A DNA stretch of 64,000 nucleotides, from contig CACVBU010000600.1 of the NCBI GenBank assembly GCA_902728285.1, positions 787,558 through 851,557 of the forward strand. The letters run 5' to 3'. Each line of letters starts with the position of its first letter. Within the stretch, counting starts at the first letter, position 1. The notes below the pieces were generated by a model that was given only the letters and a program-made list of their open reading frames with translations, ran no database searches and was not told where the DNA came from. The stretch comes from Clytia hemisphaerica. Taxonomy: Eukaryota; Cnidaria; Hydrozoa; Leptothecata; Clytiidae. Position numbers and translations under genes: made by a program. Shown here in pieces: positions 1-64,000 of the stretch.

Positions 1-231
1 TTTGGATAAGATCAATGAGGACAAGATTTGAACAAACACATACAATCCAGAGATTGCACTGTAGAATGAATTTAGATTCTCATCGGCCACGTGGAGAACA
101 TCTTTCAAGTAAACGTATAACGTTGCGAATGTCAACGAGTATTCGATTCCAAGAGCGAGATTGGTCAAGTAGAAGATTTTAGTGGTTCTTGAGCGACGTT
201 TCAGCCATTCTTTCATTGAAATTTTCGACAT
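1..231 (-). CDS. MFS-type membrane transporter, first exon(s) only (partial)
   Basis: The minus strand opens with ATG at 231-229 and stays open for 77 codons to the window edge, so the 3' part of the gene lies outside. The peptide has a short charged cytosolic start (MSKISMKEWLKRRSRTTK), then a hydrophobic helix at about residues 19-40, a polar loop at about 41-54 and a second helix from about residue 55 (YSAISGLYVFVQILSSLIL). Two helices close to the N-terminus with a short loop is the usual start of a 12-helix major facilitator; the pattern is closest to MFSD8-like lysosomal or organellar members. That family call is inference from layout only, because no A-motif lies in the visible part. 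The ATG is preceded by a T-rich run in the genomic strand and nothing upstream extends the frame convincingly. Confidence 0.6.
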   Translation of the reverse strand, partial: MSKISMKEWLKRRSRTTKIFYLTNLALGIEYSLTFATLYVYLKDVLHVADENLNSFYSAISGLYVFVQILSSLILSK

Positions 232-343
232 TTTTTTTTACTGAAAATACAATAAGATGATTATCGTGCTGCATATAGACCTAGGTATTTAGAATAGGCG
301 TTTCGCTTTCCGTCTGAAATTGATAAAGGACTACTATAGGACC

Positions 344-610
344 AATGGTGAAGTATAAGCCCGAAGGGCTATATTCGAATTTTTAACCTTTCTCAGGCAA
401 AAAAGTGAAGCCTTAAAATATGCGCCGTATTTTTAACGACGGTTTGAATCTAGCGATTCCTTTGTTTTCGAGTGATGTCTTTTTCAAAATTTAGGTGTAA
501 ATTTTAGTTTCAATCTGTCATTTGTGTAAAAACCAGGCAGACTGCGCTAGCCCGCGCAACTTTGGTAGGATTTAGTAGGCTTCAAAACTCTTCCGGCTTA
601 TACTTCATTG
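344..610. repeat. MITE-like inverted-repeat element, about 267 bp
   Basis: The left end (AATGGTGAAGTATAAGCC) is matched in reverse complement by the right end (GGCTTATACTTCATT near 596-610). The arms are about 20 bp with small gaps. No coding capacity; the target duplication is not clear. Confidence 0.55.
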
Positions 611-1760
611 ACTAGGATCACTAAAACAAAACACGATCGATTTGAAAAGTATTCCAGACCTTTTTCGCGGACCGATTGTTGATGGCGTTGCTTGTACAAA
701 TCCCTCTGTAAGTAAGTCTTTCAAACGAAATTTCTACATTAATATAAAAATATTGAACAGAAAAACTAGAATTGGGTTATTTATAAGATATTAGCCACTT
801 AATCTCAGATAGTTTCGTCGATTTGTTCGGCTCAAATGATCCAAAATTCCCCAGAATCTGACATTTCTCTTTTCTTCTGTCTCAAAATTCTCACATCAAG
901 ATCAAAAGATCTGATTCTGTCCAAAAACTAGCTAAAATTTATTAATTAGGCAAATAACATGATTATTATTATTGAGTCTATTATCAGCATATTAATGAAA
1001 CTCCATTAGGAATATGAATCATTGCCAAAACATGACAATTTACGACTTGTTTACTACACCTTCTCATGTTTTTCTGTTTCTTTGCGTTCGTACCGTACAG
1101 TAAAGAACACCGGAAAGAAGTACCGGGTAAACCATAGTCCGGCGGCGAGGGCGCACTTGAGCGGCCCTAAGAACAGGCTTCAAGCGCACTTAAGCGTCCC
1201 TAAGAACAGGCTTCAAAGGTTTTCTCTGCACTAAAGGTCTAATTTATAGGTGAAAATCGCTCCCCCTCCCCCTAATATCAAAGTTACGCTAAACTTTGGC
1301 AGAGAAAATAATTTCCTAGGGCTAGGGGTGTTGTTTTATTTTTGAGTTCTTAATTTGAGAAAAAAGATAATAAAGTGGATCTAGTTTATTGCTGCAAAGA
1401 GTGTCTTTATATAATCAGATTTAGTATTCTTAAAAAAAGTGCAGAGTGCATAGTGAATGTTTGACATTATTCATACAATCTAATATAATAGTGCTTCATT
1501 AAATGCAGAATACGCCCCTGTCTCGGCGACCTACATTTTTTATACCAATAAGGACAAAATGACAGGTAAATGAAGATGGGGATTTCGAATCTCTATGGTT
1601 ACTTACAGCTTTAATATTCAGGTTTTGAAGTTTTAGACTTACAACTGGGAAATATTTTCTTAGAAAAGGACTATTTTCAATCAAATAAGTGGTTGACCAC
1701 ACAAACTCAGCTGGAATTAGTTGCAAAGTAGTTGAAATAAACAAAAAGTTGCTCTACAAT

Positions 1761-1973
1761 TAGACGATCCTATCGTCTACACAAGATCACTAAAAAGGGA
1801 ATAGTTTAGGAGAGGCGTGATAAATTCGGGTGGAGTAAGCAGTGGCGGAGATGTTTACAATGTTTACGTTTCTTCGAAACTCTCCCACCGATTTTTTTCC
1901 GTATACCGCCATAACGCCATACCGCCATTTTTCCCGCCTTTATTATCACTGTAACGGACGATAACATCGTCTA
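1761..1973. mobile_element. MITE with 9-bp target duplication (Mutator-like), copy 1
   Basis: Terminal inverted repeats begin TAGACGATCCTATCGT and, from the other end, TAGACGATGTTATCGT. The element is flanked on both sides by the identical 9-mer CTCTACAAT (1752-1760 and 1974-1982). A 9-bp duplication is typical of Mutator-like elements. The interior matches the reverse complement of the element at 19365-19592 over long blocks, for example AAGATCACTA and GTGGCGGAG. Non-autonomous, no ORF. Confidence 0.85.
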
Positions 1974-2526
1974 CTCTACAATCTACTTAAAATCGTTGTG
2001 ATTTTTTCCAATAAGGGAAAATTTCATTTCTAAGCCAAAATCAATACCTTAATACAATCCTTTCATCTTTCTCAACCTATTGATTCGGGATCATATCAAC
2101 ATATTTCTAATATAGCCACTGTATTTAAATTTCATAAGGGCACCGCACACAGAAAGAATGTAATAGAAAGGATTTTTTAACAAGTAAGATTAGCATTTTG
2201 AATTTTTCAGTGCCTCATACATACAGTAGGTAGCCTGAGCAGAGGTTTTCAATATGTTTATCAATATCATAAGAACGTCCAAGATTTTTAGAGCCTTCGG
2301 ATGCTCTTCCTTTTTGGATTTGAAGCCTAAAAATGTTCTTAAGTGTTCTTATTTTTACCACCATTTTAATGTTTAATGTCAGCAAAGCCTTAAAATGTTC
2401 TTAATTTGTTCTTATTTGGTCATTGAAGCCTTACGTTCATTAAAACGTGCAAAACGAAAGGGAATGGTATTTACAGATGCACAAATTCTATAAAATACAG
2501 CGAAGTAATGTAAAGATAATTTATCT

Positions 2527-5500
2527 TTATCGATACCGTCTTAGAAATCGGGATGTCATCGGAAGCCATGTATTCCGATCGGGTTCGAGAAACTGGATTT
2601 CGGCGTGGTCTCCGTAATCCCATTCACGTCTCAACAGCTCCACGTAGTATTGTTGATCTTTGACCAAGTAATGAAATCCACTTAATTGCTGTGGATACCT
2701 GAAAGATACAATTACAGATTTATGGTAAACTCGGATAGGAGAATAGCGAGTTTATGTATTCGAGATAAATCGAGGAGGACGGTATAAAGCAAAGTTGACA
2801 TGCCTCCAAAATCACCGTCCATTTTGCTCGATGACGGTAAAAACACCAAAATACAGTCGTCTGTTTAGGTGAGCAAAGGCGATATAGAGCCGTACATCAA
2901 CTATCGACATTGTTTTGTATCATTTCTCTTACCGTCGCCCTCTATATCCTGCCATACATAAACTCGGTAATTTCCAAAATTGACGGGTTTCTTATTAGCC
3001 GAGGGATGTTAAAGTCACGAAAAAACTTTGAGTAAATAAACTTTGATTGGTTGAGACGTATGAAAACAATTCCCAGCTGACACACAACGTTGTTTTAACA
3101 TTCATCTAACGTTAAATGGACGTTGTGAACGTTAGATAAACGTTAAAACAACGTTGTGTACCAGCTGGGTTATCTCATAACCACATTCTCAAAAAATATG
3201 TTTATATTGTGTGCAGTATGTATTAACCAATTAAAAATTACTGATTACTCGCTGGCGTGAAACTACGCCATTCAATTAAAAGGAAGCCCGCACACACACC
3301 TTTTTCATAAGAATACATTCTACAATAATATCAATAGCTTAGGGCTCACCAAACTAACTTCACTCCTCAACAGTGGCGTTGTGGGAAAATTTTTCTGGAG
3401 GGGCCAAAATCATTTTTTTTTAATGGCGCCCCCCCCCCCCAATTTTCCAAAGTGGTGCCCCCACTCACTAGTTTCTAAACTTTTACTTCATTTGCCTAGG
3501 CATAATGAGTAAGGAAATATTTAGTGGAGAAGAATAGATATATCTTTGATGAATGAAAAAAGGGAAAAACAGGCTCCACCATGGTTGGGGCCGACTAGAA
3601 AATTTTCAAAAATCGACTGCCAACATCATTAGATAAAAATAGACAAATTTGACACTTGCTAGAGAACTTAATAAAACAATGTGTAATGCGAGCGAAGCGA
3701 GCGAAAAAATTGATGTTTTATGATTTCAATATCGTCGCCAGCAAATTGGTCTTGGGGTGCTGTTAGATTTTGTACATATTGTACACAAAAAAACTTGTAA
3801 ATTAGCTAGATTGCAAAGAAGTTACCAATTAACTGTATTGCGAGCGAAGCGAGCGAAAAAAATTGCAAGTATTTTAAAATTATTTTAGTAAAATTGGTCC
3901 TGGGCGCAATTTAAGGCGTATTAAGTATGAATTTTGAGATTGGGGCGTTTAAAAAAATCTCTTTTGGCGCCCTTTGCTCTTCGGCGCCCCTTCAAAAAAG
4001 CTCCGCTGGGGGGGCCATGGCCCCCCCGGCCCCCCCTGCCACAGCGCCACTGCGTCCTCAAAATAAAAGAATTCGATCTTACACATGGTTATGACTAACA
4101 TGCTAGACAATGACCAAATTTAAAAAGAAGTGGGGTATGGTAAGGAAAAAGGAAGAAAACTGTAGAAGTTATCCATTATCATATAACACGGGTATAACGA
4201 CACATTACTACCTTAATTTCATTAATTTTCGCGCGCCTCTTATTTTCGCGCAGCTCGTAAAATAGAAGATTCACGCATCTTGCAATTTTCGCGCATCTTG
4301 CAATTTCTGGGATATTTTCTGAGAGTTTTTGACGATTTAAAGTGAGTTTTACTCACTTTCGGTGTGTATTCAAGCTAGATTTTGCATCCCATTTTGAATC
4401 GAGGTCCTATCTTATCAATAGACCCTAAGATACAAGTTCAGAACAATTACTAATTCGCGCATCTTTTGAGAATTAATGGAATTAAGGTACTGTATATAAA
4501 CGACTGTAGTCTAGCTTACACGTCATACGTAAACATGGCAGTACTCAGAGACCAAGCTCGCATATCAATGACCATCGTCTTTGGTTCTCCGATATTGAAC
4601 TCACACATGTCATCACAAGCCAACCGGAATCGATAGTTTCCTGTTGTTGGAGGAATGAAATATGCTTCCATGCGCATACCATAGTTATCTCGCCTAGTGA
4701 TTCAATGAAAAGAAAAGTATTGAAAAGTCCAATAAATTTCGTTGATGGTTGAAAATCAGATGGTTTGAAAAATTTGATCTACATAAAATTTCTGTGGCCC
4801 TGAGTAAAATAATCTTCAAGTATTTTTGTCTATCAAATTTTCAAAATTGAGATATATAACGTGAGTATCACAGCTTATGAATATGACATATCACGCTGCG
4901 AAGACAGACCCCATTTCATTCACTGTGCACTCACCGAGAACAAAATTAACTATGGCAATCATCTAGGATTTTGGATGAAGTCACACCAATCAAATCACAC
5001 GTAAAAAAAGATTCAATAAAAAAGTGTAATCTCGGAACATAACACAGATATCTTTATATAATTAAGAATCGATTAAAGTAACTTAAGAAATCAATTCTTG
5101 GCAAATTACCATTCTACGGCAGATGAGAGGAAGTCATCTTGATAGCTATACCAAGAAGGATTGTTTGGAAATCTCCAATCCCCAACAAAGGAGTTCCAAC
5201 TTCTATCAGTAGCTTCATTTGGCAAATCGGTAAACGCTGTCACATAAACTGGTCCATCGGCTGAAAAGGATAAGTGATTTAAATTAAGTGCCAGTTATAG
5301 TCTGTCCAGTTTCATTTGAGTAAAGGTTTTTTTTCGTTAACTATTATTTTTTACCTTTGGCTGAAGCTAAATTATGTGACTTCATTAAATGTAGACCACT
5401 TCAGTGTCTCCAATTTTATTAATAAACACCACCCTCTCACCTCCCCGTTTCCCGCCATTATAATACACAAATTCCTTTTTAGCAGATTTATATGTAAATA

Positions 5501-8500
5501 AGTCACGAAAAAACGTCGAGTCAAGCTCTGATTGGCTGAATATTGCACACATTAGCATATATATTTTTTCAAAATGTCCAGAGTATGAGGTAATCTTTGA
5601 ATGTCTCATCCAATTAGAGCTTTACTTGACGTTTTTCGTGACTTTTTTATATGAATCTGCTAATAGGAAATTGTGTAATTGCTATTGTATAAGGGATGGC
5701 CACCCCACTTTTTTGCTAAGAAAGGCCCGTCGGCGCCAACCATGGTGGCGCCTCCTTAGACACTTACTATTTGGCCCCTCCACTTTCAAAATTGATTCGC
5801 CGGCCCTGATTTACCTATCTTCTTAATATCCATTCGCTATAAGTATACACTGCAAAACAAAGATAATCTTTGTTTTGCCTGCAATGCTTTTTTAATTCTA
5901 ACCAAGAAAGTCTAACATATTATAGACAGTTGAAAAGATCATTTAGAGCACTATAAAAAACTTTTAGAAAATGAAGAAGAAAAATATGAACTTTTAATTC
6001 TTTGGGGCTAGAAACTTCATTTTTGGTACAGAGGTGCTTTAAGGCCTCCTGATTGAATTGGGCTACTTTCTAAGATCTATAAAACAATTTAATATGAGAA
6101 ATAATTGCCTAACTGAAAGGAGGCTTCAAAGTACCTACCTATGTATCAAAAATGAAGTTTCTATTGATAAAGCATAAATGCCTTCTTGCTTTTCCTGATC
6201 CCTTTATCTTGAATCCTCATTTACTAAAAACTTCTGAATAATGTCTCTCAGAAATTATTAACGATACATTATAATATTGATAATTCAAGCATTGGATGGA
6301 AAATAGCAAGCACAACAAAGATTAGCTCAGGCGAGACCAATTTAATTTGTTGTTCTACGGGCCCGACCGACCCTATTTTTGCTGAAATCAAAAAAATAAT
6401 AATATCGAATTTCCACTACAATATATTTTACACACTAGTTATTTGTAAGAATTAAACTTGAATAAAGCTGAAAATTAAATCAAGAAATTGAAAAATCATA
6501 AAAATCATTCCATACACTAAAATTTTATTATGATCTTCATCGAAGATAAAAAACAAAGTGAATTTTTGATCCAGATACTTTTTGGGAAATTTTCTCGGTA
6601 CCTTACCAACCCTGATAAATGAAAAAATTATTCTTATTTTGCCGACCGACCGACCCATATTTTTCTAACGATTTTTCCGTATAACAACAAATTAAATTGG
6701 TCTCGCCTCACACTGCTAAATTGAATGACTTCGCAAACGTTACTTACGGATGGATTTGAAGATAAAGCGATTCCGGACATCGTTGTTATGACATGGCTTG
6801 TAGATTTTAAGATATTTGTCTTGTAACCAGTCGTTATTTTCAACTATCAAACAATAGCTGTTTATATAGACATATCCCCCTGTTATAAAAAAAATAATTT
6901 TTGCTTCATTAGTTTTTTTGTTAATTCATTTGTATTGATGGAATCGGTATGATCAAATGCTTATATCGAAACCAATTCCCTAGCCTAGTTAACTAAGCTC
7001 GTATTCACAAGGCTAGGACAGGACACTAATAATACAACAATGACCGGTTAGTGAGGGCTGTACTGAGAAATATTGCCCGAGGGCAATATTTTCAGTACTG
7101 CCCGAAAACCGAAAAAATTACAATTATTAAAACCTACACTATTACACCTTTAAACTTACAAACATTAACACCTTGCTCACAACTTTCTGAAACTGTGAAA
7201 TTGCAATTCAGGTGCTGAACCGTGATTTAATTGATCAAATACTTGCTAGAAATCCATTCCCAAAACAATATTTGTATTTTTCAGGATTTAATTCCCATAA
7301 TGCAATTGCGCCTGCTTTTTTGTCAAAAAAACGGCTTTGAAGGGTCAAAACTTTTATTCACTTCATTTTTGACGTATGTTATTAATGTTTTTCTAAATCT
7401 CCATAAAATTTGTGAGATTTTGATATGCAATATGACAATGTTTTGATAAAGTCGATTTTCAGATTTTATTGGCCACTTACGATAAATGAGCTTTAAAATA
7501 GAACTTTGAGGGCCTTACGATTTCTTTGGGGTGTGACCATGGAAAAGAAAATGATTTTTTCGTACCTACCATTAAGTATAGGTACCTAAAAAGTGTAGGC
7601 TTTATGACCTTAAATTCATTTGTGTAATCTCTGAAAAACTTGATTTTTTAAAGGGATTTTTGATAAAATTTTCCATAACATCGAATTTTACGATACACTT
7701 TGCGATAATTAAAATTCTTGAAATTAGGTATTTTATGAAAGTTAGAGATTGTAAAAAAGTGAATTATACAATATTAAATTAAGTTCGGTGGTTAAGAGAG
7801 CCCAAAACCCAACTTGTAGGTTTTAAGAGGTACCGTGAAAAGCACAGGCCAATATCATAGTGACCTGTGCCGACCAATCGAGATTATATTCAGCGCGCAA
7901 TCAACGCAGAGAAAAGTAACCATGACGACCATCCAAGATCTTGGATTAAGTTCAAAGTTGATATTTTATTCCTGTCGTTAAAAACACAACTTTAAAAGTC
8001 ATCAATGCTTTGTAAAAAGAATCAGTGATAGAGAATCATAACATAAAGTCTGTCTATTATTTCGATTCAATTAAAGTGACATTTCCATAATTAAAAGTTT
8101 AGTAATTACTGTTATACATTTGGGGATCATGTAAAAGATTTCTTTCGAAAGAAACTCATTTCAATTACACTTGGAGGTTTCTGGGGAATTCGTAAATAGT
8201 AAACTGCATACTGATACAATCTGCTAGACATTAATATGGTAATATTTGCTCTTCATCGTTGATTCTTTCTACAGTGATTAGATTGACACATGCAGGATAA
8301 AATTTCTATTATTGGTCTTCAGAGGTTAATATATTCTTTGAAAACTTAACCTATGATACTCAGGGTAGTTTTAAGGGGTATCCACTGGTAGCTTTGCAGC
8401 ATCAAAGAGACACAAAATACTCTCACTTACAAAAACCTCTTCGCCAGGTGTGCCAAAAGTTCTCGATATCAGGATAATATTGACAGCCATTTTTATAGAT

Positions 8501-10714
8501 CTGCACCCAGTAGGTACTGTAGTCAGCACACACTGGATAACCAGTGCAGTGATGGTGTAAACGGCCCGTTCGGTGGTCGTAGTTAAACAAAGCGGCCCGA
8601 TGCGTTGTACAGATATTCCAATCGGTTTCTACTTTCAAGCTGTACGAATCATGAACAAAATCACAAGTTACTACTGAAGGCACCAAACACTTATTTTGAT
8701 CATTGTTGGTGATAATTGTCAAGGAGGTCCATCCTGTATCATAGTGGTCAACTCCTAGAAATAAAAATACGACAAAGATATTTTAGTGTCTTTATGAAAG
8801 AATTCCAAAGTAAAAGTTAATCTGAAAATATTTTTGTTGCATTTTTCCCTTTGACTTCCAGTCAGTTCTTTTCGGCTGGTTTGTTTTGCTTTTCCTCCCG
8901 TCGCTTACACAGTCCCCCAAAAGTCAACGCGGTCATATTTCTAGACTAGAGAAATATAAAATATCGCAAATATTTCGATGTTCTCGACCCATCAAAATGT
9001 TTATATTTTTTTGGGTCGGCAATAACAGTGTTTATTCACATATTGGGTCATTCCATTTTATATTTATACAAGGAGTGGATGAATATTTCATTTGAAGCAA
9101 CCATTTTCTTAGTCATTTCTTATATTTTGAGTCAGGTATTTTTTTAATTTGTTGTTGGGTTTTTTCAAAATTGAGCCTCATTCTCATGCAAAATTGTTCT
9201 AATAAAAAAGTGTGTATTCTATATTTTCCGTAAAATTGCTTTCTTTGGAAAAGCAAAAATGATAAGGCGAAAACTGTGAAATTCATTTTGTTGGCATGTT
9301 GAAACCATGCCAGTGTTATTAGGCTATTTCACTTGGGAATGGTTTATACATACAGTAGACTCTCTCGAATTCGATTTTCAAGGGAATAAGAACTTAATTC
9401 GAATTACAGAAAATATTTTAAACGATTTTCGGGGGTCAAATATTTTAGTTCGAATTACAGAGAGATTCGAATAATAGAGGTTCGATTTAGAGAGAGTTGA
9501 CTGTAATCAGATTGGATCAATCGGATATAAAATAAAATACCTTCAGCGTCTACATATTCGTCTTTCGTGTTTCGGTCATCAGCAACTAACTCGCAAACCC
9601 AGGGTTGATTATTCTTGTCCACATTGATGGATTTGCATGAAGTATCATATACGCATGCGTCTGCACAATCGAATAATTCGTTCACTTCGAATGTTTTGTA
9701 AGCTGTTGTTGCAATACGTTTGTTCTTTTTGCGAAGTGAAAAGATTCCTGAAATTTGAACATTTCGAAAATGGTATGATAGTTATGGATTGGTAAGTTCT
9801 CTGGTGGAACTTAATAGAGCAACGATACTATCTACTCAGAAATTCCATGGTCCCACTATGTCTCATCCGATTTCTTCCGATTATGTTATTATGTCTTTCA
9901 CGTAAAATTCTGAAAGTCTAAAATGCTTTAAAACAAATCTTTTGCGGCTGAAATATTTTTTTCTGATTCAATAGTGGGATATCAGATATATCTACAATAC
10001 CGGCCATAGTATTTGAGAAAAAAGGGAAATTCCCACGAAATCTTATAGCCACAATCGATTTGGAAGCACTCTAACTTAAGTTGGAAGGTTTAACTCTGAT
10101 ATTTAACATAAACTTAGAATCTGAGGATCCAAAATTCCAAGAAGGGTCTAATAGGGCTCAGAATATGGCCTGGAAACCCAACCCAAATTGAAATATTCGA
10201 TTAAATTTAACAAATAGCACAAAAGCCATTTTCTTGCCCGAACTTTAAAATGCTAAAAACGAGGAATTAACCAAAATTCTCAATATATTTTGACCGATAT
10301 TGTAGATTCATAGCCTTCCGTATTGATACTAGATTGTATACGGGATACATCTAACCAAACTAAAAGGATTTCAAATGTTTGATTCAGTTGACTCTCTTTA
10401 ATTCGATTTTCAAGGGACTGAAAACTTTCTCCAAACTAGAGAATGATTCGAGTTACGGAGAGCAATTTAAACCACTTTCCAGCTGAGGGGACCAATAATT
10501 TAGTTTAAATTACAAAAAGATTCGTATAAATAGAAGTTCGAATTAGAGATAGTTGACTGCACTTCAGATGCAGATGGAATATATATATGATGGAGAATCG
10601 TTTGATACCTTCATTTGTGTCTGGTAGACGAATAATATTGTGCGTCGAAATTGTCTTGATCAGAATTGCAACGGCACAAGCAAGGTAGAAATAACAAGAT
10701 AATTGCTTCTTCAT
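2527..10714 (-). CDS. Secreted PAN/apple + PA14 domain protein (complete, 6 exons)
   Basis: Exons (minus strand, 5' to 3'): 10609-10714, 9541-9747, 8431-8754, 5110-5260, 4529-4693, 2527-2698. All junctions are GT-AG and phases agree, giving 374 residues. Residues 1-24 form a signal peptide (hydrophobic core LACAVAILI). About residues 36-103 are a PAN/apple-like module with CADAC, SCKSIN and WVCEL motifs, the cysteine pattern common in invertebrate PAN proteins. Residues 104-211 are a cysteine- and aromatic-rich stretch that I cannot assign. About residues 212-374 look like a PA14-type beta domain: RMEAYFIPPTTGNYRF, then LACDDMC, then YYVELLRREWDYGDHAEIQF, matching the PA14 order of fibre-like strand, 'DD' turn and 'YyvEvlh..g.gdh' strand. 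The protein is probably extracellular, with PA14 binding carbohydrate or matrix. Introns 1 and 2 carry related small repeats and intron 5 a MITE. The ATG follows directly from the signal peptide. Function unknown. Confidence 0.82.
2748..2965. repeat. MITE-like element in the last intron of the PAN-PA14 gene
   Basis: Ends GAGTTTATGTAT and ATACATAAACTC form the terminal inverted repeats. Internal 'acggta' and 'taccgtc' blocks are also inverted. Related 'taccgtcct' blocks occur near 20371-20465. No ORF. Confidence 0.5.
3072..3169. repeat. Near-perfect palindrome, about 98 bp
   Basis: The sequence starts CCCAGCTG and ends CAGCTGGG. Between them ACACAACGTTGTTTTAAC is answered by GTTAAAACAACGTTGTGT, and ATCTAACGTT by AACGTTAGAT. 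It lies in the last intron of the PAN-PA14 gene and would form a long hairpin. Confidence 0.8.
3371..4053. mobile_element. hAT-like MITE with 8-bp target duplication
   Basis: Ends CAGTGGCGTTGTGG and CCACAGCGCCACTG are inverted repeats of the CAGTGGCG type common in hAT elements. Flanks CTCCTCAA (3363-3370) and GTCCTCAA (4054-4061) agree in 7 of 8 positions, fitting the 8-bp duplication of hAT. Inside, the phrase GCGAGCGAAGCGAGCGAAAA occurs twice (near 3688 and 3840). Homopolymer C and G runs sit just inside both ends. No transposase frame. It lies within an intron of the PAN-PA14 gene. Confidence 0.75.
5461..5685. repeat. MITE-like element with arms of about 70 bp
   Basis: The left arm (containing AGCAGATTTATATG, AGTCACGAAAAAACGTC and AAGCTCTGATTGG) is answered by the right arm in reverse complement (CCAATTAGAGCTTTACTTGA, GACGTTTTTCGTGACT, CATATGAATCTGCT with small differences). 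The loop is about 80 bp. It sits in the 3.2 kb intron between 5260 and 8431. A partial relative appears near 3016-3055. Confidence 0.65.
6329..6708. repeat. MITE-like element with long terminal inverted repeats
   Basis: The left end AGGCGAGACCAATTTAATTT continues as GTTGTT; the right end is its exact reverse complement (AACAACAAATTAAATTGG then TCTCGCCT). Inside, CCGACCGACC blocks are repeated near both ends. About 380 bp, no ORF, intronic. Confidence 0.8.
7053..7096. repeat. Short strong hairpin
   Basis: AATATTGCCC and GGGCAATATT face each other across two bases, and the stem continues outward (GTACTGA / TCAGTAC) with a one-base bulge. About 20 paired bases. It lies in an intron of the PAN-PA14 gene and is not explained by any gene feature. 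Confidence 0.75.
9351..9505. repeat. Small inverted-repeat element (GACTCTCTnnAATTCGA family), copy 1
   Basis: Ends TACAGTAGACTCTCTCGAAT and TTAGAGAGAGTTGACTGTA are inverted repeats. The body contains several AATTCGAATTACAGA-like words. It ends 35 bp from the donor of the PAN exon 9541-9747, in the intron. Related copies lie at 10384-10560 and, degenerate, near 55690-55775. Confidence 0.7.
10384..10560. repeat. Small inverted-repeat element, copy 2
   Basis: Ends CAGTTGACTCTCTTTAATTC and GAATTAGAGATAGTTGACTG match the element at 9351-9505. It lies in intron 1 of the PAN-PA14 gene, about 50 bp from the exon 1 donor, so neighbouring introns carry the same family in the same place relative to a donor. 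Confidence 0.7.
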
Positions 10715-11339
10715 GGTTCAGTCTTACTTATTTTTCCTAAATTGCTTCCATTTTGAAATTTTCTTCTTGAAAAACTTTTTAATACCGTAAACTGAAATTC
10801 ATCTCTATCAACATCTCTCTTGACAATAAATAAATAAATTCAGAATTGAGGAACACTTGAAGAAAGTTTTAAGGACAGTCCATAAATAATATATGAATAA
10901 AATGCGAAAAAATATTTAAATTTTATGAGTATTTTAAATGGTGCTAAAAATATCTTAACTCTAGAATATTCATAAACTCATTCATTATAGAATCCAAACA
11001 GAACAAGCGATATTTCAACATTCTTTAAATTTTGACCTGAGAGGTTCAAAGCTCGTAAAAATCTTTCCCCTTTAGCCACAAAAAAGCAGAAAATATATTC
11101 ACTCTCAAAATGAAAAACGAAAAAAAAAAATATATTGCAGAAGCACTTGAGACTACCCTTTGGTTTTCAGGATGCTGTTTTGATGCCTCATTCAAAGGGA
11201 CATTAAAGTACTGATGAAATTTGTAAACAAACCGTATGCAGCGGGATACAAAATCAAAACAAATGTCACATGTCAAAATAAAAAATAAAAACAAATATGG
11301 CTGATTTTGATTGTTTCAATTGTTTTACAAGTTTGAATT

Positions 11340-11612
11340 GGGCTTTTCCAGCAAAAAATCGTGCACCCCCTGATGAGGAGGTCCATTTCCGTTCCAAGGG
11401 GGTAAGGTTTGAAATGCAGTGAAATTCCATAAGGGTAGACGAAAATCCGTCAAAAATAAGCGGAATTCCAAGGGGGTAATGATTGAAAATTTGTAAAAAT
11501 TCGGAATTCCAGAGGGGTATGATCCTAAAATTGCCTGGAATTCCAAGGGGGTAGGTCACAAAAGGTTGGACCTCCTCAACAGGGGGTGCACGGTTTCTTT
11601 CTGGAAAAGCCC
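11340..11612. mobile_element. MITE of the GGGCTTTTCCAG family, target duplication ATT
   Basis: Left end GGGCTTTTCCAGCAAAAAAT plus CGTGCACCCCCTGATGAGGAGGTCC is almost perfectly matched by the inverted right end (GGACCTCC, then AGGGGGTGCACG, then CTGGAAAAGCCC). Three-base flanks ATT on both sides. The interior has repeated GGAATTCCAAGGGGGTA words. The termini are shared with 24345-24618 and 53799-54010. Confidence 0.85.
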
Positions 11613-11905
11613 ATTGGACACGTGACTTTAATTGTTCTTTTTAATGACACGTGGTTCGCGCAATGTTTACATTTTACTACTTTTATGTCCCTTTAAAGGT
11701 TTTATTTTTACATAAGTGTTTCCGTTTCATATCAGACACGTATTTCATATCAGGACAGTGTCTTGCTATTATTATATTATGCTGATATAAGCAAATTTTT
11801 TTTCTTTTCCTCTTTCTGACCAATCTTGCTCCACGTCCGTGGCAATCTAATGTGAAAAAGCTTGAAGATTAAAATTGATGAGTAAGCAAACGATATCACT
11901 CTTAT

Positions 11906-14606
11906 CAGAGATTTGGGAAAAGAGGATAAGAAACGCCGCTGCCGCTCGCTGTTTTCCTATTCTTTCCCTTTGAATTCGGCACCCTTTGAAGAAGCAAGGC
12001 TGTAGAATAGTTGAGCAAGAAGGAAGGTCGAAACAAAATGGCGTTACGTACAGGTTAACCAATGTTCAAGAAAGAAGTCCTTGAATAAAGCTTTCCAGTG
12101 GAGTTCTTTGTGAAAAAGAGACTGGGGAGTGAAACTTTGATCTTCTGGGGGTTTCCCCTGAGAAAATCGAGGAAAATCATTCTATATTCTGGGAGTAAAG
12201 ATGGCGGACATGAGGCATGCTTGAAATTTTGAAAACTTGGGACCAATTTCTTTCTGGCTTGTATTGCTCTGAATGAATTTTTTGTGTTGCAGACATAATT
12301 TTTATGGGTAGTAGGAAGGTTGATTGTGACCACCTATGCCTTAGTTTTCCATGGCACTCTCTAGAACTTCTCGGCATTTTGATTTAAGATGGGCAATATC
12401 GGTTGATAATGTTGTTGTTTTTTTCAACTTTTAGATGAAAAAAATTGTGTAATCTTAGAAAAACTTCCTCCATGGTAATGGAATTGAGATTCAGTAAGTA
12501 TACTTGATTTCCTCTGTGGTACTTTTAGCTTTATCTAGGGAAAGCATTGACTTTTCGGTTGGAAATTTCAAGTTTCGACAACAAAAACATTGCAAAGTTC
12601 AAATAACTTTAACTTGTGATATATATAAAGTCTGACTATTGATTGGCCATGATTTTGGCCCGTCAGTGGATTGACTCACAAGGCTTTGGCAATTTTTCAG
12701 CCAAAACATAATTTCATCGGTGGACTTTACAGTCTGTGTTAGGGTAATTCATACAGATTGCTTACAAAAAAGCCCTAGTTTTACAGTAGATTTTCATTTT
12801 ATATATTTTCAGGCTAGTTATCGTCATTTTCTCTATGAAATACTGTTTATAACAACACTTCCCAGAAAAACCAGCCCACAGAAAGTTAAGTATTGGCCAT
12901 CCAAGCACTGGTACAATGAAACAAAGATTGACTCAGGATGACTCAACATTTTTGCATTTTGACCTTCACGTTAAGGCATAAGGGAAAAGTATGCTAAAAG
13001 GGGAAATTAAACCTGCAGAAACTATATTACGTGCATTATTTAGCTTGAACAAAACAGAATAGAATGGAGTAATATATAAATATATGCAATGGATGTTGAT
13101 ATTTTGTAAATGTTTTCTGGACAACCGTGGATATGAACAGTTAAACCTGGTTGAGCACCGCCTACATATCCTTTGAAATTGGATATATACTTGGAAAATG
13201 TTCTCTGGAAAAAGTGGATTACCATACACGTATTATGTAAATTTGATTAGTCTGGAGAATATTTTTCGAATCTGCATTTATTTGGATGTTTGTTTTGTAT
13301 CCATGTTGTCCCTGGAAATATGGTCCAAACAAGTCGTCAGAGCCAGGGAACACGTGGGCCAAATTTACCAAATGTAAACAGACTAGCAGACTAGAAGACC
13401 TCAAAAGTGCTTCTTTTTAAATTCTACAATATTCTACCTGGACACATATTTTCACTTGTTATATACTGTAACAAGTTTTTCTGAGCACAATCATTATTTT
13501 GCCAATATTTTTTCCACATGTAAATGTATTTAATTTTTTAGCAATGAATTACACATGTAATTGGATTTAGTCCTCTATGGGGCATATTAATATAATTTTC
13601 TAGTCCAGCTTTCAAGTTATACAATCTGAATCAGTACTAATTAAAAATCAGTTGTAAGGTTTTGGTCTTTTTTTATAGTCTTCTCAATTTTATTTCAAGT
13701 TAAGTAATGAATGATACTGATTTTTTTCATGCAATACGTCTTTATTTTCCCAGGTGTTATGAATGAAGGTGAATCATAAAAAAACCTTTTTGGGTTTAAT
13801 CTTTTTTAGAAAAATTTCAAATTATAATACACTTTTATTATACTGTTTTATTTGCTAGATAGATATATCATGATATCAGGGGAAATCCCTATATGGAGCT
13901 GTTTTGTATAACTATTGTATTTTTTTCAATAATGTTTTTGGATTATTTTATGCTTTATTGTTTCGAGTTCATATAAAGCTCTTAAAAGAAAGATTTCATG
14001 ATATTTGTGATCTTCTAGCATTGATATCATGGATTATCATCGCTTCTTTTTTCTTTCTTTCTTTTGAGCTCTATTTTTGTCCTGTTTCCAATTTGTTCTA
14101 ATACCCAACATCACTACCCGGCTGAAGAGGCCTCCATGATATTGTTTCTGAGAAACTCTAGTCCAAGAAATAACAAAAAAATATCCTAGTTTTACAAGCT
14201 TATCATTTTTGGTTTTATAATGTGAATTTCAATTCTTTTAGCTACAGTATGTATAAATTGATGCGATCATTCTATAAGGAAAATATTTTGGTCAAAGCTG
14301 GGAAATTCTCCCCTTCAAGCACAACGACGTAGGCTTGAGAAACACTGCGTTCAAAGTGAAAAGTGCTTATAAAAAATATCAAAATCCGCGATTAAAAAAA
14401 AAATTATTTCACTTTCGATATCAATCACGGCTGCCATTTTTTGTTTGTACTTCTAGTCTTGTGCGCATAACGAATCAAGCGCTCTGATTGGTCCAAAATA
14501 AAAACAATCGATCGGCCGCAGACATTTCAATAGAAACAAAAGATTCTACAGCCTAGCTTCAAATAGATGAATAGCGCATTTCTTATCCTCTTTTCCCAAA
14601 TCTCTG
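11906..14606. repeat. 2.7 kb unit bounded by inverted repeats
   Basis: Positions 11906-11933 and 14579-14606 are an exact 28-base inverted pair (it begins CAGAGATTTGGGAAAAGAGG). Further inward a second pair, GGCTGTAGAAT near 11997 and ATTCTACAGCC near 14543, continues the arms to about 100 bp. The centre is AT-rich with no recognisable transposase. It could be a non-autonomous DNA transposon or two copies of one short repeat in opposite orientation. Confidence 0.55.
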
Positions 14607-15397
14607 CTCTTATTTAAAAAGAAAACCTTTAAGCAAATTAATATAAAAAGGGTTTCTCCCGCTCCAGGCGGCAATATCTGGCAAAGAGCTTCTAACGTCA
14701 CTCTACATCGTGATAAAGCTAAATAGAAGGGGGTTCTGTTACAGGTTAAAGATACTTTCCCTGCCGGTGTCGAAATGTAAACAGTGCTTTAAAATTGAAT
14801 CAACATTTTTATGCAATTTTTTTAGAACTAATTAGGGTCAGAAATAAGAACAATCCTGAGGTCAAATTAGTAAAAAAAATATCTAAAGAATCTGTGCCAA
14901 AGAAAAAAGTACAGCGAGTTTTGTCACAAATCAGCTGGTTCTTATAAAAAAAGGTTTTTTTCTATATATAGCTCTTTTTAATTAACATACGAAGAATATA
15001 AAAAAGGGAACGCCCTGTGGGCACAATAAATCAAGCATCTCTGACATTTAAATATAATCGCCTTGAGTAATATAGGAACAGCCGAGCCTCGACAAAAATT
15101 CACTGTTTCTTATAATAGAGTTGACGTCTAAATGAGACAGATCAATGTTTGAAATTAATCTCATTTTCACTGGAAAGCGAAAGTCGAAACAAAACGTGAA
15201 TTGGATTAATTCTAAGATGTGATATTGATTTGATTGGACTTAATCAAAGTACTATTACTTTCGATAGCAATTACACTCATTTTCATAAATTATAATAATA
15301 GTCCTCCTTAATCTAACTTGTCTAAAGAACAATTTTGGAGATGATGAATGAGGTCGACAAGTTTTTGGTATGAAGAAAGAATGTTTGTGTTTTGCAG

Positions 15398-18300
15398 ATT
15401 GGCTTCTGCTATGGGCCTGCTTATGATGCTGGATGGGTGCGATCAAGGTATAGATAATTATACTTTGTAGCCCCACCAGCTACAAGTTGTTTTTTCATTA
15501 AAAAAAACATAAGGCTTTGATGACTAAAAAGGTCTTTAAGGTCTTTAAGGTCTTTTTAATACCCAAATGAAGGTATAGATTTTTTATCGAACCATATCAA
15601 CCATGGATAAGCCTTCCCTGATAAATGACCATAAATGCACTTTTATTCTGGAAGAATTTTTTCTCCTTTGTCTCTTTAGCTCGGATTTTTGAATATGCTG
15701 CCCCACGAGGTCAAAAGCCATGGACAGAAGACGAATGGCTAGGTCTTAACTGTTTGGTGGATGGGAACATACACTCGAAGGAGGATCCTTTTGCATCTCC
15801 TAACTGCTGGATAGGCTGGAACAAGAAGAATGTCACAAAACCATATGTTAAATTGAGATTTGGCAATATATACAATATCACTGACATTCTGTTAAGGACC
15901 TATATCAACACTGGGGAAATATCACCGCTTGGAAATGTCATCGTAAGAACTTCACCAAATGCATATTTATACTACTTCAGGAGTTATACGGACACAAATG
16001 TAACGATCCAACGCTTCTGTCTACGGGGAAGACTTTTTAAGGATGTAGAGTCTCATCGAGTTGTGGATATTGTACTTCATGTAGGTGGGCTTGTGGTAGA
16101 ATCAATGGAAATCGAGATGGAATATTCTGTTGGAGATGTGATTTTCTTGAGACAACTCACTGCTTTTGAAGGTTCATTCCATTCAAACCATTTTTCTTTA
16201 AAATATACATTTTTCTTATAAACAACATCAATTTTCGGGTCAGGGCTGAAGTTACTTAACATTCTAGCTCATTTTCAGAAAAATTTATATTGACCACCAC
16301 TGATATGCCGATATCTGACCTCGGCTCGAGGACAAGTTAAGTCTCAAACTAGCCATACAAAAAAGGTTGAATAAGTCCTATAAGCGTTTCTTAAACATTT
16401 TAAATAGTCAAAATCATTTTTTTAAAGATGGCACGATGCCGCCATCGACAGACTTTGTGAATATCCTTCCAACACAAAGCAATTGTACAATCCATTCATT
16501 GGGTGAGTGTCTTTTGTCTCTCAAACGCCTTTTACTGCTTTGAAAAGGTCTCTTTGTTCTAAATCCAAGGTCCCTGATTGTTTTGAGGATCTATAATGAG
16601 GCCCCCCAGCGGACCTGATTCACACAATCACACAAATTTTTTCCCCCCCAAATTCACGCATTCACGCAATATTTTTTCGCAATTCCCGCAATTTTTGTTC
16701 ACGCAAAGCTTTCCAATTCACGCATTCACGCATATTTTTTTTTATTTTCATGCATTCACGCAAGTGAAAATACCCATTCACGCATTCACGCAAACCGATG
16801 GGGGCCTATAATCCAATTTGAGTTGGCAAGGTATTTCAGAGTAGATTTTTTCCATTTTTCAGGTGCTCTTTCTTCATCAAACTCTAAACTAATCATGTAT
16901 GGTTGCGTTGCTGCCACTTCGGCTATCTTATTGATTGTTGCTGCTGGAATGCTTTGGAAAAGGTAGTTTACATATTAACTAAAGTTATTATCAAAATATA
17001 CATATTAGTCTGTCTCAGTATGATCTACAGCAAAGATATAGAAATTGAATTAAATAGCGGCTTTGTGCTTGTTCAAAAGACATTCAAGAGTAGAATATTA
17101 CCAAAGGTAAAAAGTTTGGAAAATGAAGGAATTTAACACAAAAAATGTGGGGGGAGCCAATATAAGATCTCCCTTAGGCCCCTCCCCTCCGAAGGCCCTG
17201 CCCCAAAAGCGCCAAATTTCTTTTTATCCAAACATAGACTTATTTTATCAATGGATGCGCAACTTGAAACGGAACTACAGAAAATCTTGAAAGTGAAGCC
17301 AATAAGAGCTATTCAAAGAATACTGTCTATTTTTTGAGAAAATCTGACTAATTCTTGTCATCTTTTTTGGTGTGATTAGCCTCTAGCTCACTTTCTGAAT
17401 TGGTGGATGTAAACTTATCTTCTGTAAGGATACCTACTTCCCTAACTTGGTACTTTCAGGCATGTTTTACCCCCAGGTGGTGTCAAATAAAGATTTTGGT
17501 TTTGGTAGAATGATACTGTGTGTAGTGAAAATATCAGGAGAATTTACAACAAAAACACACGTTACCCTGTTTATGAATTAGATTTACCAGTGGTGTCGGC
17601 AAATAAACTTGGGGGGGGGCACTGGGTTTGCGGACTGACGGTATGTGCGGGCCAAAAATTGTCTTTTAAAATTGCACCCTTACAGTGCAGCAAAAATCAG
17701 TGAAAATCATACCCTCAGATTTTCCCCCAAATTTTCGATCCGTTTCGTGCAAAAAATGGTCCAAATTCTAGCATTTTTGGTCAAAATATCTAGATTTTTC
17801 AAGAATTTTCTGAAATTTCTACCCTTACAGTGCATCTCTAGTTTTTCCGACCCTTACAGTGTAAGTAAGTAAGTAAGTAAGTAATGAATTTATTTGTCTA
17901 AATAAGCGAGACGAGCGACCACACTCATAGACATAAAGCTAAACTAAGGAGGTGGCCGCACGCTACTGTTACAAGAAAAAATAGTTTCTAAGATCTTACT
18001 AGGATACATTGAAAATAAATTTTTTATAAAATAGCAATAAAGAAATGAAAAATTCAGAACGAAACTCGAAAATCGTAAAAATTAAGTATATGAAGAGAGG
18101 AAATATAATCTTGTTAAATCTTTGAGACGATCCAATGTTAGTGTAGAGATGTCGTCATAGGCTAGGTATTTTTGTATTTCGTTCCAAATCGAAATAGATT
18201 GGTATAAAATTGAGTAATTACCATAAGTCACTGTAGTTACTTCAGGAATTTTTAAAAGACCAGACTTACAACGAATTACATTATGACGGTCAGTATCATT

Positions 18301-20937
18301 TAGACGCCTATATTCAAGACTTTGCAGAAGAGGAAGAGGTAGCTTGTGATTTTAATGTGCATAATGTGCATATTTTAATAGTGCATTTTAAACATATTGG
18401 AAAAGGTACCCTTAGAACCCGCACATATCCGTCGGTCCTTTTTCCCAGCTGCCCCCCCCCCCCCGGGTAAACTTTAGGCGTACAAACTTTCGTGAGCAGA
18501 AACTTTTGCAAGGACTTTTGCGAAATTCACGACATTTACTTTCGTTCGCGAATCAAGATGTAAAATTGAGAATTTTTACATGGAAAAATGGTTTAGGGGG
18601 ACAAATACTTCTTGGATTGGCTCGAAACATTTGTCCTTTGACTTATTAGTCTTTTAGCAGGCTAAAAAGTGCCATAAAACATTTTATTCAAAGTTTTAAG
18701 TTTTACAGAAATCCTATTTTGTCAAGAATTTTTCGCGAGCATAAACTTTCGCGAATAGCCCTTCCTAGAATTTTTAAAGACTTTTCGCGAAAAAGGTAAA
18801 AAATTCGCGAAAGTTTCTGCTCGCGAAAGTTTGTACGCCTAAAGTATGCTCAAAACTTTTATAAAATGAGATAGAAAGGCTTTCTTACATTTTAGCTATA
18901 AAATATCATGTGTAATTGTTATTATGGAATATAATGACTAAAAAATAAAAAATGATGTTATAATCATGATGTTTGGTAAAAGCTTCATTGCTAACTCAAC
19001 TGTGTTGTACAATTCCAACCTGAAGTCTGCAAGGCAATCAAATTTCAAAATAATTGCTTAGTGTATAATCTGCTTGTATAATCCAATGAGGTTAGATTGG
19101 AAAGGTTAAAAGGTTAAAAGGTTGAAATGCAAGAGATGTGACCAATTTCAATAGCTATGAAGCTAAACTTGGATCAAAATTTTAATTGTTTTGTCATGGT
19201 ATTTATCGTTTTATGGTATTTTACTTTCTGTGTTGCAGAATTTTCTCTTTTTCGTTATATTCCATCATTTTACATTGTATGACCACTTTTGGGAAGGTTT
19301 CAAGAGAATCCAATCATTTTTCATTTTAACGTCCCCTATAGCATGCCCATAGTAAGCGATATATTAGACGATGCTATCGTCCGCCGTTAGAGGGTCAGTA
19401 AACGCGGGAAAATTATATGCACAAAGTCAGGACGTCAGGGCGGTTTACGGGAAAAAAGTGACGCTAGAGTTTGGAACAAATGCTGTAAACACCTCCGCCA
19501 CTGTTTACTCCGCCCCCGGGCTATTAACCACCGTTTTCAAATTCATCCCTTTTGTAGTGATCTTGTGTAGATAGGATCGATAGGATCGTCTAGCGATATA
19601 TATAATCATAGGAAGTATAAAGGTCCGCGAATCAGACTTATATCAACATCTACTTAATATCGTATTCATACAGGCGACGGGCAAGCAAGATAAAAAGAAA
19701 ACCGTCAACGGTTCGGTGGAATACACATGTGTACGAGGAAGTACAAAATGCAGGAGCACGAGAAGACTTTACAGAACAACCATCGGAAAATTACACGCCA
19801 TTGCAGATTGAACACTATGAGCAACCTTATCTCAGTCTCGTCACACACGATCATGTAACCGTCAAGCCACAAGTTGACTCTACCACGACGATTGATGGAT
19901 ACACAGCTCTGCAACAGCATCAATCAGAATATCCATATCTTGATTTAACAAATCAACCAAAAGTAACAAAGGAGATAACGCTTCAAGAGAAAAGAGCAAA
20001 AATTACCAGAGATAATTCTAGTGTTGACGAACCAGGGAACAAAGTAGACAACAACAACAATCACGACGAAAAACAACAATCAAAATCACAGTATGAAGAC
20101 AATGAAAGCGTAATCAATGAAACAAAGCCATCGTATGATTACAATCAAATGAAAGTGAATGAAGAAAAGACAATAACACCTTATGCAACAGGCGAGTCCA
20201 TTTTCTTTCTGAATATGACGTTCTTTTCTTTATTACCGAGTTTATGTATGTGTGTGTTTTTCTGTAACAGGGACGGTTTGGTTCTAATTTGCCTACATCC
20301 TGACTGACTGACTGACTGACTGACTGACTGACTGACTGACTGACTGACTGACTGACTGACTGACTGACTGAGGACGACGGTAAATTAGCACACTTTTAGA
20401 GCCACTTTTACCGTCCTGGATTTTGCGAGTTATTCTACATCGCTTCACTCCCTTTACCGTCCTCAAAAGTGCAAATACATAAATTTGCTATTTAGAAGCA
20501 TGAGTCTACACTCAAACCAAATTACTCTATGCTTAAAAATAATGATTACATAAGAATTAAGTCACTTGTTACCATTCTCCTACGAAATTCTATCAAAGAG
20601 ACACTCCTCTCAAACCTCTAAGCTGATTGAACGTCCAATAATGAACGACTAGTTATACTCTTTGTGAGAACAATGAAGCTCAGAGAAGCCAAAAATAAGT
20701 GCAATTTAAAAAGTTGGGTAAAAGGCCGAAAGTAATTTTTGCCCGAAAAATAAGAATAGGAGATGAACAATTTTAGGCTCAAAATGCCAAAATAGTAAGA
20801 ACAAAAATTTACTGATTCTTATAAAAAAGGGTGCATCTTTAATATTGTTTTTTTTTCTAGTGCAATGTGACGACCTGACTGACAGCCTACCCATCGTGCA
20901 ATTCGTTGCACCGAAATACTTAACCGACGAAAAGTAA
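15398..20937 (+). CDS. Discoidin-receptor-like single-pass protein with ITAM tail, no kinase (5' partial)
   Basis: Exons: 15398-15447, 15680-16171, 16428-16502, 16863-16962, 19674-20191, 20861-20937; phases agree, giving about 436 residues, with the 5' end unresolved. The ectodomain (FEYAAPRGQ, then a 'LVDG' segment, CWIGWNKKNVTKPYVKLRFG and N-glycosylation sites NVT and NIT) matches the order seen in the DS-like second domain of discoidin domain receptors ('SYTAPVGQ', 'LaDGv', 'YVGW', 'GYvEieFeF'). The first small exon ends LDGCDQ, like the 'ELYGC' end of the first discoidin domain. A membrane segment (GCVAATSAILLIVAAGML) is followed by a basic stop-transfer (WKRRRASKIKRK). The roughly 200-residue tail has no kinase but many tyrosine motifs: YEEV, two ITAMs, YEDN, YNQM, YATV. 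Intron 5 uses a GC donor (CAG|GCGAGT), and its 3' exon is the least certain part. The gene stops about 800 bp before the 3' end of the opposing kinesin, so no room remains for a kinase domain. Confidence 0.75.
15528..15558 (+). repeat. Short tandem repeat AAGGTCTTT x3
   Basis: Three near-identical 10-base units (aaggtcttta) in the intron just upstream of the DS-like exon of the receptor gene. Confidence 0.7.
16598..16807. repeat. MITE-like element with internal ATTCACGCA tandem words
   Basis: Ends GAGGCCCCCCAGCGG and CCGATGGGGGCCT are inverted. ATAAT flanks both ends. Inside, 'attcacgcattcacgcaa' words are repeated several times. It lies in the intron between the stalk exon and the membrane exon of the receptor gene. 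Confidence 0.65.
17861..18340 (-). mobile_element. 5'-truncated non-LTR retrotransposon (LINE) tail
   Basis: On the minus strand an open stretch at about 18090-18335 reads LPLLQSLEYRRLNDTDRHN, then GLLKIPEVTTVTYGNYSILY, then SIWNEIQKYL and an end in stop. This order (an R-rich segment, 'IP.trt..yG..Sf', 'WN.lp') is the usual extreme C-terminus of LINE reverse transcriptase ORF2 proteins. A 3' tail of about 210 bases follows and ends in six copies of TTAC (17861-17884 on the plus strand as GTAA). Short tandem tails of this sort are typical of CR1/L2-type LINEs. The 5' end is cut off near 18340. It sits in intron 4 of the receptor gene, in antisense orientation. Confidence 0.65.
18471..18845. 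repeat. MITE-like element rich in TTCGCGAA words
   Basis: Ends ACTTTAGGCGTACAAACTTT and AAAGTTTGTACGCCTAAAGT are exact inverted repeats, followed inward by CGTGAGCAGAAAC / GTTTCTGCTCGCG. The interior is built from repeated TTCGCGAAA words. About 375 bp, intronic in the receptor gene. Confidence 0.8.
19365..19592. mobile_element. MITE with 9-bp target duplication (Mutator-like), copy 2
   Basis: Ends TAGACGATGCTATCGTC and GATAGGATCGTCTA. The flanks carry the identical 9-mer GCGATATAT (19356-19364 and 19593-19601). In the opposite orientation to its relative at 1761-1973. It ends 81 bp before the exon that encodes the receptor tail. Confidence 0.88.
19792..19839 (+). other. ITAM 1 coding segment (YTPL-x8-YLSL)
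   Basis: In the receptor tail exon, the frame reads E-N-YTPL, eight residues, YLSL, which fits the ITAM consensus YxxL/I-x(6-8)-YxxL/I with an acidic residue two positions before the first tyrosine. In known ITAM receptors, double phosphorylation by a Src-family kinase recruits the tandem SH2 domains of Syk/ZAP-70. Confidence 0.85.
19900..19947 (+). other. ITAM 2 coding segment (YTAL-x8-YLDL)
   Basis: This second match to the ITAM consensus reads D-G-YTAL, eight residues, YLDL. It shares the pattern YTxLQ...E.PYLxL (one-residue shift in the middle) with ITAM 1, so the two probably arose by internal duplication. Confidence 0.85.
20301..20370. repeat. (TGAC)n microsatellite
   Basis: About 17 perfect copies of TGAC/ACTG in the last intron of the receptor gene. 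It is followed directly by an inverted ACGGTAAA...TTTACCGTCCT repeat to about 20465. Confidence 0.95.
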
Positions 20938-21755
20938 AATCAGACACAGCCCTCAAACAAAGCTGACAATATTCTTTTGCATTGTCCTTCTAATACTACA
21001 CGTTTTTTATAAGAATAAACTATATAAGAACACAAGGCTTCCGTTGCCAAAATGTTAAGAACAAGTTAAGATTGTAAGGCTTTGTGGGCTCTAAAACGCC
21101 TGTTTTCTTAGGAAAATGAACAAAAATACTCAAATAATGCTGAAAATAAGAGCATGTTAAAAACATATTTAGGCTTCAAACCCTAAAGTTAAGAACACCT
21201 AAATGCTTCCAAATTTTTGGATGTTCTTATAAAAAAAACGTGTATGAATAATATCAATTGGAAGGGTACAATTAATTTAACTCCGCCTTTTTGGTCAATC
21301 AAATGCATGCGATTTTATAAGTAGACTGTTCAAAAGATTTAATGACCAAATGGAATAATTACTTTGAATGCTTCAGGTAGATGAAAGAGTGTCTTTAATT
21401 GGTAAAAGTTTAAGCAGTTGCGTTGACACTTGACTCAGAAAAAGTGTAAAATAACGTTGTTGGAATCGTACATTATTCTATCAAAAGAAATTTCTTTTCA
21501 TATCACAAAATATATTTATAAGATTCTCATATTTACATTACATTTGTCAAGGTATTATTTCATAATAATTTTTAAAGTGTTTATAACAAAAAATATGTTT
21601 CATTATACAGTGCGTTTCAAAATGAAAATTATTATTTAATTTAAAAAAAATAAATTGCCATCAAATGGAATCAGTAACATCAAAATTCAAGTTTAATTTG
21701 TATTCATTTTTACTAGTAATTCATTCATTATCTATTATCTATAATTTTTATTCAT
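20938..21755. other. Short spacer between two convergent genes
   Basis: No exon seen. A polyadenylation hexamer AATAAA for the plus-strand receptor is at 21014-21019. On the other strand AATAAA (plus-strand TTTATT at 21747-21752) lies just after the kinesin stop. The stretch 21040-21240 has repeated 'gttaagaac' and 'aaggctt' words related to 2275-2450. Confidence 0.5.
21014..21019 (+). terminator. Polyadenylation signal AATAAA for the receptor gene
   Basis: A canonical hexamer 77 bases after the predicted stop codon at 20935-20937. Confidence 0.5.
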
Positions 21756-24700
21756 TCATTCGCGAGTTTCGTTATAGCTTTCAGTTGTAGTATCCATGTA
21801 ACGGCTTATAAACATGTCTGGGCGAACGTCAGAACGACGTCCTTTGAACTTCTCTTGAACTTGTGGGTGAATAGCGGACATATCCAAAGAAGTTCTATTT
21901 AACGGACACATAGATGCAGTTCGTTGCAAGGAGACTTCTGATTGGACGAACGAGAGAATGGAATGTTCCTCGTGTATCCCAAGATCTTTTTCGATCTCTT
22001 GAACCACAATAGCTACTCCAACGCGCACAGTTTTTCCAGCGAATTCGAACTTCTCAATACAAGAGCGTAACAGAGATAAAGTTTCTTGATCTAAGTTCTT
22101 TTTAGTTGATAAAAAAGCTACAAGATCTCGACCTGCTTTGCAGATACATTTTGTGGTATCCGCAAGCTCCACAGGAATATCCATGAAGTCTTCTATTGCA
22201 TCACAGTTAGAGGCAATTTGTCTCGATTGCCCGACAATATTAATGACACTCTCGTTATAATCAACAACAGAAGTGAGAAATTTCCGAAGGATAAAACACT
22301 CTTTGACATAAAAGACGGTCGTCTCCGAAATGTTGATGTCAGCATAAACCATCTAGAGTGACAACATTTTATGATTGATTGAATGAAAAGAATGATGATT
22401 AAAATTCGTATGTTAAATTTCGACTCCACGGAATTTTAGTATAACAAAAGGAAAGATATGAAAAATCTTTTTAACACAAAAAAGGTAAATATGCAACATG
22501 GTAGAAACAGCGGTAGATTTGGCAGCATATTCTTTCTAACGGACGCACCGGAATTCACCCTCTTCTGTGTATCAAATCATGTCGTACAGGGTGTAGATTT
22601 TGATGCTTCTCAGATTTCTGGGTGTTTTCACAAAGAGTAGGAGGTTTGATGCAATCTTGACTAATTAACTTGATTAATTTATAAGCGCGATAATGAGGGT
22701 TTTTCCATAGAGAGAGGCAGATGTTTGATTTGATTTAGGGATAAACAAAAACAAATACAAATAACAATTTCTAATTCGATTTTCAAGGGGAATCGCATAT
22801 TCACCCAATAAGGGATCGTTTCGAATTGTAGAGCTGTGACGATTTCATGGGCAAGATTGACAAAAGAGAATGTTTCTTTGTGATGAAGGACAATCGACTT
22901 CAAAGCTTTTGTAGCAAAGAACCATGAGCCAAAATATCGAAATGATACAGGGATGGGGGGTGGTAGACTTACCATAAGGTCTTTACACCTTCGAATGAGG
23001 GTAGTTGTTGATGTCAGAATGTTCATAACACCATCCACCAAATCCTCCGACATCTGGCGGAGAAAAAGTATCGAGAATCAATGAGGCTTTTATGTCGTTT
23101 ATAATACATACAGTAATATAGATGTTATAAAACATGTTATATATAACAATGTAATACTGTAACTGTTTTATACAGGTTAATGTTGTAAAACCTACTCTCT
23201 TTCTTAAATTTATTCGTTCGGTATGCTAGACTAATAAGATGTGGAGAATGACTGTCCTTTCACTACGCACAGAAATTGAAACCACGACTACATATTCAAA
23301 TGATTCACTGTTTCGCTCGAACTACAACTACAGTCAATTTTTCATACCTCGTGGGTTTGTGTGAGTTGTAAGTGTTTGATATTTTGGACACCTTTCACGA
23401 CAGTGTTCAATGCTTCATCCATCATGCTGGATAAGAAACGGTTTTGTTGCTTCAAGAAATGTATGAAGATATCGTTCTCATCGTCCTAAAAATTAAATGG
23501 AAGTTTTCTGATACATACTTCCATGATAGTATTAAGGCCGGTCTCCACTTTCGTGCGAAATGGGCAACAGTTTTTTGCCCGAAGAAAAGATTACGTCATT
23601 TTAAAGAAGTTTCGCTCGAAAAAAAAAAAAGTTGAAGGAAGTTAAATTTTTCTCATCTGTTCCGTCAATTTCGACCAATAGAATTACTTCATTTTTGAAC
23701 CGACCAATGACCTTATACCATAAACGTCAAAAAGTTTTCGCTCATGTCGCACAAAAGTGGAGACCGGCCTTTAGCATGGTTGTGCGGAAGGTGTATTGTC
23801 ATGTCATTTTCGCACAAGCATGGTAGAAAGCCCAAACTAACATGACCATACTCAGTAGTTTCTAGGATTTTTTTAAATTGCTAACCGAATAAGAGATTTT
23901 GATTAAAGAGTCAACATTGATCGGGATTTTCAATGTTGAGCAAAAATATAAAATCTAAGAATGCTTTATCTCCAACTGTTGTGCTATAAGTGCCCGAACT
24001 GACATGGTTTTAACATTCAGCAGTCTCTAGGATTTTTGTGAATGATAACTGAGTAAGCGGAAAAAAAAAGGGTTAAAACTGATTAAGATTTTTAATGCCG
24101 ATCAAAGGATGACTCATCTCCACTCCAACTTCAACTCACGTTATCAATGTAAGAAATCTCGTCATTGGTCTCATCCAGGTGGTCGACAGCTGAAAGTGAT
24201 AAAGCTCCAGTCAACTCGATCAATTGGTAAATCAAATGTTTAAACTGCTTTTTGATCAACTCCGTACTATCCTCTCTTTGCTAAAAAAAGTGCATAGATA
24301 TCGATTTTTAAGTTAGTTAAGACACTCTGTGCCAAATCCTTTTTGTGCCTCTTCCAGAAAATGTTCGTACATGAGGGTGGAGGATATAGTGTCCGGGGGG
24401 TAGTGGAAAATCTAAAAAATTTGCCTTGCCCGGGGGTAAGCTTGCTCTGTTTGGGGGTAATATTGCTCTGTTTGACAGGTATTTTGAGTGTCCAGGGGGT
24501 CAACTATGCTTGTCCAGGGGTTAGACCTGCTGCCTGGGGGGTCAATGTCCGGGAGGTAAATTTCCAAAAAATGTTAGATCCTCTACACCCTATATTCAAA
24601 TTTTTTCTGGAAAAGCCCTTTGCTATAACATAAGAAACTTTGATGGTTTTAGATTAAAGCGTGTTTATTGTGTCCGTGCTCGTCGTCATATGAGAAGAAT

Positions 24701-27700
24701 CAATTATGTTGCTTAAAAACCACTTCAAAAAACTAATCGGTTAACAATACACCAAATACCCACCTTTAATTTCAGAGGCATGGTGATCGAAATTCAATTG
24801 AACGCCATGTTCAGAGAGTTGATATTATTAAGATTCGATAAGAGAAGAGACTCACTAGAATATATTTCTTGACGAAAGAGCAGGTCTCAAATATGTCTTC
24901 TCGAAAGGCTTGTGAAATTCTCTTCAAATCTTCTAGACCAACTGCTTCATGTACAGCACACAGGATGGAGGCTTGATCTTTCAAACATTTCAAATTACAA
25001 GCCATCCGAACTACAGGTCCGTCCATGTCCGATAATTGGGTTCTCTCCCCAACACCGGACATCATAGAAGTTGAGCCACCATCTTGCGATAAAACTAGTT
25101 TCCAGTCCTTGTAGATTGAGATGATGAGGTTGATCAAAGATGCAATGATTGAAGAAGCTCCTGAAAGAAAACATGGGTCTGAAGTAAGTAAGACCCCTAA
25201 CCCATAAGACGACTTAACGACTTACGTTTCTAGTAATGTGTCAATAAGCGGATATGGGAATTGAGAAGCTGTGAACAAATGGTGGTTCAAGTGAAAAATA
25301 TGCCCAAATTAAATATCTATTGTCGTCCTTACTATGGAAAATGAAAAATATCATATGATTTTCCATATATTTTCATATGACTAATATACAATTTACCTTG
25401 AGAATTTTGAGTATCGATTTCGAGAATCGTTTCAAAAAAAGACGTCCTCGATATTGACAAATCTGACTGAAAAGCTAAAAAAAAGTAAATAAATCAAGTT
25501 TGTAAATATTAAGACCAAAACTTTTCTTGAGATTTCCCTCAGAACCAGGGAAGGATTTTTTTGTAGGCTAAAAATCACAAAACAACTGATTACCCGTTCA
25601 AACAGTTTTCAATGCTTCATAAGAAAAAATTGTATTGGGCCATTCCATTTTATATCAATACAGGAGGGTGGACGAACATTATCAGGGGGTACAAAGGAGT
25701 AGTTTTCATTTTTCCAGGGATAAAGAGTTATTCTAGAATTCCATGGGGTAAAAGACCGATTTTAGTTCGTCAAACTGCACATATCTAAGAATCAATTTTT
25801 GCCTTGAAAAGTTTCTTCCCCCCCCCCCCCACTGTATGGTAATTATATGGAATATACTTTCAAAGCCCAACTTTCAAAGACGGGAAGATAGAAATCTCTG
25901 TTTACCAGTCGAACTTTGGTTGACAGAAGAGAGACGCGTGGATTCTGCAGGCGTAAGTAGTTGGGAACTGTCATCAATCATCTGCAAACGGCTGCAACTT
26001 TCATCCGCCAATCGAGAGTTCTCCAATGTTCGTCTTTTCATCTGTAAAAGAGAGTTCACTTCTGTTCAGCCGTTGCAGTGTTAATCAATGCTACTTTAAG
26101 GCTTAATAGTGAAAGACTTGAGGTAGCAGTTCTGTAAGATTTCACCTGAAACATACTTCCATATTTTACTGTAAATAGCTGTAAAAAGATTGTTTTAAAA
26201 AATGATCTAAACTGACACGTGTTACAAACCTGTTCAAATGATTGGTTAAAATTACTGATAAACGAATCTGATTGGTCCATGGGTTTGCCACCAAAAGAAA
26301 AACGTGTTCGTTTGCGATTCCCAGATTCTTCCTTCGTCCATTTGAAATTCTTTTCGTTGATCAAATTTTGGTTCTAAAGGATCATTTTTATTCGATTAAT
26401 GGTTGAAAAGACAAGGATTTATTTCTGGTAAGGAATGGCGTGTCCTAACAAAGCAATTTTGGCGGGAGTTTAATGAGGTGAATTACTAAAGAAGTTTTTG
26501 AGGGGAAGTACAATTTGGAAAATATGGTTAAAATCTAAATTTGTCACGAAACAATTTCAGAGACTTTTGACAGAAATTGTTTTCGAACAAAGGACTGTAT
26601 CAGATTTCAATGGAAACTCTACCTGTGATAAATCTTTCATTGTGGACAGTTCTTCTTCAAAACGATCAATGTTGATAAAGGTGGATTTACACGTCACTTT
26701 GTTTGTGATGCGAATACGAATATCAACCTTTAATTCAGGAAGAATGAAAAAGTAAATCGGAGGGTCATTTTGGAGAATTAAAAATAAACCAATAAACATG
26801 ACTCAACTGTTTGTCCCCAAATTTCTTTTAACTGGAAAAAAACAACATTAAAATCTTACCTTACCATCCCTGCACAAATCAACTCGATCGAAACTCTAAA
26901 AATGAAGGAAAGTCCAAAAATTATCTTTCAAAACAGTCTTCATCACATTTTCTCTACACACATCTTAGAATGGAATCTTGAGCATTATTATTTTAATCTT
27001 AACAAATGAATATAAGCTTTCTTACATAGGGCTGCTTCATGCATTGGCTGATTTGATTTGCCTCACGAGTCATTAGAGAGATTTTCAACAGGTCTTTGGC
27101 TATGAAAGAATCAACACTTTGCAGTTAAATTAAAATAGCTATTATTGACCAAACTATGTATTATTGTGGTAATGGTAGTTAGGGCCCACGCCATCTTATA
27201 GAAAGTGCAACCATCGTTTCACATTTTCAGTACTTTCACGAATTTGGTTAAAACGATTATCCAAAACATATTGAATGTGGACTACATGTGGCAAAAAGTG
27301 TTAGGTATCAATATTGGTTAAAAATTTCTTATGAAATGTACTTACAATCGTCTTTGCTCGGCTCCTGATTATTTACAGTAAGGTGTATAGAAGATCGCAT
27401 CTTGTCTCGATTTGCCTGTCAAAGAATAATGATCTTTTTTAGAGAAAATCTCCAGTAGAGAAGCGGTTGCTCCATCATAGCTGACTATTTTTCAAACAAT
27501 ATGCTCCAAGTCCTGTAAAACTACGCTAATAACGACTATCCGCAGGAAGATTGCAAACCACCATTATAAATTCATACTTTAGCATCTTTTAGCTGATTCA
27601 AGTCATCTTGCATCTTCTGTTTTTCACTTTCCAATGAACCGATCAATTGGCTTTGTTTCGATCTCGTCTCTTCTAAAATCTGTTAAAAGGAACGTCCGTT

Positions 27701-30700
27701 CATCATTCATTTTTTCTCTAGATTTGTTTTCACCTCTAAGTAGATTGGAAGGGATTATAGGGAAATAAATAAAGAGAAGATCGAAATAACAGGTTCAGAA
27801 CCTCCATACAATTTCAAACCCTTCTGTAATTCAAAAGAAAATGATGATTCCCTAAGACTGCTTAACTCGAATCACTCACTATTTCAATAAAAATACCCAT
27901 GCCGCGAGGTTTGCGTAGAGATGGTCGAATGTAAAGGAAATATATAGTATTTACTGACCTGTCTTGCAGCTAAAGCTTCTGTTTGGAGTCTTTTCCGATT
28001 GGACAAAATCTCGTCTTCTAAAACCTTGGGTAAAAAATAAAAGGGAAAAAAATGATACAAAAAGAACTTATCTTCTAAAACAATCAAGCCCAATCTTTCT
28101 GATGTAAAAATCATAATTCAGTGTAACACGTAAATTTTTAATCAACGTATACAAAACCAAATGAAAAGAAAGACTTTTTACTTTTTGTTGTTCTTTCAAT
28201 TGAGAGATAATTTCTTGAGCATTTTGTTGGCCATCTTCAGCTTGTTTTTGTTTACTTGTGCTGTCGGTCTAAAGAGAGAAAATGAAATGGAAACCAATAG
28301 CTTTCAAATTTGTTACACTGATTTTCTTATAGAGACATAACGTCTGATGTCATTCCTACCCGGTAAACTCGACCCTTTCTGTTTGTATCGTTTAGTACTG
28401 GTAGGTGAATTCTTAAAAGATTTACATAAATGATTCGGAAAGGTTCATACGAGTTTCTTTTGAAGTTCATCCATTTGTTGTTGGAAGAAAGATCGCTGTG
28501 ATTTCATTTCCTCTTCCGCTTTTATCTAAATAACGGTAAAAAATTTTGTGTTGTTTTTAATGATGAAGGAATGATATCCTGTTTGAGCTCAATACAAGAT
28601 GTTGTCAGGTAAAAACAGCTCTGAACTTAAGCGCATTGGCTTAAACCATCTTATGATTGCAGTACTAATTTCTCAAGCCAAGAGCAAAGGTCATTTGTAT
28701 AATGTCACTCACTTGAGCATTTTTGATTTGCTCCATTGCTTCTTCTTCAGCTTTTAGCCTGGCTTCCTCCAATTCGTCCTCCAGTCTAAATAAAAGATAA
28801 TATCTTCCCCTTGACACTTTTCAAACACCCAGCATGCCTCCTCTTAGATTTGAAATGGATCGTATGAAAAGCTGAAAAACTAATTTTCGCGGGAATTAAT
28901 TTGAGCGTTTTTCTCGTTTTTTTGGCAAAACTGCAAAAATTTGAACCCGCGCTATACAATTTTTCCAATTTTATCGAAAAATCTGAAAAATCCTTACCAA
29001 AACGGCAAAACCGCGAAAATTAAAACCCGCGAAATGCAGTTTTTCCGATTTTTTTTTCGACCACGAATATTAGTTACCACGAATATTAGTTCCCGCGAAA
29101 CAATAAGCTATGTAGGAAATTTAGAAACAGCCACCTTTTGTTCTGCTTCTCGATGAATTCTTGTTTGGCGAATTCGAATCCTTTGTTGGTTTTGTCATTT
29201 TCTGATGAATTTTGATCTTTTAGTTTTAATGCTTCTTTTGGGTGATTTAACCTACGAACAAAAAGATGAATACATATACCTCGTTTATTTCACATTGTAA
29301 AATCTTTGTAGAATGACGAGAGGGGTTACTACAGTATTTTTTTATAAAAAGAAGACGTCAACCAAAAATAAATGTAGTAATGAACTTACCGAAAGAAATG
29401 ATCACCTCCGATAACTAAGCGATCACCCTGTCGAAAAAAAAGATGAAATGAAAAAAAAACTTAGGAGAGTCATTTCGTAATACATGCACCGGTACATATA
29501 GATACAAACCCCCCACCACGCGGGTTAAAAAATTTGAAAGTACTTTATTTGGTACTCTTGAAAACATTCAGATTCTTAAGCATCCAGCACCTAACTTACA
29601 GAAACTAATTTTCGCGGTCGAAAAAAATTTCGAAAAAATCGCATTTCGCGGGAATTAATTTCCGCTGTTTTGCCCTATTTTGGACACATTTCTTTCATTT
29701 TCCTAGGGATTTTTCATGAAAAATGATGAAAAAAAGCAAAAAACCGCGAAAAAAGCGAAAATTAGTTCCTACGAAAATTAGTTCCCTTAAGGTACATATA
29801 TAATGAAAAATTAAACACAAAGACATATTAAGGACATATAGTCTTACATGATGCAGAGTGGTTTGTTCATTTACTAAGCATCCATTCACATAGGTTGGCG
29901 AATCACCTGAAAAAAGCATATATGGTCGAGTGAGTTTTCTCTCCTTGAAGGCGGTAATTCGTCTATAGAGTCAATTACTGACAAAGTTTCAGCCCACATT
30001 GAGGTAAGGTGCCCCCTACGATTGGCAGGTCCCCTTGAGAAATTGCTTGAGTTAAGTAGCCGTTATAAATTTTTAGAATTGAATCTTTTTTATCGTTCTA
30101 AGAGCCTTTATGATTTTTTGGGTGGTTTGGGAATGGAAACCACATGACAATAAAAAGTGGATATGGAAATCAATCAGATTTGTCTTCTTTTTGATATTTC
30201 AAGCCCCCAGAAGATCCTCCCCAAAACACCTAGATACCCCCTAATGAATAAGGTAACTCCATGGATCTGCAAAACTTTAGCCCCGGGCCTAGTCCCCTTC
30301 AGGTTTCTGGGGGCTGACACCATGAATGAAGAGTTAGTGGTTTGAGAGCTCACTCTCTCGTTACAGAAATAGACTTGCATAAGAAAATTTAAATTTTTAG
30401 AAGATTTTAATTACATGCTTACCGGCTGGGGATAGAATAACAGTTTCCTGTGAATATGTGATTATGCTGAAAAGAAGATATGAGAAAAGGAGTTCAGCGG
30501 AACCTCTAATTAGCGGACACAATCGGGAAAACGGGTCCGCTTTTAGAGCGTCCGCTAATTAAAGCTTCTATTGTAGTATTGATTGTTAAGGTTGAGATTA
30601 AGTGTTGAAAGCAAAATAGGTTTAAGATAACATTTAACGAAAGGTGGTATAAAGGTTTTACCAATGTTGATCGGCGATCATGTGACTTTTTAATTGAATG

Positions 30701-33700
30701 TCATTATCGTTGAGTGGCTCTTGTTGCCCGATGTTCGTTACGCCTAAAAGAGAGAAACTTTTCAAAAAGGTTCGTGAAAAATGCAACTTGTGTGTGAACA
30801 TTGGGTAATAGTAGTACACATAACACTAATAACTGATAACAAAAAGGATCATCCAATCTAAACCAAGATTTTAGGAACAGAAAAAGCCTCAGTCGTGTGC
30901 ATACGATATCTTTTAATATCTTTCGCAGATTTTCGAGACATACCTTCCTGCAAAATATACAACAGGACTTCTGCTAGTTGAGGGTCTTCGTTTAAATTGA
31001 CCAGACTTGGTAAATGCTTCTCTAATTTCGTGAACGCCACACCAGATCGCTGTATATAACAAAAAGGAAAGTTTGTATTTTAAAGCTCTAACGGACAAAA
31101 TTACCGGTTTCCATGAAATACCGACACAATACTGCATACGAGACCTCAAAGATAAGCTAAAAGAACAATTACCTCATAGATAAGTTATAAGAACAATTAC
31201 CTCATAGATAAGCTATAAGAACAATTACACTTGATAATTATGGGTAATCAGAAGGTCTTAAGTACAAATAGTGTAGAAAACATCCTCCACATTGCTCGAT
31301 GATGGGATAAGAATCTCTTGAAACGTAACCAAACGTAAATCTCGTGATCCAAGACACGATAAACTTCCAATATGAATATCACTGAGTCGATAAACTTATT
31401 TAGATTAAACAATTGCTTACCCTCAAATGACTTGCCGCTTCTTTTTGTTTCTTTTCCGATGATGCGAGTTTTTCTTGCCAAGATCTGGAGACGACAAAGA
31501 GAAGGAATTGTGTAACCATCGAAACTATTGATAAAGCAGACTTTGATGCAACATTGTTAGACACTTTATGGATGAAAATTGAAAACCGAACCTTGTCGAG
31601 GTAGCCAATGCACTTCGAGTGTCGTTTAAATTTTTTCGCAATACCATCACTTCTTTCTCAAGAGCTTTTCCTGTGTCTCCCGTTCTTTCTTGAGAATTCT
31701 TCAGACGTTGAATTTCGGCTAGCATTTCTAAAGATAAAAAAAGGCATAGGATGAAAGATTAAAATATCTATTTTTGGAAAGAATGGGCAGTCTTTGTTTA
31801 AATATCAAGAGAATTTTTACATTAGAATTAGACTTTCTTTGGTAAAATAAACCAGAGGAATGTAAAGAGATGGAAAAACAGCTTTTCTGATAACTCAAAG
31901 TTATACGATCACTTCTATTGAAAGTTCTATTGTAAAAACGTTGATTAGGTCATTAAATGAAAGTTCAGAAAAGACGGCTCGCCATACAAATCGGACGGTT
32001 TCTACATGATTTGACGATAAAAATGAAAATTTGTTTTTCCTTTTTTGCCGATTACTAGTTCAATTTTTAAGAATAAGGAGCAATATTTTTACCAATGTAT
32101 AGCAAAATAAATTCTTAACGCAATGATATTAAATTGGTTCCTGTAAAACTGTCAGAAGTCGAGTAAAATCAAGATGAAGTTATAATTTTCTCGCGCTCTA
32201 GCTTTCCATATAATGATGCGGTCATGATGCGGTTATATCAGTAGAATCGCTAGGAAATTCTGAGCAAGAAGATATAGGTACCTTTTCGTATAGGAGAGGT
32301 GTACCCAAAATATAAGCCGTAAAAGTTTGCACATAATCAGGCTTGAAACAAAAGAATTTTGTCGCAACACGCTAATTATGCAGATTTTTTATAGCGACAA
32401 CAAAAGAAACCTATTTACTCGACATAAACTCCCTTAAGGGCAAGAGACCTGGTATATGACGAGCCGTTTTTCCATTGTTTTCAAGAAGCTGTTTTTCCAT
32501 CTCTTTACATTCCTCTGAATAAACTGCACAGAAAAAAGCTAGAATTCAACCACATGAGTACAGATATCAAGAATTAAAGACAAAATTTTTGATAAAATAT
32601 AAAGCGAGCCCACATCTTGTTGTGGGGAGGCTCATAATTTTGTGATCGAATGACGTGTTGAGATGATTGAAGGTTTGTTTTAAAGCGATGCAGAGCGACG
32701 AGAAAGCAAACGGTAAAATACAATAATTGAAGTCCTTTTTTTAAAAAGGAAAGAGAAAAGTGGTTTACTCTGACCTCGTATGAGTTTGGATTTCGGGTCT
32801 TCGTTGACTTTGGCATTGTTTACAATACTTCTAGCTTGTTGAGCATAACGTAATGTACTTAACGTTTCGGAGTAATGTAAAGTTGAAGGACTGATGGTCG
32901 CAATCATTGTTGTTTTAGCATTACCACCAAGACTCTCTTTTAATAACCTGTTAATTGAAAGGGAAATCGACTCAATCAATAATTCAGATCACAAAAACAT
33001 ACTTAGTCTTAGGCCCCAAAAGGTTTTCCGTGTTCAACAAGCTAGATGCTGATTGGACCTACCTGATAATGAAAGTTAGATAAAATAACGAGAAAAGTGA
33101 CAACAATCAGTCAGAAAATATAGCGTTAGCGAAAACGCCTAACGCATTAAATTTCATCATCGATTGTTGATGGGGGGAGAGGGAAGGGTTGTAGGGAAAA
33201 AATAAATAGAAAGTGTCGCAAAAATCAGTTTTATTGACAATTGAATCATGCTTGATGGTGAGCATTGTTATCAATAATGTCTTTGTGTGAAAAACATAGA
33301 AATACAAGGAAAAAATCTAATGAAAATCTGCAAAAACGGCGATTTTCGGCATTTTCAACCGGAGAAAAATTTTTTCTCGAAAATCGTACTCGGCCATGTT
33401 TTTGGCATTGTAAATACGCATCTTTCTGCAAAAAATCAGAAAAAACTAAAGATGAAAATTCGAGAAAATGTAAAAAAAAAAACCGGTTTTTCCGGCATAT
33501 TTCCGGCTTTTTTCCGCCGGAAAAAAATGTTTTTCGAAAATCGAGCTCCGTCACTTTTAAGGTATTATTGCATCAGTGTGCAAAATTTCATAAAAAATAT
33601 AAAGTACAGCTCGAGAAATTCAAGAAATACCGTTTTTCCGGTGAAAATCGGCTGTTCAGGCGATTTTTAAATAGTTCCGGCTTCAAAAATCAATTTTATT

Positions 33701-36700
33701 GAAAATTGGAACATGCTTGATGGTGTGCATTGTTATTAAAAATGTTTTTGAATGAAAAAACAACCAATTATAAGGAAAAAGTCTAATGAAAATCCAGAAA
33801 AACTGCGATTTCCGGCCTATTTCCGTCATTTTCAAGATATAGATAACTCATACGCACCAAGTCAAAACGGAATCTCTGTAAGGTATGTATTGTCCCTTCT
33901 TTTTATTTTTCAACTCCATCTCGGATAACATTGAAATAACTTTGCCAAGAGTGTGAAGTGACTTGTTTATACAACCTCCTTCCTAAGAAGAGAAATCATT
34001 GATTATCAATACATGATGTGGCAGGATGTGGGTGAAGGAAAAAAGCTCTCATGCGGCCGGCCGGAAAATTTTATTTTATTTGCTATTTTTGATAACTTAA
34101 GATCATTGAAATAGAACTTTAAAGATAACTTTTATGTACAAACAGTATGTGAAGCAAGCCCTGAATACTAATGTATAAACTACTAACGAAGTCTGCGGCC
34201 GGGTCAGAAAATTATATTTTTTCATCCGGCCGGTTTCCGGAAACACTACATTTTTTTATCATTATTATTATCAATATTTGTTCTTGTAATTTCAAAAGCG
34301 ATTGACAAATAACAGACAACGACATGCTTCTAGTCAGAAGACCCAAGTTAAAGACTTCTGTTTACAAAAGTAGGGAAAGGGATGAAATACTTGGTGTTGA
34401 TAAAGAAAGTTGTTCCATCCGTTCCTTTTTGTTCATTAATTAAAACTGAGATATTTCGACCAGTCAAATTATTCAAAACACCTTCGTCCTCCACTCACAC
34501 TTAGGTGAACAATATTACAATCAAATAACTTTATAAGGTGCTGCAGATAATGAAAATGAAAATCTTTAGAAACTACTTACTTTAAGCCTCGTTTCCATGA
34601 CTTGAGGACTTCCTTGAATGACTTTATCATCCAAAACTTTCTTGGCCCTCTCACTACCAGCCAAATCAATGAGATTAATTTTACTTGTCTTTTGTAGTTG
34701 TGTCTCAGTCCCTTCAAATTCCTCTGTCTGAAAATAGAAAGAAACAAATCAATTGAAAATCAAACTTTGCATCTGTTACTGAAAAACTTAGATGTTGCTG
34801 TAGACTTACTATGACTTTGTTATCAACAACAGTATAAGATTATTTAAAGCAAAAGTTTTATAATACACTTCATATTTTTTACTTACAGTGACTTGAGTGA
34901 GAATGATTGTGAATACTGAATGTGAGCGACTACTTTTGTCATTCATACCAGTAGAAGCTGTTGCTCGGTTCTTATTGCCAACTTCCAACCAATCCTGATA
35001 AGTAATGAAAATTGAATACAGTATATTTACAGAGCAAATGCTCCTTGATCATTATCAGAGTTAAACCCTGGTGATATCAGAATATTTAATATATTTAGTT
35101 GGGGTTTAATTTATACTGTATTTCTGTACATCCACTTCAACGAACAGTAACGAAATATACTAAATCTCATGAAATTTACCAACCTGTATATCTTTATGGT
35201 TTCCAACGATATTTCTATAAAGGAAGTCAAAAAATTTAAATTAAATTTGAGACTATTAAGTTTGTTTTGTCTGAAATTATTTTGAGTAAATTAATCTTTG
35301 ATAGGCATTGAATTTTTAAAGTTGAGGATTAAAACAAACTATAAAATGTAAGCTGAAAAAATAGAATGACATTTTTACGTGGACAATCCTTGAACATATG
35401 GGCCACTGTCAGGATTCTCACGAACACATAGCCGCTGTTGTTGCTGCCTTGCTTCGTTCACAGATAACAAATCAAAGATCTTCTCATTGTAAATCTCATA
35501 ATAGCTGATTTCTACTGAATATTGAGCCTGAAAACAAGAAAATATTGACCATTATCGTCCACCTCTAGGCAAAACGCACTGTCGAATATTTTTAGATATC
35601 CGATAGCAAAATATCTCTTCTGTAGGAGCGAGCATAAAGAAAATAGTTTTTTGATCAAATAATTATTTAAATGTCACATTATAAAGAAAGTTCTTTTTAA
35701 CAAAAGAGAAAGGAAATTCGAACGTTTTGTAATTAAAGAGAAAAAAACAATGAAATTGACATCCTTAAATAAGATACTTAGTAAAACGTTCGAAAATGTC
35801 ATAAAAACAGAGAAAGACTGAATGCAATACGCAATAGGGAAAATTAAAATACTTTTCTGCTAATTGGTGAACGATAAACCATATATTCAACGTGAAAAAT
35901 CGGATATCGAAATTATTCAGTCTCGCTTTAATGATATTCGACTCAGCTTCGCTTCGTCAAATATCATCAAGCTCGACTGAATAATTTTCGATATCCGATT
36001 TTTCTTGTCGAATATCTGCTTATTGTAATCATTTAAAATAAAAGAAAAAATTACTTAGTGAAATTTTGATTCAACTATTTTCAATTTGTTTTTCATAGTA
36101 AGCAACTGTAGTAAGTTTTACAGATAAAACCCATACACTCAGAAATGTCATCAATGTAACATCAATCATAGCCTGGCTTACCTTATGTTGGTTCTTTAAA
36201 TATTCAATTTCAATAAAAAGATCTTTAGAAAAGCGTGGAATGATTCCCAACTCATTGTCACTCTCGTATCCCATCACACTAAAAAATGAGAAGAAAAGGG
36301 GCATTTAAACTACTGATTTATAAAGTTAACATCAAGAAGAGATCATAGGTGTATATCAGTCACTTTTTTGCACAGCAAATTAATTCGAAATGTTGATTCA
36401 AGTCGTCTAATATAAAAACAAAAAAATGACTTACGTGTAAGATTTCCCAGAGCCAGTCTAGAAATACAAAAATTTTTAAAGATAATATTAAAGGATACGA
36501 AACGTAGTGCATACTATCATGTCAGTTTCTAATGAGTGAAATCCTTCTTGCTTAGAGAACATGGTGTCAGCCCCCAGAAATCTGAAGGGCACCTAGGCCA
36601 GGTTAGTAGAGGGGGCTAATGCCTTGCAATTCTTTGGGGTTACCTATTCATTAAGGGTACCTAGCTGTCTTGATGGAGGCTCTGGGGGCTGGTTATATTT

Positions 36701-38154
36701 TCCAAATCGAATATTTCAAAATATTTCAAATATTGAATTTTTTACCCAGCACCTAGTTTCCCATCCAATTTCTCTTTCGTTTCCCATCACGCCATCTTTT
36801 GCTATATTTTTCTAATGTGGTTGTTTTTATTTACAGCCGCCATCTTTATAGCATAACAACAAAGCTTATTAGCAGGCGTTCATGCACGAGCGCTTTCCAC
36901 GCTATCATTAAGATTTTAGGAATGACAAAAGAACAAAAAGTGTCAATTCAAAAATAAATTTTTTGGCTGAATGGGGGTACCTAACTCAAAGCAATTTCTC
37001 AAGGGGACCTAAATTGCTGGGGGCACCATGCTCAATGGGGGCACCTGAAAAGTGGGCTGAAACCATGGAGAATCGAAATGAGACTTGAGACAATGAGACA
37101 TTATAGATTTGCACGCCAGGCTGTTAGCGAGAGAAAGTGCAATCTTACCTGTCCATAAGCAAACAGACAAGTATTATATCCTTCCAATGCATAATGAAGT
37201 AGTGGTTTGGCAACAGTTCTGTAGACATCCTCTTGTGTAACATAAGGCGAGTGAGGATTGTCTGCATCGATTGACCAAAACGAGTGATCATAAACAAACT
37301 CGTGGTCTTTTCCAGAAGGATTTATTACTTTTGTAATGTTGCCAGACATAGTGATAACACTGTTTAGAACGTCTGTGCTTGATTTCACCTCCCTGAAAGT
37401 ATTGTCAAATTTCTTCTAATTATGTGCTGAACGGTGAATTAAAGAACATGGCTATTATTTGATTCTGGTTTTGATGAGTCTGAACAGACTAAATTTAAAT
37501 ACAAGTGTTTTCTTCTAAAGACCGTTATTACGTCCAGAATAATGACTTCAGTTTGGGAATTCAATTGAAAAAATTTGCATCAGTTATGGAAAAGTTAGAG
37601 CTGCTGCTCTCAATGCAAAATATTACCAATATTTCTATGCATACAACACAATTAGATATATGATATAATATTGACAATAATTTAACAGTTCTTTAATACC
37701 TTTCACTGAATGGTCGCACTCGAACAGCAACTTTGATACTTGAGTTCTCATAACTTGGTTCATAGCTTTTACCATCCATCAGGATTGAAGCTCGTTGTTT
37801 CAGAGATTTGTTTTTCCTTTCCAACAAATTAATGGATGAAAATGAATCCTCAAGTTGTGCTTCATCAATCAAATTAAGTGGTCTTTTTTTAGGAGTCTCG
37901 GGATTCTTAGCCTTCAAACCAGAAGATACTGGTGTTGTATTCATGTTTTTCAAACTTTTGTTGGCTGGAGGTATATTAAAATTTCTTTTAAGTTTCCTTG
38001 ATGATGATTCACTGGTGGTATTTGGTGTTCCATTCTTTGGTTTTTGTTCTCTCAACGGCTGTTTTGTTATTGACTTGGGAACCCGTGGACTCCTAATTGT
38101 TTGCTCTTTGGGGGTACTGGGAAGTAACCTTTTCTTATTTACAGGAGTTGACAT
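21756..38154 (-). CDS. KIF14: KIF14-type kinesin (kinesin-3 family), complete, 36 exons
   Basis: Exons 5' to 3': 37700-38154, 37149-37392, 36435-36457, 36182-36278, 35379-35527, 35184-35214, 34887-34994, 34581-34727, 33858-33982, 32775-32947, 31592-31727, 31421-31484, 30944-31049, 30662-30743, 30423-30466, 29848-29906, 29390-29427, 29135-29251, 28713-28785, 28451-28525, 28182-28268, 27959-28024, 27578-27679, 27346-27415, 27026-27099, 26860-26895, 26623-26727, 26230-26373, 26095-26145, 25906-26041, 25397-25474, 24856-25160, 24140-24280, 23348-23485, 22973-23053, 21756-22352. All phases agree; about 1518 residues (human KIF14 is 1648). A basic S/P-rich N-terminus is followed by the motor from about 139 ([48 protein letters not shown]). 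A short coiled coil and the linker [17 protein letters not shown] precede the FHA domain at about 620-695 ([33 protein letters not shown]). Coiled coil runs to about 900, then a helical C-terminus. KIF14 acts in cytokinesis with PRC1 and citron kinase. The FHA has IGQ where IGR is usual. Exon 29 is the least certain. Confidence 0.92.
23535..23769. mobile_element. MITE with TTA target duplication
   Basis: Ends AGGCCGGTCTCCACTTTCGT and TGTGCGACATGAGCG-side arm ...AAAGTGGAGACCGGCCT are inverted repeats with about 24 matched bases. TTA flanks both sides (23532-23534 and 23770-23772), as in PIF/Harbinger-type MITEs. It lies in the intron upstream of kinesin exon 23348-23485. Confidence 0.85.
24345..24618. 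mobile_element. MITE of the GGGCTTTTCCAG family, target duplication TTT
   Basis: The right end in reverse complement reads GGGCTTTTCCAGAAAAAAT; the left end is a degenerate form (CTCTTCCAGAAAATG). The interior has the repeated phrase CCGGGGGGTA/CCAGGGGGTC. TTT on both flanks. It is closely related to 53799-54010 (shared CTTCCAGAAAATGT and GTACATG, GGATATA words) and lies in a kinesin intron 64 bp upstream of exon 24140-24280. Confidence 0.75.
25637..25868. repeat. MITE-like element, GGGCCATTCCATTTTATAT family
   Basis: The left end GGGCCATTCCATTTTATATC is answered by a degenerate inverted right end (ATATGGAATATACTTTCAAAGCCC). The left-end word recurs at 9045-9070 (GGGTCATTCCATTTTATAT). It lies in the intron after kinesin exon 25906-26041. 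Confidence 0.55.
28876..29105. repeat. Inverted-repeat element built on AACTAATTTTCGCGGG, copy 1
   Basis: The left end ACTAATTTTCGCGGGAATTA and right end TATTAGTTCCCGCGAA are inverted; the interior is rich in AACCCGCGAAA words. The second copy is at 29601-29787. Both lie in adjacent kinesin introns on either side of the FHA-end exons. Confidence 0.6.
29601..29787. repeat. Inverted-repeat element built on AACTAATTTTCGCGG, copy 2
   Basis: Left end GAAACTAATTTTCGCGG and right end ACGAAAATTAGTTCC; the interior has ATTTCGCGGGAATTAATTTC and AACCGCGAAAAAAGCG. Intronic in the kinesin gene. Confidence 0.6.
29983..30323. repeat. Element with TTCAGCCC / GGGCTGA ends, copy 1
   Basis: Ends AGTTTCAGCCCAC and GGGGGCTGACACC. 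Shared phrases with 36566-37070 in reverse orientation include GGTCCCCTTGAGAAATTGCT, CCTAATGAATAAGGTAACTC and TTTCTGGGGGCTGACACCAT. Intronic in the kinesin gene. Confidence 0.75.
30499..30568. repeat. Short inverted element CTAATTAGCGGAC
   Basis: CTCTAATTAGCGGACAC and GCGTCCGCTAATTAAAG form a stem around a GGGTCCGCTTTTAGAG centre. In a kinesin intron. It is a compact (about 70 bp) palindromic repeat with no ORF. Confidence 0.65.
31150..31231. repeat. 28-bp tandem repeat x3
   Basis: Three copies of a unit beginning GATAAGCTAAAAGAACAATT and followed by ACCTCATA; copies 2 and 3 differ by single bases. In the kinesin intron between exons 30944-31049 and 31421-31484. Confidence 0.9.
31853..31884 (+). 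repeat. 32-base exact inverted copy of a candidate kinesin exon
   Basis: Plus-strand 31853-31884 is identical to the reverse complement of 32486-32517, which is the 5' part of the candidate exon 32449-32514. A second weaker match (GACGGCTCGCCATA near 31975) corresponds to the other end of that exon (ACGGCTCGTCATA), so this looks like an inverted, interrupted duplicate of the whole exon. Confidence 0.8.
32449..32514 (-). other. Candidate cassette exon of the kinesin gene (66 nt)
   Basis: On the minus strand an acceptor (TTCAG) and a donor (CCAG|GTCTCT) bound 66 bases that are open in the gene's frame ([20 protein letters not shown] then IP) and symmetric in phase. Leaving it out joins KLIR directly to EMLAEIQRL, which is the usual kinesin neck sequence. 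The exon is therefore optional at best: a cassette exon or a splice-like repeat. Confidence 0.45.
33238..33835. repeat. Direct repeat pair flanking a low-complexity TTTTCCGGC stretch
   Basis: 33238-33360 and 33693-33835 share ATGCTTGATGGTG(A/T)GCATTG, then AAGGAAAAA(A/G)TCTAATGAAAATC and a GCGATTT(T/C)CGGC word, in the same orientation. Between them lie many TTTTTCCGG/CCGGAAAA words. Intronic in the kinesin gene. Confidence 0.7.
36566..37070. repeat. Element with TTCAGCCC / GGGCTGA ends, copy 2 (inverted)
   Basis: Starts ATGGTGTCAGCCCCCAGAAA and ends AAGTGGGCTGAAACCAT. In the opposite orientation to 29983-30323 and longer (about 505 bp), in the intron between the P-loop micro-exon and exon 37149-37392 of the kinesin gene. 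Confidence 0.75.
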
Positions 38155-39042
38155 CTTCAAAATTTTTTTTTAAACTAGATATAGAAATATATCAATTTTA
38201 ATCCTAATAGAAAGCCTGTTGTATGATGGGTTATTCAAAGGATTCCTGAATCCTGACTTCTGAAGAAGCCAAAATGGTTCTTTGTAGGATTGCCAAAACT
38301 ACAGAAATATGCCTTTTTGATAACCAGACAATAAGTAGCAGCAATGAAATCATTCAGCAACCAAATATCTTACAAGCTCACTCATGCCAAACTGGCAATA
38401 TAACCAGCAATCGGGATATCCGACCAAAGTAAACATAATTTTGAATGGCATACCTAGTGTATTTTTCTGTTGGATGAGAGAGAGGCACTAACTCATCTCT
38501 TTGGTTGAAATTAGAAATTGACTCAGGAGCAGGGAGGGATTCACTGCTAAAAGTAAAGTAGTTTTCAATTATTTAACGTGACATCCAAACTAGCAAAAGG
38601 TCTATCACTTGTTTGACTTGCTAGTCGTTTGACAATTAAAATAAAATGTCAAACAGTGTCAAATGTTAGCAAACAAGTGAGCACCCAGTTATTAGACGAC
38701 CTAGTTGATTGGTTGTATCCCTATTCTCTTTCTTATCTTGAAAAAGGGGGCCCCAGCGGCTGATTTCTTTGGGGAGGTGCAGATATACAAAGGGCGCAAA
38801 AAGACACCTCTGATAACTAATTTTGGTGCCGCTTTGCTTTTTTTACAACTTTGAAGCATTGGCATTTTTCCAGGGGGTGTTGTCAACCAAACCCTATTGA
38901 AGCAATTTTCTCAATCGAGTTGTCCAAATCAATATTGAACTTAATTGACGGATAGGTGTTCGATTACCGAACTGAATCTAACTTTAGCACAGAAATATAT
39001 CTTGATTAGTTTGATTAAAAAATACCATGTTGTTTGATGAGA

Positions 39043-39105
39043 GTTAGAGTAGTTCGATGAGTGTTTGAGTAGTTCGATGAGTGTTTGAGTAGTTCAATGA
39101 TTGTT
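39043..39105. repeat. 20-bp tandem repeat x3
   Basis: Units of GAGTAGTTCGATGAGTGTTT; the outer copies have one or two changes. Intergenic. Confidence 0.85.
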
Positions 39106-39283
39106 AGATATACTTGCTTATTTAATGGGTTCAATAGCCTTTGGTTGAGAATTTGATACATTCTGTGATTATTCGATACAGTCAAAGTGCAAAAGAACCT
39201 GGTTTCTGGACTGAGAATCTTGGTGCTTTTCTGGAATCATTCCACTATTTTTCCTTGGGTATACCAGCAAAGATGTCATGAAT

Positions 39284-39532
39284 ACTCTCGGTACCTAATA
39301 GCCATCCCCCCGCTAATTAATTTTTCTAAAATTTTCCATCCATTAATTTTTGGGAAAATGTTTTTGAAAGTTCCCTTTTTTGTCCTAATTCTGCTGTATT
39401 AGGCTCCTTTTCAAAAATTTTCCACCCAGGACATTTTTATTCCAACCCCCCCCCCCCCACTTATTAAGTTTTGAGAGTTTTTCCAATCCCCCTGCTTATT
39501 TCAATCCCCACGGCTATTAGGTACCCGAGAGT
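39284..39532. mobile_element. MITE with AAT target duplication, ACTCTCGGTACCTAATAGCC ends
   Basis: The left end ACTCTCGGTACCTAATAGCC and right end GGCTATTAGGTACCCGAGAGT are inverted; AAT flanks both sides (39281-39283 and 39533-39535). The interior has repeated TTTTCCACCCAGGACATTTT and TTATTCCAACCCCC phrases. A second copy is at 61554-61790. Confidence 0.88.
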
Positions 39533-41185
39533 AATGGCCCAGAAAAAAGCTAGACACTTATACTGAATCATGTTATTAGAGAGAAATACGATACTTATTG
39601 GATTTCAAGCCTGAAATTCCTGAGTTATGAGTTTGCGATGACGTCATAATCCCCAGTATATACATAGACATATGAACAGTGAGAAAGACTCACAATGGCT
39701 ATTTTCTTTTGTTCTAGCCGTTCATGTTGAACTGGTGGTACATTCATAAAAAAATTCTTTCTCTTTTGTTAAAATTTTGATTGATAAGAAATGTGACGTA
39801 ACCATACCTTTTGTTTTGAGAAAGGGGAGATAATTATGCGTGAAAGTATGAATAAATTTTCTTCCATGAATTTATTATTTTTGTTTTTGTATAGAAATAT
39901 TTCAGTCAGACAGAAGGCTTTTTGTCGATTTATGGTAAAAATAAGGAAGCATAACATATATAGAAAACTTCCAAAAAACTCTTGCAAAATTGAATTTATG
40001 AAGCAAAAGTTTTAAGTTTGTTCTCGATGGTTTTACTTGTTTTACCCTTAACTCATTGATTTATATTGCAATTTTATGTTTAATTAAGCGTATTCAGAAC
40101 ATTTAATTTTATGGATTAAAAAAACCTCCCAATTAGAATTACTTACTTAATTTTCATGTTAACAAAAAAGGCTACAAGCCCGCTAGATTGATTGATAAAC
40201 AAAGTTGCATTCACAAAATATCACTAATTATGCAAAAAAATAAAGAAAAAAATTACTGACGAAAAATTCTGTAACTTTGGATAGCCAAATGGCTAAACAT
40301 TAAAATTTGGAGGGAAGCTACCTTTTATCATTGTTAACATTATATTCTATAGCCTTTCTGTAGCCCTTTGTAGTTAAGAAGTTTCAATTCTCTCCCATTC
40401 CACATTCGTAATATCACAAACTGCACAAAAATTAAATTCAAAAGACAACTTGACCTTTTTCTTTCCACACTGCCAGACGAACCAATGCTCCCGAATTATT
40501 ATCCCTACAGGAGAGCGGATTCAAACAGTGTGAGAGAAATGGTGAATCATCGAATTTACAAATTGGATGATTGAGAGACTCAAAAAACCCATCAAAAGTA
40601 TCAAAAGTAAGAAGATATGTGCTGGAGAATACGAAATACCTCGAAAACTGAAGTGTTATATTCAAGTATGAATATCTCCTCTTGTAATCAGTGAAAACTC
40701 CTAATTCTTTCTCCCAGTACTACGTAGTTCTTGAGTAACGAGAGTGTCGCTCTGTCAAGCTACCGAGTTACCAAGTTTCCAATTGATCCTAATTAATTTC
40801 ATAACTCAAGAACAGCACGGTGAAAATTTTAGTTTGAATGCTCATTTGACCGCAAATTTTTTAAAGATTACCTTCATGCAGATTTCATCGCCTGCGGCCC
40901 AAAAGTTTGCGCCGCGGGCAGAAACACAAAGAATAAAAGTGATAGAAAACCGTTGCTTGATCGGGCTACACCGTCAAGCGACGCATGTACCCAGAACAAG
41001 CTACGTAGTTTGGTCAGGTGTGACGTCCCCGATCCAGGCAAAATGCTGTACTGTATGTATAAGAAGCGTAAGAGAGAGAGAGAGAAACAGCTGGTATTTT
41101 GTAAGGAACAAACGAACAATAATTCTCTTTCAAAAGATTTTACATGTAAAATAAGGGCTATGAAAAAAATTTTTCTGTGTACTCC

Positions 41186-42534
41186 AGACCCGATCAATCG
41201 AACTTGTCGAACCAATCGAACAATCGAACTAATCGAACTCCATCGAACGATTAAAGTTCGATTAAATAAATTAATCGAACTGTAAGATTTTTTAAAAGAT
41301 TGTGAGTGTTCGATTAAGTTCGATCAATGAGTTTCGGTTCGATCAGTTCGATAAACCAATTTTGTTCGACAAGTTTGTGCTGCTCCGCCATCGTATATTA
41401 GCTTCTTTTCAAAGCCAAATTCGGAATGTAAATCGGGAAATTACTTCCGATAATGGATTACACACTTTTCCTGTATCCTTTTAGCGCCAGAAGCAGCGGT
41501 TTGTTGGGGCGGGCGTAGTATTCCGCCACTCGGCCACGCACGAAATCGCAACAGAGGGGCTACGGACTTTTTTTCCGGATAGACAAATATCCGGGTACAA
41601 TAAACATCAAGCTGTTAATAGTCCCGCTGCTGAGGTCGATAAATGTTTCGTTTCGTTACACACATCTTAGAACTAACTTTTTTTGGTGGAAACTCACGAA
41701 TTAGTATATGTAGATTCCAAAATCAAAAAGTTTCCACAATATTATCGTGCAAGTAACGAGTAATTTTTAAAAAAAGACCTATATCACATGGTAGAGCTCT
41801 TCAAACTGAGCAAAAAAGTGTATTACACCAAAGTCCCAACTTCTCTAGATCAAAAGTTATGGGCCTATTTGTGGTCAAAAACTGATGGAAAACAGGGAAT
41901 TTCCCCACAATCTGCATTAATTTATGCAAAATTAAACACCTTTTTGACCACAAATAGGCCAATAACTTTTGATCTAGAGAAGTTGAGACTTTGGTGTAAT
42001 ACACTTTTTTGCTCAGTTTGAAGAGCTCTATCATGTGATATAGGTCTTTCTTTAATTTGAAGACCCCCCAAAAATCATGAATTTCCAGGCCTTGCAATTT
42101 TGCCTGCAAACGCAAAAAATCGCCAATTACTCGTTACTTGGACGATAATATCGTGGAAACTTTTTGATTTTGGAATCTACATATACTAATTCGTGAGTTT
42201 CCACCAAAAAAAATTAGTTCTAAGATGTGTGTCAAGAAAATCGTTTTCTAGACATTTTTTTCGATCTCAGCAGCGGGACTATAAGTCCGGGAACTGTCGA
42301 AATTGGCAATCGCGTGCCAGGACAAAGTTTTTGCAAGCGAGGGAAGATATGAGGATTTTAATATCATCGAACTAATCGTAATCGAACTTTTTACTGACCG
42401 AACTAATCAAACTGCTATTGCTTCAAAAATTGTGAGTGTTCGATTAGGTTAGATTAATTTTTTTAATCGAACTTTAATCGTTCGATGGAGTTCGATTAGT
42501 TCGATTGGTTCGACAAGTTCGATTGATCGGGTCT
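41186..42534. mobile_element. 1.35 kb fold-back element (nested long inverted repeats)
   Basis: The outer arms start AGACCCGATCAATCGAACTT and end AAGTTCGATTGATCGGGTCT and are full of AATCGAACT words. Inside lies a second palindrome, 41658-42232, whose arms of over 200 bases mirror each other around a loop near 41884-41937 (for example GACCACAAATAGGCC on one side and GGCCTATTTGTGGTC on the other). Because it is palindromic, both strands encode the same short peptide, which is not evidence for a gene. No transposase seen. Confidence 0.88.
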
Positions 42535-43072
42535 GCTAAAGAGATTTTTGAAAAAATAAACTGATTAACATTTTCAAAACCTATACAGTATATTCAATAT
42601 TAGAAATTACCTTAAATTAACTGAGCGACCCTTGAAAACTAATTTCAAGAACAACTTCCCAAGAAAAAGACTACTGTAGGTAAACTGTCTGGGGATTTCA
42701 AAACATAATGTTCCTACTTCCTGTTGTGATAAGTGATATTCTCCTACATCTCCTCACTACCAAGGAAAAGTCAAGGCAACTCAAACTTCCCTTTTATCAC
42801 CCACAAAAAATGGCTCCTTTCTTTATCGATGATCAATTCTTCTCACAAACAGACAATACATGTAATTTAAAATTTCATTTCATGGCATTTTCTTCGAAAG
42901 AAGCACACCATTTTTGATTTCCAGCGCGCGATTTTTTTTCAAAATAAAGCAGCTCCGGACCGTGTCATGGTTTCCGACGCCCACTAATAATGAATTCCGT
43001 ATAGCGGATCATGTTACATACGACGCGCGCGGGAGGGATCATTTTTTATTACGTTTGACTTTGGTACTCTTA

Positions 43073-43347
43073 TGTTCCAAATAAACGCCCCCCCCCCCAA
43101 TTTTCGAAACCCCGGGACATTATTAAACCCCCCCCGTTTATCAGTTTTTAAATTTAAGAATATTTTCAGCTGTCGCAAAGAGAAGAAGCCCGCTTATTTT
43201 GCTCAAATGTCTATGATTTTAGCCTATATTTACCTTATTTTTGGGTTTTCAGAAGTACAATTTCCAACCCCCGGCAATTAGGTCCCCTCGTTTATTAAAA
43301 TCTCGAAAATTTTCCAACCCCAAAACCCCCCACCGTTTATTTGGAAC
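43073..43347. mobile_element. MITE with GTTCCAAATAAACG ends
   Basis: GTTCCAAATAAACGCCCCC at the left and CCGTTTATTTGGAAC at the right are inverted; TTA flanks both sides within one base. The interior is C-rich with repeated TTTTCGAAA and CCCCCCGTTTAT phrases. Confidence 0.75.
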
Positions 43348-44705
43348 TTAAAAAGAGTAACATGTTGCGTCAAACTTTGACTCAAATTTGATTCTTCCTT
43401 TCAAAATGGATTCTTCATTACATTCGAGTGGCATATGTGCGCACCATGATGTATGATAATAAAATACGCTTTGAAGGTTTACTACGCGCCCACTACGCGT
43501 TACTTAAGTATTTTTATGCGACCTTTACATCCACCAAATTTTTTCTGAAGCCTTCGTGTGGATCTTTGGATGGGTTCAAAATTGAGTTATTTTTTAGTGA
43601 AAACAATGAAATAATGAAAAATAATGAGATGGTGAGCTTTGGTACCGTGGGTATTTCGATTTATGTTTGCGAAAAATGATAATTTGATCGTGCATGGGAT
43701 GTCAAACCTTGAACGTTTTTGCAAAATCCTCGGCAAAATAAAGCTTATTAATTAAGAATAATTACAAAACTGGTATTGAAAAAGTCATTTCGTTAGACAA
43801 AAGTCTAAAGCTCAAGCTTGGCTTCGGAGGAGATTGGGGAGATTGGTCTGTGAATAATAAATTTATAATTTTCCGTCATGACAACAAGAAAAGTGGGAAA
43901 TCAAAAAAAAGTCGAGAGAAAATTGATCTTTTTAACGAGATGTAAAAATTAGTAATTTCTTTCATGTATAATATACTCCGTGATAATTCTATACATCTCA
44001 TGTTTACAAGAGATCTATTTTTCTAAGCTAAACTCAAATATTTAGTTATCTCGTGTGAAAAATGAGAAAAATATTGGATTTTAAATGGAAATTTTATGAT
44101 ACAAAATGGTACTTTTGAAGAATATAATATATTAAATAGCTAAGAAGAATAGGAGTATATCATCACTATGAATATAAATAATGCATGAGCGAACCATTTC
44201 TCCTCTTCTCAATGCACTTCATTTCAAATAAATACTGTTTTTCAATTTTGTGGAGGATTTTCAATTTTCATGGTCTTGGAATCACTTGTCAAATTAGTAT
44301 TTTGGTGCAGCTAAAGCTCTCGGAACAGATATATATATATAAAACTTGAAAGTAGTATGCATAATATTTGACATAGAGTCGTTTTACATGTTCGAAGTAA
44401 CTGTTACAGGATCAAATTACAAAATACAATTCCAGGGCAAGCACTTTGCTTGAAGTAAAGTTTTAGTTATAGTAGTTAGGGTTTTCAAGAGGTCGAAGAT
44501 TGGAATACTGGCAAAAGAAGCCAGCATAAAGGATGATGTCAAACTCCTACGTAGATTTCGTAGCTCTACATATGGAATAAAAAACAAATGATAATAAATT
44601 TTTGAGACTAACTGGACTGATCATCAACGACTAAAATAATCTCTATAACTTTGATAATAAAACCTAACAAAGTCAACGTTAAAGGAAAATGTGTTGAAAA
44701 AGAAG

Positions 44706-47700
44706 ATGAAGAAGAATAGCCAAAGAAGCAGCGTGGAATCAAGAGACAGTTTGGTTGCCAAAGCGGTCGCCAAGAAACTGTAAGTTCCCCTACATGTCTA
44801 TTCCATTGCCTTTTTCCTCTAAATTGACCAGGCGGTGAGGAAGAAACCGTTCTACTGGCGATAAACAGTGTTAAAGAAAGATGTCCAATAAAAATTGAAG
44901 TTACAAAGTTACTCTTGTACAGTAAGAAGTAGTCTAGTAGAGCGTATTAGACCTTTAGCCTAATCCATACCCCCTGTTTGAATAACAAACCCCTGTCTTT
45001 GGTGTTCAAACAGTGGAGTTCCGCCTTTGACCAGGTATGAATTTATGTTATTTTTCTTCTTTTGATGGAGTCAACTTGACTTCAACAACAAACTTATAAT
45101 TGGATGATTGATTTATTCAGTGTGTTAAAGGTCATTGTATCGACTGATGGATCCCACTTGGTCAAAATGAGACGAGGCCGATCTTTTTATACGTTACACG
45201 AAAAGGTAGCCCGAGTGTTTGCTGTGAATATGTTACGACACCCCCTTCTCACAGGCCCGGTGGAATATTTTCAGCCAGTGGAGGTAAAAATAACGGGTTA
45301 AAACTCGATGGGGATTGGATATTCCCATGTTTTTTTTATGGCTGGGGATTTGAGTTGTATTGTTTTCGAGTCAGAAAATTCAGTGGGAATGGAAAAAGTA
45401 GCGAAATATTGCAGTGAGGATTTGTTTATCTGACTATTTTCAGCGGGGACAAAAATTAGAGTATAATTTTCCACTGGGACGATATTTTTCGTTCCCATTT
45501 GGACTGTGAGAAGGGAGTGTGTTACATGTGGAGTGAATGACAACATTTAGTTGTAGAATTGCTTGATATGGCCTGAAGGATTACTGAAGGTCGCCACGTC
45601 TGTGACGTCATTAAGTGGTCCAAGGAAAGTGAGATTACAAAAGTATCAACCGACTCTTTCATGAAACTTAAAAATAGGAGCTCAACATACAGAGGTAAGA
45701 TTAAGTTCAAATTCGATAAATAAAATATGAGCTGGTGACTAAAATATTGAATTTATTCTACTTGAAGATTTTTGAAAATTTTGAAATTTTTATGAGTGTA
45801 AGAAAAGCCGTTTAACCTTTGCTTGTGCTTTACAGAATATAACGAGGAGTATAAGAACTTAATGAAAGACTAAAAAAACACTCCTGGATTGCATTGTACA
45901 AACAGAAAATTTACAGAAATTAAATTCATCAAGAGACAGGAATTTGACGAGGTTGAGAATTTTGTCGCAATATTTCACATTTCAATTTTAAAGTTTAGAG
46001 GTTTTCAAAAGCCGACTTAAAACATATTTTTCATCTTCTTATGAAAAAAAATTTCGAAAAAAATTCTTAATCACACCAGTAGAGAATCACCGAGAAGAAA
46101 AATTATGAAATTAAAAGAAATTCTTTTTTCGAAGAAGAACGATATGATAAATGGAAATAGAGTTTATCAAAACAAAACGTACAGCACAACAAATTTTCAT
46201 TGAAGAATTACAGTTTCATACGGCGTTTTTAGATAATTTTGAAAGTATAATTTTCATTAAATTTGAATTTTAGTGAGGAAGTAAATGTCTTATTGGAAGA
46301 AAGATACGCAGTTTCCTTTGTGAGTTCAATTTTTTTTAAGTTTGAAAGACGAAAAAGGTAAAAATAATAACAACAATAATAATAGCAACAATCACATGCC
46401 TGTTTTATATTTTGGGAGCGAATTGCACGTTTAGTTCGCAAAGGCGAAAAAAGATTGAAGGCTGAGAAAGTTATCAAATTAAAAAATCAAATAATGTATG
46501 CGTATCGAATGAACAGTAGAGCGTCAGTTGTGGGTATAACATACAGCACACTACATAATGCATCCTGGGTGTTTAGACCAATAGCTTAGAAGACCCACAT
46601 GCAAACTTTGTCCCCGTTACACAAAGCTCGCATGTGTTAAAAATCGTTATGTTGACATTGAGAGATTTGAATTCGACTGTGGCCAATGAAAATGCCGAGA
46701 CGATAATCAGCCAACTTTCTTTTCAGTTTCCCCTGTCTATCTTCTAAGGATCTCGGTAATAGTCGGAAGAAGACACTAACTGTCAAACTACATCTAGTGA
46801 TTTGATTCTAAATAGGACACCCCCTTCTCACAGACCCGGTAGGATTTTTTCAGCCAGTGTGAGTAAAAATAACGGACTGAAACTCGATGGGGATTGATAT
46901 TCCCATATTTGTTATGGATTTTTTATGGGGAATTCAATTCTTTTGTTTTCAAGTCAAGTCAGTGAGGACGAAAATTGGGGGATGATTTTCCAACGAGCAC
47001 GATATTTTTGTCAATTTTTCCAGTGGGAAGGGGTCCCAGTGGGTCTGTGAGAATGGGGTGTAATAAAAGATTCTTCAACAAATTTTAGGAAGAAGTATTT
47101 GGATATCCATCGCCGTGAGGAAGCATTCGATCTTTCATCATCAAACAAACCTTTAGTTGAAAGTGACCTTTCCAAATACCAGGTAAAAAGAGACATTGAG
47201 AATTGAAGCTTTCGATAAGCTAGATGAGGTAGATTCTCGCTGTTTGAAAATGACTTAATGCTTGGTTTAATGAAGCAGTTAGATGAAAACTACCCGATAC
47301 ACAAATACTTGAGATAGGGGTGTTTTGTAAAAGAATCTCAAAGGATTTTTTGCTAAAAACAGGTTAAGGAATTTCAGGATTCTGATCAAGGACAAGATGT
47401 TTTTGAAAGTTATCTACGCGTAGTTATCCTATTTTTTTTTCTACAAACGCCAGGTTGCACAGGGCAGTCGCTTAGATGAAGATGACATCAAACATTTGAC
47501 CAAAACATCTTTCATCGACAATGAGATCAAAAAATTGAACACAAATAAACACCTCACAACACGAGAAGCTTCAGTCAAAGCAAACCTTGAAATGAATATG
47601 TCCCAATACTCAACTGGTTCAAGCTCCGGCGCTTTGTCGCCGTACAGTGTTCCGTTGCTGGGTCCTCAAAACAACAGAAGGTCTAGCCAAGCACTAACGG

Positions 47701-50700
47701 GTGAAGAAGTTATAAAAAGACGAAAGAAAAGAAGGTAAGCGTTTAGCTGTTTTCTATAACATTTACTATTTACGGGCACGCCAAACTGTAGAGTAAGCTA
47801 TAAGACAAATCACTATCTAAGAAATAAGCCCAAAGCCGAAATTCGCAAACGGGTTGTTTGCCGATAAGAGTTTACAGTCGGTAGAGTTTGCTGTTGATTT
47901 CATTTATTTGCAAATAAAAATGTTATCCATAACATGCCCACCAACAAGCAACCGGTAATTTTAAATTTTATCATAGGGTAACATCAGCACGAGTGGGACG
48001 TGCCAATCGAGCAGTTCGTACGGCACCTCCTAAACGAATTACAAGCGCTGAAAGAGAACGAATCGTGAACATGACTACCAAACTATTAGTAGCTACCGTA
48101 AGTTCACCCCTGTCTCACAGCCCCACTGGAACTTTTTTCCTCAGTGAGGATAAAGATTTCTATTGAAATCCCGATGTGGATAGAAATTCTATTGCTCCAA
48201 GGTAAAAAGATGAGGATGGTTTTAGAGTGCAACTTTTAAACATTGAAGTTCGAATGGGGGTGAAATAAAAGTCATTTTCCCAGTGAGGCTGAAATTCCAG
48301 GGTATTCCAGAGTATTTTCCCACAGGGGACGAAATTTTTACTAAATTTTCCAGTGGGACTGGGGTCCCAGTGGGTATGTGACACAGGGGTGTAGTTTCAA
48401 ACAGCTGGTCCCAAAAACCATGTTTAAATTGATATCTTTCCATTTTTAAACTTAAAGATAAGAGCTAGTTTCATAAAAGCACCAAAAAAGATTTCAAAGT
48501 AATTTTCTTTCTTCCATCCAGTTTTTCTTGTAGTTCTGATTCCCTGGATTATGCTGCAAAAACCTATTTAAAGTTTACAGATCTCAAAAAATCTTTTTTG
48601 TTGTTCTGCTCTAGGAAACGATAGCTCTTCCACAAGACAATCGCCCACATTCAGGAAGCTCAAAGGATTCAGAGGTTAGTAGATTGAGGAACAACTTTTT
48701 GATGTTTCGTTCGTCTTTGTAGACCTTTTCACGCTGTAAATATAAATCTCCTGAAGTCAAAACTTTGAACACGAGTAATATATCTAGTCTAAGTAGAAAA
48801 TTTGATGCGAGTGACATGAATATTGAATATAACTTTAGGAATCCTGCCGAATTTTACCAGAAGTTCGAAAAATGCACCACAACAGTTCGAGACGTCCGAA
48901 AAGCGCCTACTCAGGTAAAACTAAAGACTCAAGTCACTTATCAACCTCACTAAACACTCATAATTAGTACATTTCTCCTAATTCACTGATTCCTTACCTA
49001 AAAAGGGATTTCTTGTCTGCCAATAATCAATATTTACTTTCCTTTCTTCCTATATTTACTTACGTATTAAGTTTCAATGAAAATCAGGTTATCGAGATTC
49101 TATTTGCCTCACTTAGTACTAGAACTCTTTCCTTAGTGAAAAAGGAATTTCGAAGTTTTTTTCGCGTCCACTTTCCAACAAAAATATTAATATGTTGAAT
49201 CGTTTTTAGCGCTCAGACGATCGTTTATTGTTTTGTTTTTTCAGATCCTGGAAAAGGACCATCCTCAAAGGTTAGTATGCCCATGTAATTCTTGTTTTTG
49301 GAATAGTTGTTTTTGGAAATTAATGATATTCAGAGCTTGGACTAGATTCTAGCTAATGTCGTTACTTAGATAAAACAATACTCATTATAGGGCAGAAAAT
49401 ACGCACCAAGTTATTGAAAAATCACCTCTAACTTTTCCTTAATAAGTCCTAGCTATCTAGCAGCTTGTACATTTCGCTCACTTCTAGTTCTATTTACCTA
49501 TAGGAATATTTCTACAGCAGCCGGACGAGAGCAAACCTTGCAGAAAACACAAGATCAGAGAACAGTGCTAGCTCTGAAACTCCTTCAACGAAGTAAGTAG
49601 AGTTATTCTTATTCTTTTGAAGGTAGCTAGGAAAGCATTCTGAGGAACCAACGGACTGGGCTCTAAAATGTCAACATTGATATGTATACCTTTCAAAAAA
49701 ATAATTCCATACGATAATTCCTCCTTGACTAGTTTGCAAAGCACTTTGAAAATTGTGGAAACGGTGACAATTTAAACTGTTGGGAAATCTTAAATTTCAT
49801 GAAATAAAGAACTGATGATAGATTGAAAATTAGTGTGAACATTATCAACCTCAAAAAGGGGAGTGTGATATAGAATTTGAAGTCAACGTTAACAAGAAAA
49901 TGGTACAATCAATAGCAGATTTCCCGTAAAACCATGACACAAACGGTTTTCGAATATTTTTAGGGATGGTGACTTCTCTGTGAAGCGATTGAACGGTAGT
50001 TACATCATCACAAAAAATCAACACCACTATCCGTCATCCATCTTATCCGGTAATTCACTTAACCGGCCGAAGAGTGGACGTCCGAGATTGAACTCGAACC
50101 GGACAACACACGTGAATTTCAGCTCTGAGGAGGAGGAGGACTTGTACGATCGCACTCCTCCGTTGGGATTCACTCCTCCACCTTTGGAAGCACCAAAAAG
50201 AGCGTGGAAAGAAGAAGCTATCAGTAGTGATCAAGGTGAGCGGTCATGATTATGATTTATTTTCTACGACAATACTTTATGTAAAAAACAGTCTAATAGG
50301 TTTTCATTTGAAAACAACGGCGAAACCGCAACTAACTCAACTACCCATTCAGGAAAACCCAGCAGCATCTTCATCAAATAGCATCCAATTCAAAAAAGTG
50401 AAAACCTAATAATAGCCCGGAATACGCTTGGTTGGTGCGAATAAGTAGTACTTATCCGCACTATCAAAAATTTTCAGAAAGCAAAGTTCAGTCACTAAGC
50501 AGACTCTTTTTTAACAACACTACATGAAATCTGAAATGGTCCAATCTCGTTTGGGTATCTGATTCGATAAAACCAAAAGTCGCATCAAATCTACACAGCT
50601 GGAATCTTAACTAAGAAATAAATTTTTTCAGCTTTTCTTAACATGGAATAATTTTTTCTCTTTTCTTTTCTAGTCACAGCGGGCGATTCGTCACCTCACT

Positions 50701-53700
50701 CAAGCGATCTTTTACCGTCCGTCCGCTCACCCAACGATCTTCAACATTTTCCATTGGAGTATTATAAGAAAAAAGAAGAACGAGATATGTCAACCCAAAC
50801 AAGACCTCCGCCTAAAGGTTTGAACTTTGGTTTACCCAGGAATTGGTCGAAATATATAGCGTATTTTTTCAAACACACATCACAAATGTTTACTGTACAT
50901 TGACTCAAGAAAGGAAATGTAGGGCTAATACCCGCAATTTACAAATACGAAAACAAAAAAATAAAAGAATATAATCAATAACATGAGCTGATAGTAAAAT
51001 TCCCAAACTTTGTTTTTCACAACTCCCACATTTCAATCATCTTCCTTAAACTTTCAGTAACTACGTACGCAGTATACGTTGTGACGGGCAACAAGATGAA
51101 CTGCGGAACAACGGCAAGTGTCCGGATCAATTTGTTCGGAGAATACGGTGATTCCGGAGATCGACCGCTGTTCAAATCGCGCACCAACAAAGAACCTTTT
51201 AAACGAAACCAGGTACCAAAAACTACGAAATTACGCAAACTCAAAATCCAATCTGAACAATGTTTGTCTATGGTTGTATAGATATGGAAGACGTATTTTT
51301 TTACTTGTCTCCCTCGGTCTTTCTCAGCTGAAGTGTCTCAGATAGACTCACTGATAGATTTATTTTTCGAATAAGACTTGAATTATGTTAGGGTGAGCTA
51401 GATTTCAGCTAAGAAAGAGCTATCCCAACTTAAGCGCTAAATAATGACAAGACAAGGTGAATAGACTTCTGTTGACAATTTTAGGTAGATGTATTCAACT
51501 TGGACTGCATGTCTCTGGGAAAACTTTCAAACATTCGAATCGCACACAACGGTCTAACACCAGGTATTGTACTGATTCTTAAACATGTATTTTATCCTGA
51601 AATATTTCTTAGCTGACTCGAAATGTAAACTATTACAATCTCTGTTTTGATAATATATACTTCTATCGTCGCTTCAGATATCTATGGTTTGGATATTGAG
51701 AAAAACTACAGCTAACAACAAACCAAGAATTTCAGATTAAAACTTTCAAACATATTTGACTCTTAATCTGCAGCAAATTGTTATCAAGGAAAGGCCTTTT
51801 ACCATTAAAGAAGGTTAATTTTTATCTTGTCTCTCACACTTTTATAGAACAAGGATGGTACTTGGATCGTGTTGTAGTGAACGTCGACAGTGAGGCTTAC
51901 GAATTTCAATGTCAAAAGTAAGACATTAACTACAAAAACTTTTTTATGTGAAAGAATAAGAATTTATGCCCAAACTATATTCACTTAGTAGATTTGGGTG
52001 ATCGAGCAAGCTATTCTTATCGAAAACTTAGAGCTCCAAGTGTATCAAAAGCAATGACTAACGAGCTGCTCTCAATATTAGTATTCTTATAAATTAAAAT
52101 TGACTATGATCTTTTATTTAGTCCACAAAGCATTTAATATACAACAAAACTATGTTACAGGTGGTTATCAGTACGAGAAGGCGATGGCCAAATAGTTCGA
52201 GATGTGCTGTTCTCTTCTAAAATACCAAGTAAGTATTTACAGGGTCTAGAGCTCGACTTTCAATCAAAAATAGCCTCTATAGTCATAACCAACCTTCTTA
52301 GGAATTTGTTAACTTTTTTAATGAGTTTTTTACTTTTCTTCTTCTTTATTTTTTGACTTTGAGGCAAGAATTCTCCGACGTTTAGTGTTTAAAAAGAATA
52401 TCGAAACTAACCCCTTAGTGGTAAATATTTCCACATTCTATTTTTTACTTCATCATCTATATATCCATTAGAACTTTAAACTCCATTATCTTTCTTTCTC
52501 CATATTAGTCTCGCAGTTGCCGTCACAGACAGGCCGCAAATTATCGGCATCAAGTCGAATTTCGTCAAGCGATGAAAACCCTCGGAGATCTTCACTCGTA
52601 AGGCGCAATTCTTCTAAGACAATGAACAATAAGAACAATGTATCAAGAAACAATTCTATTAAACGAAAGAACAAAACCAGTAAAAGTGGAGATTCTTACA
52701 GCTCATCGAGCGATAGCGAAGCGGAAAGAGAAAACCGTAATATAGAAAAACAAAAACGGCGTGAGAAACGTCAGACAAAAGAATTACCCAACCAAGACAA
52801 ACCAAAAGCAAACGTGGGCGGTATCATCAACAAAGTAAACCAAACGCCACGCAATAGACGCCTAAGTCGTGATGGCCAAAACATACAATCACCAAAAAAG
52901 TCACAACAAAACAGTCCGAGGAATAAGACGCCGTCACCGAAAAACTCAAGAAATACGTCACCCTCTCCTACCAAAACGCCAAATTATAAACCAGGGCGTC
53001 AATTGCCAAACGCCCCTAGAACGCCCTCGCCAAAGAAAGAAATGAGAACGGACACTAAAATAAAGTTGAATGGAAGCAAAGACTCTGAAAAAGCTGATAC
53101 TCAAGCTAAGGAGGCTATACCTTCAAATATGTTAGCACCACCGACGCAGTTAGCTCGTGAACTCTCAAGAGTTTCAAGTTTAAGTGAAAGTAGCTCTTTG
53201 AGTTCATCATCTTCTGACGAGGAGACGGGACCTGGTAACGAAGGGAAAAAAACGTTACAGAGTGAAGATCAACTGGAATTCTCGAATAAAGATACAATCA
53301 AAAAGGTTTGAAAATATTTTTGCTTTTCTACAAAATGACGAACTTTGGATAAAACTGCTATTTTTTTAAACTTTGAAAGTAGATAAAAGTGTTCATTAAA
53401 CGATTTTCTCTCTATTTGTTTTACAGTATTCTGAGCCAGCTACAGCAGAGGGTTCGAACGATTTATACATGGCTGGCTTCTTAGCTGGAATAAAAGCTCA
53501 CAAACCGAAAGGCGAAGGAGAAGAGGATGAAGATGAAAAGAAGAAACGAGAATTCGAAGAAAAACTGAAAAATGGTAAGAAGTCAAGTTGAATTTGACTA
53601 CTTTACTTACATGACATTGGTGAAAAAAAGGTCCCATGTCTTAAGTTAGGAATCGGTGGATTGTACAGGTAGTAGCTATAGATCAATGGGTACCTTCTAG

Positions 53701-56700
53701 TGACAGATATTGCATCCACATATTCAAAGATTCGAAACATGTATTACCAGATTATCAAACAGATTGCCGAACCGGTTTCTTATCGGAAAAGTGTGAATGG
53801 GCTCTTCCAGAAAATGTCCGTACATGGGGGATGGAGGATATATTGTCTGGGGGGGGGGGGGGGGGGGGTAGTGAAAAATCATCAAAATTTGCCTTGTCCG
53901 GGGGTAAAACCCGTTGTCCGGGGGGCCAAAAGTCACTTTGTCCGGGGGGTAAATTACTGAAAATTGTTATATCCTCCACCCCCATATTCAATTTTTTTCT
54001 AGAAAAGCCCAATGCTGTTTTTCACAATAATCTGCTTTCTCAATATAGGTCCGACCATCCACCAAGCTTGTGAGAATGGTGACATAGAAAGATTAAAAGA
54101 ACTCGTTGGTATGGTTCCTGAGTTGAAAACGAAAGGTGACGAAAGAGGCTGGGCACCAATTCATATTTGCAGCGCGTTCGGTCATTTAGATCTGGTGAAA
54201 TGGCTATCAGTGAACGGCGTGAATTTGAAAGAAGAAACTCCCACAGGATACACTGCAATCCATCTGGCAGCAATGAATGGTCATGTCAATTGTATGATGG
54301 TAAGTGTTGATGGAACGTCAAAAAAAAGTAAAAAAAGTCTAACGTTCGATGAATATTGAAATTACGTTATCTGTCAACTGTCAGTGAATAGCCTGTTTTG
54401 AGAAAGGTTTACGAGAAAAGGATAAAGAGACAAAGTAAGAAACGGGTAGAATGAATATCTTTATTTTTAAAAACTGATTGGCTGGAAATAATAAAAGGTT
54501 CGTTTTTATGGAAAACTCTTGTTATACATTTTCAGATTCTATCAGCGATGGGTTGTCCGATCAGCTCACGGACAGTAGATGATTTCACTCCGTTGCATTT
54601 AGCATCCATGAGGTAAGTAATGTTTTGAAGAATTAAAATGCTCAGGAAACCCTTCGAAAGTTTGTTTGCAAAGTTGTATTTGCGTTTTGGGAATGTATTT
54701 AGTATACATGTTTTTTTCATTGCATTATAAGCATTGCGCTTATAAGCATAACTAGGCTCATACATAGCAAATATTTAAGCACATGCTAAACATTACCTTG
54801 AGCCTTCATACTCATAATTTGTTTCTTTTTGACTGGAATTTTACGGATTTTCGAAATTACTCTAAAATTTTGCTTAGGATATAAGAGCATCCCTCAAAGC
54901 ATTTTTCAGCTTTGTAAATCTCTCGATCTAAACATTTCCGAGCCAGCTTTTGGATTTTTGTATGCTTAAAAAAAAAACATGTATATAACGACGAGAATGG
55001 CAGAGAGTATGGTTGTACACTGTACGCTCTGGTAATGAAGGCCTTTAAAATGTTGTAAGGAGATTGAGTCTTTTTGGTTTGATAAAAGAAAAGAGAAAGC
55101 AAACAGTTCAACTTCAGTTTAAAATTGCGTAAACCACACCTTTATGACAGCTCTATTGAAAGTACAAAAGTGGCACAAGGTGTTATACTCTAACTTACTG
55201 CTGTTTTGGCAGTGCAGTGATTAAGAGAGCTTCAAATTGAAAGTATAAAAATAAAAAGCGAGTTGTAGCTGGAGTTTAGGTTCAAGTATAAAGTTCTTTT
55301 ATGATAACATCGATTTTACTCGATTATCTTTTCAGTGGCCATATCGAATGTGTGAAATGGTTGCTGTCTAATCGAGCAAAATTGGACGTAAAAGATGTGA
55401 ATGGGAGAACACCTCTGGATCTGGCAGAAGAATATCAGCACGTTGAATGTATCAAACTTCTCAAAGTTATGAGTAAGTGTTTGATCTGCTGTTTTTCTTA
55501 TCAGTGGTCACAGGCTTTTTGAGAGTAAGTGAGTCTTGCGACAGCGTTCGCAATCACAGGCCTTCTATTTGGAAATCTTTCCATCAAAGGCTAGAGTGTG
55601 ACTCTTTCTCGGGTCCTCCATAAACCTAGTCACCAATCCACCGCATTGCACAACCTTCAACACATTGGCTATGAATCTTCATACGGCAGAGTCTCAATAA
55701 CTTGGTCCAATGAATTTGTTCGAGTTAAAGATACCTTCGAGCTACAGAGGTTCGAATTATGTAGACTCGACTGTTTTTCTTTAAGCTCTCGAACCAACCA
55801 ATTATGTTTTACTTGATTTCGAGAAAGCTAAAATTTAAATTTAATCAAGGTTTCATATAAATTATACCATATTGTTTTAACATTACATTATAGAGCGAGA
55901 ATTGAGCCGTAAAGACAGTGTAATGGCGATGCTGAGAGATTCAAACGCACTCAAACAACAAATGTAAGTCCCTTGTCAATCTTTTTTGAATCACTCTACT
56001 GACAAACACCGAAACTTCTGTACCGCAATAAATCTGGTCGGAATGTCTGTATGAAGAATACAAAACAACGTCTGCCTACTCTGTACAAAATGTATTACCA
56101 TATATCACCAAAGAAATTTCCGTAGAAACTGTATTATGTCGGATTAGACAACGTTCAAACGCAATGCTTCTTTAGTTCTAATCGCTATAAATACAGCAAT
56201 GTAATTTTTCTTTGGTTGATTTCCTATGACAACTGTTTTTTTTTAGAGTTGAAAATGGAGACATTTTATTTGGAGGGCGTGACAGTGGCGTTGATGGGGC
56301 GGATGAAGAGGAATGGGTTTCTGATACTGAGGTAAGGAGGGTGGGTTTATCCTCTTTAAAGAGAAGATGTAACGAAGGCGGCGCTAATACACTCTACTCG
56401 AGATGCATAAATTTATTGTTGTCCTCGTTTCCAAACAGATTTCATTGCTGTAAAATTACATATTCAAAATGATAATTGTGTTAATTACACCTCATGAGAC
56501 ATTTTGAATTTCAAGTACTTTTGTTTTAGAGTTAATATTTGCCTTTTGGAAATTTAAATTGGTTTAAATGTATAATTTCATAGCAATGAAATCTGTTTGA
56601 AAACGAGGACAGCAATAAATTTATGCATCTCGAGAAGAGTGTATTTTAACGACCATAAAGATGACATTCAGCTTCGATTGGCTTGGACGGTATTAAAATT

Positions 56701-57454
56701 GAGAGGGTTTAGAAACGAATAGAGTAAGCGTTGAATGGCTTTGTAGTACTTAACGAAAATTAATGGATCGGTAAATAAATGAATAACTCTGTGGGTTTCT
56801 TTTTAAATCCAGGGGACAAGTGACGTGGTAGGGAGAGGAGGAGACGACCGCACCGAAGCCGCGCGACGAGCATCGGTCCAAGGACGGAAGACTTCTCTTG
56901 CGATGAAAGGAGGAGTAAGCAGTTTGCCACCAACACCACAGAGAAGATTATCAAAGCAAGAAATGCGTCAAGTTTCTGAGCTAGAGGTATAATGACGGTG
57001 AACTATTTGCTCATTATCTAAAATTTTCCCTTTTAAAATCTAGAAACCAGTTAACGTCACAAAAGAGGATTTTTGACAAAATATTATGAAATTTAAATGA
57101 AGTATTGATCAACATGAACTAAAAAAACAATGGCCCTAATAAATCTTTACTGGTTGCTTAGTGTCGGTTAACGAATAAAAACATTCTTTAAAATTGAACG
57201 AGCTATCATTGAAAACTGGCAGATTTATTTAGATGAAAAAAGGCAGAAGGAAGAAGAATCCTTTGATGTAAGTGCTGATAGCCGTGTCTTGTGAGTTTTT
57301 TAATCAAGTACATATTCTTTTGGGACCTTAGGACAAGAAGAGAGTATACCAGCAGCAAGTTCGAAAACAAGTGACACGACGGACGTCTTTCTTGGATAGC
57401 ATTCGAGCAGAGATCGATGGAGGAGAAGAGGGACAACCTGATGATGAATTTTAA
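44706..57454 (+). CDS. PLAT + ankyrin-repeat protein, about 1246 residues (25 exons)
   Basis: Exons: 44706-44779, 45121-45205, 47093-47182, 47454-47734, 47977-48097, 48615-48674, 48723-48914, 49217-49270 (uncertain), 49504-49592, 49964-50235, 50674-50817, 51058-51212, 51485-51563, 51848-51917, 52161-52228, 52509-53305, 53427-53574, 54049-54299, 54536-54612, 55336-55472, 55894-55963, 56247-56331, 56813-56986, 57223-57267, 57332-57454. Phases agree. Residues 1-486 are basic and disordered apart from VLKVIVSTDGSHLVKM. About 487-612 form a PLAT/LH2 domain (TYAVYVVTGNKMNCGTTASV, VDVFNLDCMSLGKLSNIRIA, GWYLDRVVV, WLSVREGDGQIVRD). About 613-877 are Ser/Arg/Lys-rich. About 927-1060 hold four ankyrin repeats (GWAPIHICSAFGHLDLVKWL, GYTAIHLAAMNGHVNCM, FTPLHLASMSGHIECVKWLL, GRTPLDLAEEYQHVECIKLL). 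An acidic and coiled C-terminus follows. PLAT domains bind lipids or membrane partners, so a cytosolic adaptor is likely. I do not recognise a named orthologue. Three MITEs of one family sit in introns 2, 2-3 and 5. Confidence 0.85.
45237..45521. mobile_element. MITE, CACCCCCTTCTCACAG family, copy 1
   Basis: The left end GACACCCCCTTCTCACAGGC and right end GTGAGAAGGGAGTGTG are inverted. The four bases TTAC flank both ends. It begins 31 bp after the donor of exon 45121-45205 of the PLAT-ankyrin gene. Confidence 0.85.
46815..47061. mobile_element. MITE, CACCCCCTTCTCACAG family, copy 2
   Basis: Left end GGACACCCCCTTCTCACAGA, right end TCTGTGAGAATGGGGTGT, AATA on both flanks. It ends 31 bp before the acceptor of exon 47093-47182. 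It is highly similar to copy 1, including the phrase AACTCGATGGGGATTG. Confidence 0.85.
48105..48391. mobile_element. MITE, CACCCCCTTCTCACAG family, copy 3, inside a splice donor
   Basis: Left end CACCCCTGTCTCACAGCCCC, right end GGTATGTGACACAGGGGTGT, AGTT on both flanks (48101-48104 and 48392-48395). The left AGTT is part of the donor GTAAGTT of exon 47977-48097, so the element starts seven bases into the intron. Confidence 0.85.
53799..54010. mobile_element. MITE of the GGGCTTTTCCAG family, target duplication AAT
   Basis: Left end GGGCTCTTCCAGAAAATGTC, right end TTTTTTCTAGAAAAGCCC, AAT on both flanks. It holds a long G run and repeated TTGTCCGGGGGG phrases, as in 24345-24618. It ends 38 bp before the first ankyrin exon (54049), so it supplies sequence close to the branch-point region. 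Confidence 0.82.
56395..56647. repeat. MITE-like element with inverted arms of about 70 bp
   Basis: The left arm AATACACTCTACTCGAGATG continues CATAAATTTATTGTTGTCCTCG...AACAGATTTCATTGCTGT; the right arm is its reverse complement with few changes and ends GAGTGTATT. It lies in the intron between exons 56247-56331 and 56813-56986. Confidence 0.82.
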
Positions 57455-57572
57455 CATCAAACTGTTGCATTGTGGTATTGAATGGAGTACTGGAGTTTTC
57501 ATTGTGGATTGGACTCACTCTTGGAATCAAAGCATATTGAATAAGTTTAGTTTACACAAAGACGCATGACAA

Positions 57573-57578
57573 AATAAA
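57573..57578 (+). terminator. Polyadenylation signal AATAAA of the PLAT-ankyrin gene
   Basis: The hexamer lies 119 bases after the stop at 57452-57454, within the 414-base gap before the convergent GPCR gene. Confidence 0.6.
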
Positions 57579-57868
57579 CGTCATTGGCTTTACTTATACA
57601 GATGAGATTGGACATATGCGGCTCTAGTATAATGAGGTGTCGATACCGGTTTTTTACATGATGAAACTATTACATTTTCAAAGGAGAGATGAAAATAACA
57701 AAGTCAAAAACTGTTAGTACTTATAAAGACATATCTATAAAAAATCTGTGATTTGTATGTGACATTTATACATTATTGTAAAATAATTGCGAGTGAAAAA
57801 TGAAAATGTTGAAAAAAATTCATTATTAGCCTACTTACCCCTTGTAGAAAATCTACTCAAAGAAGTTT

Positions 57869-60271
57869 TCACGCGAGGCCAATTTTCTTCAAACGTCTGC
57901 GATCAAACTCCTTAGTATTTAATTGAGGCTGAAAAAGCATGACGAAAAGTTTATAGCCATACAATAAAACAAAATGTATAGTGTTAAAAATCAAGGTCAC
58001 AAGTAGGACGATATAATTGCGATAAACTTTTGATTCTTGTGTAAAGTATATTGCTGTAGACGCAACGAATACGATTGCCGAGATGAAGGATGAATAGATC
58101 ACGTGATTTGTTTCTTGGTAACGCGATGGAAGTTTGCGTGCACGAAATCCTTGGATACCGTTGCTAACAGACAAAATAGTTGCCATGAGTAACTGGACGT
58201 AGATCATGAGTTGGTTACTGCAGTTATATTCCTTGGTAAGGGAAGAATCAAAGTATCTTGTTTCTATGGTAACCGGTTTGTTGATTAGCGATATCAAATG
58301 AAGCAATCCATTAACGGTAAGAACAAATAATATGATGATCCATTCTGAAGCTTTTGTCATTAAAATCTGTGATCTGCTCATGCGCACTTTACAACCAACG
58401 ATCATAAACAGTTTCTGAGATTTTGAGATGTTGATAGATAAAGTGATACTGAATGAGAGACCAAGGAAGATTTGACGTCCCAAACAACTTCCTGGTGTAG
58501 TGATAAGAAACAAATAACTTGGCAAAACAAAAAGAAGAAGATGGTTTAGTAACTGGAGCATTGTCATTTTACGATTTGCTAATTTGACAATCGGTGTTTC
58601 TCGCTTGTTTAAAAACGCAACCATAGTGAGTAACGTTAATATGGTTAGAACTCCAGAGGGAATGATCACTGAAAACAGGATCCATGATTTCGTCGGGTCA
58701 AGTGTAAATTCTGTGTAAGGATCATAACAAATGGTACGGCCAGAGTTCACAATAAGAGGGTGTGAGCATTTCTGACATTTATCCTCGTTCCCAGGGTTTG
58801 TTTTGTAGAAGAATCCTTGGCATGGTCGACAGTTCCAACCATAACCTTGTGTCCACTCATTGTCTTGATAAAAAGAATGTACAAGTTCTGCACCTGCTTT
58901 GCATGATGGTTTCTTTGTATTGCATTGTGGTCTTGATTGAAGAGCTTTAGCTGGATTGAATGTCTTTAAAGTGAAAAGTCTTTCCCCAGAAATGTTCTCA
59001 ATATAATAAGCTTCTTTCCAAAGTGATATGAGAAGCAGAACTGTATCCTTCTGGGGTAACACTTGCTCAAGCGCATTTTCAATGATAAAACGTGGAATTT
59101 TCAACCACTGTTTGATAGTCACTTTGTCTCCACATTTAAAATTTCCATCAACAAATTTAAACACTTGACAACCAAAATTCTTTCGAAGCAAATCTTGAAA
59201 GTTATCATTGTTTAACAGTTGGTTAGTAATGGTTTTAAAGTTTACACTTGGGTCATATTCAAAGAGTAATTGATGGTAGAAATTGAATGCGTAATAAAGG
59301 AAATAATTAGTCGCGAGTGAGCCTGGCACATTAAACAATACATTCCCTTTCTTGTAAGACAAAGCTTGGTTCAGTTCTAAGTGATCAATGTTTTTAACTT
59401 TAGTGAGAAAAGAAATAGCGAATGTTTTAGAAATGTACTCTTTATCGATCTGCGCATGGCTTCTAAAAATCAAATCAGATCTTGAATCGCCAGCTATCAC
59501 CAAAAATGAAAAGTTATTCTTTTTAACCAAGTCCATAGCTGTAGAGACATCTGCTTCTCTGTTTACATTCACGTTCAACTCTTTGTAACAATCGCCTGGG
59601 TTCGAATCGATATAAAAACACATAGCTGAGGAGGTTGGGTTGGTAGCACAGCGTTCTCTTGTCGAAACTCTGTTCGATTCTCCTTGACCGAGGTTTAAAA
59701 ATGCTAAGTAGGTAACGTTAAGTCTGTTTTTAATACCAATAAATTCGTTGTGTATGTCAACTCCGAAACTTGCTTCGTAACTGTAAATGGAAAAGGGATT
59801 CTCTTTCAAGTATGCTGGATACATCGGTTTATCTGTAATACTTATCAGAATAAACGAGTCCAATGGCAGAATGATGGAGCTGGCAAATCGAGTCAAATCG
59901 AATGAAAGATAAGTCAGAATAAATATTTGGTCTAATGATCCTTTATATACGCCGTTTTTGTTTTGACAATTCATTTTGAAGTGTTTTTTCTCATCCGTGG
60001 CTAGCGGTAAAAGTGTGTCCATTAGTACTTTTGAACTGTTTTTCATATCTTGGAAACAAATATTGGTTTTGTACCAAAACTCTTTCTGTCGGTGATTCTG
60101 TAGTACGGAGTTCTGGTTAACCAGGGCGTTGGCGCACTCAAACTCCATTCCTGTAGCACACCTAGTTGTAGTGAATAAGCCGAGTAGCTGGATTTCATGT
60201 CTTTTTTGAAATGAAGATCTTGTAAAGTACAACAGAAGGATCACAAAACGTGCCATAAATATTATAACCAT
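57869..60271 (-). CDS. Class C G-protein-coupled receptor, intronless, 800 residues
   Basis: A single open frame. I start it at ATG 60271-60269 because it opens directly into a signal peptide (MVIIFMARFVILLLYF); an upstream GTG in frame is not a likely start. Residues about 30-470 form the periplasmic-binding-like extracellular lobe (VDIHNEFIGIKNRLNVTYLA, FLVIAGDSRSDLIFRSHAQI). About 450-528 are a cysteine-rich neck (WNCRPCQGFFYKTNPGNEDK, CQKCSHPLIVNSGRTICYDP). Residues 530-780 give seven hydrophobic helices with the class C features 'RETPIVKLANRKMT' after TM1 and SCLGRQIFLGLSFSITL at TM3 (compare 'TClLRq..fgisF'). There is a short basic tail. Family members are glutamate, calcium or odorant-type receptors. 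The ligand is not predictable here, because the usual amino-acid-binding serine/threonine motif is not obvious. It is a single-exon gene among heavily split neighbours and is convergent with the PLAT-ankyrin gene. Confidence 0.88.
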   Translation of the reverse strand: MVIIFMARFVILLLYFTRSSFQKRHEIQLLGLFTTTRCATGMEFECANALVNQNSVLQNHRQKEFWYKTNICFQDMKNSSKVLMDTLLPLATDEKKHFKMNCQNKNGVYKGSLDQIFILTYLSFDLTRFASSIILPLDSFILISITDKPMYPAYLKENPFSIYSYEASFGVDIHNEFIGIKNRLNVTYLAFLNLGQGESNRVSTRERCATNPTSSAMCFYIDSNPGDCYKELNVNVNREADVSTAMDLVKKNNFSFLVIAGDSRSDLIFRSHAQIDKEYISKTFAISFLTKVKNIDHLELNQALSYKKGNVLFNVPGSLATNYFLYYAFNFYHQLLFEYDPSVNFKTITNQLLNNDNFQDLLRKNFGCQVFKFVDGNFKCGDKVTIKQWLKIPRFIIENALEQVLPQKDTVLLLISLWKEAYYIENISGERLFTLKTFNPAKALQSRPQCNTKKPSCKAGAELVHSFYQDNEWTQGYGWNCRPCQGFFYKTNPGNEDKCQKCSHPLIVNSGRTICYDPYTEFTLDPTKSWILFSVIIPSGVLTILTLLTMVAFLNKRETPIVKLANRKMTMLQLLNHLLLFVLPSYLFLITTPGSCLGRQIFLGLSFSITLSINISKSQKLFMIVGCKVRMSRSQILMTKASEWIIILFVLTVNGLLHLISLINKPVTIETRYFDSSLTKEYNCSNQLMIYVQLLMATILSVSNGIQGFRARKLPSRYQETNHVIYSSFISAIVFVASTAIYFTQESKVYRNYIVLLVTLIFNTIHFVLLYGYKLFVMLFQPQLNTKEFDRRRLKKIGLA

Positions 60272-61237
60272 ATCTTGAAAAAGAAAGTCCACTTCAGTGA
60301 AATTTAACTGTCATTCGAGTAAAAAAACAAGTATTAAAATTCAAGTTCAGTAATATTACTTGATATTAGTTTGTTTGAAAAATCTGTTCAAACAAAATAT
60401 ATTGCATGTGTCGTTTGATTTATTTGGCTTGAAGAAGGAAGTAAACTCACTGACATTAAAAACAAACAAACATAGTAAGCAGATTTTTAAAATCATTTTC
60501 GCAGAAAGTAATTTAAAGAAACTGGCTTATCAACCACAAATTACCAGTGATAAAAATCTTTACCATTTAAAATCTGATCGAAAAGAATGTTTATAGCTTT
60601 CAGAGCAATTAGATTCGTCATAGTACAATTATTGCCAAAACAAAACAAATTTGAGAACAGTACAGTCTCTAGAGATTCGAGAATTAGAAGTATCTCAACG
60701 TGAAGATTTTATGAGACATTTAAGGAAGGGAAATATTAAGAAGAGTAAAACCTAAAAAAAGAACCCTGAAAGAAATCGACAGTAATTAGCGGTTTCACAT
60801 CTTTAGAGAGAAGTTTGAGATGTAAAATGACGAAGAACAGTTTAGTTTCACAGTTGAAAATTTGTTGGAAGTTTTTAATATCAGTCAAACTTTTTCGAGA
60901 GTAATAGTGTTCGTTCACACGGCAAAAATATCGGCCTTAAAATTAGAAAGGTTTAACAGAAGAATAGGGAGTGTGGTGATTGATCTACTTAAAAATTTGT
61001 TATTTTCTGTATAAATATGATTGAATAAGTTTTTCTAATAAGTATTATAAAGAATGAATAAAAATGTATAAAGAAAAAAAATCCTAACTAGTTAGATACC
61101 GATACAAATGTCAATATTATCTACATGATGTCAAAAAGGGTTAAAATTTACAAATCTTGATTATACTCTTGTTATATTAAAGAAAATATCCCTTGCAAGG
61201 CTGAGTTACCCAGAATAACTCGAAATAACCACTTACC
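60272..61237. other. Spacer between GPCR start and thymidylate synthase stop
   Basis: About 1 kb, very AT-rich, with no exon or clear repeat. The GPCR promoter must be here. A 78-codon plus-strand ORF (60360-60596) has no support. Confidence 0.45.

Positions 61238-64000
<2,763 letters not shown>

Follow-up and report, generated by a model that had tools for sequence, protein, structure and literature searches.

A predicted discoidin domain receptor paralogue of Clytia hemisphaerica with two ITAMs in a kinase-free tail

The window analysed here, a stretch of 64,000 nucleotides of the Clytia hemisphaerica genome (C419:787558-851557; the genome searched comprises 417 Mb in 951 contigs), holds on its forward strand a six-exon gene model at positions 15348-20937, the compatible splice phases of which give a frame of 453 amino acids predicted from sequence only (Table 1). 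The predicted order of domains is a signal peptide (recognised by eye), one discoidin-like domain, one transmembrane (TM) helix and a tail devoid of kinase. With the start at 15348, the GC donor of the tail exon and the stop at 20937 held fixed, 18 combinations of splice sites stayed open, among which the 453-residue model was picked by the appearance of the sites. The exon positions agree with those given in a preliminary description of this DNA, and the start may lie at 15348 instead of 15398: the ATG at 15348 opens a plausible signal peptide (by eye), the alternative being that 15398-15447 alone is exonic. Exon 1 was also considered as the final piece of a discoidin (DS) domain, its LMMLDGC recalling the LELYGC-like ends of such domains, and this was not favoured; with a profile of three DS-domain ends, the exon 1 frame was not among the matches listed. 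The tail exon seems to be followed at 20192 by a GC donor (AG/GCGAGT), that is, by a GC-AG intron, and this last intron contains a GACT tetranucleotide repeat at about 20301-20371 (by eye). Elsewhere in the window, the reverse strand carries at 9458-9781 a frame from a neighbouring gene with a PAN domain (PF00024, 26.2 bits), and at 57872-60310 a frame of 813 codons that includes the seven-TM domain of class C GPCRs (PF00003, E 7e-25).

Table 1. Predicted features of the ITAM-bearing gene model, in positions of the window
Feature	Position	Strand	Basis
Exon 1, probable signal peptide MRSTSFWYEERMFVFCRLASAMGLLMMLDGCDQ	15348..15447	+	open frame from ATG, GT donor, phase 1
Exon 2, DDR DS-like domain	15680..16171	+	flanked by phase 1 introns; C211 match
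Exon 3, short extracellular linker	16428..16502	+	splice phases, codon score 0.217
Exon 4, TM exon	16863..16962	+	sequence, phases, codon score 0.188 (reverse strand 0.198)
TM segment LIMYGCVAATSAILLIVAAGMLW	about 16889-16957	+	free of charged residues
Exon 5, cytoplasmic tail, GC donor	19674..20191	+	open frame, phases, codon score 0.134
YEEV motif	19732..19743	+	sequence; single motif
ITAM 1, ENYTPLQIEHYEQPYLSL	19786..19839	+	ENYTPL-x8-YLSL
ITAM 2, DGYTALQQHQSEYPYLDL	19894..19947	+	DGYTAL-x8-YLDL
YNQM (YxxM) motif	20140..20151	+	sequence; single motif
Exon 6, C-terminus and stop	20861..20937	+	phase fits, codon score 0.225 in frame

The training set for the codon scores comprised 3,312 codons, drawn from 15 stretches of this genome that are free of stops and were taken as coding, including the DS-like exon of the related C211 gene described below, with nearby noncoding sequence as the contrast set. 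The tail exon and the last exon show a coding signal by this score; for the tail exon, the in-frame value stands against 0.042 and 0.079 in its other frames and -0.186 on the reverse strand. When the frame was extended beyond the GC donor at 20191, the score fell to -0.165. The DS-like exon scored 0.026 and exon 1 scored -0.128, so that exon 1 has no codon support. The value of the TM exon is uninformative because its own reverse strand scores as high, and the ITAM stretch taken alone scored 0.178 forward and 0.175 reverse; since the reverse strand matches the forward one in both, scores of such short pieces say little.

The ectodomain had been likened in the preliminary description to the second domain of the discoidin domain receptors (DDRs), and the evidence for this comes by way of a second gene. 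Searched alone against Pfam and the PDB, the window exon had no match up to an E-value of 10, and single-sequence prediction of the structure of the domain returned no usable fold (pLDDT 35). Searched against the genome (E up to 0.001, best candidates scored), it matched itself and one exon of the C211 gene (39% identity, E 8e-16), and the latter exon, used as a query with E-values up to 10 and the best candidates scored, matched itself and the window exon, the relation thus being reciprocal. Identity between the two domains was 34% by BLASTP and 42% in a MAFFT alignment. The C211 exon passes the profile PF21114 (DDR1-2_DS-like) with 29.7 bits against a cut-off of 27, and it is by its paralogy to this exon that the window domain is placed in the DDR family, and through it that the window domain is taken as DS-like.

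The C211 gene itself reads as a DDR, with F5/8C pieces, the DS-like exon and exons for a TM segment and a kinase. The F5/8C pieces, at 17.5 and 19.6 bits, fall short of the Pfam cut-off of 28.2 bits. Against the PDB, the 11 best matches of its kinase are all DDR1, DDR2 or a DDR1/DDR2 chimera (E 2.4e-61 to 4.8e-55), followed by TrkB (E 4.1e-46). A paralogue that keeps a DDR1/2-type kinase is present, and the assignment of the window ectodomain to the DDR family is borne out indirectly by the reciprocal match, the PF21114 score and the DDR-type kinase of this paralogue; the window exon itself goes unmatched in Pfam. As a separate observation, the C211 DDR (about 165613-178921, reverse strand) may have two F5/8C domains rather than one ahead of the DS-like domain, as hinted by two pieces that resemble the start of such a domain and two that resemble its end.

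Another DDR-like gene that lacks a kinase appears to lie at C455:888204-890531, with an F5/8C domain (50 bits), a DS-like domain (86.3 bits), a TM segment and a short tail in which no ITAM was seen; inspection by eye of frames of at least 75 residues over 40 kb revealed no kinase. The genome-wide search with PF21114 listed C455 alone, the window and C211 domains being absent. As a genome query, C455 matched itself and one further sequence at E 3.9, and neither the window nor C211. A profile built from all three DS-like domains matched DDR1 structures in the PDB (8pe9, E 2.9e-7; 4ag4, E 2.2e-6); this match rests largely on C455, because the profile of the window and C211 domains without it reached 8pe9 at E 1.3. 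The C211 domain alone had two matches in the PDB, neither of them a DDR. Comparison by hhalign of the window and C211 profile, made from too few sequences to be decisive, gave a probability of 1.8% against C455 and 0.5% against an F5/8C exon.

A matrix-sensing role had also been proposed for the receptor. The collagen site of DDR1 is located in the DS domain and not in the DS-like domain (PMC3320712). With the exons of the relatives as queries, the matches listed for the window included no DS domain, and a genome-wide search with PF00754 gave 82 matches, none of them on C419; since that search recovered the C211 DDR as one piece at E 0.69, absence of a DS domain is likely rather than certain. 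Sensing of matrix collagen therefore lacks its main support and is, within the limited sensitivity of these searches, unsupported. In the Ca2+ site of the DS-like domain of DDR1, Asp233 and Glu361 are the side-chain ligands and are conserved in vertebrate DDRs (PMC3320712). According to the alignment, the equivalent of Asp233 is kept in the window domain (LVDG), whereas Glu361 is replaced by glutamine (LRQL); the same position is glutamine in C211 and glutamate in C455. As the kinase-bearing C211 DDR also has glutamine there, the replacement does not exclude membership in the DDR family. Under shear, the DS-like domain of DDR1 reportedly becomes looser, and shear-specific activation is reported to depend on it (PMC10576099), which makes force a possible input for the present receptor and mechanosensing without collagen a concrete hypothesis.

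The 453-residue model stops at 20937 without a tyrosine kinase. The Pfam scan of the tail exon found no kinase, and none was seen by eye among the frames of at least 50 residues at 13000-23000, so that the kinase-free tail claimed for the gene is borne out in the model. The ITAM consensus is [DE]x0-2-YxxL/I-x6-8-YxxL/I in a cytoplasmic tail, and the two ITAMs of the tail, on the predicted cytoplasmic side, are both exact, each spaced x8 and preceded at -2 by an acidic residue. Of 200,000 shuffled versions of the 198-residue tail, 2,883 contained one or more YxxL/I-x6-8-YxxL/I motifs and 8 contained two or more; this count, made without demanding the acidic residue, is a rough bound as it ignores that SH2-docking tails may be rich in tyrosine motifs in general. 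The two perfect ITAMs of the preliminary description are thereby upheld, and the YEEV and YNQM motifs that it named are present in the tail sequence as well. Furthermore, a single TPYATV (TxYxxV) motif straddles the junction of exons 5 and 6. Searched against the whole genome, the tail matched, beyond itself, two sequences with E-values of 1.9 and 3.7, and the ITAM stretch matched itself alone, so that no relative of the tail emerged there. The observation of a DDR-like receptor with an ITAM tail is confirmed at the level of the predicted sequence.

Genes for the proposed signalling partners, Syk and Src, were both found in the same genome. The search with PF00017 gave 56 SH2 matches, 30 of which were translated. 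C340 carries a pair of SH2 exons separated by about 1.4 kb, the second of which, searched by itself, matched the C-terminal SH2 region of SYK (E 2.5e-36) and ZAP-70 (E 1.9e-33), with CSK as the best other protein (E 7.5e-14); kinase exons of Syk-like appearance (HRDLAARN, DFGMSR; by eye) follow downstream on the same strand. An SH2-kinase frame on C373 matches Src (E 2.7e-65), and a frame with SH2 and ankyrin on C421 resembles Shark, a label given by eye. Homologues of Syk/Zap70 are reported in invertebrates having CARD-CC/Bcl10, cnidarians included, and Shark is described as a mediator of ITAM-dependent signals in the same source, which cites work on Draper (PMC5978004).

Taken together, the gene is probably an invertebrate paralogue of the DDRs in which a DS-like domain and a TM helix are joined to a tail with two ITAMs in the place of the kinase, and which would signal through Src to Syk or Shark. 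Provided that it is expressed and spliced as modelled, a ligand, contact or force would cluster the receptor; a Src-family kinase, or the kinase-bearing DDR in a mixed dimer, would then phosphorylate the ITAM tyrosines, and Syk (or Shark) would dock with its tandem SH2 domains on a doubly phosphorylated ITAM and start signalling. The TM helix is free of charged residues and thus gives no hint of a partnership with an ITAM adaptor. In common with DDR1, DDR2 and the C211 DDR, the receptor has a DS-like domain adjoining the membrane, a single TM segment and a predicted type I topology; it differs from them in the lack of a kinase, in the ITAM tail and in that no DS (F5/8C) domain was found, and both it and C211 differ from DDR1 in the glutamine at Glu361. 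It has the appearance of an ITAM receptor with an ectodomain of DDR-family descent and, judged by the defining kinase, is not a DDR proper, and to speak of a rewired kinase receptor seems fair as a statement about its evolution.

That the tail would act via Shark, the SH2-ankyrin-SH2 kinase, in engulfment and in the manner of Draper rather than through Syk, is a tentative possibility, with which the C421 frame and the part of Shark in ITAM-dependent signalling (PMC5978004) are consistent, whereas a Syk gene is present in the genome too. It is unlikely that the protein is a kinase-less co-receptor which pairs with the C211 DDR through the ectodomain or TM segment, serves as its substrate, and either broadens its SH2 docking or acts as a brake on it. 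Such pairing would accord with the finding that each of the two DS-like domains has the other as its one genomic match and with the constitutive dimers formed by vertebrate DDRs (PMC3320712); their TM segments, however, differ in sequence. Quite unlikely is an endocytic or trafficking receptor in which YTPL, YLSL, YTAL, YLDL and YNQM would serve as YxxPhi sorting signals for AP-2 and not as ITAM parts: at least five tyrosine motifs of the tail fit YxxPhi, but sorting signals require no fixed spacing, and the exact ITAM spacing occurs here twice, with an acidic residue at -2. A wrong gene model, in which the tail exon is part of a different transcript or the DS-like and TM exons continue into another tail, possibly with a kinase, is very unlikely, for although the 2.7-kb intron, the GC donor, the unsupported exon 1 and the uninformative TM score leave room for it, the splice phases fit, a basic stretch opens the tail directly after the TM segment, and inspection by eye of the surrounding 10 kb, at the length limit given above, showed no kinase-like frame.

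The reading as a DDR paralogue with its own ITAMs can be set beside other receptors of this kind. The vertebrate collagen receptors GPVI/FcR-gamma and OSCAR/FcR-gamma share with it the ITAM and the logic of Src and Syk; unlike it, they have Ig ectodomains, carry the ITAM on a separate adaptor and have collagen as their known ligand. Engulfment receptors of the Draper/CED-1 type are likewise single chains with an ITAM of their own and signal through Src and Shark, and differ in their EMI/EGF ectodomain. A further-reaching account, to be held as doubtful, is that the kinase of a duplicated DDR was lost and a pair of ITAMs acquired, coupling a discoidin module for contact or force to Src and Syk in convergence with GPVI and OSCAR; this would place a Src/Syk receptor in an animal without adaptive immunity. 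The ectodomains of Hydractinia Alr are of the Ig type, unlike that of the window gene, which matches no Pfam family and the relatives of which are DS-like. On these candidate allorecognition proteins, ITAM and ITIM motifs have been reported (PMC12065747), so that an ITAM tail on a cnidarian receptor is not new. For the combination of a DDR-type ectodomain with an ITAM tail, which was not known to the preliminary description from elsewhere, no report was found in a search that ran mostly outside subscription journals.

If real, the gene would suggest that ITAM signalling can arise by conversion of a receptor kinase lineage, and that early animals used ITAMs beyond the allorecognition receptors of Ig type. 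With a kinase-bearing paralogue and the Syk and Src genes in one genome, the derivation of an ITAM receptor from a kinase receptor would be testable in a single animal.
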